DNA of 64,000 nucleotides from Crambe crambe. Lineage: Eukaryota; Porifera; Demospongiae; Poecilosclerida; Crambeidae. Within the stretch, counting starts at the first letter, position 1, and every line of letters starts with the position of its first letter. Under the pieces are notes generated by a model. The model saw only the letters and a program-made list of their open reading frames with translations. It was not told where the DNA came from and made no database searches. The position numbers and the translations under genes were made by a program. The stretch covers positions 3,877,501 through 3,941,500 of the forward strand of contig OZ004583.1 of the NCBI GenBank assembly GCA_963924555.1, given 5' to 3'. Positions 1 to 64,000 of the stretch are shown here, piece after piece.

Positions 1-1068
1 CCCTCACTGCCCCTTCCTCCTCTTCCATCATGGTACACATGTCATCGGACATTTCATCATCCACAGATACCCCTTGGGTAGAGATGATTGAGGCTAGTTT
101 TGATTTCAGCCTCTCCATTTTCAGCCTTCTTTGACGTTGCAAATATTGCAGCCTGCTTACTTTCTCAGGAGTGGTAAGGTATCTAATACCATGACTATTA
201 TTCATTAATGTTATATGCATAACTATTACTCTAACCTGTAGTTAATTGTAGCTGCTGGAACAGAAAGTTTCCGGTGCTTTTTTCGGCTAGCTGAAGAACG
301 TAGGGATGACCTATAGTTATGTTATGATATAATGTGTAGCTATAAAGCTGTGCATTTATTATGCTATCTGTAATTTTCACACTTTTGACATCTATTTTCA
401 ATAAGATATCACAGTTGATATGCCAAATGGTAGTGGGACATCCTGACTCAGTGTCATGATAAGCAGTAACAGTTCTACCTGCATAACCATAATTATTAGC
501 TTTGTATAATTAATAATGCAAGGAACACACCAGACCAATCCATAAAAAGTCCTTGATGAGGAATAAGCTCCTTAAATTTTTCATCTGGATTACCTGGACA
601 AATTTTTGCTCTATCCAAGATTACTAAAATTTCATACACACTGAGGAGACACTATTCAAAAGATTCGGTACTCCGATTAAAGGGGGACATTTCCCACACT
701 CAACCCTTAACCTCTGTAAATAGAGAGTCCATTTATAATCGGGAAAGATGGTGAGCATGAATGAGTGATCAGCCATTGATCTTGAAGGAATCACTTGTAG
801 TTTGTACAATGCTAAACAAATTCCTGACTCCTCTAGTGGGACATGAGATAATTTCCATCCTTAAACTTATTGATACACTCAATCTAGCATGGAGAGCGTC
901 AATAGTTGGTAAACAAGTAGAAGAAAATGCATCGAAGGGCAATTTGATATTAAAGTGAGAAGTATCAGGGTCCAAATGAAAATCGTGGACATCTGACGTC
1001 TCAGTGGATATCCTACGTCTCTTTGCTGAGTATCCTTTCTGGTAACACAAACGTAATCTTCTACTCAT
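1..1068 (-). pseudogene. Decayed multi-exon gene of a repeat-borne family
   Basis: Reading the minus strand from 1068 downward, successive coding blocks appear in order: a 99-codon block (769-1065) starting MSRRLRLC; a block at about 532-640 containing ICPGNPDEKFKEL; a Cys pair block near 366-393 (RCQKCENYR); then basic segments at about 190-300 and a leucine/arginine-rich coiled-coil block at 1-190 (LQYLQRQRRLKMERL) followed by acidic residues. The order CPGNPDEKF, Cys-x2-Cys-x2-YR, basic region, TPEK and coiled coil resembles a gene family I recall as recurring in sponge genomes, probably spread by transposons. Short introns with GT/AG ends can explain some frame changes, but stops between blocks near 650-770 and 360 suggest decay. 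It continues past the left edge. No function is assigned. Confidence 0.45.
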
Positions 1069-1211
1069 AACTCCTATTTTATTTTTAAAGCACTTACATA
1101 TTAGCTATTATTACACATTCATGCACTTAGAAGTAGCACATTATAACTAATTTTTTGTCCTCTAATGTAGAGAATTAGTCTTTTAAAGTAGTCCAGTTCC
1201 ATTTATAATGC

Positions 1212-1477
1212 CAGGGTTTCATCTAGGAATTTCACCTTGGAGGGGAAGCTCATGGAACGTGTGCCCCCTCCCGTGCAGAGCATGAAGCCAAAAATGCTTA
1301 AATTCTACTTAGAAGTATTTTTAAATGCTTGGATCCTAAAAATATACTACTTAGAAGTATTTTTTTGTCTTAAAACTCTTTCTTTTGGCAATATCTTGGG
1401 GGGGGGGGAAGTTTAGGGGGAAGTTGAGCTGTTTGGAGGGGAAGCTTCCCCTGCGCCCCTCCTTAGATGAAACCCTG
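1212..1477. mobile_element. MITE, 266 bp, 5-bp target duplication
   Basis: The ends are inverted repeats beginning CAGGGTTTCATCTA and are flanked by a perfect AATGC duplication (1207-1211 and 1478-1482). The interior is G-rich, with a run of G at about 1398-1408 and no coding potential; the 81-codon ORF across it is chance. Related left ends occur at 15162 and 46746. Confidence 0.75.
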
Positions 1478-1482
1478 AATGC

Positions 1483-2212
1483 CTATATTTACCATATCCT
1501 ACAGATATTTTTGTTTCAAACTCTGTTGTTATTCACTTCTTGTTACATAAAGTTCACATTAAAATTTCACACATATGCAGCACACCTTTGCTTTATTTTA
1601 TCTAAGATTCTGAATGGTCTTATTCACTAAAATAACCCTTCTGCTATTATTTAAAACATTTACTTCATTCCTAAGCTGTCCGGCTTCGCTAAGGTAAAAA
1701 TGCTCGCGCATCGCGAAACTAGCATTGCACCATAGCATGCAACCATAGTATCCCTTTGCCTACCAAAAGCGTGCAATTTTGCACATTAGTCGTTTAAATG
1801 GGAAAACTCGCTTAAATAGATGTAAAATTGGAATTGGCGGCATTTGGCGGCCTTATCTATCTCAAAAAATCTCTGAGAACAATAGAGCGGTCAAATCGGA
1901 ACTTTGAAGTGATGAGTCATAAGTGGTTTCGCTTTGATCAAGCTTTGATCTTTGCTTTCAACACTCTTTTTTTTTTTTTTTTTTAAAGAAGAAGACACAG
2001 GAGGGCATGGTGAGTGTCTTGGGTGACGAGCGGATCCAGCTCGGGCTCTGTCTACTGAGAACGGAGACTTGAAGAGGCTGCAAGGGACTGGAGCACTATA
2101 GTGGGCGTGGCCTATCGGTTGCCAAGCATAAATGCGACTGTTAGCGTGACGATCCCTGCCCATTCGATTTTGATTTCAAAATCTACACTGCATGCTATTG
2201 CAGGCTAAGGGG
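1483..2212. other. Intergenic, nothing recognised
   Basis: No supported gene. It contains a poly-T tract at about 1967-1984 and GC-richer sequence at 1990-2160. The 90-codon minus ORF that spans the poly-T is low complexity and is not supported. Confidence 0.5.
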
Positions 2213-3215
2213 TATAAGAGGTTTATGGGATTGGAAACGGATCACGTGCTCTCGTTAGCAACTAACAACCGAGGCGCGTTGACAGCTGAATGACATAGCA
2301 CTTTTGTCAAAGTTGCTGTTCTGATAAGATCCATGAGGTAAGACTTATGCCAATGATACTATGATACACTAGGGCATAGATTTACTGTATGAAATAAATT
2401 TTAGCTCAGATTTTCAAGTTTAATCCTACAAATACTACTGTAGTGGTTAATGGGACTATAATCCCTCTCACGCTTGATAGAATCAATTGCTGTTGCCCAT
2501 TTTCTGATCAAAAGGCATGTAAACTTTAGCTACATGGAATAGTAATGTTAGTTTTTGTATTAGCTGACATATATTGTCTCTAGCATTTGCAAGTGGTGTT
2601 AAAACTGTAATCCCTCTCCCAAGAAATAGATTAACAATATTGCAACTGTATTAGTTATTTCAGGGAAAGGATAGAACAGTAAATGGAATTGGTGCATTCG
2701 TTTTCTATACAATAGTCATCCTATGGAGATGGCAAGCTTACTATATTTCCCCCCTAATATCCATAGGGTCCACAGGACAGCTGACTGAGCCGAATTCTTG
2801 AGGTGGATGGTGTCAAAATCCAACAGCCAAAAGCTGGAAGTATTGCAATAATGCTGATGAGGGAGAACTGAGCAGAAACTGGCGGATAACTTTGGGGCAA
2901 AATTATCTAGCTATAATAATGATCTAATTTTAATACCAAAAGTCATTCTGGCCTTTCTTTCAAATCAATCACATAAAATTAATGTATAATGAGCAATGAT
3001 AGGTACTCATAGTTATAATTACAAGGAAAAAAGTTATGAATAATTAATAACTTCCTTCCTCAGACTCTCCAACTTCAACTCTCTGACTCTTCACTTCTTC
3101 AATACCTTCCCCTTAGCTTACTTGTACTATTCTGTGAGCTGTAGGGGCAGAACATCACTTTAACTGCCTTGAAAGGAGTGAATATTGATCTCCTTTCACG
3201 GCCATTAATATAATC
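2213..3215. mobile_element. Copy A of ~1.1 kb inverted-repeat element
   Basis: First of four near-identical copies. It starts TATAAGAGGTTTATGGGATT and runs through CACGTGCTCTCGTTAGC and CGAGGCGCGTTGACAGCTG. It lacks the right terminal repeat seen in copies B and C, so it is truncated at its right end near 3215. There is no credible ORF. Confidence 0.75.
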
Positions 3216-4693
3216 ATAGATATAAGAGGTTTACGGGATTGGAAACGGATCACGTGCTCTCGTTAGCAACTAACAACCGAGGCGCGTTGACAGCTGAATA
3301 GTCTGGCATAGCACAGCCCACCGACTTGAGTAGGTGGTCTGGTGACATACAATACAATGAGTTGTGCCGGTGGATTCTACTGCGCATGCGCGTTACTAAC
3401 AGGAAGTGTCGTAGGAAACGGTATCATAATTAGCCAGTGACATCACAGTTGTCATAGTTATTCTTAATTTAATTGGCAGATGCAATTTTAGCCGTGAACG
3501 TTCGAACTTACAGGAAAAGGCGCCAAGTGTTTGCGTAATTTTACGTCATTAAACGTCATTTAATGATATTCATTGATTTAGCTAGTTTCCTGCTAAACGG
3601 CACAACTCGTTGTATTGTATGTCACCAGACCACCTACTCAAGTCGGTGGGCGGTGCTATGCCAGACTAACAGCTGAATGACATAGCACTTTTGTCAAAGT
3701 TGCTGTTCTGACAAGATCCGTGAGGTAAGACTTATGCCAATGATACTATAATACACTAGGGCATAGATTTACTGTATGAAATAAATTTTAGCTCAGATTT
3801 TCAAGTTTATTCCTACGAATACTACTGTGGTGGTTAATGGGACTGTAATCCCTCTCACGCTTGATGGAATCAATTGCTGTTGCCCATTTTCTGATCAAAA
3901 GGCATGTAAACTTTAGCTACATGGAATAGTAATGTTGGTTTTTGTATTAGCTGATGTATATTGTCTCTAGGATTTGCAAGTGGTGTTAAAACTGTAATCC
4001 CTCTCCCAAGAAATAGATTAACAATATTGAAACTGTATTAGTTATTTCAGGGAAAGGATAGAACAGTAAATGGAATTGGTGCATTCGTTTTCTATACAAT
4101 AGTCATCCTATGGAGATGGCAAGCTTACTATATTTCCCCCCTAATATCCATAGGGTCCACAGGACAGCTGACTGAGCCGAATTCTTGAGGTGGATGGTGT
4201 CAAAACCCAACAGCCAAAAGCTGGAAGTATTGCAATAATGTTGATATGGGAGAACTGAGCAGAAACTGGCGGATAACTTTGGGGCAAAATTATCTAGCCA
4301 TAATAATAATGAATTTATGTCTAATTTTAATACCAAAAGTCATTCTGGCCTTTCTTTCAAATCAATCACATAAAATTAATGTATAATGAGCAATGATAGG
4401 TACTCATAGTTATAATTACAAGGAAAAAAGTTATGAATAATTAATAACTTCCTTCCTCAGACTCTCCAACTTCAACTCTCTGACTCTTCACTTCTTCAAT
4501 ACCTTCCCCTTAGCTTACTTGTACTATTCTGTGAGCTGTAGGGGCAGAATATCACTTTAACTGCCTTGAAAGGAGTGAATATTGATCTCTTTTCACAACG
4601 ATTAATATAATTAATGCTGCATGCGCGTGCGCATCTGTCAACGCGCCACGGTTGTACAGTTCATTGGGCGTTTCCAATCCCGTAAAACCTCTT
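3216..4693. mobile_element. Copy B of ~1.1 kb inverted-repeat element, interrupted
   Basis: Begins ATAGATATAAGAGGTTTACG and ends with the inverted counterpart (CCCGTAAAACCTCTTATA), so the terminal inverted repeats are about 80 bp including the CGCGTTGACAG block. It is interrupted at 3299-3668 by an unrelated MITE. Interior sequence matches copies A, C and D almost base for base. Confidence 0.8.
3299..3668. mobile_element. Mutator-type MITE nested in copy B
   Basis: 370 bp with about 70-bp inverted ends (TAGTCTGGCATAGC at left, GCTATGCCAGACTA at right). It is flanked by a 9-bp direct duplication ACAGCTGAA at 3290-3298 and 3669-3677. The uninterrupted target is visible in copies A and C (CAGCTGAATGACATAGC), which proves insertion. 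A 9-bp duplication is characteristic of Mutator-like transposases. Confidence 0.85.
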
Positions 4694-4843
4694 ATACACT
4701 GATTTGCAGGTCGGTTGTCACAAAAAAGGTCGTCAATTTGCACGCATGCGTGTTGAATTCCATTGGTTTTGAATTGAGATGAACACGCATGCGTGAAATT
4801 TGACGACCCTTTTTTGTGACAACCGACCTGCAAATCGGTGTAT
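4694..4843. mobile_element. Palindromic MITE between copies B and C
   Basis: A 150-bp near-perfect hairpin with arms of about 46 bp (CACTGATTTGCAGGTCGGTT and its complement) and TA at both junctions, as expected of a Tc1/mariner-type miniature element. The overlapping 115- and 63-codon minus ORFs only reflect the open palindrome. Confidence 0.8.
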
Positions 4844-4844
4844 C

Positions 4845-5944
4845 CATAGATATAAGAGGTTTCCGGGATTGGAAACGGATCACGTGCTCTCGTTAGCAAC
4901 TAACAACCGAGGCGCGTTGACAGCTGAATGACATAGCACTTTTGTCAAAGTTGCTGTTCTGATAAGATCCGTGAGGTAAGACTTATGCCAATGATACTAT
5001 AATACACTAGGGCATAGATTTACTGTATGAAATAAATTTCAGCTCAGATTTTCAAGCTTATTCCTACAAATACTACTGTAGTGGTTAATGGGACTGTAAT
5101 CCCTCTCACGCTTGATGGAATCAATTGCTGTTGCCCATTTTCTGATCAAAAGGCATGTAAACTTTAGCTACATGGAATAGTAATGTTGGTTTTTGTATTA
5201 GCTGACATATATTATCTCTAGCATTTGCAAGTGGTGTTAAAACTGTAATCCCTCTCCCAAGAAATAGATTAACAATATTGAAACTGTATTAGTTATTTCA
5301 GGGAAAGGATAGAACAGTAAATGGAATTGGTGCATTCGTTTTCTATACAATAGTCATCCTATGGAGATGGCAAGCTTACTATATTTCCCCCCTAATATCC
5401 ATAGGGTCCACAGGACAGCTGACTGAGCCAAATTCTTGAGGTGGATGGTGTCAAAACCCAACAGCCAAAAGCTGGAAGTATTGCAATAATGTTGATGAGG
5501 GAGAACTGAGCAGAAACTGGCGGATAACTTTGGGGCAAAATTATCTAGCTATAATAATAATGAATTTATGTCTAATTTTAATACCAAAAGTCATTCTGGC
5601 CTTTCTTTCAAATCAATCACATAAAATTAATGCATAATGAGCAATGATAGGTACTCATAGTTATAATTACAAGGAAAAAAGTTATGAATAATTAATAACT
5701 TCCTTCCTCAGACTCTCCAACTTCAACTCTCTGACTCTTCAATACCTTCCCCTTAGCTTACTTGTACTATTCTGTGAGCTGTAGGGGCAGAATATCACTT
5801 TAACTGCCTTGAAAGGAGTGAATATTGATCTCTTTTCACAACGATTAATATAATTAATGCTGCATGCGCGTGCGCATCTGTCAACGCGCCACGGTTGTGC
5901 AGTTCATTGGGCGTTTCCAATCCCGTAAAACCTCTTATATCTAT
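4845..5944. mobile_element. Copy C of ~1.1 kb inverted-repeat element
   Basis: A complete copy from ATAGATATAAGAGG at the left to CCTCTTATATCTAT at the right. Ends are inverted repeats; the interior is non-coding and nearly identical to copies A, B and D. It is the best reference copy because nothing is inserted in it. Confidence 0.8.
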
Positions 5945-5956
5945 GGTGTATCTATG

Positions 5957-6053
5957 ATATAATTAATGCTGCATGCGCGTGCGCATCTGTCAACGCGCCT
6001 CGGTTGTGCAGTTCATTGGGCGTTTCCAATCCCGTAAAACCTCTTATATCTAT
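5957..6053. mobile_element. Solo right end of the same element
   Basis: Repeats the final ~95 bp of copy C (TGCTGCATGCGCGTGCGCAT through CCTCTTATATCTAT) directly after it, as a partial tandem copy. Confidence 0.75.
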
Positions 6054-6056
6054 GAT

Positions 6057-7018
6057 GCAACTAACAACCGAGGCGGCGCGTTGACAGCTGAATGACATAG
6101 CTAAGCACTTTTGTCAAAGTTGCTGTTCTGACAAGATCCGTGAGGTAAGACTTATACCAATGATACTATAATACACTAGGGCATAGATTTACTGTATAAA
6201 ATAAATTTTAGCTCAGATTTTCAAGTTTATTCCTACAAATACTACTGTAGTGGTTAATGGGACTGTAATCCCTCTCACGCTTGATGGAATCAATTGCTGT
6301 TGCCCATTTTCTGATCAAAAGGCATGTAAACTTTAGCTACATGGAATAGTAATGTTAGTTTTTGTATTAACTGACATATATTGTCTCTAGCATTTGCAAG
6401 TGGTGTTAAAACTGTAATCCCTCTCCCAAGAAATAGATTAACAATATTGAAACTGTATTAGTTATTTCAGGGAAAGGATAGAACAGTAAATGGAATTGGT
6501 GCATTCGTTTTCTATACAATAGTCATCCTATGGAGATGGCAAGCTTACTATATTTCCCCCCTAATATCCATAGGGTCCACAGGACAGCTGACTGAGCCGA
6601 ATTCTTGAGGTGGATGGTGTCAAAATCCAACAGTCAAAAGGTGGCACTATTGCAATAATGCTGATGAGGGAGAACTGAGCGGAAACTGGCGGATAACTTT
6701 GGGGCAAAATTATCTAGCTATAATAATAATGAATTTAGGTCTAATTTTAATACCAAAAGTCATTCTGGCCTTTCTTTCAAATCAATCACATAAAATTAAT
6801 GTATAATGAGCAATGATAGGTACTCGTAGTTATAATTATAAGGAAAAAAGTTATGAATAATTAATAACTTCCTTCCTCAGACTCTTCCAACTTCAACTCT
6901 CTGACTCTTCACTTCTTCAATACCTTCCCCTTAGCTTACTTGAAAGGAGTGAATATTGATCATTTCACGGCCATTAATATAATTAATGCTGCATGCGCGT
7001 GCCATCTGTCAACGCGCC
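6057..7018. mobile_element. Copy D of ~1.1 kb element, truncated at both ends
   Basis: Starts inside the left terminal repeat (CAACTAACAACCGAGG) and stops inside the right one (CATCTGTCAACGCGCC). A short stretch before the right end, present in copies A-C, is missing near 6940. No ORF is supported. Confidence 0.75.
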
Positions 7019-7209
7019 CCAAAGGCTCCCTAAGGCCACCAGAGAGTAACAAGTATAAATATCACTTTCGAATGGATGTTTGCACCGTTGCCACTCTAGC
7101 GTATTGGTTAGTGCCGTGCGTTCAGATTTTCAATCTTTGAATATTTTCTAAGTGCCAGTACTGCCGTACCTATAGCTCTGAAAATAGTATCCGGCTGCCG
7201 GACGTATAG

Positions 7210-7370
7210 CCACAGCGATTGACAAACCCTACGTCACTGTATTTGTCACTTTGCTCTGCTAACTGTCATAAAATTGACATAAACCCTACATTGCTGCAAG
7301 GTGTAGCCAAAAAATATGGCAGCAGCGATGTAGGGTTTGTCAATTCTGCAGAGCAAATCTAGTACATAGC
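7210..7370. repeat. Imperfect foldback repeat
   Basis: TTTGCTCTGC near 7250 pairs with GCAGAGCAAA near 7352, and TTGACAAACCCTAC near 7220 with GTAGGGTTTGTCAA near 7330. It looks like a small decayed MITE. Boundaries and target duplication are not clear. Confidence 0.45.
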
Positions 7371-8422
7371 CAGCACCTTATTTCCGTACTTTTTTATTTA
7401 GAAGAAATGTTTTTACCCTCACTCATATGAATAAGATGTATTACCCGTTTCTTTCTTCTTGGTATGTGGTCGAAAAATCCTGGTGAGCCCTAATCATGAA
7501 TAAAAGTAACTCTGAACGAACATGGATGGAGCTTATGCTACATACTTAATGGGGATAATTGACCATGGTTGTTAAATTGAAACAATCAGACACATGCCAT
7601 TCCATCAATACTACTAAGCCATATGCTGGAAGCTCCTATAATAGAAGCCCTGAATCTGTTATCTATCTCTGGCTACAGCTACTGGCAAATTTTCTGTTTA
7701 AGCTATAAGATGCAACCATACATCATGATTAGCTACTGACCTAACGGTGCATACCTCATGATGGCATGTGTGGATTGACTCCCAACTAGTTAAGTGATGT
7801 CATCATTCTGACAACAGTGCATGCTGTAGACATATCAATATAGCCACTCCCATGGAAGTGTTCATTGATGCAGCATTCAATCCTATTGTGGTTGTATATT
7901 TAGTGTTATGGGTACAGAATGTCAAATAATCATACTTAACTCTGCAGCAATGGGACAATTACAGAATACATGGTGTTATAGCTGCACTCCAGGTAATATT
8001 GGAAGGAGTGTGGACTCTGTTCTATAAATGTACTCCATCTATAGTAGTAACTATGCACAAAGTAACTTATTAATTTACATGTCAAGCCTACTCAGAGAGT
8101 GCTACCCACTCTCTGATACCACATGGGTGTGTTACATTACTTGTTAACTACATTTATTGCATCAAATAGAAAGTTAGATCTTATTTTACAAGTATAATAT
8201 TATGACACTGATTGTTGTTGTGATATGAAGTCTTTACTGTCTGGAGTAGCAGATAGACTAATCTACTGCTTGCATTATGGAATGTCTGGAATCTTTGTAT
8301 GGAAGCTTTGAAGTCAGCCACACCTTACTTAACTGTGGCTATAACTAAGAGCCAAGTGAAACGAAAGCTAATACTAAACTGTCATACTGTTTGCTATAAC
8401 CAACTAATACATCTCTAGCTAA
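7371..8422. other. Intergenic region upstream of the Calx-beta gene
   Basis: Nothing coding is supported. A short CTCTCTGATA motif near 8100 (AGAGAGTGCTACCCACTCTCTG) matches the ends of the repeat family seen at 28862, 37840 and 48080. Confidence 0.4.
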
Positions 8423-11400
8423 ATGTATCATTCTACTTGCCTGCTACCACTATTGCTGTTATTCTCTGCCCATGGACTGAATGTTGGTGAGTATGAATAT
8501 AAGAGAGAGTATCAACTTAGTGACTCACATCATAATTATGCAAATAGTAGCACGTGTTCGTTTTGCTCAGAGACATTATACAGTCAGGGAACAGGATCAA
8601 TTCTGTGTGCAGATCATAAATGATCTCCCAATCGATCGGCTCATTTCTGTCAGCTATTCTTTTAGTGAGTTGTATTAGAGATCATTCTTACTTCAAGGGT
8701 GTGACATGACTACATTTCTTGCATAGGCACAGTACTACTGGGAAGGGGCGGAAGTCCAGGTGATTCAAGACGGGATCTACAATTTTTTGATCCAAATTCA
8801 CATACAGCTGATATATGTTTTAATTACATGGATAACAATAATCCCTGTGAAGAAGACATTGTTGGAACAGTCAGTTTACTTAACAGCAGTTTAGTGGTCA
8901 TAGGACAACCATCTTCAGCTGTAGTCACAGTTAAAGATAATGACAGTGAGTACTTAGATACTGCTCAAATCTACATGCATATCATCCTGATATACTGCAG
9001 TGGTACGCATCACTTTTGAAAAGGATAACTATATTTTATCTGAATCACATGAGATTCAGGACAATTTTCCTGCTATCAATACTACACTTCCTACAGCTGC
9101 TGTGCAACTGAAAATCATTAAAGGTGATTCTGATACTAATCACATTACTGTCTATCTCTAATGCACTTCACACATAGCTATGTTCTTATACATTGTACTG
9201 ACTAGACTATCCTAGGTTAGCAACAAGAAAGGATGTCGTCATGGATCATAACTTAGTTGACATTGTGACCAAAACTGTGGTATTACCCCTCATTAAATGG
9301 AGTGACACCTTAGTCCTTAGTCAGCTAGTTAGCTAAGGACAAATGGATCAAGTGATAGAGTTAAGGTTATCTTTTTATTAATAACTAGTACCTGGTGCTA
9401 CCCAGTCCCTGGTGGAGCCCTCATTGTTATTCACAACAAGGACTATGCCACTGAATGAACAACGTCAACACCTCCTCTTTAGCATACAGGACGATAATAT
9501 TGCATTGGAAGAGCCAGAAGTGGTGACCTTGAAATTGGGAATCTCTCCACTGTCTTCATGCTCCAATGTCCAATTCAGCCCATACAAAATTACTAGAGTA
9601 CTCATCCTAGATGATGATGGTAAGGACTTAGCAGAAGACCATTATTTCAGGTGTGGCAAGGAAAAGTAAATTCACTCAGACTTGAGACTAAATTCTATGA
9701 GAATCAGACATAAACATTAGATAATGGCATGTGGTGAAAATATTAACACATGTTGATTAGTCATTCTAGTATAATCACTGTCTGGATCTGCCAAATTACC
9801 AAAATGCAGATGTATATACTATAGCTTTAGAGTAAAAGATATGCTATCCACCCAGACTCCTTCAATGTGAACAAATACCTGAGATTTAGCTATCAGGGTG
9901 CAGAGGTACACAGGAAGGAGTTCTCCAATGGGAGATACTGATGAACTCTTATCCAACCAAATTGAATTTCTATGTGCCAAATATTTTGGCAGCTACAGAA
10001 CAAAAACTCAACAATGGTTGGATATACCAATCTTGCAAGAACTTTCTCTAGACTTTGAGTATAGCCATAGGACTCAAAGCAAATACAGTATGTTGTCATA
10101 CAGGCCATCTTTTCTTTTGTTAGAGTTGAGTTTCTTAGAGGGTGGGTACATAGTGTACAATCATTAATTTTTACAAGGTGGGAGTCTAGCCTATGAAACA
10201 AAATGTCTATGACAGCTACAAAATAACAATTGGGATAGTATGCCAAACTTATGTTGATTGGTGTCATTTCAGTATACTTTGAACATAAGTGTTTCCATTA
10301 TTATTTCAAACAAAAATGATACCTCTGCATAATATTTGATGCTATTATATACACAGTAGTGACAGTAGGACTGAGTACAAGTGAAGGAAGAGTAAGAGAA
10401 GGAGAGAGACATAGAATATGCATTGGCATATCTGGACCCATCGCAAGGCAACTTGTACTGCTCCTTCATATCCAAAATGAAACTGCAGATGAAAGTATGT
10501 ATACATTAACAAGTTGAGTCATGACACCAAACTATTTTGATTTACTGAATACAGATGATCTAGAATTGACTTCAGATTCCATGGAGGTAACATTCTCCTC
10601 TTATTTTGAAACCTCAAGTGTAAATGCTACAGAGCAGTGTGTTGATATTGCCATTATCAATGATGGTGTCATAGAAAACGAGGAATCATTTAGAGTAGAG
10701 CTCTCACTCAAGACATTAATCCCAACAAGTCAGCGAAGCAAATTAAGAATAGCATCTTCAACATCTAGAATAATAATTGAAGATAGAAGTACGTATGAAA
10801 TTATGGTGCTAAGCAAGTACACTGTATTAATATAACATTATTATCCTAGGTACCTGTTCTATCATTGGTCTCAATCGTATGGCCTCTAATTCCTCTATTT
10901 ACATTCACGAAAGCAGATCACTTTGTTTCTCTTGTGGTGGGTGTAACTCTTCCTTATCCTGGAATATATTGTCATATAATGATCATATCTGGAGGAATAT
11001 AACTGATTTAACTTTACAGTCACAAGAAAACAAACCAGAAAGTTTATTTCTATTCTCAAATGGTACTTTACTGGTGACAAATTCTAGCTTATTCTTCTCC
11101 AAATCAGTTCCAGGGATCCTCAGCTTTAGTGAACTATCATCACAAAATCATAAACGTTCACAGTACACTGTGTACATTGGAGGTATGACATACCATGAAT
11201 TAAAGATCAATCACTCTATGCCCATACAGAACCTTTATAATTTGGCAGTTTACAGCCAGTTGGGTGTAAACTAGCATGAGATATGAGGTAAACAGGATAC
11301 TAATGTCATTTCCTCTGCCAAATAGTTCACCAACCCAACCATACCTGTAGTTGAAGATATTCCCATGCAATGATGTGAATGATGCTGGTTCACTGTATAC

Positions 11401-11799
11401 AAGTAATAGTGTTTATCTTTTTTTCCCCCCTATACACAACATACAGAGCCAGCGGAGATAATAAATTTGAATGTGTCTTCATTAGATGGATTATATACAT
11501 TCATATGCGTGTACAAAGGATCTCCTCCTGCTGAATTGAACTGGCTTATAGATTCAAGGTCAATTCCAAATGAAAACATCATCAAAAGAGTAGATAGGAT
11601 GGGGAAAAAATATTCCCAGTCAATTCTTGTGGTTAGCAATACTGATGCAAACTTTAACAAGTATGCTTGCAAAATATCCAATTCATTTGGATCAGATTTA
11701 TCACAAGCAAGTGCTCTCAGTCATGCAAATATATTACTTTCCACTTTGTATCCATTTATATATATCATTATAGTTCTTTCAATCTGTCATAATTATTAG
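8423..11799 (+). CDS. Secreted or membrane-anchored Calx-beta/Ig protein
   Basis: Nine exons: 8423-8486, 8548-8664, 8727-8945, 9001-9123, 9389-9619, 10357-10494, 10555-10788, 10850-11182 and 11447-11799 (603 aa). All eight introns are phase 1 with GT/AG ends; five are 55-62 bp. Residues 1-20 are a signal peptide (CLLPLLLLFSAHG). Three Calx-beta domains follow, two exons each (about 22-133, 134-251, 252-375), each ending in an acidic turn (VTVKDND, VLILDDD, IIIEDRS) with an EEPE or ENEESF-type strand before it. Residues 376-486 are an Ig-like or related Cys-containing beta domain; 487-585 is an Ig domain (WLIDS, NKYACKISNSFGSD). The last ~22 residues are hydrophobic, possibly a membrane anchor. 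Calx-beta domains bind calcium and occur in sponge aggregation factors and adhesion proteins, so a calcium-dependent surface role is inferred. The terminal exon could instead splice onward near 11745. Confidence 0.8.
9620..10356. other. Longest intron of the Calx-beta gene
   Basis: 737 bp, compared with ~60 bp for most introns of this gene. ORFs of 89 and 124 codons on opposite strands overlap each other and match nothing I know; I treat them as chance. Confidence 0.4.
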
Positions 11800-12812
11800 C
11801 CACATAATACCGATCATTTACTCCTTTTATTTTTTATTCCAAGTATTCAAAAGAACATAATCAGCTGTGCAAGGTCTAATGGTCTTCTGAATGGAGTGGC
11901 TATACTATGTACTTTAGCCTTGCAAGCCACACCCAAAAGTTGCCACTTATGAGACTAGGAGTATGATCACTACTGGGTGCAGAGTCAGAGAGTATTGTCT
12001 AGAGGTAGAAGATTGCAACTTTCTAGTGCCCTCCTGCAAATGCTCTACAAGATGCAGTTTTTGTGATGGGGTTCCCCAAAATTATATGGGAGTCCTAATA
12101 TAATTATTTGGGGATAGGGTCCACAAGGTGATCCCCAAATCAGAAGATCCCTAAAACTGGCACCATACTGCACATTCACAAGTATAGCACCAAAGCAGCT
12201 ATGAAAGCTTCATGCACAGAGAATCCAGTAGCAGAGAGTCATGTGAAAACTAACATAGGCTTCCTAGTTAGAAATATAAGGATTCTCTGGGACTTCATGG
12301 CCCCATCCCTAGTTTGTTCATGTTGCTTATTAAGCTCTTCTCTAGAAAAATAAAATGCCACAAACATTTCTCTACTTGGCAGGAAAAAAGTTCCCTCCAA
12401 TAGAGAAGCGTGGTTACTACAGGGAGACAAGATGGTTGGTCTTATTCAGTTTCAAGTAGTGAAATCTTCCATAGATCATCCCATTATTAATTATTTGAAC
12501 CTTCACAGAAGAGCCATACATGACCAAGGCTGCCAGCCAAACATGACAACACATGCAGTAGTTACTGCTTTGTACAAGTATTTCTATATTAGGCCTCATA
12601 GACATAAAGATGCAAACATTCTGATGAGATTTGCATAGCTGCCATGTTCTATTCAGCCTATGTGAATGATGATTTGAAATTTTGAATGGACAAAGTTGTA
12701 TCAAGAATCATAACTAACACGTTCTCTTTTTATCCGTAAAGTAATAACCTATTAGGTACGAAAGCATAACGAATAATAATAATTATGTGGTGTGTGGGCA
12801 GCATTTATTTAC
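11800..12812. other. Intergenic, nothing recognised
   Basis: No gene supported. Short ORFs near 12239-12704 lie on both strands over the same bases and have no family features. Confidence 0.4.
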
Positions 12813-12991
12813 CTTCAAGCTATTTCTTAGAACTTTTATTTCTGAGTTTCGAACTTCATATATGAGCTCCTGTACATGAAAATTTGTAATAATCATGAAC
12901 ACGATATAACATTTCCAATTACCTCTTTGATATCAGAGGGGACACATATAGAATCCAGATAACTTTTGAAGTATGCAATCATTTCATCACC
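12813..12991 (-). CDS. Two linked exons of an unrecognised minus-strand gene
   Basis: Exon 12923-12991 (23 codons, GDEMIAYFKSYLDSICVPSD) and exon 12813-12869 (19 codons, ELIYEVRNSEIKVLRNSLK) each sit between a good acceptor (TCTATAG, TGTACAG) and donor (GTAATT, GTAAAT), are both phase 0, and are separated by a 53-bp intron. This matches the exon/intron style of the confirmed genes. The composition looks like part of a helical protein. I could not find further exons or name the family, so it could be a gene remnant. Confidence 0.4.
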
Positions 12992-14077
12992 CTATAGAAA
13001 TTTAAATGGTTCTGCTGAACTCTCAATTATGTGATCCTTGAATTCAGTTTGAACTAGCTAATTACAGAGCAACCACTAAAAAATTGCTTGGGGAAACAAT
13101 ATTAATACAGAGATGCACTAAAATTAATACCAAGTATAAAATTAACACACAATTAGGTATCATATATGGCTTCCTTCACACTTACTTTGGTAGACTGAAT
13201 CGGTCAAACCACATACACAATTTGAGGCAAATTTAATTGTAGTGTGGCTCACAAAAATGGCTAGACTAAAACTGGTACCAGGATTGTGTCAAGACATCCT
13301 TACTTAGCTGATATAGCTTCTAAGCAGGGTATTCAGTACACTTATGGTCACTGGTTTCACGAGGAATTGGAAGAAGGATTGTTAAGAGAAGTGAGTCTTG
13401 CTCTTGTTCTTATTCCTTATGGTACATTTTGAACTTTAATAAGTGCAGGACACTCTGGATTTGTGAGTCATGTTTTGCTGGAACCATCATCGAATGTTAG
13501 CTACACTTTATGCACTGATGCCATATTTGAAAGAGCTTAAACTGCTCATGTCCTTCAATGGCTATGTGAACAAATCTTGTGTGTAAAATGACACACAATC
13601 TCTCTCCTATGGTGAAAAGCAAATACACAAGCTCAACATGGTCTCCCAGGATGATAACTAGTTCAAAGTATACCTACCACAAAGGCACTTTCTTCTGGTA
13701 TTATGGAAATCCCATCAGGACACCATCTGTATACTGCTACTGGGTTGGTATGCAATTATATCTCCATGATTATCAGGTTTCACACACACATGCGGACGAA
13801 TACACTGCTGTTGCAAGTAGATTTAGTGACTATCCATGTTATTCATACGCATAATAACGCATTACCACAATTATCAAAGAGAGCAGTAGCCCTCATGACA
13901 TGGACGCTGCATGATCCACTCCAAATTCTACCAGCTACAAGTTTTTCTAGTTGACAATCCCCAAAAGAGTCAATTTATACTTTGATAATCTGCATGCACA
14001 TGTATTTGATATCAAATTTGAAATTATTGCCATGTGGAATTGTATAGCAGCTAGCTGTACTACTCTTGATCTCTTCA
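12992..14077. other. Intergenic, possible stray exon
   Basis: No gene is supported. One plus-strand stretch at about 13312-13391 (GIQYTYGHWFHEELEEGLL) lies between an AG and a GTGAGT donor but has no recognisable partner. ORFs at 13579-13954 overlap in two frames and are probably chance. Confidence 0.3.
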
Positions 14078-14412
14078 CAACTCAATAAAGGAAAAAAAGT
14101 TATTCTAAATAAAAAAGAAAAGTAGGGACGAAAGAAAAGTAGGGACGGCTGTGTGCGGTTCAATAAAGTTCAGCAACAAGAGTTCAGTCAAGTAACACCT
14201 TACCTATCACCAATGTTACCGAATTACAAGCTAACTATTCCTACTTCACTCCAAGAAGAGAGGGAGTGAAGTAGGAATAGCAAGCTTGTAGTTTGGTAAT
14301 ATTGATGATGGGTAAGGTGTTACTTGACTGAAGTCCATCTTGTTATGAACCACACACAGGCACCCCTGCTTTTCTTTTTTATTTAGAATGAATATTTTTC
14401 CCTTTACTTGTT
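14078..14412. mobile_element. Foldback MITE, ~335 bp
   Basis: Long imperfect inverted arms: AGTCAAGTAACACCTTACC near 14190 pairs with GGTAAGGTGTTACTTGACT near 14315, and TTCTAAATAAAAAAGAAAAG at 14103 pairs with its complement ending at 14388. The centre is ACTTCACTCC...GGAGTGAAGT. A second copy lies at 38290-38675. Confidence 0.75.
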
Positions 14413-14741
14413 CATCACTTTTTTTATGTAATATTCGATTATTTTATCATAGGCAACTGGATGCTGTGAACCTGCTATCCAAGTTAAAGTTCATGTATTG
14501 TATTCATTAGAGGCTTCAACATATTATTGTATGAGCCGATCTGGATGGACTGATCTCCTATCTATACAGTTTATAATAAGATTGCTAATTTTGTATCACT
14601 ATGCCTGGTGTTGTGCATGTTGTTGGATGAAGCATCAAGAGACCAAAATAGCTAATGACAGATTTGCTAGTCAAAACCAAGAATCACATGTATGGAGGCG
14701 GGGCATAAAGATGCCTGCCACACATTGTAGGTTTAAAGCTA

Positions 14742-14870
14742 CAGCGGTTTTCCAAAATCTTGCAACAGCAGAAGCCAGTCACATGATCAATATGAGCAAT
14801 CTGACCAACCAGTTCGCTCCTATCACTTCCGCTTTCCACCTTCCTGTTGCAAGGTTTTGGAAAACTGCTG
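14742..14870. mobile_element. TA-flanked MITE, 129 bp
   Basis: Inverted ends CAGCGGTTTTCCAAAATCTT and complement, about 28 bp, flanked by TA. A near-identical interior (GAGCAATCTGACCAACCAGT) occurs in the copy at 53127-53277. The 131-codon ORF that crosses it is an artefact of the element. Confidence 0.8.
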
Positions 14871-14872
14871 TA

Positions 14873-16118
14873 GCTAGCCAGTTAGGATTATAGTAGTCTC
14901 AGACCCCTCACCCACCCACCTGCATGCACGAAGGGGGAGAGTCTGGCTTGTGAGACTAGGATTATAGTGCAGTCAATTTTGAGTAGTGTGATATAAAAAT
15001 ACATGTTCTGTCTAGTTGCTGACTGTAGGAGGGAAGTATTTTGGAGTTATGAAAGAAAATAGTCCAAGGGGGCTGCACGCACATAAAACACTAAACTCCT
15101 GCATTTATGTGTGCATAGATAAAACCAAAGTGTGTAGAAAAAGAACAAGTGAGGGAAAAAACAGGGTTCTATCTAGGATTTTTTTGCATGCAGGAAAATT
15201 TTGCCTTGGCCATACCCACTTTCACCTAACCACACCCTTTTTGGATATCAAACCATGATGTTTTGCAAAAAATATATACAAACAATGATTTTAGCTAGCA
15301 GCTGCAATTGTTGATATGAGGAGATTAAGATTACACTCCTATTCATGCAAAACACTCTTTTATGGTCATCATAACCTCTGGGTGTGTGATTGCCACATGT
15401 CCAATAGAGATCCGTGATGACAATGAAGCGCTGAGGTACTCACAGAAGAAATTACGTATAATTTTTCCCCCCTATATACTTGGTATGTAATTTTTCATTT
15501 TACAGTATCCCCTGCTCCCCCCCCCCCCCAAATGATGATAATAATAATAAATAAACAACTATTGTACATGTCCATTAATTAACACCCCTGAACTCTACTT
15601 CGTTTTGGCTGCACATCAGGTCAGTAGCATCTCCATGTTGACAATCTTTACCATACAATCTAAGAACAAGTGCAGCAGAATTCTCATCTGCCTTGATTGC
15701 AGACAGAGATGAAATTCTGCTAACCAGTATGTATGTGGAAGCTTTGTGGCCATTATAGTCACTTCAATTGCAAGGTTTGCAAGAAATGATACCTCTCCCC
15801 TTCAGCCTTTAACTTAAGTATAGTAGTCTCACGAGCCAGCCCACTTATTTTTTTTTTCGCAGGGAGGTTGTTGGTGAAAATAAGGATCTGTTAGTCTCGT
15901 GCGGGCCAGACTCTCACATGCGGACAAAAGAGTCTGACCACGGGAGACTAGGTCAAACTCGAGCCAAATTTTTTCTGGAGTAGACGTACGTAACGTGTCC
16001 TATTTTGTAATGAACATTAAAAAATTGCCGATGCAATCAGCGTAACACTTGTTATACGGGCATTATAAGAGCGTGCGCGGTAGGTCCCTAGTAATAGATT
16101 TTTCTGCAGCAATTCAGG
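14873..16118. repeat. Repeat fragments, no gene
   Basis: Holds an element end at 15162-15250 (CAGGGTTCTATCTAGG, then CACACCCTTTTTGGATA) shared with 46746-46836; a poly-C tract near 15517-15529 followed by an ATA-rich stretch; segments at 15388-15460 and 15597-15740 related to the triple repeat at 32085; and a TAGTCTCG foldback near 15890-15950. Confidence 0.5.
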
Positions 16119-16271
16119 ATGGCTATCTTCATGGATAATGTGATGGAAGATACCACATGCAGCATTTCAGACTGTGCAAGTGAGAGTGAGAGTGTATATG
16201 AAAGTTCCAGTGAAAGTGATGAAAGTTTATCTGAAAGTGATGAAAGTTTATCTAAGGCCACTCCAAATTAA
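16119..16271 (+). pseudogene. Acidic Ser/Glu-rich ORF interrupted by a MITE
   Basis: 50 codons beginning MAIFMDNVMEDTTCSISDC followed by SESESVYESSSESDESLSE-type repeats. The reading frame runs into the inserted element at 16256, whose sequence provides the stop. Across the insertion the same frame resumes at 16459 (SEEVSTET) before a TGA. It may be the first exon of the decayed gene whose later blocks lie at 17690-18745. Unrecognised family; no function inferred. Confidence 0.4.
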
Positions 16272-16455
16272 TTTCCTAGAATCCAAGGACAGATCTAAAG
16301 CTTTACCCAAGTCATTGGTGGGATCTAGCTAGCAGCAGCCCAAGCTTGGCGCGGCGCTTTCTACACACAAAAAATAAACGAATGACATCACCATGCGGCT
16401 GCAGATTCCGGATGCGGGCGGTGGACGAGAAACAGAAAATTAATTTGGAATGGCC
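16256..16455. mobile_element. PIF/Harbinger-type MITE, 200 bp
   Basis: Inverted ends GGCCACTCCAAATTAATTT and AAATTAATTTGGAATGGCC, flanked by TAA on both sides (16253-16255 and 16456-16458). A 3-bp TWA duplication with GGCC ends is the PIF/Harbinger pattern. The subterminal GCGGGCGGTGGAC block is shared with the ~3 kb element ending at 28811. Confidence 0.8.
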
Positions 16456-16587
16456 TAAGAGTGAGGAAGTTTCAACAGAGACATGATGTAGGAATGCGTA
16501 ACCGTAAATAGCTAATGAGTCAGTCTGTATAGATAATTATAGACATGCATAGCTAGTTAGCTAAGACTTCGCTTCTATACAATCATA

Positions 16588-17670
16588 GGAGCTGACCACT
16601 CTAAACTGATATCTGTACTGTCTGGAGTCCCTCTATTAGGACCTTTACTATTTTTGGTTTATATTAACGATCTCCCAATAAAAAGTCAACTCTACCCTTG
16701 TTTGCTGATGATGCAAAATGCTCCAACAAAATCATGGACCTGTCCGACCAAGCCAGTTTACAAGATGGCCTAAACTCCATCTATGAGTGGAGTCGTAACT
16801 GAAACGTTACAAAATTATCTAAGCCACTTGATGAATCCTACACCCTGAACTCCAACCTAATCGCAATTCAATCTAGACATAGGGACCTGGGAGTGGTTTT
16901 ATCTTCCGATTTGTCATGGAATGAACACTATAACACAATTATTACAAGAGCATACAAAGTATTGGGACTTTTACGTAGAAAATTTAAATGTGCTAGCTCA
17001 ATTTTTGTGCTGTACATTTCTCTAATTCGATCACAGCTCATGTACTGTTCGGTATTGTGGAGGCCTCAATTTAAAAAGAAAATTGAAAGGTTAGAAAATG
17101 TCCAAAGAAGTTAAAGACTACAGTACCGACTAACTTTACCAGACTTAATCTTCTTCCCCTGATGTACCACTTCAAAATAAACGACATCATGTTTGCTGTG
17201 AGTCAACTCAAAGACCCAAAAGACCACTCCGATCTGTCTAAACACGTTTCATTCAGTCCAGCTTCTACCAGGTCATCATCAAAGCTGAAAATGTCTCATA
17301 CAAGAAGTACCAATAATATGAGTAGACACTTCTATTTTAATCGCCTGCCATGTCTATGGAACGCCCTTCCTCCTATTGACCTGAATTTATCCTTACCCAC
17401 TATCAAATGACATTTATTAGCTATAATCACTTTCGGACTCATTTTTCTGTCAACAACTCTTGCAGTTATCATTTTATGTGCCCATGTGCAAAATGTTCTT
17501 TCTCTCCTTCCAATTGTCACCTTTTAGCTAATCGAATTATTTTTAATTGTCATGGCTGCCAGTCCACCTGGTTGACCATCCGTACTTCAGCCATTTTTTC
17601 TGACATTCTTTGTCTTTTGCACTTTCTACAAGTACTGTAAAGCAATAAAATAAATAAATAAATAAATAAA
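16588..17670 (+). mobile_element. 5'-truncated LINE (CR1/L2-like), decayed
   Basis: Reverse-transcriptase blocks appear in order across frame changes: SGVPLLGPLLFLVYINDLP at 16621, then the FADD palm motif near 16700, then DLGVVLSSDLSWNEHY and RSQLMYCSVLWRP (16885-17114), then the C-terminal FYFNRLPCLWNALPPIDLN region (17330-17400) and a final Cys-rich CPCAKC near 17480. It ends in an (ATAA)n tail at 17641-17670. Frame changes and missing 5' half show it is dead. It is inserted in plus orientation inside or beside the decayed gene flanking it. Confidence 0.8.
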
Positions 17671-17689
17671 GTAGGCCCTAGCAACTGCA

Positions 17690-18745
17690 AAGGAAACTAT
17701 CAGTGAGACAGCTTTAGGAGGATCTGGCTACACTGAGTTCTTCATCATAATTGCATCATCCATTTGTGATGAGGAACTCATCAGACGGTCTCCAAGAGGA
17801 CAGTGTCTTAGTGGACTGCTGCATCACATTAAAAAGATTGCTGTGGAACATACAACCACAGTTGCTGTCAAGCTGCTAACAGAGGTATATAGCTGTGTTA
17901 CTGCTGCAAAGTGATACAAGTTACTATCTGCTCTGCTGGCCTCCATATGGTTGGCATTCATCTAGTATGATGTAGCAAGCCTGTAATCCAAGCCTGGTCT
18001 AACTTTACACGTTATTTCCCTCCACAATACCTTGGCGAGAAAAATTTTGCATTGCAGGTGATGCTCGACAGAATAAGAAATGAGGCAGAGGCAAGACACC
18101 ACATGCATGCATGCACCAGAAATAAATTTTTACCATTAACAGCAACTGAGAGTAATGCCATAAGGTACATGGCAGGGTATGTTGCTGTTAAACTCTTAAA
18201 AAGGCTAAGAAAAATATAAAGAATCCCGATAGAAGGGAAAAAAATCTGTTCATCAATGTACTGGAGAAGATGAAAGCTGAGCAACATGCTCAAAGATGAC
18301 AATCAGCACCTGCCAGAGGAAAAAGACAAGCCCCACCCCCTCCTCAAGGAACCACTAATCATCCTTTTACAATACTTGAAGAGTCTCAACCCGGCCTGGC
18401 TTGCCATGCACCTTATCTGACTACAGTTCACAGTGGTCTGAACTGATTGATCGTGGTCGTCTTTACCATGTGAATGAGGATGTATACAATAGAAATGATT
18501 GTCAGACAAGAACTTTAAACAACAAATTATACAGATCTTTGTTCACTTATCAGCGAACTTATACTTTCGGATCAGGCAATTCTGAGATGCTGGGAAGGTA
18601 TTGCTGACAGCATTCCCATCAAGTACGAGCAGTAGAATATTGAGTTATTGAAAGATATTGCACATCTTTGGGTAACTATACGTGGTTTTTCATTTGTAAA
18701 AACTTGGACAATGCATTTTGAAGTTAATAAATGCAAAAAGGTACA
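17690..18745 (+). pseudogene. Decayed multi-exon repeat-borne gene
   Basis: Four coding blocks survive: a 65-codon block at 17690-17885 (ETALGGSGYTEFFIIIASS) ending at a GTATAT donor; 18057-18203 with the motif SNAIRYMAGYVAVKLLK; 18418-18530 with QWSELIDRGRLYHVNEDVY; and 18640-18740 with HLWVTIRGFSFVKTW. Motif order (RYxAGYVxxKL, then W.ELIDRG.L, then LWVTxRGFS) resembles a large protein family of mobile or repeat-borne genes in sponges and cnidarians. Frameshifts and stops between blocks indicate a pseudogene. Biochemical activity is unknown to me. Confidence 0.5.
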
Positions 18746-21133
18746 AGGAAAACTCTGAAGCCAGAAACAAAGGACACATAAACTACCTTGTGTGTATAGT
18801 TGTTATTCCATATAATGTTTGTGTGTTCATCCAGCTAATGTATAGGGGTATATCCCTCTCATTTCAATTATGCTCATAAAAATAACTAGCAGAATAATAC
18901 TGATGCAGATGCATATAACTGACTTATCTTGTTTTTGCCTCTCAAATTGCAATCTTTAAATACTAAATCCCGGGCCCAAGACCCTCCTAGATAGTGAGCT
19001 GTGTAGCCTAACTTCAACCCCAAATTAAATTTCCTCAATGGAACCCTGGCAGTGGGCAGTGGTCTTACGGGCACATGGGCATCGTGCGCCCCCTTTCAAA
19101 TTCCTGGATCCACCTCTGATGTATCAACCATGTACCAATCATTGTAAAATGTTGATGTATAATTTGCCAAGTAAAGCAACAGGTAGCTATTTTGGGTGCA
19201 TTGAGAATGATCCATGAGTCTTGCATGTAGAGCAGTGCCGGGCATCTATAAGCCTATTGATTGCTCTCTGCTGCTGCTTCTTTCTGCACTATTTTCGAGC
19301 ACTCAAGTGAAACTTACCTATGGCTGATATATAGCTAAGCAGTTTCACCATAGCTGATCAATGTCAGTATATTAGCTGCTATAATAACAATTATAGATCT
19401 TAGCAAAGTGCATTATTACAAGAGTACGCCAAATTCTACATTGCTCAAGCAATAATCAAGTCCTAGCTTTAGTATTTGCATGATGGAGCTTTTCTTTTAA
19501 TATTGTAGAACTGATGTTCTTCCCCTGACCCTATCATACCTCTGAGCAAAATTAGATTATCATTGTAGCACTCTTGTTATAAACAATCTAAAGCGACATC
19601 CCAATCCTAGTTCCAGCTGATTCATAAAGAAATGAAAAGCACTGAAGTGCTAACCCTCAGCGCAGCAAATTATTATTGGTTGTGCATGTGTTGGTGATTG
19701 GAAGCAATATTGCAAGTCAGAGAATATCAAAGTCAAGTTCCAGAAGTCGAATTGTCTTGCTCTGACAATAATCGTCAAACCATGCACAGCTGTCATGAAT
19801 AAAATACTTGGCTTCTAGCTATACTTGGCACACACAGCTTCCTCTGGGCTTTCTAGGCTATCTTTTTTGCTTTACTATTTTTATCAGTCTTTTTGCGGCA
19901 TTCAGCCTTCTCTTTAGTCTCTTTTACTCTAAGCATCATTCATTTCTTGCTTTCTACTGGTAGATCTAGTGGTCATGACTGGGTCAGTTCTAGAAATTAC
20001 ATAGCCACATGAACACATTAACTTCCTAACATGATTGGCTTTCCCACACCCCCTACAGGTTTTTGTAAGTCCCATATCTTACAAACTTGATAGCTGCTGG
20101 TTATCCTTGGGCTATAGCTGCAGAGATTCGCTCTGGATTCTGACTGTCACTCTGTCTTGATCAAATTTGCAAACATGAAAATGTAGATACATGCTCAGCT
20201 CTGAGCATGCGTGGAGTGCAGATTGCATGCATGGTACATGGTACATGTAGTGAGTATGCTAAGCTTATGGTGTGCATTATAAAGAATGAACGGCAATCCT
20301 GCCTTAGTCTCGAAATGAAGGCCTTATTCAAAAATCAAAGCAATTTAAACACAGGATTGCATCATCCAGATATCGCTGACACTGAAGTTGAAGTGTTCCA
20401 ATCGCTACTAGGTGAGCAGTCGATGTAACAGATACACACACACAGACAGACAGACACACAGACACAACTGACTACTATAACCCTCTGCACATGCGCACTG
20501 AGGGTTAATAATGCTCAACTGCTCTTTTTATGGACACTTTCACCCCAACAATATTTATTTCTTAAAGTGAGAATATCTTTATCCCAAACTGCTATTGCTC
20601 TACTGAATTAGTAAGTTACCTATGGATACTAAAGTTTGACCATCTTTTTACTGTATAGATTTTATTGCTCACTTTATAATAACGAGAAAAAAAAACAACA
20701 CCCCCACTGCTACGGCTTCCTGATGACCGTATTGTTATAATGGAAAAATTTGGATGTGCAGATTTCGTTTCTATGAGCCAACAGGACTGTTGTCAAGCAT
20801 TACAATGATGGTTTCTATAAATCACCGTATATCATTCGTATACGCATGTGTTTCACATCCATGGCAGTATTATCTATGCTTCAATATATCCTATACAAAA
20901 GTATTTGGCCCTCCACAAAAGCAGTCACAGCTTCTATTTGCTTTGCTTTCATACTGCTGTAGCCCAACTCAGCACCCTTGAAGAGATAGCCCTTTTCAAA
21001 GCCATGATCTTCTGCAGACCTACTCGTTAACATTGCACGCGTGATTATTCATAATGACGTATGTTATTAAGTGCATGACGCATTAAGGGTGCAGGCACAT
21101 AGTAACCAAGGCATGCGCTAGTACTAGCATTAA
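18746..21133. other. Intergenic, repeat fragments and a microsatellite
   Basis: No gene supported. A transposon-like end (TCCTGGATCCACCTCTG) sits at 19103-19119. A (CA)/(GACA) microsatellite is at 20432-20468. CTAACCCTCAGCGC near 19653 and GCGCACTGAGGGTTA near 20494 may be terminal repeats of a ~850-bp element. The 73-codon ORF at 20207 falls inside that interval and is unsupported. Confidence 0.4.
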
Positions 21134-21903
21134 CTAGGGCAATGTTCAACATTCAGTTGACAGCGAGCGAGCGAGCAAGCAAGTTTTCTTTAGTGCTAGC
21201 TATAACTCTTTAGAAGATTTTGCTGTTTAGTTCATATGTATTAGATAAGCTACAACTACTACTTTAGCTTTCGACAGTGAGCAAGTGAGCATGATAGGCT
21301 CCAGTGTTTGATATTGTGTCAGAGACAAGATTCATGTAAGTGGTGGTTCCAACCAGAAAACTCCACACATCAAAAGCTGTAAATACTTACCACAAGCACT
21401 TATATAAGCCAAGCGCCTACAATTCACTTTGATACATTAGCTAATTTTGAGTGAGTGAGCAAGCAAGTTAGTGCTACAACTGTTTTAGATTTGCTGTTGA
21501 GTTTATATGTAACAAAGTACTTAAATAAGCCAGGCTAGAGCCTCTACAACTACTACTATAGTAATGTGCAGCATTAATTTTGACAGTGAGCAAGTAAGCA
21601 GCTGATAGGCTCCAGTACTTACAAGCTTGATATTGCTGTCAGAGACAAGAGTCATGTAAGTTGTGGTTCCAACCAGGAAGATCCATACATAGAAAGCTGT
21701 AAATACTTACCACAAGCACTTAGATAACAAGCGCCTACAATCCACTCAGATAAGCCTAGCGCCTCTTCCGATAAAAGGCTGTAGAAAACAATCTAGCTTG
21801 ATTAATTGGAGCATGCGCATTATGCACGCGCACAGCGCTACTATTTCGGGACACGTACGTATGTACGCCTGCGGCATTTTGGAGTGTAGACGTACCTAGA
21901 TTA
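21134..21903. mobile_element. Copy 1 of the GGGCAATG...GCATTTTGG element
   Basis: Starts TAGGGCAATGTTCAACATT with GAGCGAGCGAGCAAGCAAG, and ends near GGCATTTTGGAGTGTAGAC. It contains two internal partial repeats of the AGCAAG/CTTACCACAAGCACTTA unit. Related copies are at 41088-41540 and 57753-58045, with inverted fragments at 45000-45200 and 54720-55380. Non-coding. Confidence 0.6.
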
Positions 21904-22316
21904 TTGGCGAGCGAAGCGAGCCACTCTCTGGTCATGTCAACGGGAGCTCGAGATATATATTTATATATATACTAGGGTATGTTCGTGTAACATATTCAAT
22001 CGGTGAGCGAAGCAGTTGGTGAAAGTCATTTGTACTTTGACTTACTAAGATATTGCAGCTGCATACATAGGAGGCTGTATAATGCTTACCACAAGCACTT
22101 AGAAAGTCAAGCGCCTACAATCCACTTAGCACCTCTATGATAAAATGCTGTAGAAAACAATAAGCTCAAGCTGTTTGTTCTAAGTGCTATGGGCAGGTTT
22201 CATTTGTGGGGTCAAAGGTCAAACGAACGTGCGCATGCGTATTATTAATTATGCCCGCTAGCTATTGACGGAGCTCCCGTTGACATGACCAGAGAGTGGC
22301 TCGCTTCGCTCGCCAA
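21904..22316. mobile_element. Foldback element with GGCGAGCGAAGCGAGCC ends
   Basis: About 50-bp perfect inverted ends (TTGGCGAGCGAAGCGAGCC, then CACTCTCTGGTCATGTCAAC). The interior has TA-rich sequence and CTAGGGTATGTTCGTGTAAC. A relative without the outer ends is at 24592-24968. Confidence 0.7.
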
Positions 22317-22726
22317 ATAAGACTTATTACACGAGTCAGCGTGAGATATGGGGAGATATTTCACGAGCCGAAGGCGAGTGAAATATCCCGCCATATCTCA
22401 CAGCTGACGAGTGTAATAAGTGATTTATTCTTACAGTGCACTACATATGTCACAACTAACAAGTCTAAGGAGTGTTTATAGCCATCATATAAACATACGT
22501 CTGTAGGAAGCTGTTATGAGGACCTGTAATATCACCAAGAAGCACTTTAGATAAGCCTAGCAGCCTACCGGGCCCTACAAATAACTAATGCACTTTGATA
22601 AACCGCTGTAAGATTCAATTAAGCTTGCCTATCATCTCCAGAAATGTCGGCCAAAAGGTTACTAGGCTAGTCTGCGCATGCGTAGTATACCGTTGAATAT
22701 GGGGATTTATTCAACGGCTCGTCTAT

Positions 22727-22818
22727 GGGGAAAATGTACTAGTGGGCGTGGTCTGTAAGAATAAATTTATATATATTTATTCTTACAGACCACGCCCACT
22801 AGTACATTTCCCCCATAG
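22727..22818. repeat. Near-perfect hairpin in palindrome spacer
   Basis: ATGGGGAAAATGTACTAGTG and its complement with a TA-rich loop; arms about 40 bp. It lies within a broader imperfect inverted repeat bounded by GTTGAATAAAT-type sequence. Confidence 0.75.
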
Positions 22819-22849
22819 ACCAGCCGTTGAATAAATAATAGTTAGATAA

Positions 22850-22985
22850 TGAGACCGAGGGATCTACCGTCTGTAGAAACCCGAAGGCCCTGGGCTGTAG
22901 CGTCCCGAGCGTAGCGAGGGCACTACTAGGGGCCTGAGGGTTTCTACAGACGGTAGATCCCGTTGGTCGAGGTGTCTAACTATTT
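22850..22985. mobile_element. Foldback MITE (GGATCTACCGTCTG family)
   Basis: Inverted arms from GTTAGATAATGAGACC through GGATCTACCGTCTGTAGAAA to their complements, with TTAGACA-type ends. Related sequence with the same GGATCTAC and GGCCTGAGGGT blocks is at 58405-58620. Confidence 0.65.
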
Positions 22986-23597
22986 TAGAACATGCCAATA
23001 ACCTTGACAATAACCTTGACAACCTAGCGCTATAGCTAGCTAGCTAGTTTCAAATACTCGGCATGGGGTGTATATATGTAGACTTACCTATGCCCTGAGA
23101 GGAGGTAAGTCTATATGTAGACACCTCCCAGTAAATAAGTGAACTGGTCTACCTCTAACTGACCAATCAGATTGCAGGAATCAATCAAGCCATGTTCTAA
23201 ATCCTCATATTCAACGGTTATATTCAACGGTCTACTGCGCATGTGCAGACTAGCCTAGTAACCTTTTTGGCCGACATTTTCTGAAGATGATAGGCAAGCT
23301 TAATTGAATCTTACAGCGGTTTGTCGAAGTGCATTAGTTATTTGTAGGGTCAGGTTGGCTGCTAGGCTTATCTAAAGTGCTTCGTGGTGAGTATTACAGG
23401 TTCTCATAACGGCTTCCTACACATTATGTTTATATGATGGCTATAGACACTCCTTAGACTTGTTAGTTGTGACATATGTAGTGCACTGTAAGAATAAATC
23501 ACTTATTACACTCGTCAGCTGTGAGATATGGCGAGATATTTCACTCGCCTTCGGCTCGTGAAATATCTCCCCATATCTCACGCTGACTCGTGTAATA

Positions 23598-23729
23598 CTG
23601 CAGATTTCACTTCCGTTTGAAAATTGAGTTTTGCGTATGACCTTTGACCCTCATTACCACTGTATAAAATTGCAATACAAAACATGCGCAGTAGCCCACG
23701 CAATTTTCAAACGCAAGTGAAATCTGCAG
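23598..23729. mobile_element. TA-flanked MITE in right arm of palindrome
   Basis: Ends CTGCAGATTTCACTTCCG and complement, flanked by TA. The left arm of the palindrome has the empty site, so insertion followed palindrome formation. A second copy is at 53295-53549. Confidence 0.85.
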
Positions 23730-24591
23730 TAAGTCTTATATACACGTACGTCAATAGCTAGCGGGCATATTCAAAAATTTAATTGTAAAGCCCGCAAGGG
23801 ATACATACAGAGAGAACATAATATGAAATAACCAGGCTTATGATGTGACATGATACAATAACTTGCTATAGAGTTGTGTGCAATATTGTTCTAAGTGATA
23901 GTGCCTTTTCAAAGGTTTCCTCACATAATTAATAATACGCATGCGCACGTTCGTTTGACCTTTGACCCCACAAATGAAACGTGCCCATAGCACTTAGAAC
24001 AAACAGCTTGAGCTTATTGTTTTCTACAGCATTTTGTCATAGAGGTACTAAGTGGATTGTAGGCACTTGGCTTTCTAAGTGCTTGTGGTAAGCATTATAC
24101 AGCCTCCTATGTATGCAGCTGCAATATCTTAGTAAGTCAAAGTACAAATGACTTTCACCAACTGCTTCGCTTGCTGATTGAATATGTTACACGAACATAC
24201 CCTAGTATGCATTAGTTGGGCGAGCAAGCAGCCAGTGGTCAGTCGCATTTCTTTGCTAGTCATGTTTTTCTCTGTTCCTTTGACTCTGTTCTCCTTCTAG
24301 CTCTGTCTCTTTCATTTCTTTCATGAGGTCTCGCTCTTCTTTGCTGGTCAGTTTCTAGAGGGTGTTCTGGGGCCCTCCTTCACTTGTTTTCTGGTTTTCT
24401 GGGTTCCATAATACTCGCTACAATAGTGTTTCAACTTCAAGCTTAACGAAAATGATTACTTATTATGACGTTGCTTAGTAGCTATTTCATGCGCATGCGC
24501 ATTTTGAGTGACGTACATGTAACATATAAATATCGCAATTTTCCATTTTGACCAATTAGTGTGGGGCTTCGCTCGCTCGCCAACTAGGGTA

Positions 24592-24968
24592 TGTTCGTGT
24601 AACATATTCAATTGGCGAGCGAAGCAGTTGATGAAAGTCATTTGTACTTTGCATTTGACTCATTGGGCTAAGATATTTCGGTGGTTGTGGCAGCTGCATA
24701 CACAGCTGCATACACAGGAGGCTGTATAATGTTTACCACAAGCACTTAGAAAGCCATGCGCCTACAATCCACTTAGTGCCTGTATAACAAAATGCTGTAG
24801 AAAGCAACAAGCTCTAGCTATTTGTTCTAAGTGCTATGTGCACATTTCATTTGTGGGGTCAAAGGTCAAACAAACGTGCGCATGCGTATTTTTAACTATG
24901 CCTGCTAGCTATGACGTACGTATACATATAAATATATATCTCGAGCTCCCGTTGACATGACCAGAGAG
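24592..24968. repeat. Third copy of the CTAGGGTATGTTCG unit
   Basis: Matches both palindrome arms from CTAGGGTATGTTCGTGTAAC through GTGGGGTCAAAGGTCAAAC to GACATGACCAGAGAG, in direct orientation with the left arm. Confidence 0.65.
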
Positions 24969-24970
24969 AG

Positions 24971-25120
24971 TCTAGCTGGGCTATATTATAATGTACTGCA
25001 GCCTCGTATGAAAATAATCCCTATATTTACATCCACTACCTATAGCTAGCTATGGCAGTTGTAAAAGTAGGGATTGTTTTCATACGAGGCTGCAGTACAT
25101 TATAATATAGCCCAGCTAGA
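24971..25120. mobile_element. Hairpin MITE, 150 bp
   Basis: Nearly perfect ~54-bp arms starting TCTAGCTGGGCTATATTATA, with AATGTACTGCAGCCTCGTAT inside. A degenerate relative lies at 58090-58200. Confidence 0.75.
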
Positions 25121-25830
25121 TTTTAAGCTATCCCTACTTAACCTTTTTATTTAGAAGAAATTTTTTGCGCTCACTTGTTTCTATCCTTTTTTCTTAGTGC
25201 TTGAAGTTGAATGTAAGTTTGTGTATGTAGTAGCAGTATTGACTGTCACTTCAACTGAGAGTTTTTTGACATGAGTCTACAGTACAGTACTATACAAAGC
25301 CAGTTCTACATAAACCTTATCTTTTTCTTTTGTAGGTACATACACAGTCTCTGGTTGAAGGATTTGTTTAGCTATTAAGTTTTGTCTATTATTTAATATA
25401 AAACTTTACAGCAACAGCAATGTAAATGACATGTGCATGGCATGGTGAAGTGAGCTGACTACACTACAGCCAAGTACTGGCTATAATACTACTACTATAA
25501 GATGATCTGTACTGTAATTCAGAAAGGAGTGACTGGATAAGAATAAATAGCTAGCTAAAATTAATGAAGACCTAGCTAAGCTTAGCTAGCTTTAAGAAGC
25601 TTACGTGGCTCCGCCCACAAGCCCCGCCCCCTACCGACGTGCGCTTAAAAATGGCGTCGAAAGATTAGCTAGTGTTCCGAGTGCTCGAATAGTGAAGTAG
25701 AGCCTTAGTCCAAATTAATAGCAAAAGATCAGCCTCTAGGTGCCGCTCTAACAGATGGCCAAAGCAGAATTTTGATGACTATAGCCAGTAAGCCGGTAGG
25801 TCGATCTGATTATTATCCTTATTATTATTA
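25121..25830. other. Spacer with MITE remnant
   Basis: Begins with the recurrent TTTTTATTTAGAAGAAAT motif also seen near 7393, 14380, 44850 and 47580, which I read as a shared MITE end. The rest shows no gene. A GC-rich CCGCCCACAAGCCCCGCC stretch is at 25613. Confidence 0.4.
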
Positions 25831-26232
25831 GGCCGCTATTTATAGAATCCTAGTTTCCTGTCCAAGAAAACATCCACAAGTGCTGCGGGCGGGCGGTTAT
25901 TATAATTATTCTATTACTGCTTCGTTGTTTATCTCAAGGGTCCTGTCTTCATCATTCACTAGTCTCGCGGCCCGCGAGACTAGTCATTCATCACGGGCTT
26001 TCCTGCAAATGTGTAGTCTGGCGTCGCTAGCCCAGCTTTTCTTCTTTTTTTTGGGACGGGGAAGAAAAGTGGTCTGGTAGCTCTAGCATCAACTACTTGT
26101 GTCGCCCGCGCGCGCAGCTATAGCTGCGTCCCAATCAGATTGCTCTATTCAGTCACGTGAAGTAGTATTAATGTTGGCGAGACACACCCACGATTGGTTG
26201 GCAGAGCTAGAGCTATGGATAAGTAACCAAGA

Positions 26233-26355
26233 GCTGTGTTTAAAGAGCTAGGAATACCTGGCCTGAAGCCTGAACGGCTGGAAGTTGTATCAGCGATTTT
26301 CAAGGGCGATCTGTTCGCAATTCTACCAAATGGCTTCGGAAAATTATTCAACACG
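26233..26355 (+). pseudogene. RecQ-like helicase motif I fragment
   Basis: A 41-codon stretch reads AVFKELGIPGLKPERLEVV followed by a FAILPNGFGKLF block. This resembles the Q-motif plus Walker A region of RecQ-type DNA helicases, where the expected end of motif I is GKS; here it is GKL, and a stop lies just upstream (26226-26228). No downstream helicase motifs were found. It is probably a dead fragment captured or carried by the surrounding element. Confidence 0.45.
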
Positions 26356-26879
26356 CATGTATATACAGTCTAATCGCCAGTGGACGTAATTAATTACCAC
26401 GTATTAGCGATGACGTCATAAATTGTAGTCGAAAAACAGAAATTGTGCGGGTGTTTTGTATGGACTGTAACTGCCTCTTAGAAGCCGAAGAAGCAATATG
26501 GAGAGCACTTTCTGCTAAAGATGAAACCCAGGTAAGTATTACTGCACAGTAAACATTGTTGCAAGCTATAAACAGGCAGAAAATTCAGCTATATGTTGCC
26601 TCTGTTGCTTGGCTAGTTTCATCACGTCATAGTGTTTCTTGCTAGAATTTTCGTTCCTAGCAGTGGACACTTCAGATTCTAGCTGGATCCTGTGTAGCAT
26701 TGCTTGTATAATATACAGTAGCAATTTTGTGGATGTAAGTATTGCAAAATGCAAATGTCACACCCATTCATCCTGTCTTTCATTTAGTTCATGTTCTTCA
26801 TCACTCTCTATATTATCTCCTATCAATTCTTCGTTCTGTTTCTGAAGTCCATCAATGTTTACAGCTCCATCACTGCTTC

Positions 26880-27552
26880 AGGATGATTGAGACTGTTGTC
26901 ATAGCTATTTAAACAGTTGACACACTTGCATCCTGGTCCACATTTGTATGCTTGTCAATTTTCAGCCACACCCATTGAAACAAAATCCTGAACTCTTGCC
27001 ATGTTTTCAGGAACGTCTAAGACACTTTGGACTTTTCCATCCAACCATTTCCAGCTATATAGGTAAATGTATGTGTGTCAGTGAGCTAGAAATCGAATCT
27101 TAATTACATTTCTCAAACAGCTAACTTACCTGGAAGATCAATGTCGTTGGAAGTTGCATGATGCCACATCTCTAATACCACAGGGAGCGATTCCAGTGGA
27201 GCTTTAGAGCTTCGGTAGAGGGCATGGTCATGTCTGCTCACTCCCACACTGTTCTCCTGATGATAGTGCAAGTCATGGAGAGACTCTGATTTCATTGAAT
27301 AAAAGAGGGTGATTGGTGAAGATTGGATAAATATACTCTAAAATATCCACAGCCAACAAGTCGGAGGGAAGGGGAGGCAGGATCTGCTGTCACTTGTCCT
27401 AGTGAACCACACAGTGTTTCATTATTGATGAAGGAGAAAAATAATAGAATGTAGAGAGAAAACTGGTATTCCCGATCCCATGAAAAAGGAGTACAGACAT
27501 TAAGTGTGGTAGTAGCTCTTCTGTGATAGTGTTCAAAGAGAGATAAGGGCAT
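26880..27552 (-). pseudogene. Cys-rich multi-exon remnant inside the ~3 kb element
   Basis: On the minus strand a block at 27128-27295 (SLHDLHYHQENSVGVSRHDH, ESLPVVLEMWHHATSN) ends at a strong GTAAGT donor, and a block at about 26885-27045 reads WLDGKVQSVLDVPENMARVQ, then an in-frame TGA, then AYKCGPGCKCVNCLNSYD. Upstream, an 85-codon block (27292-27552) lies in another frame. The C-x-G-x2-C-x-C-x2-C cluster suggests a small zinc-binding tail. Family not recognised; the stop and frame change indicate decay. Confidence 0.4.
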
Positions 27553-28861
27553 TCTGATTCAGGAACCTATAGCATCTTTAGGATGAAAATCTTACTCCCA
27601 GGAAACATAATAGTATCAAACGTATGTGATACACATCTGTACCTATCAAGAGAGAATATCAACCTTATCTGGGGTTGGCCTGGGGTATTAAAAGATTGGT
27701 GGTGCTGTATGTCAGTTTTTTACAGTTCTGAATACAATAAATTGTTTCTGTTCGTAGCTACCTGCTTGGTTGGGCAGCCATCAAGGATGGAAATTTTTAA
27801 TGTTAGCTAAGGGTTTTCCTTTTGATTTGCTTCATGGAAGCCTGGCAGAGGTATCCGTGTCTGAAAGTGTCCCATGATGATTAATAGTCAATCAATATTT
27901 TTAAGTGTGTATCTGAATGATCACTGCTTACAGAGTGACATGGTCCATGGGCAAGGGTTGTCATTGCTATAGTGTGTGTATAGCTATAGTAAAAGATTTG
28001 GATGGACTACTGCTAGCTAATAGCTAATACCAACACACCATTCTTATTCAGTAGGCCATTATATTCAATGAACAGTATAGCTTCAAGCTATGAGTAGCAT
28101 TCAAAGGCTCTATAAAGCAAAGGCTGTATTACAGACATGCACTAATGGACAGTTAATTTTATTACGCATAACATGCCACTTATAATAGGAGGAGCTCTAC
28201 ATACCTTCGAAGTAGTGGCAGGAAGTGTGAAATACAAATGTCACAGCCCACAACACGATTGATTATCACAATATCAAAGACCACAAAAATGTAGCAGCTG
28301 CTTCGCGCGTGCAGCTGCATTTGGTATTAAAATTATAGTGGAGTTAGTACCGTGCAAGGTGCAGCTACAGGCAGCTTTATGCCTTCTGTAAAGGGAAAAT
28401 CTCGGCACTACAACTAAAAGAAGTGAATTTGACCACAAATACTCTCTCCGGATACTTCCGTAAACTGGTGAGTGATAAAAGTGCGTGTCTGTGCAATTAA
28501 AGTTGTATTAGCCCTATGGGCCTCGCCAACGCTGGCGATTAGACTGTATAGCAATTTAAATTAATTTGAGAGATCGCGCGGGCGTCACAAGTAGTTGATG
28601 CTAGAGCTACCAGACCACTTTTCTTCCCCGTCCCCAAAAAAAAAAAAAGAAGAAAAGCTGGGCTGGCGACGCCAGACTAGCAAATGTGCGGGCTCTACTG
28701 CGCGCATGAACAATGGCAGGCGCTAGGCAGTAATAATATTTTTTTTTGATGCGGTGACATTTTCAATACGCGGGCGGTGGACAGGAAACAATCATTCTAT
28801 TAATAGTGGCCTTATTATAAAGAAACTGAACAAAAGTCAATTTTAGACATCGTTTTTTTCT

Positions 28862-29060
28862 TATGTTAGCAAATGAATTTTTGGTTTTTGAACATTCTCC
28901 TCTCTTCTTTGTAGATGTAATAATTCACTGTAGCCTTCTGAGAACCTGTAGAGTAAGGGTAGAAGAGAAAGAAGAGTTTTTAGTTTATACTGTCTTATGA
29001 CCTTTGACCCGCCATCCCTACTTAGAGAGTGCTAGCGCACTCTCTGATATATACTTAAAA
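28862..29060. repeat. Dispersed repeat, copy 1
   Basis: Shares GTAGCCTTCTGAGAACCTGT, AAGGGTAGAAGAGAAAGAAG and GACCCGCCATCCCTACT with 48080-48240, ending in an AGAGAGTGC/GCACTCTCT foldback. Confidence 0.65.
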
Positions 29061-31380
29061 TTTCAATGAGTCATGACCTGAGTCAGCTCGCTCGCTGCAA
29101 TTAACCACAAACACTACCGCGCTAAAATAACAGATAGTAAACACAATAGCAGCTGCTGCTTTGGCACATATAAAATCCATGCTAGCATGAATAATGAACA
29201 AGTCATTGCAACTCAGGAACTATGCATGGGAATGGGCCAATATTTTGCATATGGCAACTACTTGATAAGGTCTAAAAAGTTACATCTTGCTTTAGTTTAT
29301 AGCTAGTACAGAATGTGCAGGACACTAGATCCTATAAGGATAAATTGAAAAGTAGAATGTGAATTGACAAAAACTAAATGTAATTTTTATGGCAATAAGT
29401 ATAAGAAGCTGTATATCAAAAATCAGCCATTGATTCCAAGTGGTCATTGAGATGTAACGCAGTTTACCTTGAGAATGGAATCAGTCATAACATCAGTCAT
29501 TTTGATTGGTCCTCCTTCATTTTTTGTGTATGTAGTACTATTCTGATACTTAATAATGTGGTGCAAGTTAGAAATTTCTATCATGAATAGTTTTTAAGTT
29601 AATTTTCCCTAGCAACCATGCGTGGGCGGAGTGTGCCTGCACCCTTAAGGATCCGGGTGCCAGGCGAATTATTTTTTTGCAGTGCTCTTGCTTGTGTTCT
29701 TGACATGATCATCATCCTGAGTTTAGAACTTCAGCAGCAGCCTTGGCAAAAAAGCCATCACCAGCTGTTCAAATGATGCATGAAGATAAGCGACTATATT
29801 ATTCAGCAGATACTACTATTCCAGGAGCTAGTAAAAGGGGAGGGGGGTGTCTGAGTGCAGTATGTGTTAAAATTCATGAGGCTAATTTTCAACATTAGTC
29901 AAATACATAAATAGATCTCAAAGAAATCCTCAGCTCCACAATTTCCTTGGTCATCTCAAGACCAATCACACAAAGAATCAAGTAGGAGTTGGCAGGGTCC
30001 AGAGATAGTTCTTTTAACATACAGAAACGTACCACTCCATCACAGAAAAGAGAAAAATTATATTTCTGATCCATGCCCAGAGGTCATAGTATCCATAACT
30101 AGTGCCCTAACACTTTTCTACACAATGCAGAAGTCTTTACAGTCCGCTTTGTCTGCTCCTGTTCCTTTCAGTCTCTCTACAGTCTCCTGTGGTCTCTAGT
30201 GTATTATCTTCCTTTCAATTTGCACTAGTCTTCAAAGTATCACTGCTTTCTCTTCATTTTGAATTTGTTTGCTTGACATGTTTTAATGTGTATAACAGTT
30301 TTTCTTCAGGATGGAGGCTGCTAGCAAGTAGACTAGAATTCTACCAAAATAACAATCAATCTCAACAGCCATACCAGTATTTCCATCCATGAGTGGGGAG
30401 GAACATATGGGTGTAGTTAAGATTATTTATTAAACCTTACCATCTAGAATGATAAGTGCATGTGCTCAGTCACCTTATACAGGTTAGCACTTCACATGTA
30501 GTAAGTATTGAAATGGGAGGAATAAAGCTTTAGAGTGCAGAAATATTATTTATTGGTATGTGTTGTTTTTTTGTAGTTGTACTATTAGGAGGAGGTTGGT
30601 AGCTATAGTTACACCGTAATTATACTTGCCCAGGAAAAAGAAGACACTGCTGCAGAAGCAGTGACAACTGCATCCCTTGCTGAATGCAGATACCACAGAT
30701 TCCATCAGTGGAAGTTTCAATTGGTTTGAAAAGGTTTCCCAAACTCAGCAATTTGATAAGGAACACTGACCTAGATGCATCTTCCTTCGATATGAACATT
30801 TGTCAAAACAGAAGAACACTTGCAAATAAGTGCATACTAGTTGTATCAGGTCAGCCCATCCATCATAGGTTGCTTCTTTCCTCTTCAATTGTGATAATGA
30901 AGACAATATTGACTGGGAAGAGTTGCACCACTACAATCATGTCTGAATTGGATTTGTACCATGAGAAAACAAAGTGAAGGCTCCATTTCCACAGGTTGAT
31001 CTTACGAATCTAAACACACTACAAAATAAACCCTATACTATTGTCTAAACACATTTTCCAGCAAACACTGTTGATTTTGGGTACTGCTGGAACTGGCAAA
31101 TTCAGAGCCTGTTTCAGATGGGGCGTATCTATAACTGCCTAGCATTGCTGATTTTAATAATGTCAACATAGAACTGGAGGTATACAAACAATGGATACAT
31201 TGTTAGCAAGCTATTTATGTAAAGTGTTACGGTGAAATTTAAAATTTTATTCAGTTTCCAGGAATCATCACTCTGTTTGGGCATAGAGGGTCAAGCTTGC
31301 CAAACATAAATCGGGGGTCATATAAATACAAATAGGGACACATACACAAGTTGTTGTTTTTTTTTCCCATCTGGACTTAC
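29061..31380. other. Region downstream of recognised XPOT exons
   Basis: Expected to contain the missing XPOT 3' end but no exon could be placed with confidence. A minus-strand open stretch at about 29901-30045 is the best candidate. A plus-strand ORF fragment near 29725-29850 (RLYYSADTTIPGASKRGGG) and the 97-codon ORF at 30684 match nothing I know. Confidence 0.35.
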
Positions 31381-34300
31381 CTGCTTTTTGAACATAGCTT
31401 TCAGTATACCAGCTATCTCACCAAGTACCTGCAAGGAGTGATTATTTGGTAACTTACAATTTAAAGCTCAGACCTTCTGTATAAGAATTATACCAATCAC
31501 AGTATGGCCGCTAGTGGGATATGCAAAGTTTTAGTTAATAATGGAGAGCTGGGTTTTTGATGTTAAGGTTTGCAACTGTGCATGCATCAATACTGAGCAC
31601 ATGGCATTTAATATAAAAACAGCCCACACATCCACAACCCTCATTAGTAACCTTAGAAACTTCCTACCTAGTCATAAATCATTTCTGCCAGGAACACATT
31701 TTAAAACAAATTGAATAAAGGTCCCAGATGGGAAGGAACCCGTTTCAGGCCCCTTATCCTTGTCCCTCAATGAAAGAAGAAAGTCTGAACTTAGTGAATA
31801 AGGAGTTCAAGCATGCTCCATTGCATCCCTCAGCTACTGTTTGTTCTCCACCTGGCTAGCTTTGCTAGTTAAGCAGTGGTGAGTCAGCCTAATACATGGA
31901 CGGGTAACCCTGGTTGAACCTTCATCGAAAGGCTGGTACAAGTGGGATGGGTGAACCTCAACCTACAATGCAGGTTGAGACCACCTGCACTGGCTAGTTC
32001 AGGATTCTTGTCAGCCACTTGATGGTGAATTGGTTTTTAAAAAAAGAAAGAAAGAAAAATTACATACCAAATAGAAAAAAAGAAATCTAAATAAGTAATT
32101 ATCAAAGTGCATTTCTTCCCCGAGTACCTCAGTGCTTCGTTGCTATCATGGATCTCCAAAGCAACTTCGTCCTTCCCCATGCTATTAACTTGGAGCGCCT
32201 AACTCTACTTCGTTTTGGACTGTACGTCAGGTCAGAAATTGTACTACCGTCCCTATGTTGACAATCTTTACCGTTGGTATTAATAGCTAACAAAAAGGAG
32301 CTATTATCAGCTGCTTGGCTGCTTGTATTATGGAAAATATTTTATCAGGTCATAGTTGTGCTTCCTGACCTTTGCTTACTTAGCAAAATAATATTTTTAA
32401 TGATTATTGCCTTGACAGCTTCACATCTGTAATGTAAAAAAAGCATACATTGTAAATATGAATAAGAAGTAAACTTTTTTTCTTGACTATTGAAGTAGAA
32501 AAAAAAACAATGTAAAAAGGCACGTTTCTTCCCGGCGTTTTGTTGCCATCACAGATCTCTAATGCAACTTTGTCCTTCTTCATGCTATAACTTCGAGCAC
32601 CTAACTTACTTCCAGTTGACTATTGTTATATACCAAGTAGGAAAAAAAAAAAAAAGAAAAAAAGAAAAGAAATATGTAATGTAAGTAAATAATTAATTAA
32701 AGTGTGTTTCTTCCCTGATTACTTCAGTGCTTTGTTGCCATCATGGATCTCTAAAGCAATTTCGTCCATCTTCATGGTATTAACTTAGAGGTTTTGTTTA
32801 GGACTGCATCAGGCCATGTTGATGATCTTTACCACACATAATTATAAGGACCTTAATTGCAGACAGAGATGAGACTATACTAAGCAGTGTGTACAGGCAT
32901 TACGTGGTTTAGGTGAGTATCTAGCCACGTGTAGATAGGTCAAACTAGAGTTTAGTGAACACATGTACCCTGTGCAGTAGCTGTGTATGCGTGACTAGAC
33001 TATGCACTGTACATGTATTATGTACAGTAGGCCACAAAAAAAATTCCCGTTCCGTCCACAGTCACCCGTGCGTTTAATTTTCTACACCGTTAACATCAAG
33101 CATTGCACGGCTGTGCCCACCGTTCAATGTTCACGAAGAAACGATAAGAAGTATGTGGGTGAAGAAACGCTGTTAACCCTACGTAGCTAAAGCTTAAAAT
33201 TAATATAGACTAGCTATAGTCTAGTGAGCCAGCCTGGAGAACTATACGTAGCTATCTCTCTAGGCTGACTAGCTATCTCTCTAAGCTGACTAGCTTATGT
33301 TGGTACTAGAGCTAGCTAGTTCTGCACTTACAGCTAGCTATACCACCCATGTTTATGATGATGTTTTATTATCAAATTTGAAATTTTACAGACACGATGA
33401 AGGCAGAAGAAATTGTACCACCACTACTAGCATGCACGAGTAGTGAACAAGTAGCCAATAATTTAGGAATTGACGAGTCAACTGTGAAGAGAATTTGGTT
33501 TACTTTTGGTAGTCTCAAGAAAAAGGCATATATAAAAGACAAGGCATGCATGAAGCTAGCAGCTACTGCACAACTGCTGGTACTACATTTGGTGATTGAA
33601 AAACCAGGGGTATTTCTACATGAGATTCAAAGAGAACTTCATGACATGCCTTTTAGACATTGATATATCCACTACTAGTAGATTCCTTCATAACAGTGAA
33701 TTTACCAGATAAAAGTTACGTTTGGTTGCACTACAAAGAGACAAATTTTTGCGACAAAAGTTTATGCTTGATGTATCTAAATATCAGCCTGACATGTTCA
33801 TTTTTTTAGATGAAACTGGAGCAGATAGAAGAAACAGCATTAGAAAGTATGGCTATAGCATGAGGGGCAAGACTCCACAAAAGCATACTTTATTAGTCAG
33901 AGGAGAGCATGTCTCTGCTATTGGAATCATTTAATGACCTGTTAGATGTGTGTGTAGTAAAGGGCACAGTGGATGGTGACAAATTCTACTATTTTGCACT
34001 GAAGTATCTACTCCCCCATATTATGCTGTTCAACTGAGTGAACAGTGTTGTGGTTCTAGACAACTCTTTGATACACAATGTGGAAGGTATAACAGAAATG
34101 ATTGAGGAAGCTGGAGCTATAGTCCATTTTCTCCCGCCCTACTCTCCTGATTTCAACCCTATTGAGGAAACTTTTTCCAAAGTTAAGGCCGAGATGAAAC
34201 ATTATGAAGAATCTATGAATGAAGTGTCTGACATTGAAACTACTGTATTTAGTGCCTTTACAACTATTACCCCAGATGATTGCAAAGGGTGGATTCTTAA

Positions 34301-37300
34301 CAGTAGTGTATACACGTACATGTCTCAGTGACATTATTATAGCAGCATGTAATGAACTGAATTAGCTATGTTCAATAACGGGATGATTTGTCAGAGTATA
34401 GTATATAATATAATTATTGCTACACTGTTGTTTGATGATCATAATATGCGTTATATCAAGACAGGCTTTGTTTAATTGAACTCTTTAAGACTTGAGAGTA
34501 TATTTGCTTTCTGCTCATTATATTCTTTATCTGTAAGTATTCCATCATTGAAGAGTTGTTGAAGATATCTTAGCTGTTCAAAAAATTTTCATACGGAATC
34601 CAACCCTTGTCTCAGGTGACATTGCAGTAATAGATTTTTCTGTTCTTTTTCTTGTCGCTTTGATTTTGGCTTATCAGCATCTTTTTTACACCTTTTTTTA
34701 CCAACTTCTTCCTCCTCCTCCTCCTCCTCATCTGTGCGCCCATCACACCACAATGTTATTTCACCCTTAGGATATTTCCTGTACAATGGGGATTTATTAT
34801 TTCAACCTTGCAGGTGTGCTGTGGCGAAATGCTGAATAGTTGAATTATTATGTCACATTAATTCAGCTTTACAGCTCTGTCATGCAGAAATAACTCACCA
34901 ATTGAGTCAACCTCTCCCCAGGTTACCCAGTAGAATGCTGCAGTACCTGAACAGAAACATCATGACCATTGGAACCTTGTCCAGCTACACTATCACAAGA
35001 AGTTGTCATTCTCGGCATGGAATTTACACATATGCACGTGGCGCTTTCCATTGATAAAGGTACAAGAACTGTGCAAACCTCTGTACGTAGAGCTCAAGGC
35101 CTTCCTCGGAGACTGCCTGCAGGTCATCTCCCTGTCGATCTACTGAGGAACGTTTTTTGCTGGAATTACTGCGTGCTCTCATACCGTAAAAACATTTAGT
35201 AATTTCAAACTCAACTACATTTAATTGGGCTATTCAACGCAAACGCATGCTTTGCGTTTATACAGTGTTCACACATGGTTTTTTTATTATAACGCTTGAG
35301 CATTCTACTTACGTTGTACGGCAACGAAATGGGAACTTTTTTATGATGAAGACTGTATAAGCTTAGCAGCACCAGACACTGGAGCTAGCTGATAAAACTA
35401 ATTTGGCTGATAATGATCGATCAGTTAGAACTAGTTCACCGATAGACACAAACTTGAGCTTAGTTGTAGCTAGGCAGACACTTCACTGATATATACTAAA
35501 CTTGAAAAAGAATAACCATTGTAGCTTTATAGTCTAGACAGACACACTAGTACCACAGCTCAATATCTGTTCATGTCACGTCAGCTGACTTGACCATAAT
35601 TGCCAAATTAATAATAATGGTGGGTGTAGTTATGAAGTGTGTTTAATAGAAACTGCAGGATTGTTGAGTGCAGAAAGCACTATTGAACACTGTGACTGGA
35701 GCATTAGGCTACAAAGTGGAAGAAGAAGCCTCAACCAGCGCTTCACAACGTAAGTTATCCGCCAAGATGGCATTCAGACTTTACTTTTGTACACATATAT
35801 ATACATACATACCTACCTATCTACCTACACGTGCCCACCCCAATCATTTTACCCCTTGCTGCGCATGTGCGTGAATGGACCAAGAGACAGTCTCAGGGAC
35901 ATAAACAGCAGAGATGGCAGTCTAGGCCTTGCATGGAAGTGAATATTTGAAAATCAGAGGCCACTGACTAACTCTAATTTCATTTGATGTTTATATACAT
36001 AAGCTTGAATTTCAACAGTGTGGACTGTACTACCTCATTTTCTACCAGTGCCAAGGCACAAGTCTTTTTGAAGACAAACTTGTTCTACTTGGTATGTGGT
36101 TGACTCACATGTAACTGGGATTGGAAATGCCCATACAATTTTCTATAGGTGGTTTAATTGCAATATGCTATGTGCAACATTTGGGGTGAGCAGTTATCTA
36201 AGTGGCAGGCAACTGCATACACAAAAAGCTGTAATCCAAGGGCATAGCAGAAAATCAAGCTTGGTCTCATGACTAAGATTTTTAGCCATGGACCATCAAA
36301 AGTGAATCTACTGTAACACTTGACTACCACCAACCCTGCCAAAGATGCATTTGCTGGAACTTATGTGACTACTGACACCATATTAATATAATTATGTTTT
36401 ATAATCTTATGAAAATTCCCCACATCTTTAGAGATCATAACTTACGAGAAATGAATGTCCATCACTAACTTCAAAATCTGGTTTCAAAGGTGCAATGAAA
36501 CAAGCTGGCAAGATATGTCTATACATGTACTCTATAAATCCTCCGAGACCATTTTCTCCAACTGCATTGACAAAATATATTCATAGGGTGTAGAATTATT
36601 AGGTGATGGAACTAACCCCAAATTTCAATCAATTTTTTTAAAATATTGAAACATATCCTTTGAACCTATAATAGAGAGCACAGATAAATGGGCCTATAAA
36701 AATGGAATTAAATTTGATAAATGGGCTTGTCTAAATGATTCAACTCACTGCAGGATCTGGAAATCCTATGGCATTTTGTGTCAAAGTGTTCAATATTTCT
36801 TCTAATTTCTCAGAACCTTAATTAGTTAACAGTGGATATTATGTATAGGTTAGTCTCATACCTACAGTGAAAAATAGAGGCAAACTGCACATGCACTACT
36901 TTTTCCACACTACCATAATTATTTACAAGCTAAGGGCCACAGCAGAACTAGCATCTGCTGCAGAATGACGGATTCTCCTTCTACTTTTGTCATTACTCTC
37001 TTGTATGTCTTGCAAGCTCGGAGAAGTTAGGCTCTTTCAAAGGAAGACCAATGCCAAACAACTTGGATTTGTAATGGAAAAAATTTGGATTTGGATGAGC
37101 CTGTGTTTCAGCCTACCAGAACCTTCGATCACGAAGTCAGAGCCAGAAGAGTTGTATTTGTCTCATTTCTCAGAAGGTGATCAGGTTAAAAGCTTGAGTA
37201 TGAAATAAATTGTTGCTCATGAGTTCTAAACAGGATAAACTCCAGCAGTTTGGCTGGCATTTTCCTGCTAGTCTGACAGGAAAGAAGTAAAGCAGCTATT

Positions 37301-40300
37301 TGGAATCAGTGCAAATCTAGTGTGTCAACTGTGATTGGCCCTGTAGAGATATCATAATACAGTCATTGTGTAAGGCAAAGCAGGGCTATTTTGAATGGCG
37401 GGTAATTTCAAATATTTCTGAGATTTCTAAGCTCAATGTTGGAGGATATAATCACTATAATAGTAGAATATATCTTTTAAAATAGAGCTCATAAGCTCAA
37501 GGAGTTTTGGAAATATTTGACTGTTCAGAATAGCCCCACTTTGCCTTACAAGGCCTTCGATCTTTCATAGTAGGGACCTTATGTACATTATCATGCACAT
37601 ACCTTGACTAGCAATAACTTCACTGAGGTTGTTGCTAACAACTGAGCTTATAAAGAGAAAATAGGATTTCTGCAGACTGTCTCTTTCTCTTTGTTCCTAA
37701 TGCAAAATACATTATTCCATTATATGGAGGAAAATTTTTCTCCCCATGGACATTGGTTGCCAGTGGTTGTGGAATTAACAGTGCTAGTCAAGTTTTTTCA
37801 AGAGAGAAATTGTTGCTCTACCCACTATCGATATCAGAGAGCATGATAGCGCTCTCTATGTAGGGATGACCTATGACCCTCTAGTCTTGCAGAGCCTGCC
37901 ATTGGGTGCTCCGCGAGACTAATGACCATCCAAAATGAAGTTGGATTTTCTCAGAATACAGTAAGTTATAACTGCTATGACTGCTTACCCTGTATTTTAT
38001 GCACATTCTTATCAAGGAGAATTTGGAGGCTAAAAAACTTTAACACAGAAGAACAATAAAAGCACGATTTCTTATTCTTAACATTCGTCAGGTGGCTTAG
38101 CGAAATTACTGTTATGAAGCGGACAAAAGCACCAAATTTTGAGTGAAGTTCCTTAGGATGAACTTATTAATATCAGCCAGGGAGCCCTCCAAACATTTTA
38201 AGCATGCTCACAGAATAACAAATGGCTGCCATTTTAGCCGGATTACACAATGTTTATGCAGCACAAATTACAATACCTAGAGAGTGAACTTCAGTCAAGT
38301 AACCCCTTACCCATCACCAATTATGGCCGGAGGCACTGCTACAGCTATGGCTGTACCACCATTCAGATTTTTTTTTTGCTTGGTTTTGTGATGTATGTAT
38401 GCAATAACAATGACTTATGTACATTAGATCATACCAGATTGAAATTGAATTTTACTGGAGGGCTTCCCCCTCCCCCCCCCCCCCCCCCCCCCCGGATGGT
38501 AGCTATGGCTGTACCACTACAAATGAGCTTGGCTCCGGCTCTGCCAATATTACCAAACTATGAGGTAACTATTCCTACTTCACTCCCGTGACAGGCCAAG
38601 ATGAGATATAAAGGGAATAAAGTAGGAATAGTTAGCTCATAGTTTGGTAAGATTGGTGATGGGTACTAGGGTAGTCTGCGCATGCATAGACAAGGCGTTG
38701 AATAACACACTTACAGTGCATAGCAACAATATTTTATCCACATCCTACGATAAATGCTTCAAAAAAACAACAACAACTATTTCTACTGAAAGTTAAACTT
38801 TTTTCTAAATCTATAATAGTACTACCGTTAAAACGATGTATCGGAGTCAATATGCACATCCCTGGCGACTTCCATATAAGGAAGGAGTTCACCAGAAAAC
38901 ATCAAAGGCTCCTCTCCAATCTTCAATCAGTGCGAGCGAAACGCGCTTAGTTACCGAATGCTGACGTCACTAATACATTATGCACTTGATGATCATGGCT
39001 TCTCAACAAGGAAGCTTTCAGAGATGCAGTTTGTCTTTGCTATGGTTGGACACTGCCCAATACTCCTTCCAAATGCAGTTGTGGTACAATATTCTCAGCC
39101 AATCATGCGATGATTTGTCCAAAGGGAGGCTTCCCAACAATTCGACACAATGAGATACATGACTTAACAGCTTCACTACTCACAAACGTATGCCACAATG
39201 TTGCCACTGAACCTGGACTACCCCTCAGTGGTGAACTTGTGACCTCACGTTCTGCAATCACTACCAATGAAGCTCGTCTTGACATCCGTGTGAGAGGGTT
39301 TTGGTCCACTGCTCAAGATGCATGTTTTGATGTAAGGGTGTTTCACCCACATGCAACAAGCAATGGCTCAGGACCCACCTCAAGAAGCATGAGGCCATCA
39401 AGAAATGTGCCTATGGTCAACGTGTTTGTGATATTGAACATGGGGTTTTCACACCCTTGGTCTTTACAACCACTGGAGGAATGGGACAGGAGGCAACCAC
39501 CTTCTACAAAAGATTAGCAGACATGCTTGGTTTTACTGGGACTCCACTCAAGTCTCTAATATAATTATGTATTTTTTTTCTAAGCTATGACTAGCCAGTG
39601 GGTAATGATAACCATGACAATTTACCTCTAGATCATCAGCTTCATAAGGCATACTGAGGCATGTAATAATACTTGAACACACTGGCATAAAAATCTTCTC
39701 CAATATAGGAAGAATCCTTTCCTTATACTTAATGATTAGTTGGTTGATCAGGGGTATGAATTCTTGAATATCACGAGCCTAGACAAGGTGTACAAGTATA
39801 ATTATTGAAGATGTGCTTATTTAAACATTACGCCCAAGTAAAGTCTACCATGTACCACATCAATTCATTTTGTAGAGGCAGGAAGCAGTGGCTACTATTC
39901 AAGAGGTTTTTCTTTATACAATCAATGTGAAGGGTACTGGCCATCAGAACAGACAGCTATCCAGGATTAAGATAGTATGGTCTTTAAAATACAACTTAAG
40001 ACTCTATGGAGAGCAAATAAGCTAAATTAAGGTGGGTGGTGGCCAGTATTTTGAGCTTCCATACTCTAAGATTATTATACCACTATACCATGCAATTCTT
40101 GAGTAAAAGCGAAACAGCCAATGGTACATAACTGAATAGCTCATCACCAAGACAAATGATCATTCGATGGAGATACTGCCTCACTCCAGAATGAAGAATA
40201 TTTTTCTGAACACTTACTTCTAAACCCTGAAGGAAAACTGGGAGAAGCTACGTATATTATAAGATCACATTAAATTAGGTCTATATAAACCTGTGGTCTT

Positions 40301-43300
40301 TCTACCTCAGAAAAGCACTCTGAACATCCACTTTGAAGTACTTGCTGATGATTTGTGAATACCTTGCTTGCACGACTAAATAGATGATATTCATGAGATA
40401 GTGTCTCCCAATTTTGAAGTAAGAGTTACTAATACCTAGCAAAAGATAGAAGTCCATACAACGCTTGTCCAATGTCCTCTTGGTGTTTCACATTGTCTGT
40501 GCTCAGCAGCTAGAGTTAATAATGAGTAATCTTAACTTTGTTATCTAACTACAATAAGCAACCCCATACACTATTGTTAACTCAGTTGAGGCCTAAGTTT
40601 ATCTATTATAGATTATTGCAGTAGTATATTTAACATCCCATTAGTTTCATATACCTGAGCCATGAATACAGAAAATTGTTCAACTACAGGTGAGAGTATC
40701 GACTTCATTAGGAACTTCTTACCCTGAAAAAAAAGTAAATAATTTAGTTACATGTGTATGTAAGTAAAATTTAAAGTATGTACCTCAGGTAATAATGGTG
40801 CTGATACTACCAATATACCAGCACTTTCATATAAAAAGTTCTGGAGGAATAAAATATCAATTATGAATAATATCATTCTAACAATAATTATATACCATAT
40901 CATTGTTCGACAAATATGTCTTGTAGTTTGATGAACCCTAGTCACAAAAAATGATTGAGGATCATTTTATTATACAACCTCAACTTACAGGTAACATCAG
41001 AAGTAACTCCCGCAAATTCTCCAAAATTTGCTCAGCAAATACACCTATAGAACCCCTTAGGAGGAAAAAGGTTACTATTACTAGGGCAATGTGCAACATT
41101 AATTTTGACAGCGAGCGAGCGAGCAAGCAAGTTAGTGCTACAACTCTTCAAAAGATTTTGCTGTTGAATATATATGTAACAAAGATAAGCCCAGAGCCTC
41201 CACAACTACTACTATAGCAATGTACAGCATTTGACAGTGAGCAATTAAAGTAGCTGATAGGCTCCAGTGCTTGATAAGAGACAAGTGGTGGTTCCAACCA
41301 GGAAGCTCCATACATAGAAAGCTGTAAATGCTTACCACAAGCACTTAGAAAAGCCAAGTGCCTACAATCTACTTAGATAAGCCTAGCCCCTCTTAGTGCC
41401 TCTATGACAAAAGGTTGTACAAAAAACAATCTAGCTTGATTACATGCGCATTATGCACATGCAGCATTACTAGTTCGGGAGTCTGGACACATACATATGC
41501 CTGGGGCATTTTGGAGTGTAGACCTAGATATATATACAATTTCAATGAGACATGACCTGAGAGTCAGCTTGCTTGCTGCAATTATTAATACTATGGACAA
41601 AAATTTTAAACTTTCTCAAGTTATCTACAAACTTGAACTGAAAAGAAAACAAGTGGAAAGTACACATTAGCACATTACTTCACAGCTTTGATGAATCTCA
41701 CAAGAAGATAAGAGAGACGACTCCGTAGAGAGCTACTTGGATGTCTTAAACCTTGCACTCCAAGGAAACTTTCCTAAAATCCAATATATTCTAAATTATC
41801 AGGAATTCTTCCTTATACTCACCATAACAGGTGCGATACATGATGGCTCAATGGAAAAAAACTTCTCATATCGAATAATAACTTCATAATACTACAGTTT
41901 ATTGAACTAAAATAGCATGTGTCAATCAATGGATAGTTTTACCTGTTGAATCACTGCGGTATGAGGATACACAGCAACTTGACTTTGAACGACCTAATAG
42001 AAAAAAAAAACAAACAAACTGTTACACATGGAAGTATAGTCAAGCATGTAATTGTCCTATAACAGAAATCAGAGAGTTCTAATTGGGAGTCAGAAATTTT
42101 ATTAGGCTGTAAAAACTCCATTTTCACCTAGGCTCAAACACTATATTGAGCAACTACATCTTCAAAGAAGCAAACAATACATAAATATAGATTGCTATAT
42201 CTGTTAGAGCACTATAGAGGCCTATTGTATTATCCATTATCTATTAATCCCTTCTTTAAAATTTGACCTGCCATCCCTACATGGTTCAAAGGTTGATTGC
42301 TACGTAAGTGTATGCACATACGTGCATGTGTGTCACCCATTGCACGGTAACAAGACAAGAAAGGGTGTATCAAGCCCCAACAAAAAGGACTGATACAGAA
42401 GTACAGTTCAAAAGCCAATTACTATGTAGCAAGGCAACAGAGACAGTAAGCAGTAAACCTGGCTAGGCCAGTGAACATTGAAATAAAGAAGGTGCCATAG
42501 TCAATAAGTCTATGAGAGCAATCAGCAAGCCAGAGATTGCAGTAATAAGCAGGTGCCAGAAGGGAAAGCTTGACTGGAGGAAGAACACAGCTTAGACCTA
42601 GCATGAAATTTCAATTTCATGCTAGGTCTATTTCAATTGCTAGCTAAGCTGGTGATGAGAGGAGCCAAAGACTGCAGTAACCCTCAAGCAAGGTGCCTCA
42701 CTGAAAGTGCTAGAGGAAGAAGAGCACAACTTAGGCATAGCTAGAAGAAGTGTGATGGTAATGTTGGACAAGAGCTTTCCTCCAACATCTTGGCCTCCAC
42801 CCAACTATCAAGATTGCACTTCACGATTCCTGCCTAAGGAAGACATTTCTCTCTAAAAGCCTTCACAAGAATGGGACACTTCATGGTTTTTAATTTTCAA
42901 GAACCAAGAAATACTTGACCTGGAGTGCTACTAGAGATTACAAAGACTTGGGCTCCACAGCACCGATAGGTCTAAGTCCTATTGTGGGATCGATTTGAGT
43001 TCAGTCCCTATATTATTGCTGAGTCTTCTACTTGCAAAGAACCCAGGTATCCTACCACAACTTTAGGACCAGTCCCCAAAACACTGACCCTGGACCCCCC
43101 TAAGAAAGAAAATTACTAGGGAAATGAAAAGCATTGTGGCAAGCAAAGCTGTTAATGCCTTATCAGAACCGGAAAAAATAAGATTAATATACATATAATT
43201 ATAATAGTACTCTCTCATTCAACACCCTAGTGGCTTGCTTTGCTTGCAACAAGTAACTTCTAAGAAGCAAATTTTGCCACAATAATAATTTACCCCTTGC

Positions 43301-46300
43301 TGCAGGTACATACATTCAGGGTTCCCTATACCATACCAAGACCAATAATTATAGCAAATTCAAACCTTCAGGCTAACTTCCCAAAAGTTTGTCATAATAA
43401 TAACTCACAGTGTACATCATCTGATGCCATACTGTACTTGGAATATTAACAGCTCCATATTTCTGGATACAAATACATTAACAGCTGTAAAGTATTAATA
43501 CAGAATCTGGGATCACTTCTTAAAAGGCCTGAAACTTATAGAAGAGAGAATAGGCTTCTTATATATAATTGATAGCCTTGTACCCAGGCCTTATTTTCAA
43601 AACGGAGATAGGCCTGGTATACACTTGAATTCAGGATACTATCATTACTATCCATATATGAAATAGGCTAGTGCATAACAGAACAAGTGTGGTCTATCAA
43701 TGTAGCTTGAGAGTGGTACAAGGGTCACACTGATGGCTATCAATAATTGTTTTACTGCTGCTATCTCTTTCTTGGAGATATCTGAAAGCCTTTTGTGTTC
43801 CTGAATAACAAAGATGGAGGGATGCCCAGTAAGATAGAGAATGAGGTGAAAGTATCAGTTATAGCTTTTAATTGTCATCATCCTGCATGTCTAGGGTTTT
43901 GCAGTTTAATAATTTCACTCCAAGCAGTGGATACCAGGCCATTATCCCTCCCCCTCCTCCTGCAAAAAAAGGCCTGGGAATGAAGCTAATAATTGGAGCA
44001 CTTATCCTATGAATATCGGTATAACAATGTGAGACAGCCAGGATAGTTCACACACATGACCAGAATAAATATACTAGAGGATTATTGTCCTTCAAAATAT
44101 ACACACAACACACACTGCACATCATTTGGTCTCTAACCTTATCTGTGATAACTTCTCCAAGCATATAAAATAACCGAAGAACCAACTCAACAGTCATGAA
44201 TTGCTCTGAGGAGGGGTTGGTACACACTGAAGATAACAGGGTTTGTGTGGTTTGTAAAACCAATTCCTGATCCTATCACAAGAAATTCATTATTAAAAAA
44301 AAGCTGATATCATTTTTCTACTTTGTATGCAAACCCCTTGACCCAGTGTTTTTGTTTTTTTTTTCAATGTATGCATATTATATACCAGAGGGACTCGTTT
44401 ATTTCACTACTCGCCTCATAATGATTAGCTGGAAGTGTGCAGAGATTGTCAGACTCAGACTCTTTGCTTATGCACCAATTGTAAACAGCAAATTATGCTA
44501 GCTAGCATATAGGGATGAATTTAATATGCACATTTTAGGGAAATTTACATAGACTTTTCTGCAAAACAAATAGATTGATCTGACTGGTGAGCCAGCTGGC
44601 TATTCCGAACGGTGGGGCTATTCCGTAGGGTCAAATATTTTCAAAACTCCTCGAGCTTATGAGCTCTATTTTGAAAGGTATATTCTACTACTATAGTAGA
44701 TTATATCCTCCAACATTGAGCTCAGAAGCTTCAGTAGTTAACAATACGGAATTACCCGCCGTTCGAAATAGCCCCGCTTTACCTTACATAGCCAGCACCT
44801 CGTTTCCATACTTTTTATAGTAATGTACTCCAGCCTACATCACACTTTCATTTAGAAGAAATGTTTTTTTCTCTCACCTGTTGCACACTTTTTTTTGTTC
44901 CTACTACAGTTAATATGGCATGCAAAATTCGCTTCCCCCCCCCCCCCCCGTACAAGATTATTCTAGATGTTTAATAGAGATTCTACAGCCTCTGGCACTA
45001 GGTTATCTATGTGGATCGTAGGTGTAAGGCTTATCTAAGTGGTAAGAATTAGTTTTTAAATGTATGCAGCTGTCTGGGACTTACATTACTCAACAGCAAA
45101 ATCTTCTCAGGAGTTGAGGCATAAATGAATACAAGCTCTAAAAGCCTATAGGAATATTTGCTCACTTGCTAGCTGTCAAAATTAATGTCAGCTGGTTTGA
45201 ATGTGGTTAGGTTCTAGAGACTAGGTCAAAGGTCAGTGATTGAGCACACAGGACACATGTGGAGTATTACACGATAAACACAGTGTTCAGAGCAGCTAAT
45301 CTTTGTCACCTTGTTTAGAATTCTATTATCATTAAAAAGAGAAGTACATACACCTCCATTACAACTCTTCTATGGTTTTAACAGATTAGAGGGACATGAG
45401 TTTGGGTTAAGAGTTCATATCATTGAAATAAAGACTGATGAAATGAGGTGGGTAAGTTACACGACTATGAGATACTACAGGCAAAAGAGACACTAGAACA
45501 CTATTATTAAAGAGAAACTCAACTGCTAAAAGCAATCATGCCTCAATTTTGATGTCAATTTTCTCGAACTGCAGCCATGTGCTGACTACATGAACCAGTG
45601 GGCAGGGCCAAACAAATTGCAAGGAAGTTACAAGCTATGGGAGCTGTCAATCTAACACCTAAAAACAATCTTTACATAATTACATCACATGATATTATGT
45701 TCGTATTATGCGCTTCTCCAATGCAACCAATACAAGAGTGAAGCGTGCACATTTTTGTCAGAAATTCAATTAAACTTTGTTGACTATGCAAATCTAGTAT
45801 GTATAGGAATTTGACCAGATCCCCGCTCAATAATAAGAATGGGTGTGGCTTGCAAGACTTTAAGTGACATATGACTTGCTTTATTACAACAAACTCTCTG
45901 CATATTCCACTGACAAACAACAATGCACGGTCAGTAATAACCTAATGTGTGAGCCACAGAATCCCTCTTGATGGATCTACCAATATATTCTGCTTAGCAG
46001 TTGGTTAGCAGCTTGAGGCTCCCTTCGTGTCTGTTTGCAATCCCCTGGCACTTGGCAATACTTCTACACTGCTGGGAGGATTGGGGATAAAGGGGAGATA
46101 ACACTGAGTGAAGTAGTAGAGGCTCCTACCAGGTGATGTAGCTTGCAGGATCCTCAAGAGATGGAATTCAATTTAGCTATAGTGGTTAAGCTCTGGCAAT
46201 AATAATTATAATACCCACAATCTACTGATGGTCCATAATTTTTATATTACTTCACTGATTTCCTTTTCATTTTCTCTTCTTTTCATAAGCATCCTTTTTC

Positions 46301-49300
46301 TGCTATAGTAATGATGTAGGCATTCCATCTTTTCATTACTTGGGAAGACCCCCCACAAGTTTCTGGCTATGAAATCCATTCAGAATCATATGATGCTGGA
46401 TTCCCTCTATCTACTTGTTGGCAGAGAGTTAATGAAGAGAGTAGTATGTGCATATAGGCCAAAAAAAGACCTGCTCCATCGTGCAGAAAAAGATACAAAG
46501 ATACTAAGAACACATTCAGTGTGTGGTGCTTCAACTCTTGCTGCAGTGACACTTTTACCATGGTAAATCGATTAAGACACTACCTCTAAAAGCTAGCAAG
46601 AGTTGAGGAGGAGGAAGGTTACAAAAAAATTGTACATATTATACCACAGAAGTTGTGGCTCCATGCACATTCATGGGCAACAACTACTGGACAGTTTCAA
46701 TTTCTAGCAGGAGCAGAATTTTGAAAGCTTGAAAGTGATACAGGTCAGGGTTTCATACAGAATTTTTAGCTCGGGGGGGGGGGGGGATTTTTCCTGACCA
46801 TGCCCACTTTTGGCTAATCACACCCTTTTTGGATAAAGCAAGTGCTAACAGAAGTAGTTGTAAAATAAATGTAGTTTTTCGTTTTGAGATCTGGGAGAAA
46901 AGTAGATCTAGGTCTGTTAAATTTACACATCCAGTGCAGGTGCTTGAGCCCCCTGAGCCCCTCCCTGGTAGCAAGTTGGAAAATGACGTGCTATTTTTTA
47001 ATAGGTCAAGTTAAAGGTAAAGGATTATAGTGCAATGAAATTTGAGTAGTGTGGTATAAAATTATAGAACCATTTCTGAGAATAAGTTGTTTGATGATTA
47101 TGAGAACGACCAGATGAAAATGGTGAAGTCTCTGTGAAATGATACTGCTTTGCCTTCTGGTCTTCATACTTCAGTCCTAGCACATTGAATGTCTTCAAGT
47201 TAGGGAAGTATTCTGGAGTTATGAAAGAAAATGTCCAATGGGGCAATCCGTGCCATCCCTACTTAGAGAGTACGATACTGATAACAATTTCAATGATGTC
47301 ATAAATTTGTAATAAAATATGACGACAGTCTAGCATGTTGTATAAATTGGAATTTGCGATCAGCTGAAACCAGGCTCTTTTTTTTCTTCCCCCTCCCCTT
47401 TTTGTGCAGAGAACCTGGGGACAACCCTCAGCTGCTACACCCATTATATAGCCAACTACTCTATCCCTACTTCACTCCAAATAAGAGCACCCAACTACTC
47501 CATACAACACAACACAACAGTTGCCCAGATATGCATGTCATGGATTTATAGTGAGTGCAAAAGTTTCTTAGGCCCATCTTTTATTTAGAAGAAATTTTTT
47601 GCACTCACTTGTTTCCATTCTTTTTCTTTGTAAATCATAGACAAGTGCAGTCAAAACAATGCACCCTTGAACCAAAGTATGACAACCTTGAAGGATGAGT
47701 ATCTGCAGTGCAATACAGTACTAGGGAGTGACTGCATGGAACACCATTTGAATGGCAGCAGAAATTTGGTTGTCTTGCTTGAGGGAGGAGAGTATGGGGG
47801 AGTGTAAATGAGCAGTGACATAGTATTATCTTGAGTACACACGGAATTTTTTCGCACGTGCGGCTCCCCTGGCGTACACTAGCCCTGTGCACGTGTGCAG
47901 GCTTCAATATGGCAGAGAAATGTTAGCTAGCCTTCCTCGCGCTATCTATAGCACTGATGTTGTACAGTACAAGCTTAGTTGGAACAAATAGCAAAAGGCA
48001 CGCCTCTAAATAGTGTTCAAGCAGATTAATATCATAGCTGCAACCAGTAAGTCAGTATGTTGATCTCAAATTATTATGAACCGAATGAATTTTAGATTTT
48101 CAAACATTCTTCCCTCTTCTGTGTAGACTGTAGCCTTCTGAGAACCTGTACAGCAAGGGTAGAAGAGAAAGAAGAGTTTTTAGTTTATACAATCTTATGA
48201 CCTTTGACCCGCCATCCCTACTAACACACTCTCTGATAACTGAAACGCACCCTCTAATCTGACTGCAGAATATTATCAGTGAATACATACCACTTGTGCA
48301 ATATTGTCAAAGAGCACTTTAAGTTGTTTGCGGTAGTCAATAAACATCATTTCTTCCTCTCCTTCACTCTCAAAATCATAGCTCTCATCATATTTAAGTT
48401 TGTTAATCACAGCATCTAGAATAACTCGTAGATTTGTTCTGTCACTATCCAATAGATTTGAGCGTTGCTATATATAATGATTATAATGTTAAAGCAATTT
48501 TTGTCACACATATTAACAACGAAATAGTACATAACATTACATTACATATAAACACTACCACTCACAAATTATGTACCTTCAGGATTCCTATATACTGTAT
48601 AGCAAAACCAATGATAGCTTCTGAAACACCATCATCCTCATCACACAGATATCTACAGTATTTATACAGAGCTGTTCTTAGGTAAGTAATTTGCATACCC
48701 TCCTGCACCATCTTTCCAACCCATACGCACCTGTGCAAGTATGGTAGCTTATTTTCTATTGCTGCCAAAGTAATATTCTTGTAATCATTTCCTGCTTTCA
48801 CTAATCTGAGGAATATTGACAATAATTCACGTAATCATATTCATGTGATGCACACCAGAACAGTAGCACAAACATACCTTGCTAATGAACCAACCATGCA
48901 ACATTGATGTGAACTCACTTGTTCCAGTTGCCAATCAAGCCACATCCCATTCCATTCATCAATTTTGATAGCTTAACTTGAAATTCAGCTTGTTCATTGT
49001 CCTACAATATAAATACCGTAATCGTATAAATTTTGATGGGGCTTTACTTTTGTTTTTTTCGTAGTCGATCAGAATCCTTGAAAATAATAAACGAAGCCTT
49101 AGTACTATGACGTCATATATGATGACAATGCGCATGCGTGTGTGATGCGATATCGATAGCAGCTGGAAAAAACCTGGAGCAGATAGTCCGTGAGACGAAA
49201 GTATCATGCTTCATTACTGGGATCATGGCCATTACCTGTTTCTCTTCTATAATGAAGCGTCTCGCCTTCCGTAGCAGTCTAGATTTTAGTCTGGTGTCGC

Positions 49301-52300
49301 CAGCCCAGCTTTTCTTCTTTTTGGGGGACTATCTAGAAGCCACAAATCACAAGAAGGTAGCCATCATGCATGTCACTCGGCCCCAGCAGCAGGCAATGAT
49401 ATAGCTATGATGCGCATGCAATTATTTTCCATGTTCTTGCTACGAAAATTAGACCTGCGGAAATAGGAAATCACGAAATTTTAAACCTCCGAAAATTTAT
49501 AAGATTACAGTATTACAAAACAAATAATTATAGCTCACTGAACCTTAAAAGTTTCTGGTGAGAGCACACCAATTGAATCCAAGACTTCGTAAAGTGACTC
49601 TATTAATTTAGTTTTAGTCACAGGTTCCATACCTGCATATAATCATATGTATGATTCTTAAATATCACAGCATTATGAAGGCATTACCTTTGCTGATAAT
49701 CTCATGCAAACAATCTGCAGAACTTTCTCTTAAATTAGGATCTGATAAATACTTCAAGAGCAAACTAATAAATGACAAAAGTTGCGAATAATACCATCTT
49801 GTATGCAATTCAAAGAGACAATATATTGAGTGTTTTAGTGTCCCCTTTGGTTACATAGATACTATACACTAATACACTAAGTTTGGGATAGGAAATCACA
49901 TATGAACCTTTGCCTTCCAGCATGTGCTCACAACTGCATGGAAAAAGTGCATTGGAGCATCTTTCTCTGTTGTACAGTTCACTTAGCAACTGATTTTTTT
50001 CATGGTAAGTGGAATTTCAACAGGTAGCACACAAACAACCTCTCTAACACCCATGAGTTCAGAAGTATGTATAGCAACTTATTTTGCCATAGAAATATTA
50101 ATGAATACATGAAAAGACCTGTGGGTATTCATTGCATAAAAACGTATAGAAATCATATGAAATGTTAACACTAAGCAGAATGAAGTATACGTGATTTGAT
50201 TTTTCATGGGGAAAAAATCTAGTGGTACTTTTCATCAATTGTGTACATCCTGAGTTTATTGTACCTTATGAACCTGTCGTTAGCGATGAGTGTGATATCT
50301 ATCCATGAAATGTATGCTCCTACAACCTCCATAGCCTGACAAACTATAGGGCTATTTGACTGCTCAAACTCTACCTACATAAATGTAGAGTTAAAAATAA
50401 TAAACTCCTGAAATCGAAGAGGTACACTACAAACTCACCATAATCTGCAACCATGATTCAACTAGATTAGGAACACAATGGTCTCTCATATAGTCTTTAA
50501 TTATTCCATTACGAACATTTTCCTTTGATAGTACACATAATACAGAAGTTTAAATGACTAGTCTGTTAACCAGACCCTATCTGTGAGCAAAGTTGAATGT
50601 TATAGTACAATATCACCTGACTTCTGTATTTTCATTATGAAACTTTCCAAAGCTCAATATAACTGCCTGCATACAGAGTAACCCCTGTAAGCAATTAGAA
50701 TGCTTAAACTTCAATGTCTAGACAATCCTGTTTCAATTGCATCAATTTTTAAATAAAGGCTTTATTCAAGAAAGAAGGCAAGCTTCGTAGCTTCTACTCA
50801 ACCTACACTCCATACAATGTGCTGTCATATGTTTGTCAGCCGTTATCCACTCATTTATTGATATAGCTTGCTTGATAACATGGAATGCACATGCCAATGA
50901 ATTGCATTTACCTGCTCAGCAAACCATGATAGGACCTTTTTTAATAAAGTAATTTTAAGATCAAGGAGAGATAGTACCAAGACAACTAGATCCTACCATG
51001 TTTAATAAAATAGCTAGTGCTAGCCTAGAGATCATTCGCTTATGCCAATAAAATTATGGCTCGGGCTCCTTCAGGTTGTGCCCTTGGGACCTTCCATCCA
51101 AATTTCCAAGGCAACTGCACCATAACTATAATGTTTTGACTGATTGGCTGACTCAATGAACTACTACCATACCAGTCCTTAGTTACCTTCACTGGCCGAC
51201 TGGCTTCCTGGGTTGCCTGTACAACAAGTTCTCTCTCAGTATGTGTGAATACGTGCTAATACATTGTCCAGACTAGGTGCTAGCATGATTTTGCAGAAGC
51301 TACACCCACCAGAGTTCAAGTCTTTTTGTCACACAATGTTACGGGACAAGTGGACCTTTATCGTTATTTCTCTTTATGATTGTTCTACTTGTAGTTGGCT
51401 CTTGAAAAAAAAAAAAAGAAAGAAAGAAAGAAAAAAAAAGGACCTTATACACCCATAGCCAAGAGCATTATATATAGCCAAAGGGAAGATTATCCCCTCA
51501 GTTGATGTACTTATAGCCCTATGGGACTAAATGTACTAGGTGGATTAGCACTTCAGGTATGTATCTACAGGCTATTCTAGATAGATAGAAAGATGCTACT
51601 GCATCTTGATCTTCACAGGTAGTCCTTCGGTTTAAAATATGTCGCTGTATCATCACCATGTAGGATCTTGATCAAGATTATGTCAATCCTTGAATGATTT
51701 CCCACTCGGAAAGGATATGATTTTGGTTTCATGTATTCCCCCAAGTGTACGTATTTGGCAGAACAAACCTCTTGAGAGTGTACCACTTGTCGATCAACCA
51801 CTTCACTATCAATAGCCAGGAGTATTCTTAGGTAGAGATCAGCACTCCAAGAATGTCCTGACTGTACACATTCTATCAACCTTGAAATGAAAAGAGGCCG
51901 CTGCACAATATGAAAAGTTATTACCATTAAGAACTTGGACTAAACACGAGGAACACACTCAAATACAAAATGGTATAGAATATGAACTTCATGCACTCAT
52001 ACGTACCTTATATGGATAATCAATAACGAATACTAAAGCACAAATTTGGGCCATTTTATTCCTAACAAAAACTTTCACATCAGCAACCTAACACAAAGGA
52101 CATACAAAGGTACATGTATAATGGATAAAATTAATTCAGTGAGTTAGCTGATTCTCAGATACATTGGTAGCACTCACTCCTGTAATTACAATAGGCAAGC
52201 TACAGCATTTTGTCAATGTTAACAGTCATTATAGTGCAGCTTGTGCAGGGCCTTCAGGCTTATATCTCTGGGAAACATTACAGCTTTCTATGCCACATAG

Positions 52301-52915
52301 CTACAGCAAATCTCAGCTAGATCAAAGCACAAATAAATGTTGGAACCTATCGACTCAAAAAATGGAATACTGTACTTGCTTGCTGTATTTTGCATATTGC
52401 CCTAATGATTACATATCTATGATACTACCTCCTTAGGAGCCTGGATCCACATAAGAATTATCTCCTGCAAAGAAAGAACGTCATCATCACTGCTGGACGA
52501 GTGATAATGCTTTATATAATATTCCAACACTTGCAAACAGAAGAATCCCATGTGGGCATCACTAAAAAAATAAAAATAATGTTTTATTAAGGATGAAATT
52601 GATGGTCTATGTGAGCATCACAAAATACTGTCCAACAAATCAGAAAAATGATTACTAGTATTAATGTACCCATGGATATGTTGGGAGAAATACGTAGCAC
52701 ATATCTTCCATCCATCTGGAGTTGCCTTCAACTGCTCAAAATACTGAAGAGTCTAAAAATTATATACATACTTCTGAGAGGGATGTATACTGAATATCAT
52801 CCCCATATTAATGCACTCAGATAATGCTCAGTGTCTATGAAAAAGATGCAGTCACCTGCTGTCTCTCTTCAGATGTACAGTTCTCTTTCAGTCCCCTAAG
52901 CAAGTTTTCATCCAT
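31381..52915 (-). CDS. XPOT: Exportin-T (tRNA nuclear export receptor), 31 exons found
   Basis: Karyopherin-beta HEAT-repeat protein that exports mature tRNA from the nucleus with Ran-GTP. Exons on the minus strand: 52856-52915, 52670-52752, 52429-52561, 52007-52087, 51769-51900, 50439-50522, 50265-50374, 49688-49764, 49544-49632, 48919-49001, 48731-48805, 48577-48676, 48291-48467, 44138-44272, 43409-43462, 41943-41993, 41823-41891, 41679-41773, 40989-41055, 40896-40937, 40784-40840, 40655-40723, 40436-40509, 40306-40375, 40089-40247, 39626-39778, 37603-37696, 36749-36816, 36617-36665, 36446-36561, 31381-31428. All junctions are GT/AG and phase-consistent, giving 918 codons without a stop. 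Diagnostic segments: MDENLLRGLKENC start, LYLRILLAIDSEVVDR, EVVGAYISWIDITLIANDRF, HSGVRQYLHRMIICL, DIQEFIPLINQL and HILPACFIAPLKPDF. Human XPOT is about 960 residues, so roughly 45-50 C-terminal residues remain unplaced. Introns are either 49-145 bp or expanded to 0.3-5 kb by repeats. Confidence 0.93.
31860..32060 (+). mobile_element. 5S-rRNA-derived SINE-like unit
   Basis: 31870-31915 follows the internal promoter region of 5S rRNA in order and spacing: AGTTAAGCA (box A), an intermediate block, then TACATGGACGGGTAACC (box C, normally TGGATGGG.GACC). It is followed by ~120 bp of unrelated sequence and an A-rich (GAAA)n tail at 32037-32057. The 5' part of 5S and its closing helix are absent, so this is a SINE-type derivative or fragment rather than a 5S gene. 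Confidence 0.5.
32085..32830. repeat. Three degenerate copies of a ~150-bp repeat
   Basis: Copies near 32100-32230, 32515-32625 and 32700-32815 share the order TTTCTTCCC, CTTTGTTGCCATCATGGATC, CAATTTCGTCC and ATGCTATTAACTT. Each is preceded by an A-rich tract (32040, 32500, 32640), which suggests retroposed units. Inverted or partial relatives are at 15388-15740. Confidence 0.6.
33251..33300. repeat. Short tandem repeat
   Basis: Two copies of GCTATCTCTCTARGCTGACTA in tandem upstream of the transposase remnant. Confidence 0.6.
33397..34331 (+). pseudogene. Broken Tc1/mariner (IS630 superfamily) transposase
   Basis: Three frames in series. 33397-33663 is a helix-turn-helix DNA-binding domain (VANNLGIDESTVKRIW). 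33722-33934 holds the first catalytic Asp in MFIFLDETGADRR and the YGYSMRGKTP block. 34038-34331 holds the second Asp in NSVVVLDNSLIH and the Glu in FLPPYSPDFNPIEETF, 34 residues apart (DD34E, Tc1 type). A bridging fragment (GTVDGDKFYYFALKYLL) l​ies at about 33959-34010. Two frame breaks make it inactive. Terminal repeats were not found. It lies within the 5 kb XPOT intron, antisense to XPOT. Confidence 0.85.
34472..35182 (-). CDS. Small nested gene with SHOCT-like C-terminus
   Basis: Exon 1 (about 35182-35028) starts MRARSNSSKKRSSVDRQGDD and continues ELYVQRFAQFLYLYQWKAP. A short exon is likely at 34899-34946. The last exon (34778-34472) reads KYPKGEITLWCDGRTDEE, a Glu run, a Lys-rich stretch, then FEQLRYLQQLFNDGILTDKE and a terminal stop. 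The last helical pair resembles the SHOCT motif (short C-terminal oligomerisation-type domain). An in-frame TGA at 34589-34591 precedes the SHOCT-like segment, so either the gene is damaged, an intron is missed, or the protein ends there. It lies on the same strand as XPOT, inside its intron. I recall similar proteins as a repeated family in sponges; function unknown. Confidence 0.5.
35183..36445. other. Part of the 5 kb XPOT intron
   Basis: Contains the probable 5' region of the nested gene, a TA(CA)/ACCT microsatellite at about 35792-35831, and a fragment at 36150-36235 matching the AAGCACTTA/GCAACATT element family. No XPOT exon could be found here. Confidence 0.45.
37369..37550. mobile_element. 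MITE in XPOT intron, 182 bp
   Basis: Inverted ends TGTAAGGCAAAGCAGGGCTA and TAGCCCCACTTTGCCTTACA, with AGCTCAATGTTGGAGGATAT and GAGCTCATAAGCTC inside. An inverted-orientation relative is at 44611-44788. Confidence 0.8.
38290..38675. mobile_element. Second copy of the CAAGTAAC/ACTTCACTCC foldback
   Basis: Shares CAGTCAAGTAACCCCTTACC, CTATTCCTACTTCACTCCC and ATTGGTGATGGGTA with 14078-14412. A ~29-base poly-C tract sits inside it at about 38466-38494. The 113-codon ORF with a proline run is the translated C tract, not a gene. Confidence 0.65.
38930..39560 (+). pseudogene. C-terminal fragment of a retroelement polyprotein
   Basis: Blocks in shifting frames: DDHGFST near 38985, then AFRDAVC and CSCGTIFSANHAMICPKGG (39013-39127, Cys/His cluster), then FPTIRHNEIHDLTASLL, EARLDIRVRGFW and CFDVRVFHPHATSN (to about 39360), then a frame change to GVFTPLVFTTTGGMGQEATT and FYKRLADMLG near 39430-39530. 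I recognise this as the tail that follows reverse transcriptase in a retroelement family common in sponges and cnidarians; the LDI...FDVRVF pattern may be nuclease-like. Two frame breaks and no reverse-transcriptase core: dead. It lies antisense in an XPOT intron. Confidence 0.6.
41088..41540. mobile_element. Copy 2 of the GGGCAATG...GCATTTTGG element
   Basis: CTAGGGCAATGTGCAACATT with GCGAGCGAGCGAGCAAGCAA at the left and GGGGCATTTTGGAGTGTAGAC at the right; ~450 bp within an XPOT intron. Parallel to 21134-21903. Confidence 0.7.
42593..42630. repeat. Perfect 18-bp hairpin
   Basis: TAGACCTAGCATGAAATT and its exact complement separated by TC, in an XPOT intron. Confidence 0.85.
44611..44788. 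mobile_element. MITE in XPOT intron (relative of 37369)
   Basis: Carries GAGCTTATGAGCTCTATTTT and ATATCCTCCAACATTGAGCTC and ends AGCCCCGCTTTACCTTACA, in inverted orientation relative to the copy at 37369-37550. Confidence 0.7.
44789..48079. repeat. Repeat-filled XPOT intron
   Basis: Part of the 4 kb intron. Contains a poly-C tract near 44935-44949, inverted GCACTTA-type fragments at 45000-45200, a poly-G tract and CAGGGTTTCAT element end at 46746-46836 (shared with 15162), and a TTTTATTTAGAAGAAAT motif near 47580. ORFs at 46367-46566 lie on both strands over the same bases and are unsupported. Confidence 0.5.
48080..48240. repeat. Dispersed repeat, copy 2
   Basis: Matches 28862-29060 over GTAGCCTTCTGAGAACCTGT, AAGGGTAGAAGAGAAAGAAG and GACCCGCCATCCCTACT; it ends about 50 bp from an XPOT splice donor. 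Confidence 0.65.
51404..51441. repeat. (GAAA)n microsatellite
   Basis: Poly-A followed by GAAA repeats inside an XPOT intron; possibly the tail of an old retroposed element. Confidence 0.7.
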
Positions 52916-53044
52916 AGCTAGCTCGCAGATGTCCCGCGCCGACCCTTTACCTACACAGTATGTGGTATATGAGTACGGCCAGACCCCTTACCAACCCATC
53001 CTCACGCGCGCGATGTTGACCCCTCCCCCCTGGCCTTAGTTTGT

Positions 53045-53098
53045 CGTCGTATCCTAACGCTTAGGATTTTAGTCTGTCGTATCTCCTAACGCTTAGGC
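53045..53098. promoter_or_regulatory. Duplicated palindromic motif upstream of XPOT
   Basis: Two direct copies of GTCGTATCnCCTAACGCTTAGG-like sequence, each containing the palindrome CCTAACGCTTAGG, lie about 130-185 bp upstream of the XPOT start codon. Placement suggests promoter elements, but no factor is assigned. Confidence 0.35.
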
Positions 53099-53126
53099 CT
53101 TAGCTGCCTATCAGGGTCGGCTACGC

Positions 53127-53277
53127 CAGCGGTTTTCCAAAATCTTGCAACTGCGCTGCGCTAGCTAGCTAGCTGCAGAAGCCAGTCACATGATCGATAT
53201 GAGCAATCTGACCAACCAGTTCGCTCCAATCACTTCCGCTTTCCACTTTCCTGTTGCAAGGTTTTGGAAAACCGCTG
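53127..53277. mobile_element. Second copy of the CAGCGGTTTTCC MITE
   Basis: Same ends and interior as 14742-14870, plus a short GCGCTAGCTAGCTAGC insertion near 53155. Confidence 0.8.
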
Positions 53278-53294
53278 TACTAGGTACGTACGTA

Positions 53295-53549
53295 CTGCAA
53301 ATTTCACTTCCGTTTGAACATTTTACATAGAATAATGTAAAGGGTGACATGTAGAGGTAAGTATAAGCAGAAAAATAAAAAGCAAACAAGCAAAACTCAA
53401 GGGTGTTCAGCAGTCTGTGTTAGTGGCTGTGGCTTCCGTTTGAACATTAATTTTGAGTTTTGCGTATGACCTTTGACCCTGGTATAAAATTGCAATAAAA
53501 AACATGCGCAGTAGCCCACGCAATGTTCAAACGCAAGCGAAATCTGCAG
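53295..53549. mobile_element. Second copy of the CTGCAnATTTCACTTCCG MITE
   Basis: TA-flanked ends match 23598-23729. It is longer because ~120 bp (about 53325-53430) is inserted between two copies of CTTCCGTTTGAACATT. Confidence 0.8.
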
Positions 53550-53570
53550 TACGTGTGCGTATTACCATAG

Positions 53571-54553
53571 ATACTATAAACTACGTGTACGGGGCCGGGA
53601 TTGGAAACCCGCCCCCGCATCCGTATATGGCAATGTAATTCATCCTTGTCCGAGGTTTCCTAGACAAGTTAGTTTCCTGTTTTGGCGAATTTCGCGTGTT
53701 CTACGCATCCCAAGTTCATCTCCGGCTCCAAAGGAGGAATAGTTCCTGCGGTGGATTAGCAAGGTAACTATGCAAAGCTTTTACACGAAAGAGTTGCAGA
53801 AATAGTTCATAAACTCTAGTTACCATGAAAATGGCTACTTTTTTTTGCATCTTAGTAACATTAACTTGCCTAGAACTCACAGTGAACAGTAATGACAATG
53901 ATAGCACTGTGAGACTGTTGCTGTCTTTTAGCATTGGAATACATACATTTCTTTGACTCATAGCTATAATTCAATTTTAATAACAAAAAAAAGTGTAACA
54001 AATTAACTGTTTTCTCTAGGATCAAAAGCTTGTTACAGGTACATATGGTAAGCATTGCTCTACCACTTTCAGTAGAGTGGTAGGCATTTTAGCTAATAGT
54101 AATGTAGGAAGTGTTACTACAGTTGAACTGGTTTTTTTCATCCAAATTGTTCATTCTGCTGAATGTAATAGTATTACATGACTTAAAATAATGGTTAAGT
54201 AAATGTAAGAAACTATTCTCCAACTATTAAATTTTCATTGTCATTACTGTTCACTGTGAGTTCTAGGCAAGTTAATGTTACTAACATGCAAAAAAAGTAG
54301 CCATTTTCACGGTAACTAGAGTTTATGAACTATTTCTGCAACTCTTTCGTGTAAAAGCTTTGCATAGTTACCTTGCTAATCCACCGCAGGAACTATTCCT
54401 CCTTTGGAGATGAACTTGGGATGCGTAGAACACGCGAAATTCGTCAAAATAGGAAACTAACTTGTCTAGGAAACCTCGGACAAGGATGAATTACATTGCA
54501 TATATACGGATGCGGGGGCGGGTTTCCAATCCTGTACACGTAGTTTATAGTAT
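53571..54553. mobile_element. 983-bp foldback element with ~320-bp arms
   Basis: Left arm 53571-53900 (ATACTATAAACTACGTGTAC ... AACAGTAATGACAATG) is the near-exact complement of 54236-54553. The 335-bp spacer is AT-rich without a gene. The short minus ORFs at 53716-54055 are chance. No clear target duplication. Confidence 0.85.
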
Positions 54554-54602
54554 TGAGCCTACCTTTGACCCCATGGCCATACACGTACACCTAGCGCTTA
54601 GC

Positions 54603-54651
54603 CCCAGGCCCTCTTTTTAGTTATGACATAATTAAAAAGGAGGGCCTGGGG
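54603..54651. repeat. Small hairpin
   Basis: CCCAGGCCCTCTTTTTA pairs with TAAAAAGGAGGGCCTGGG around ATGACAT. Confidence 0.75.
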
Positions 54652-55378
54652 GACGAGGCTACTTAGCGCTCGCTTCATTGCAGGAGACATAGGCCAGCTT
54701 CGCTGGCCATAATTCTACAGCCTGTATGTTTATCTAGCTAAGTGGATTGTAGGCGCTTGGCTTATCTAAGTGCTTGTGGTAAGTATTTAATACAGCTTTC
54801 AGCTTTCTATGTATGGAGCTTCCCGGTACGCGGTTGGAACCACAACTTACATGACTCTACAGCAATATCATAGATATTATCTATGGTAATATCAAGCACT
54901 GGAGCCTATCACATAGTTGCCAACCGTCCCGATTTGGCCGGGACACTCACGTTATTATTATAGCTCTTGTCCCGGTCCCGCCCGACATAGTGCTTTAACA
55001 ATGACTTGTCTCGACAGATAGAGCTACAAGGTAGTCTCGCGGGCCAAGGAAAGAACTAAGTCTGCCCCGCGAGATAGTCTCCCTTCCCTCGCAGTTTGTA
55101 AGGGTTGACTACGCGAGACTAAGGTCTAGGTCTATCATTCCCGGTCCCAAGTTTAAAGGTCAAGTTTAATCAAAATGGGCGTGCTTAATAAAAAGTGGGC
55201 GTGGTCTAGAAAATTTCGCGCGCGCACAGGCTGTCCCTATATTCCATTTCCAGAAGTTGGCAACTATGCTATGAGCTGCTCACTTGCTCACTGTCAAATG
55301 CTGCACATTGCTATAGTAGGCTCTAGGCTTCATATAAACTCAACAGCAAAATCCTCTAAAAGTGTTGTAGTACTAACT

Positions 55379-55449
55379 TAGTCTCGCGTGGCCAGACCCT
55401 CATCGATCCGTGCTGCAGTTGGTAAAGGGTCTGGCCACGCGAGACTAGT
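55379..55449. mobile_element. TAGTCTCGCG mini-foldback, ~70 bp
   Basis: TTAGTCTCGCGTGGCCAGAC and its complement enclose TGCTGCAGTTGGTAAAG. Relatives: 55836-55888, 55040-55125, 57300-57365, 15890-15950 and a minimal form at 25960-25985. Confidence 0.75.
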
Positions 55450-55464
55450 AACTTGCATTAATGA

Positions 55465-55610
55465 GCCAAGCCCCCTCATAATTGGCATTCTTAACTTGCA
55501 CTTTCGTCTGATTTACCCTCATAATTTATACTAGCAACATTGGCTAGGCCATGCCCCCTCATAATTGGCATTCTTGTACTTCCGTCTGATTTACCCTCAT
55601 AATTTACTGT
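55465..55610. repeat. Direct duplication, ~75-bp units
   Basis: GCCCCCTCATAATTGGCATT and TCTGATTTACCCTCATAATT occur twice, in units beginning near 55467 and 55553. Confidence 0.75.
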
Positions 55611-55835
55611 AGATTTTCAGGATGGTTGTCCATAAGGAATGAGAAATAGGTAGTGGCTTACAAGGACCTAAGAAACCCAATCCTTTATGTCCTATTCAAT
55701 CCATGCAGTTGTGTAAACCATAGGACAAAATGTATCCACCTATTCCTCTAATTTTCCTGACAACCAACCTGCAATGGACAGTATACTAGCAACATTAATT
55801 TTGAGCAAGCAAGTTATACGTTACTAGTCTCGCTT

Positions 55836-55888
55836 GGCCAGACCCTTTACCAACTGCAGCACGGATGAGGGTCTGGCCAGGCTAGTAT
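55836..55888. mobile_element. TAGTCTCGCn mini-foldback just upstream of KY-type gene
   Basis: GTCTCGCTTGGCCAGACCC and complement; the right end is about 75 bp before the start codon of the next gene. Confidence 0.65.
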
Positions 55889-55961
55889 AGGAGAGATCCA
55901 CCTACTGAAATTAGGGGGCGTGCCGGCCAACGCACTGACCACCTTGACCTTTAGGGAGACG

Positions 55962-58900
55962 ATGGGCGTCTGCATTTCTAAAGTTAACTTGATTGTGCAA
56001 GATCAAACAGCATCACAAGAAGAACATGAATCCATCCTAGGCCTATCTAAGAAAAACGATTATGTGAATCCAGTGATCAGTCCTTTCGCTCATGCTGGTT
56101 TTCATCCAGAGATTGTAGTAAATAAAGAAGAAGCATTTTGTTCAAAAGTTGTTCAAAAATTGAAACCTAATGTACCAGCTTCTTCAAACCAATCAGTCAA
56201 AGACTTACTGAATTCATGGGAGAAAAGTGGATTTCTCAAGGGTATCAATAACTTGGTGCTCAGTCTTCCTGTTTCAGATGTGACCACCATAGGTGAGCTT
56301 GCTCACAGTCTTACTGCCAGGAGTGTCAAACACTCTCAAGATTTAAAAGATAAAGTTTTAATCGATGTAGTTAAAGCTTATTCAATATACTTCTGGATTA
56401 TAAATAACATCTCATTTGATACTGACCATTGGAGATGTGGAAAATCCCCTCAAAAGACTTTGGAAACCCAAAAGGGAGTGTCATCAGATTATTCATCATT
56501 ATTTAGTTCCTTGTGTGGTGAAGTGGAATTACAAGCAGACAGCATCAAGGGGAATTTAAGAAGATGGAGGAGTGTTACTGGCAAAGATTTTCAACCTGAT
56601 GAAGATAATCATCACACCTGGAATAGTGTGAGTATTGTAAAGATCACCATGCAGTAGTTAGGAAACAATTTGAAGGTGTTGGATTTGTGTGATTGTGTGT
56701 GTGGGATGGTTATGACTATCCATATTATTGTTAGCCAGAGCCTCCAGTCCTTGACCCATAAATCGTAGCGTTCAACAGATTGAGACATAGTGGTTTCAGG
56801 GCCATCATAGGGCACCTAGCTGCACTCAATTGGTGTATGTATGTATGTATGTGTGTGTGTGTGTGTGCATGCACGCACGTGTGTTACATCGACCATACAA
56901 CCAGTCTTTATGATATCTAAACAGTGTTTAAATTGAGCCAATTTTTTTTTTATTCCTGGAAGTCAAGATTTGTGGCCTGTACTATATCTATAACTCTCGA
57001 ACTCGATATAATGCACACGTATTATAATTTTTTTGTCGACCATCTACATGGCTCTGTGTCCATGGTGTAGCTAGCTACAGTACTAGTCTACATGTCTTGT
57101 AGAGTGCATCTGTGCAATCATCAGGCCATCTCCAACCAGTATTTTTATATGCACATGCAGGCATTGATAATTGCTGGAGTGAGTGGAGTGTATGCTTCTT
57201 GTCAACTAAACTGACAGATACTGCTCACTCAATGATATGGAATGCACATGCCAATTTATGGATGATTCAATTCAAAGTGACATGATACTCAATACCTCTT
57301 TAGTCTCACAGGCTAACCCTTTACCAACCCAAGGGAAGAGGAAAGGGTCTGGTCAAACTAGCATGAGCATTTCATTGTACTGGTCCAGGAATTTCTTTGA
57401 CCAATAATTATTTCCGTGTAATGAATAATGTTAAGAATAAATTGGTGTGTAAGTTTAGTCATACGGGCATGAACTAGTGATTGATCAAGAGCGAACTGCC
57501 GCTGCTGGCTTGCTCTAGCTACTAAGCCATAAGAAGTTGCTAGTTGTGCCGCTGCGAGACTACATAGCAGCTACTGTGAAATCCATACCATCAGGCTCAG
57601 AAGGTGGAAGAGAAGGTCTTTAACTTGCATGCAGCGTAGATCTATTGTAGCACTATTCCATGCATGAATTATGTGACACACGCAAATTATCAGCACATTC
57701 TAGTGTGTGATACTATTAATGTTAACATTTGCATTCTTAGTAGCTCTGTACTAGGGCAGTGTGCAACATTGAGTCACAGCGAGTGAGCAAGCATTTGAGT
57801 TGTGGTTCAAGTCCTTGTGCTACTTTGAAGATTTTATTATGAGTTATGTAAGTGGCAGGCTGCTGCATACATTGCTTACCATAAAGTACTTAGATAAGCC
57901 TAGTGCCTACAATCAACTTAAATGACCTAAGACTGTAGAAATCAATCAAGGCAATTACAATTCATTGCACTTGGTGCTACTATTGCAGGACAGACACCTA
58001 CCATATTGTACATACGCCTGGGGCATTTTGAAGTGTAGACCACCTATATATGTACACACAAATGAGTGCAAAGCTAAATAAAAAGGTTAAATAGGGATAG
58101 CCTGGGCTGTATAATGTACTGCAGCCTTGTATGAAAACAATCCCTACATTTACATCCACTCCCTATAGCTACATGAGGCTGCAGTACATTATATCTAACT
58201 ATTTTAGTGTCGCTGCTTTCACTTAGTGCCCGTTGTCCATAGCAGTGGGCACTAAGTAGCTCACTTAGTGCCCCGCCTCTAAGGGCATGGTTGTTTCTAT
58301 GGAGTGTTTTTTATTGTGAATGCAGATGGCAATGGCGTTTTTTCCTGCTTGAACAGGTATAAAACTCTTTCCTCGCACTTCCTAGAACTAGGCTAGAGTA
58401 AGATAGTCTAAATTAGTTAGACACCTCAACCAATGGGATCTACAACATTTAAGAGACCCTCAGGCCCTTAGTAGTGACCTCGCTGCCCTCAGTCACTACA
58501 GCCCAGGGCCGTAGATCCCTTGGTCTTGATGTTTAACTATTATTTAGACACCCACAGGGAGGGTGCTACTAAGGGCCTGAGGGTGTCTAAATAACTTATA
58601 CCATTGGTTGAATTGTCTAACTACCACAATAGGTTGATGTACATATACTTCTTTTCCACATGCCAGGTAAGTTCATGTGGATCTGACTTGGCAACTCGTA
58701 CTCATATGCATACTCTCATTTTGTACTCATGAGATAACTGAATTGGCCATAAGCAGAAACTAATATAAATATGGGACACAGATAACAGTACAATAATTTT
58801 CTAAATGCTTTATAATTTTTATAACAATTTGTAGCTAGGTCATCCTTCAACAGGAAAGGAACAGTTGAAGGCCCCTTTCTTTCAGTCAAAGTTGCTCCCA

Positions 58901-61900
58901 AAATTAGCTTTGGTGGTTGAAGTCCTTGATTGAAATATTTAACAAATTTCCTTGCCATACATAATTATCAGCAGAATTTTGAATTCCTTTCAGTCAAACC
59001 ATTTCAGTTGCTCATGGTGGTTGAAGTCCTTGTTGCCAAATGGAAATTTGATTTTCCAGCAAATTTTCTGGCCATACATAAAATTGTTAACTCTGCAAGT
59101 ATGAAGTCTAGTATGAGTGTAACAAGTTGAATATAATTATAGCTGTGATATCTCTACTCTTGAGGAACAGAATTAAGAACTGATAACTGTAACATGCTGA
59201 TCCTATGGTTATGAAGAAATAGAATAATAGTCAATTTGCTTTGTGATCTTTTCAAATGTCTCAAGGTTCTTCCTCTTCTATAGAGATGCAGCAGCTCACT
59301 TTTAATAGAAAAGATTGCAGCCAGTTGTGGATTTATTCAGAAATACTTGAGTGGATCACAAGATGTGGTTGTCTAAGAAGATGATAATAAAGAAGAAACT
59401 TAGGTGCTTGGAGTATTTAAGCATGGTCCTGAAACTTCTGCACTTTGATGATGTGTCTAGTAATACTCTAAGTGGAAGAACTGGAATTTGACTTCAGCTA
59501 TTTTCTCCCTCGTGAATCATCATTTTTTTCTACTCATCTATCCCCGAAAGAGTCAATGCAAAAGGAGACACTACAGGACATTATCGGAGCCATTTTATTT
59601 TGATAATGCAGTTGTAGACAACACACTTTCTGAGCTTCCCACTGAAGAAGAAATGATTGAAGGAATCTGTTATAAGCCCTTTCATTTGCATTTCACTTGC
59701 CAATTTTAGACAAAGTATTCTATTAGCTATTAAAGGAAAAACAAACCAAACAAAAAATAATTATATTTTTGTGGAATGAAAAAACAAATAAATAAACAAC
59801 AACAACAAACTAGGTGGAAGGAAATGGGTCAATCTTTATTCAGCCTACACATACGTACGTTACACAATGATATGGTAGCTGAAGCTACCCATAGCTTATA
59901 GGTATAGGTGTGACAGGTAGGTTTGTTAGCTGGATACATAACCTCATTTTCTTCCTTCATCCCTACCCTTGTTTGCTTACTTTTTTCTTTTGTTTTATTT
60001 TTATTTAGGAATGTTTTTTTCCCTTTCGTATTATTATAGCTATATAGGTAGCTAGCACATTGTCCACAAGATTTATGACTCCCAAAGATTTTCCTGGCAT
60101 GATTATACACAAAAAATAAGTAAGCATAATCATTTTGTATCATTCCTGCTGTACCATTTCTACAAGGTATTATTTTTTGAAGTAATGATAATGTGATTAT
60201 TCTCTCCAATGTTTAGGTGATATTAGGAGATCAGACGATAATTTTGATCGACTGTATGTTGGGGAGTGGTTACGTTAATTCATCATCGAAATTTGTGAAA
60301 GAGAGTAATGTGTACTATTTTGGTGTGTCCCCACAACATCTTATTCTCACTCACTGGCCAACTAATCCATCACAACAGTTCCTAAATTCTCCTTTGTCAC
60401 TTCAGACCATATCTTCAATCATTCCAGTCCCTATAGCTACTCTAAGCTATGGTATTCAGCCTCTGTGCTGGGCTGAAGTTATCCCAATATTGGAATCTTC
60501 TCCAGATCCTGTGATAGCAGTATCTTTCAATTTGAATAAAAACAGCAAAAGCAATGATGTGTACGTTAGTGCTAAGTTGCTATTGCAGTCACAAGTCACT
60601 CTATCTGATCACGATGATGAACTTCAACGTTGTATATATATTGTGAAAAGTGATAATGAATATAAAATTGAAGCTGCTTTAGCCACACCAGGGATATTTT
60701 ATCTAAATATATATTTATGTAGCAAGCTGAATGATCATAAACATATTCTTTGTTTATCATATACAATTGAATCAAAACTGAAACACAGAGAGAAGATAGG
60801 ATATCCACATATATTTACCATATCAGCTGAAGCCTTTGATTTTAAACCTCTACATTGGAATGAAAATAGGAAATCATATGTTTGCATCAATACAGGTGGA
60901 TTATTTTCACTGACATTTGAATCAAGCTTGAATGCATCGTTTTCTCACTATCTCATGCAAGGAAAAGTTAATTCCAATGTATCAAACCCAGGTGGTGTCC
61001 ATCGTCACAACACATTAATAGTTGGAAATAAACAAAAGCTCCACAAGTTACTAGTAGCATTTCCACACGAAGGATGGTGGACGATTTATCTTGCTGTTAC
61101 CAGTGAGGTCGGAAACGAGGACACGATCAGTGGTTACACTCTATTACTAAATTATCATATTTATGCTGCAAAAGATTCAAAGCATGTTTCCTACCCACGG
61201 ATCTTATTGCCACATAAATTGTTTTTTGATATGAATCCTATATCTGCTACAGGTAATGATTTATTGATGATTCCATTTGCTTCATCAGAAGTTCTTGAAT
61301 TCCATGATTATCTCACTTTAGAGCACCCAACAGGTGAATCATGGGAAGGATTCAGCAGAATAGATCCGAATGATCATTATGATGATGAAAACTTGAATTA
61401 TTACAAATTAAATATTTTATTCCCAAGACCAGGAACGTGGTTTGTACATGTTTTTGGTAAGCTCGGCCATGAAGTATTACACAAAAATTTATTTGAATTG
61501 AAAATAACAGTTGAAGGATCAAAATTTGACACTGTTTTGGCACAAAAGACTGATAATAATCTTGATATAAATTTCCTTGATAATGGTATTGTATCATTTA
61601 CAGATGGTGAACCGCTGTCATTCAAATTTATTGGCCCTCCTTCAGGGATAGAATTCATTCAGGAACTCAAATCACCAAGTGATACTTTAGTTGATTATTG
61701 CACTATTTTAATGTCCCCAGATGAAGATATAAAAACAGAGGAGTGGTCTATTTACACATTGAATGCTATTTTTCCAGAACCAGGAAAGTGGACAGTTGAA
61801 GTCTATGCTACGAAAACAGGCTGTGATAGCTTCAATCTTGTATTACAAGTAAAATTATTCATCAAAAAACCCATCGTTGGGTACTGTTATCCTAAAATCT

Positions 61901-62580
61901 TTCCTGCATTCCGTAATTTTAATCTGAATATGCTACCAAGTAATGCTCTACTTCCATTGAATTGTAGTGCTGAATTGAAATTGCCATTTCAAGCACCTAC
62001 AACTTCACACTTCATATGTAGGTTGCAAAGTGAACAAACTGGTGATTTGCAGCAATATGGATTTATCTATTATAGACCAGACTCTCAAGAGAGAATCCTG
62101 CACTTGATATTTCCAGAAGTCAGACATTGGCTGTTACACCTTTATGCAAAACAATCTACACAAGAGGAGTATTCACCAGTATTAGAGCTCTCAATCAGTA
62201 ACATTGAAGCTATGAACAACTTTTCTTTTCCTTTATTATATGGATATCATCATGAAATCTACTTTGATCCAAATGACCTTCCACTTCCATCGTTAGTAAC
62301 TGTGGGTACAAAACTAACTGATTTAGTTATCAAATTCTACAGTCACCATGATATCGAGTTTAAACATTATGCTAGAGTTGAAAACAGGAGTGAAGAATCT
62401 ATTTTTGAAAATGTACTTACACGCATGATGTCAAACATTCAAACTGGCTTGCATCAACTTCAGGTGGAGGTTGATACTAGTGGAGACTGGATGGTTTTCT
62501 TGTATGCACAGAGTGCTAAAAAATCTGGTGATTGGATGTTAGTAATGCAGCACACATTCTCAGCTGTTAGAATTAACTGA
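55962..62580 (+). CDS. KY-type transglutaminase-like protein with Cys-to-Ser core
   Basis: Two exons, 55962-56627 and 60217-62580, joined in phase 0 (donor GTGAGT, acceptor TTTAG): 1009 aa. The chosen ATG is the first in frame, with A at -3 and G at +4. The N-terminus MGVCISK fits N-myristoylation (Gly2, Ser6) with a nearby palmitoylatable Cys4. Residues ~120-290 match the transglutaminase-like core of KY/hillarin proteins: YFWIINNISFD; KGVSSDYSSLF at 171-181, where the nucleophile Cys is Ser174; HHTWNS with His218; LIDCMLGSG with Asp234; YYFGVSPQHLILTHWP. Beyond it, six ~120-residue beta-rich modules recur, marked by FPHEGWWTIYL, FPRPGTWFVHV, FPEPGKWTVEV, FPEVRHWLLHL and similar. KY proteins act in cytoskeletal and muscle scaffold maintenance; here a membrane-tethered, possibly non-proteolytic scaffold is inferred. 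Confidence 0.85.
57753..58045. mobile_element. Copy 3 of the GGGCAATG...GCATTTTGG element
   Basis: TAGGGCAGTGTGCAACATTG at left, GGGGCATTTTGAAGTGTAGAC at right; shortest of the three copies. Confidence 0.65.
58073..58200. mobile_element. Degenerate hairpin MITE (relative of 24971)
   Basis: AATGTACTGCAGCC and TGCAGTACATTAT form the arms around AATCCCTACATTTACATCCAC; the outer AAATAAAAAGGTTAAATAGG matches sequence next to the copy at 24971-25120. Confidence 0.6.
58405..58620. mobile_element. Foldback element (relative of 22850)
   Basis: Nested inverted segments: TTAGTTAGACACCTCAACCA at left, GGTTGAATTGTCTAACTA at right, with GGCCTGAGGGTGTCTAAATA inside. Confidence 0.6.
58873..59080. repeat. 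Two tandem degenerate ~105-bp units
   Basis: Both units run CTTTCAGTCAAA, GGTGGTTGAAGTCCTTG, AAATTT, GCCATACATAA. The overlapping 66- and 80-codon ORFs translate the repeat. Confidence 0.6.
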
Positions 62581-62583
62581 TGG

Positions 62584-62589
62584 AATAAA
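62584..62589 (+). terminator. Possible polyadenylation signal of the KY-type gene
   Basis: AATAAA begins four bases after the stop codon, unusually close; usage is not proven. Confidence 0.4.
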
Positions 62590-62686
62590 TTTTAGAAGGC
62601 GTAATTCATACTTTGCATATTTTCATTAATTCATATACATAAAAATAGTATTGTGGACAAATAGTTAAAATGTGTGTATATGATGA

Positions 62687-63428
62687 TTACTTCCAGCAAA
62701 CTAAACAGTTAATAGATTCTTCTACTATATTGTCTAATTCTTGTGAAGAAATGCCTAAAAGTGAGAACAGTAGATTGTTATTTATGTGTAGAAATAATTT
62801 ACCATAAAGGTTACCTAATTGACAGCAGATTTGATCGTAACTGTGGGAGCCATCCATGTACCTGTTGAAAAGTTATGTGAGTAATTGTAGAAAATTAGTT
62901 AGCTGTAGCTGTGTGCATATGATTGCCCAACTGAGTTAGGATCTTGGAAATTGGCAGTGTCTCTCTTGTATGTAAATTCTTTTTGTGAGGCTACCACTGT
63001 GAAGTGTATCAACCCTATATTGGACTATCAGGGTAGGATACATACGGGATATAATTCTTTTACATTCAGAAAAATGAACACTTACGGGATAACTGGTTGC
63101 AGTTTTTCTGATATGCTATCTTGTGACTTGGACTCTACGTAGACTGGATACTTTTGGAGCTGACGAATTAGGTCCCGCATTAATCCGAACTGGATTAGCA
63201 TTCTGAATTATATAATAGTATTATCATCAAGATATGTACTGAGTATTAACTATAATAATATTATGTTAAATGTTGGTGAAGCAGCAATTATGATAATCAA
63301 CTCCCTTCCATACCTCTCATTAATTCCCATCGTGTCAAGATCGTTATGAATGCAGAGATCAGCTATCGTCATTCCAGCAACTAGACTACAGTATAACCTG
63401 AAAACATCAGCAATGGATGGAGATGCAC
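62687..63428 (-). CDS. NPRL2: GATOR1 subunit NPRL2, C-terminal exons
   Basis: Four minus-strand exons: 63314-63428, 63086-63202, 62815-62861 and 62687-62754, all GT/AG and phase-consistent, ending at a TAA. The peptide runs ADVFRLYCSLVAGMTIADLC, then MLIQFGLMRDLIRQLQKYPV, then YMDGSHSYDQICCQL, then the terminal CWK. These are the hallmark segments of the NPRL2 C-terminal region (LYCSL, IQFGLM.NLIR.LQKYPV, CHSYDEICC, IICWK). NPRL2 forms GATOR1 with DEPDC5 and NPRL3, a GTPase-activating complex for RagA/B that restrains mTORC1 when amino acids are scarce, at the lysosome. The N-terminal longin part lies beyond the right edge. The stop is only 106 bp from the stop of the convergent KY-type gene. 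Confidence 0.93.
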
Positions 63429-64000
63429 CTGCAAATTAATGAAAAATTGATGATCACATATTGTATGGCTGAAAACGATTGCAGGTATTATCTTCATAGT
63501 TTGCTGGAAAAAAAAATAAATAAAAAATATATATATATATATACATCCTAAAATAACTTTTGTTTCTGTATAGAACAAAACTTTTCTAGTTATAGACCAT
63601 TAATTAGCAAGCAAGTAAGCTGACTCCCAAATCAGAGTAAAATTTGTTACAAGTTGCAGTGAGTAGAATTCATCGCTCCTACTCATGCTATCACGTGTTT
63701 TCCTTACATCAAGGAATCTGCTCACTTTTGTCAATCGCATGATGACTCTACTATTGATGAGACTGTAGGCATGGATAAACTAGTTCATACTCATGACCAG
63801 TACTTTTTAGCTGGTGTTTGCATACCACAGATCAAAGACAATGCTAAGATCTCAACTGTTCAATCCATTGAAGCTCTTCTCTTGGAGCTGCACAGTACTA
63901 CTATGACTATGAAGACGAAGATTAAAAAAAAAAAATTAGTTGTTTGGTTTAGATATTCTGTAATTTTCTAACAATTTAATATATAATTGCAGGGCAGCTC
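63429..64000. other. NPRL2 intron, no further exon found
   Basis: A (TA)n stretch is at about 63525-63541. A plus-strand open stretch at 63750-63940 (FLAGVCIPQIKDNAKISTV) is unrecognised. The next NPRL2 exon must lie beyond 64000. Confidence 0.45.

What the first reader, a model, noticed from the sequence alone, without database searches (positions are those of the whole stretch)
55962..62580. KY-type transglutaminase fold with Ser in place of the catalytic Cys
The alignable core keeps the His (H218 in HHTWNS) and Asp (D234 in LIDCMLGSG), but the motif that normally reads VCxGY reads V-S174-S-D-Y. Transglutaminase-like enzymes use that Cys as nucleophile. This could be a pseudoenzyme scaffold or a Ser-based variant. 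The rest of the frame is intact over 1009 codons, so decay is unlikely.
Basis: partly seen in the sequence, partly recalled or inferred. Interest (0 to 1): 0.75.

Follow-up and report, generated by a model that had tools for sequence, protein, structure and literature searches.

The report
KY-type transglutaminase-fold protein lacking catalytic cysteine
This is an intact gene for a transglutaminase-fold protein whose active-site cysteine has become serine; together with other changed active-site residues this makes it most likely a non-enzymatic scaffold, a kind of change already seen elsewhere in the superfamily.

Summary
A two-exon frame (55962-56627 joined to 60217-62580; 1009 residues) has S174 (TCA, 56481-56483) on the catalytic Cys column, with H218 and D234 kept. 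The joined protein matches a bacterial KY-type profile at 107.5 bits, E 1.4e-31, and carries Ig-like_KY modules. TCA is at least two substitutions from a Cys codon, and no alternative Cys exon was found in the window.

Of 151 bacterial KY-type hits (100 bits or more, residue present), 8 lack the Cys (5 Ala, 2 Glu, 1 Gly, no Ser); 7 of these keep His and 8 keep Asp, so keeping them does not show catalysis. The Thr after the Asp is lost in 8 of 8 Cys-less (three similarity groups) but 2 of 143 Cys-bearing domains; the window has lost it too.

Precedents exist: axonemal FAP246 aligns Ser to this column, fungal Cyk3 lacks the Cys, menin has Ser. Fixation in orthologues, dN/dS and the sponge origin could not be tested; no Cys-bearing animal KY control was available.

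The parts
55962..56627 (+). Exon 1: N-terminal tail, helical lead-in and first half of the transglutaminase-fold domain (residues 1-222)
   Evidence: Transglut_core 9.9e-7, residues 137-220; AlphaFold2; ten-residue block means 86-97 pLDDT over residues 81-200, mean of whole model 72.1
55962..55982 (+). Start MGVCISK with A at -3 and G at +4; fits the N-myristoylation consensus MGxxxS with a nearby Cys
   Evidence: Sequence; the consensus motifs are recalled, not tested by any search
56481..56483 (+). Codon TCA for S174, on the catalytic Cys column, first residue of helix 174-187 in the model
56613..56615 (+). Codon for H218 (HHTWN), catalytic His column
56628..60216 (+). Intron (GT...AG, 3.6 kb); no alternative Cys-motif exon found
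   Evidence: the one motif hit, at 59195, contains a stop codon; no profile match over the inclusion threshold in the intron
60217..62580 (+). Exon 2: second half of the transglutaminase-fold domain, Ig-like_KY modules, stop codon
   Evidence: (Ig-like_KY 5.5e-22, three stretches)
60250..60252 (+). Codon for D234 (LIDCML), catalytic Asp column; Met-Leu two and three residues on, where relatives have Thr-Trp
60451..60789 (+). Ig-like module 1 (residues 301-413)
   Evidence: Ig-like_KY 29 bits, cut-off 27; weak in the internal repeat test (5.4 against best shuffle 3.9)
60826..61164 (+). Ig-like module 2 (residues 426-538)
   Evidence: 19.0 bits, best of 200 shuffles 6.8; no Pfam match for its slice
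61189..61527 (+). Ig-like module 3 (residues 547-659)
   Evidence: 25.0 bits, best shuffle 7.4; no Pfam match for its slice
61540..61878 (+). Ig-like module 4 (residues 664-776)
   Evidence: 24.8 bits, best shuffle 6.8; its slice matches only DUF2914, below that family's cut-off
61879..62217 (+). Ig-like module 5 (residues 777-889)
   Evidence: Ig-like_KY 30.3 bits, cut-off 27; 12.3 bits, best shuffle 3.3
62236..62574 (+). Ig-like module 6 (residues 896-1008)
   Evidence: 18.9 bits, best shuffle 6.5; no Pfam match for its slice

Best explanation
The gene encodes a catalytically inactive KY-type transglutaminase-fold protein. Shown by computation: the fold, Ig-like_KY modules behind it, Ser at the nucleophile position, and further changes at columns that are near-invariant in Cys-bearing relatives. 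Inferred: the domain no longer forms the acyl-enzyme intermediate; its kept groove (His, Trp, Asn, Asp) and the chain of about six Ig-like modules serve for protein binding, perhaps at a membrane through an acylated N-terminus, in a structural or cytoskeletal role comparable to FAP246 in the axoneme or Cyk3 at the division ring.
For: Ser on the Cys column, at the start of the core helix in the model. Without the Cys column the window differs at 5 of 17 near-invariant columns; 5 or more in 1 of 143 Cys-bearing domains and in 7 of 8 Cys-less ones (recounted from the rows). The Thr after the Asp is lost in 8 of 8 Cys-less domains (three similarity groups) and 2 of 143 Cys-bearing ones; Thr and Trp both in 7 of 8 against 1 of 143; both are lost here. 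His is kept in 7 of 8 and Asp in 8 of 8 Cys-less bacterial domains, so keeping them does not require catalysis. FAP246, an axonemal protein, is the best structural match of the exon 2 model (E 1.1e-4, probability 1.00), ranks fourth for the exon 1 model (E 0.095, probability 0.99), and aligns Ser566 to the Cys column. Fungal Cyk3 lacks the Cys, keeps His and Asp, and a double mutant of these two fails in a sensitised strain (PMC4758748, passages).
Against: No Cys-bearing animal KY protein was available as a control, so some changed columns may reflect animal-bacterial distance: 1 of 5 Cys-bearing domains at 100-110 bits, and 9 of 54 at 60-100 bits, show 5 or more changes. The eight Cys-less domains represent only about three independent losses. 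FAP246 keeps the Thr, and one paper counts it among C1b proteins with enzymatic domains (PMC9113940, passages). Cys-to-Ser mutants of two papain-like enzymes keep non-negligible activity (PMC10318531, section 6). There are no expression, binding or activity data; the membrane anchor rests on a recalled motif.
Confidence: 0.8

Rival explanations
1. A Ser-His-Asp enzyme: S174 replaces the thiol and the domain works as a serine hydrolase or acyltransferase, helped by the added acidic D176.
For: Ser, His and Asp are in register. Conserved Ser beside the two other residues is catalogued for menin, APC5867, DUF2145, DUF2272 and DUF3750, with activity proposed for negatively charged pockets (PMC10318531, section 6). 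FAP246 also aligns Ser with His and Asp.
Against: Residues that go together with the Cys in bacteria (Thr and Trp after the Asp) are lost as well. Asp at the +2 position also occurs with an intact Cys, in 3 of 117 bacterial domains, so it is no special adaptation. His and Asp survive where the nucleophile is Ala or Glu. The passages seen on FAP246 mention no transglutaminase or peptidase activity of it.
Confidence: 0.09
2. A gene in early decay: the substitution is one sign of a relaxed, non-functional paralogue.
For: Several conserved columns have changed; the 5' flank holds foldback repeats; no orthologue or expression was available to show constraint.
Against: Both exons are fully open over 1009 codons with GT-AG splice sites. 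Ig-like modules match each other and, in two slices of seven, Pfam. H218, W220, N221, D234 and the His-x-Pro motif are kept. TCA lies at least two substitutions from any Cys codon, so the change is not a fresh single hit.
Confidence: 0.07
3. Sequencing or assembly error, or a missed alternative exon that supplies the Cys.
For: Only one sequence of the locus is available.
Against: TCA to TGT or TGC needs two changes; the nine one-base neighbours of TCA code for Ser, Thr, Pro, Ala, Leu or stop. S174 lies well inside exon 1, and the intron holds no profile match over the inclusion threshold.
Confidence: 0.02

Closest known systems
FAP246 (Chlamydomonas ciliary central apparatus, PDB 7n6g and 7sqc)
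   Same: Its domain matches the bacterial KY-type profile (2.2e-19); Ser566 aligns to the catalytic Cys at the edge of the local alignment, with His and Asp kept; top structural match of the exon 2 model (E 1.1e-4, TMq 0.43, rmsd 9.9)
   Different: FAP246 has LRR and EF-hand regions (table in PMC7999657, passage), which Pfam does not find here; it keeps the Thr after the Asp; a close tie is not supported (tree grouping 0.757, gone without the Ser column and in 2 of 20 bootstraps)
KY (kyphoscoliosis peptidase), vertebrate
   Same: Transglutaminase-like protein; Pfam's Ig-like_KY domain, matched here, bears its name
   Different: Vertebrate KY keeps the putative catalytic residues although no activity has been shown (PMC6078408, passages); no KY sequence was compared directly here
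Cyk3 (fungal cytokinesis protein)
   Same: Keeps His and Asp, lacks the catalytic Cys, and the domain still matters (PMC4758748, passages)
   Different: Cyk3 has an SH3 domain, not found here
Menin, DUF2272, DUF2145, DUF3750, APC5867
   Same: Papain-like fold with conserved Ser in place of Cys next to the two other residues (PMC10318531, section 6)
   Different: Different families; no Pfam match to the four that are Pfam families
Bacterial KY-type proteins with Ig-like_KY (L001-L004)
   Same: Transglut_core and Ig-like_KY in one frame in the four full frames scanned; the joined window protein matches their profile at 1.4e-31
   Different: 143 of 151 hits of 100 bits or more with a residue there keep the Cys; each of the five sequences scanned has one Ig-like_KY stretch, not a chain

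Membership tests
Transglut_core (PF01841) fold | Score above Pfam's gathering cut-off | tested here: met
   29.5 bits against 23 on exon 1 alone
Active transglutaminase-like cysteine enzyme | Catalytic Cys at the start of the core helix | tested here: not met
   Ser at that column and at the start of helix 174-187 in the model
Active transglutaminase-like cysteine enzyme | Catalytic His and Asp | tested here: met
   H218 and D234 in register
Active transglutaminase-like cysteine enzyme | Enzymatic activity | not testable with these tools
   Needs protein
KY-type proteins | Ig-like_KY domain (PF23265) behind the transglutaminase-fold domain | tested here: met
   78.7 bits against 27, three stretches
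KY-type proteins | Match to a KY-type domain profile across both exons | tested here: met
   107.5 bits, E 1.4e-31, profile positions 30-192
Vertebrate KY orthologue | Orthology by tree with animal KY proteins | not testable with these tools
   No animal KY sequence was obtained; the collections searched are prokaryotic, viral and plasmid, plus PDB chains
FAP246 | LRR and EF-hand regions around the domain | tested here: not met
   No such Pfam matches in either exon
Cyk3 | SH3 domain | tested here: not met
   No Pfam match
Menin (PF05053) | Pfam match | tested here: not met
   No match

The most novel reading that the evidence does not exclude
A working Ser-His-Asp transglutaminase-fold enzyme of the KY type: the thiol was replaced by a hydroxyl and the pocket remodelled (Asp at +2, Thr-Trp replaced) so that it acts as a serine hydrolase or acyltransferase. 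The same Ser in algal FAP246 would then be a parallel case.
Probability: 0.08. Interest if true: 0.75.

Novelty: new member of a known kind. Interest (0 to 1): 0.36.

Why it matters
Loss of the nucleophile with His and Asp kept recurs across KY-type and related domains (bacterial proteins here, algal FAP246, fungal Cyk3). The link found here between loss of the Cys and loss of the Thr after the Asp, if it holds in animals, gives a simple sequence test for inactive members. It fits the view that this fold was repeatedly reused as a binding scaffold, which bears on why no enzyme activity has been shown for KY in muscle.

Tried and rejected
Viral-contig scans with each exon and with a mixed alignment found no relative; exon 2 as protein against phages and the locus as DNA against plasmids gave no match. 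First tallies suggested an invariant Cys (80 of 80; 196 of 196 with a residue). That was partly an effect of holding only the best-scoring loci and of one Cys-bearing probe peptide among six; fetching 23 further matches and a new search showed Cys-less members, so the claim was dropped. A tree grouped the window with FAP246 (support 0.757), but the grouping vanished without the Ser column and appeared in 2 of 20 bootstraps, so common descent of the Ser is not claimed. Taken as chance or as generic similarity: a Rho exchange factor (E 0.45); FAST_1, DUF553, YtkA, DUF2914 and PPC, all below their cut-offs; FslC. A search for KY with sponge gave no paper. The listings were seen as titles and abstract starts; from them I opened only PMC6078408 and PMC10318531, and nothing I saw treated a Cys-less KY protein. 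dN/dS and orthologue fixation could not be done.

Full report
What is there. Exon 1 (55962-56627) and exon 2 (60217-62580) join across a 3.6 kb GT-AG intron into 1009 residues. S174 is TCA at 56481-56483, H218 is at 56613-56615 and D234 at 60250-60252. By base composition the chance of such open frames is about 7e-8 for exon 1 and 1e-25 for exon 2. Pfam finds Transglut_core in exon 1 (29.5 bits, cut-off 23) and Ig-like_KY in exon 2 (78.7 bits, cut-off 27, three stretches).

Family. No genome is held for the window, and no relative was found in viral contigs, phages (exon 2 only) or plasmids (DNA). A profile of 33 of them (A2) scores the exon 1 frame at 1.7e-18 and the exon 2 frame at 7.4e-10, with nothing else in the window over the inclusion threshold. 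The joined protein scores 107.5 bits, E 1.4e-31. The four full bacterial frames scanned (L001-L004) carry Transglut_core and Ig-like_KY; a fifth, partial one (L164) begins after the core and has Ig-like_KY. Of the 25 genomes of loci searched for Ig-like_KY, 9 have a match over the cut-off, against 0 of 14 control genomes.

Active site. In the alignment with 80 bacterial domains the window has Ser where 80 of 80 have Cys, while H218, W220 and D234 agree with 80 of 80. In the AlphaFold2 model of exon 1 the core is confident (ten-residue block means 86-97 pLDDT over residues 81-200; 72.1 over the whole model), and S174 is the first residue of helix 174-187. [quoted passage not shown] In the exon 2 model D234 (residue 12) follows a strand at 7-11.

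Is the Cys ever lost? The first tallies, limited to the best-scoring loci, showed Cys without exception. I then fetched the remaining matches above 80 bits, the search in the phylum of L002's genome (23 regions), and ran one more class-level search (294 genomes). Of 234 non-redundant bacterial hits, 153 score 100 bits or more: Cys 143, Ala 5, Glu 2, Gly 1, gap 2; the 81 hits below 100 bits have Cys. No bacterial hit has Ser. The eight Cys-less domains form three groups by similarity: six at 69-92% identity and two singletons. His is kept in 7 of 8 and Asp in 8 of 8. Not every match of every search was fetched; one search listed 65 matches, of which 30 became loci, and weak matches were left out.

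A signature that goes with the loss. Eighteen columns are at least 85% one residue among Cys-bearing domains; the window differs at 6 of them, the Cys column included. Leaving that column out, the window differs at 5 of 17. Five or more changes occur in 1 of 143 Cys-bearing domains and in 7 of 8 Cys-less ones (recounted from the rows). The Thr two residues after the Asp is lost in 8 of 8 Cys-less domains (three groups of three) but in 2 of 143 Cys-bearing ones; Thr and the following Trp are both lost in 7 of 8 against 1 of 143. The window has Met-Leu there. Against this: the only Cys-bearing case with 5 or more changes is one of five at 100-110 bits, the score range of the window, and 9 of 54 at 60-100 bits reach it too, so distance explains part of the change count; the Thr signal is the stronger one. 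A control with Cys-bearing animal KY proteins is missing.

Precedents. FAP246 of the ciliary central apparatus matches the same profile (2.2e-19). Searches with L001 align its Ser566 to the Cys, at the edge of the local alignment, with His and Asp kept; the profile alignment starts four columns later in the same register. It is the best match of the exon 2 model among solved structures (E 1.1e-4, probability 1.00, TMq 0.43, rmsd 9.9). For the exon 1 model no match reaches E 0.001; 3isr leads (8.6e-3), and FAP246 is fourth (0.095, probability 0.99) with the highest TMq of the rows shown, 0.43. Its papers, seen in passages, place it in the C1b arm; one table lists LRR, TGC and EF-hand, another paper gives it a guanylate kinase domain and counts it among C1b proteins with enzymatic domains. 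A search for FAP246 with transglutaminase gave no paper. Fungal Cyk3 lacks the Cys, and its His and Asp matter (PMC4758748, passages). Vertebrate KY keeps the putative residues, yet no activity has been shown (PMC6078408, passages). A survey lists menin and four other families with Ser for Cys and calls the idea of their activity speculative (PMC10318531, section 6).

Rest of the protein. A motif scan shows six sites 113-125 residues apart. In a leave-one-out profile test on modules cut around those sites, so chosen by the motif itself, modules 2-6 score 12.3-25.0 bits against at most 7.4 for shuffles; module 1 scores 5.4 against 3.9 but matches Ig-like_KY directly. Two of seven slices pass Pfam's cut-off. 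The start MGVCISK fits the recalled N-myristoylation consensus with a nearby Cys, and the start codon has A at -3 and G at +4; residues 1-53 are modelled at low confidence. No strongly hydrophobic segment stands out (best 19-residue mean 1.3).

Verdict. The best reading is a KY-type pseudoenzyme used as a binding scaffold, perhaps membrane-tethered. A Ser-based enzyme is not excluded but has no positive support. It is a new member of a known kind: Cys-less transglutaminase-fold proteins that keep His and Asp.

Noticed in passing
L206, L210, L226, L227, L228, L230: A bacterial KY-type group (69-92% identical) with Ala or Glu in place of the Cys, His and Asp kept, and LVDLPVYK around the Asp: it looks like a conserved pseudoenzyme subfamily.
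   Followed up: partly
L205 and L214: Two further Cys-less bacterial KY-type domains (Ala; Gly with the His also lost), each about 20% identical to the others.
   Followed up: partly
window 55379-55452 and 55820-55890: Two copies of a foldback repeat (22-23 nt arms) upstream of the start codon; 47 nt of one is inverted in the other at 98%. It looks like a small mobile element.
   Followed up: no
window 34038-34328: DDE_3 transposase fragment (1.3e-16).
   Followed up: no
window 10518-10832 and 11410-11796: Reading frames with a Calx-beta match below its cut-off and an Ig I-set match above it, possibly exons of a large adhesion-type gene.
   Followed up: no
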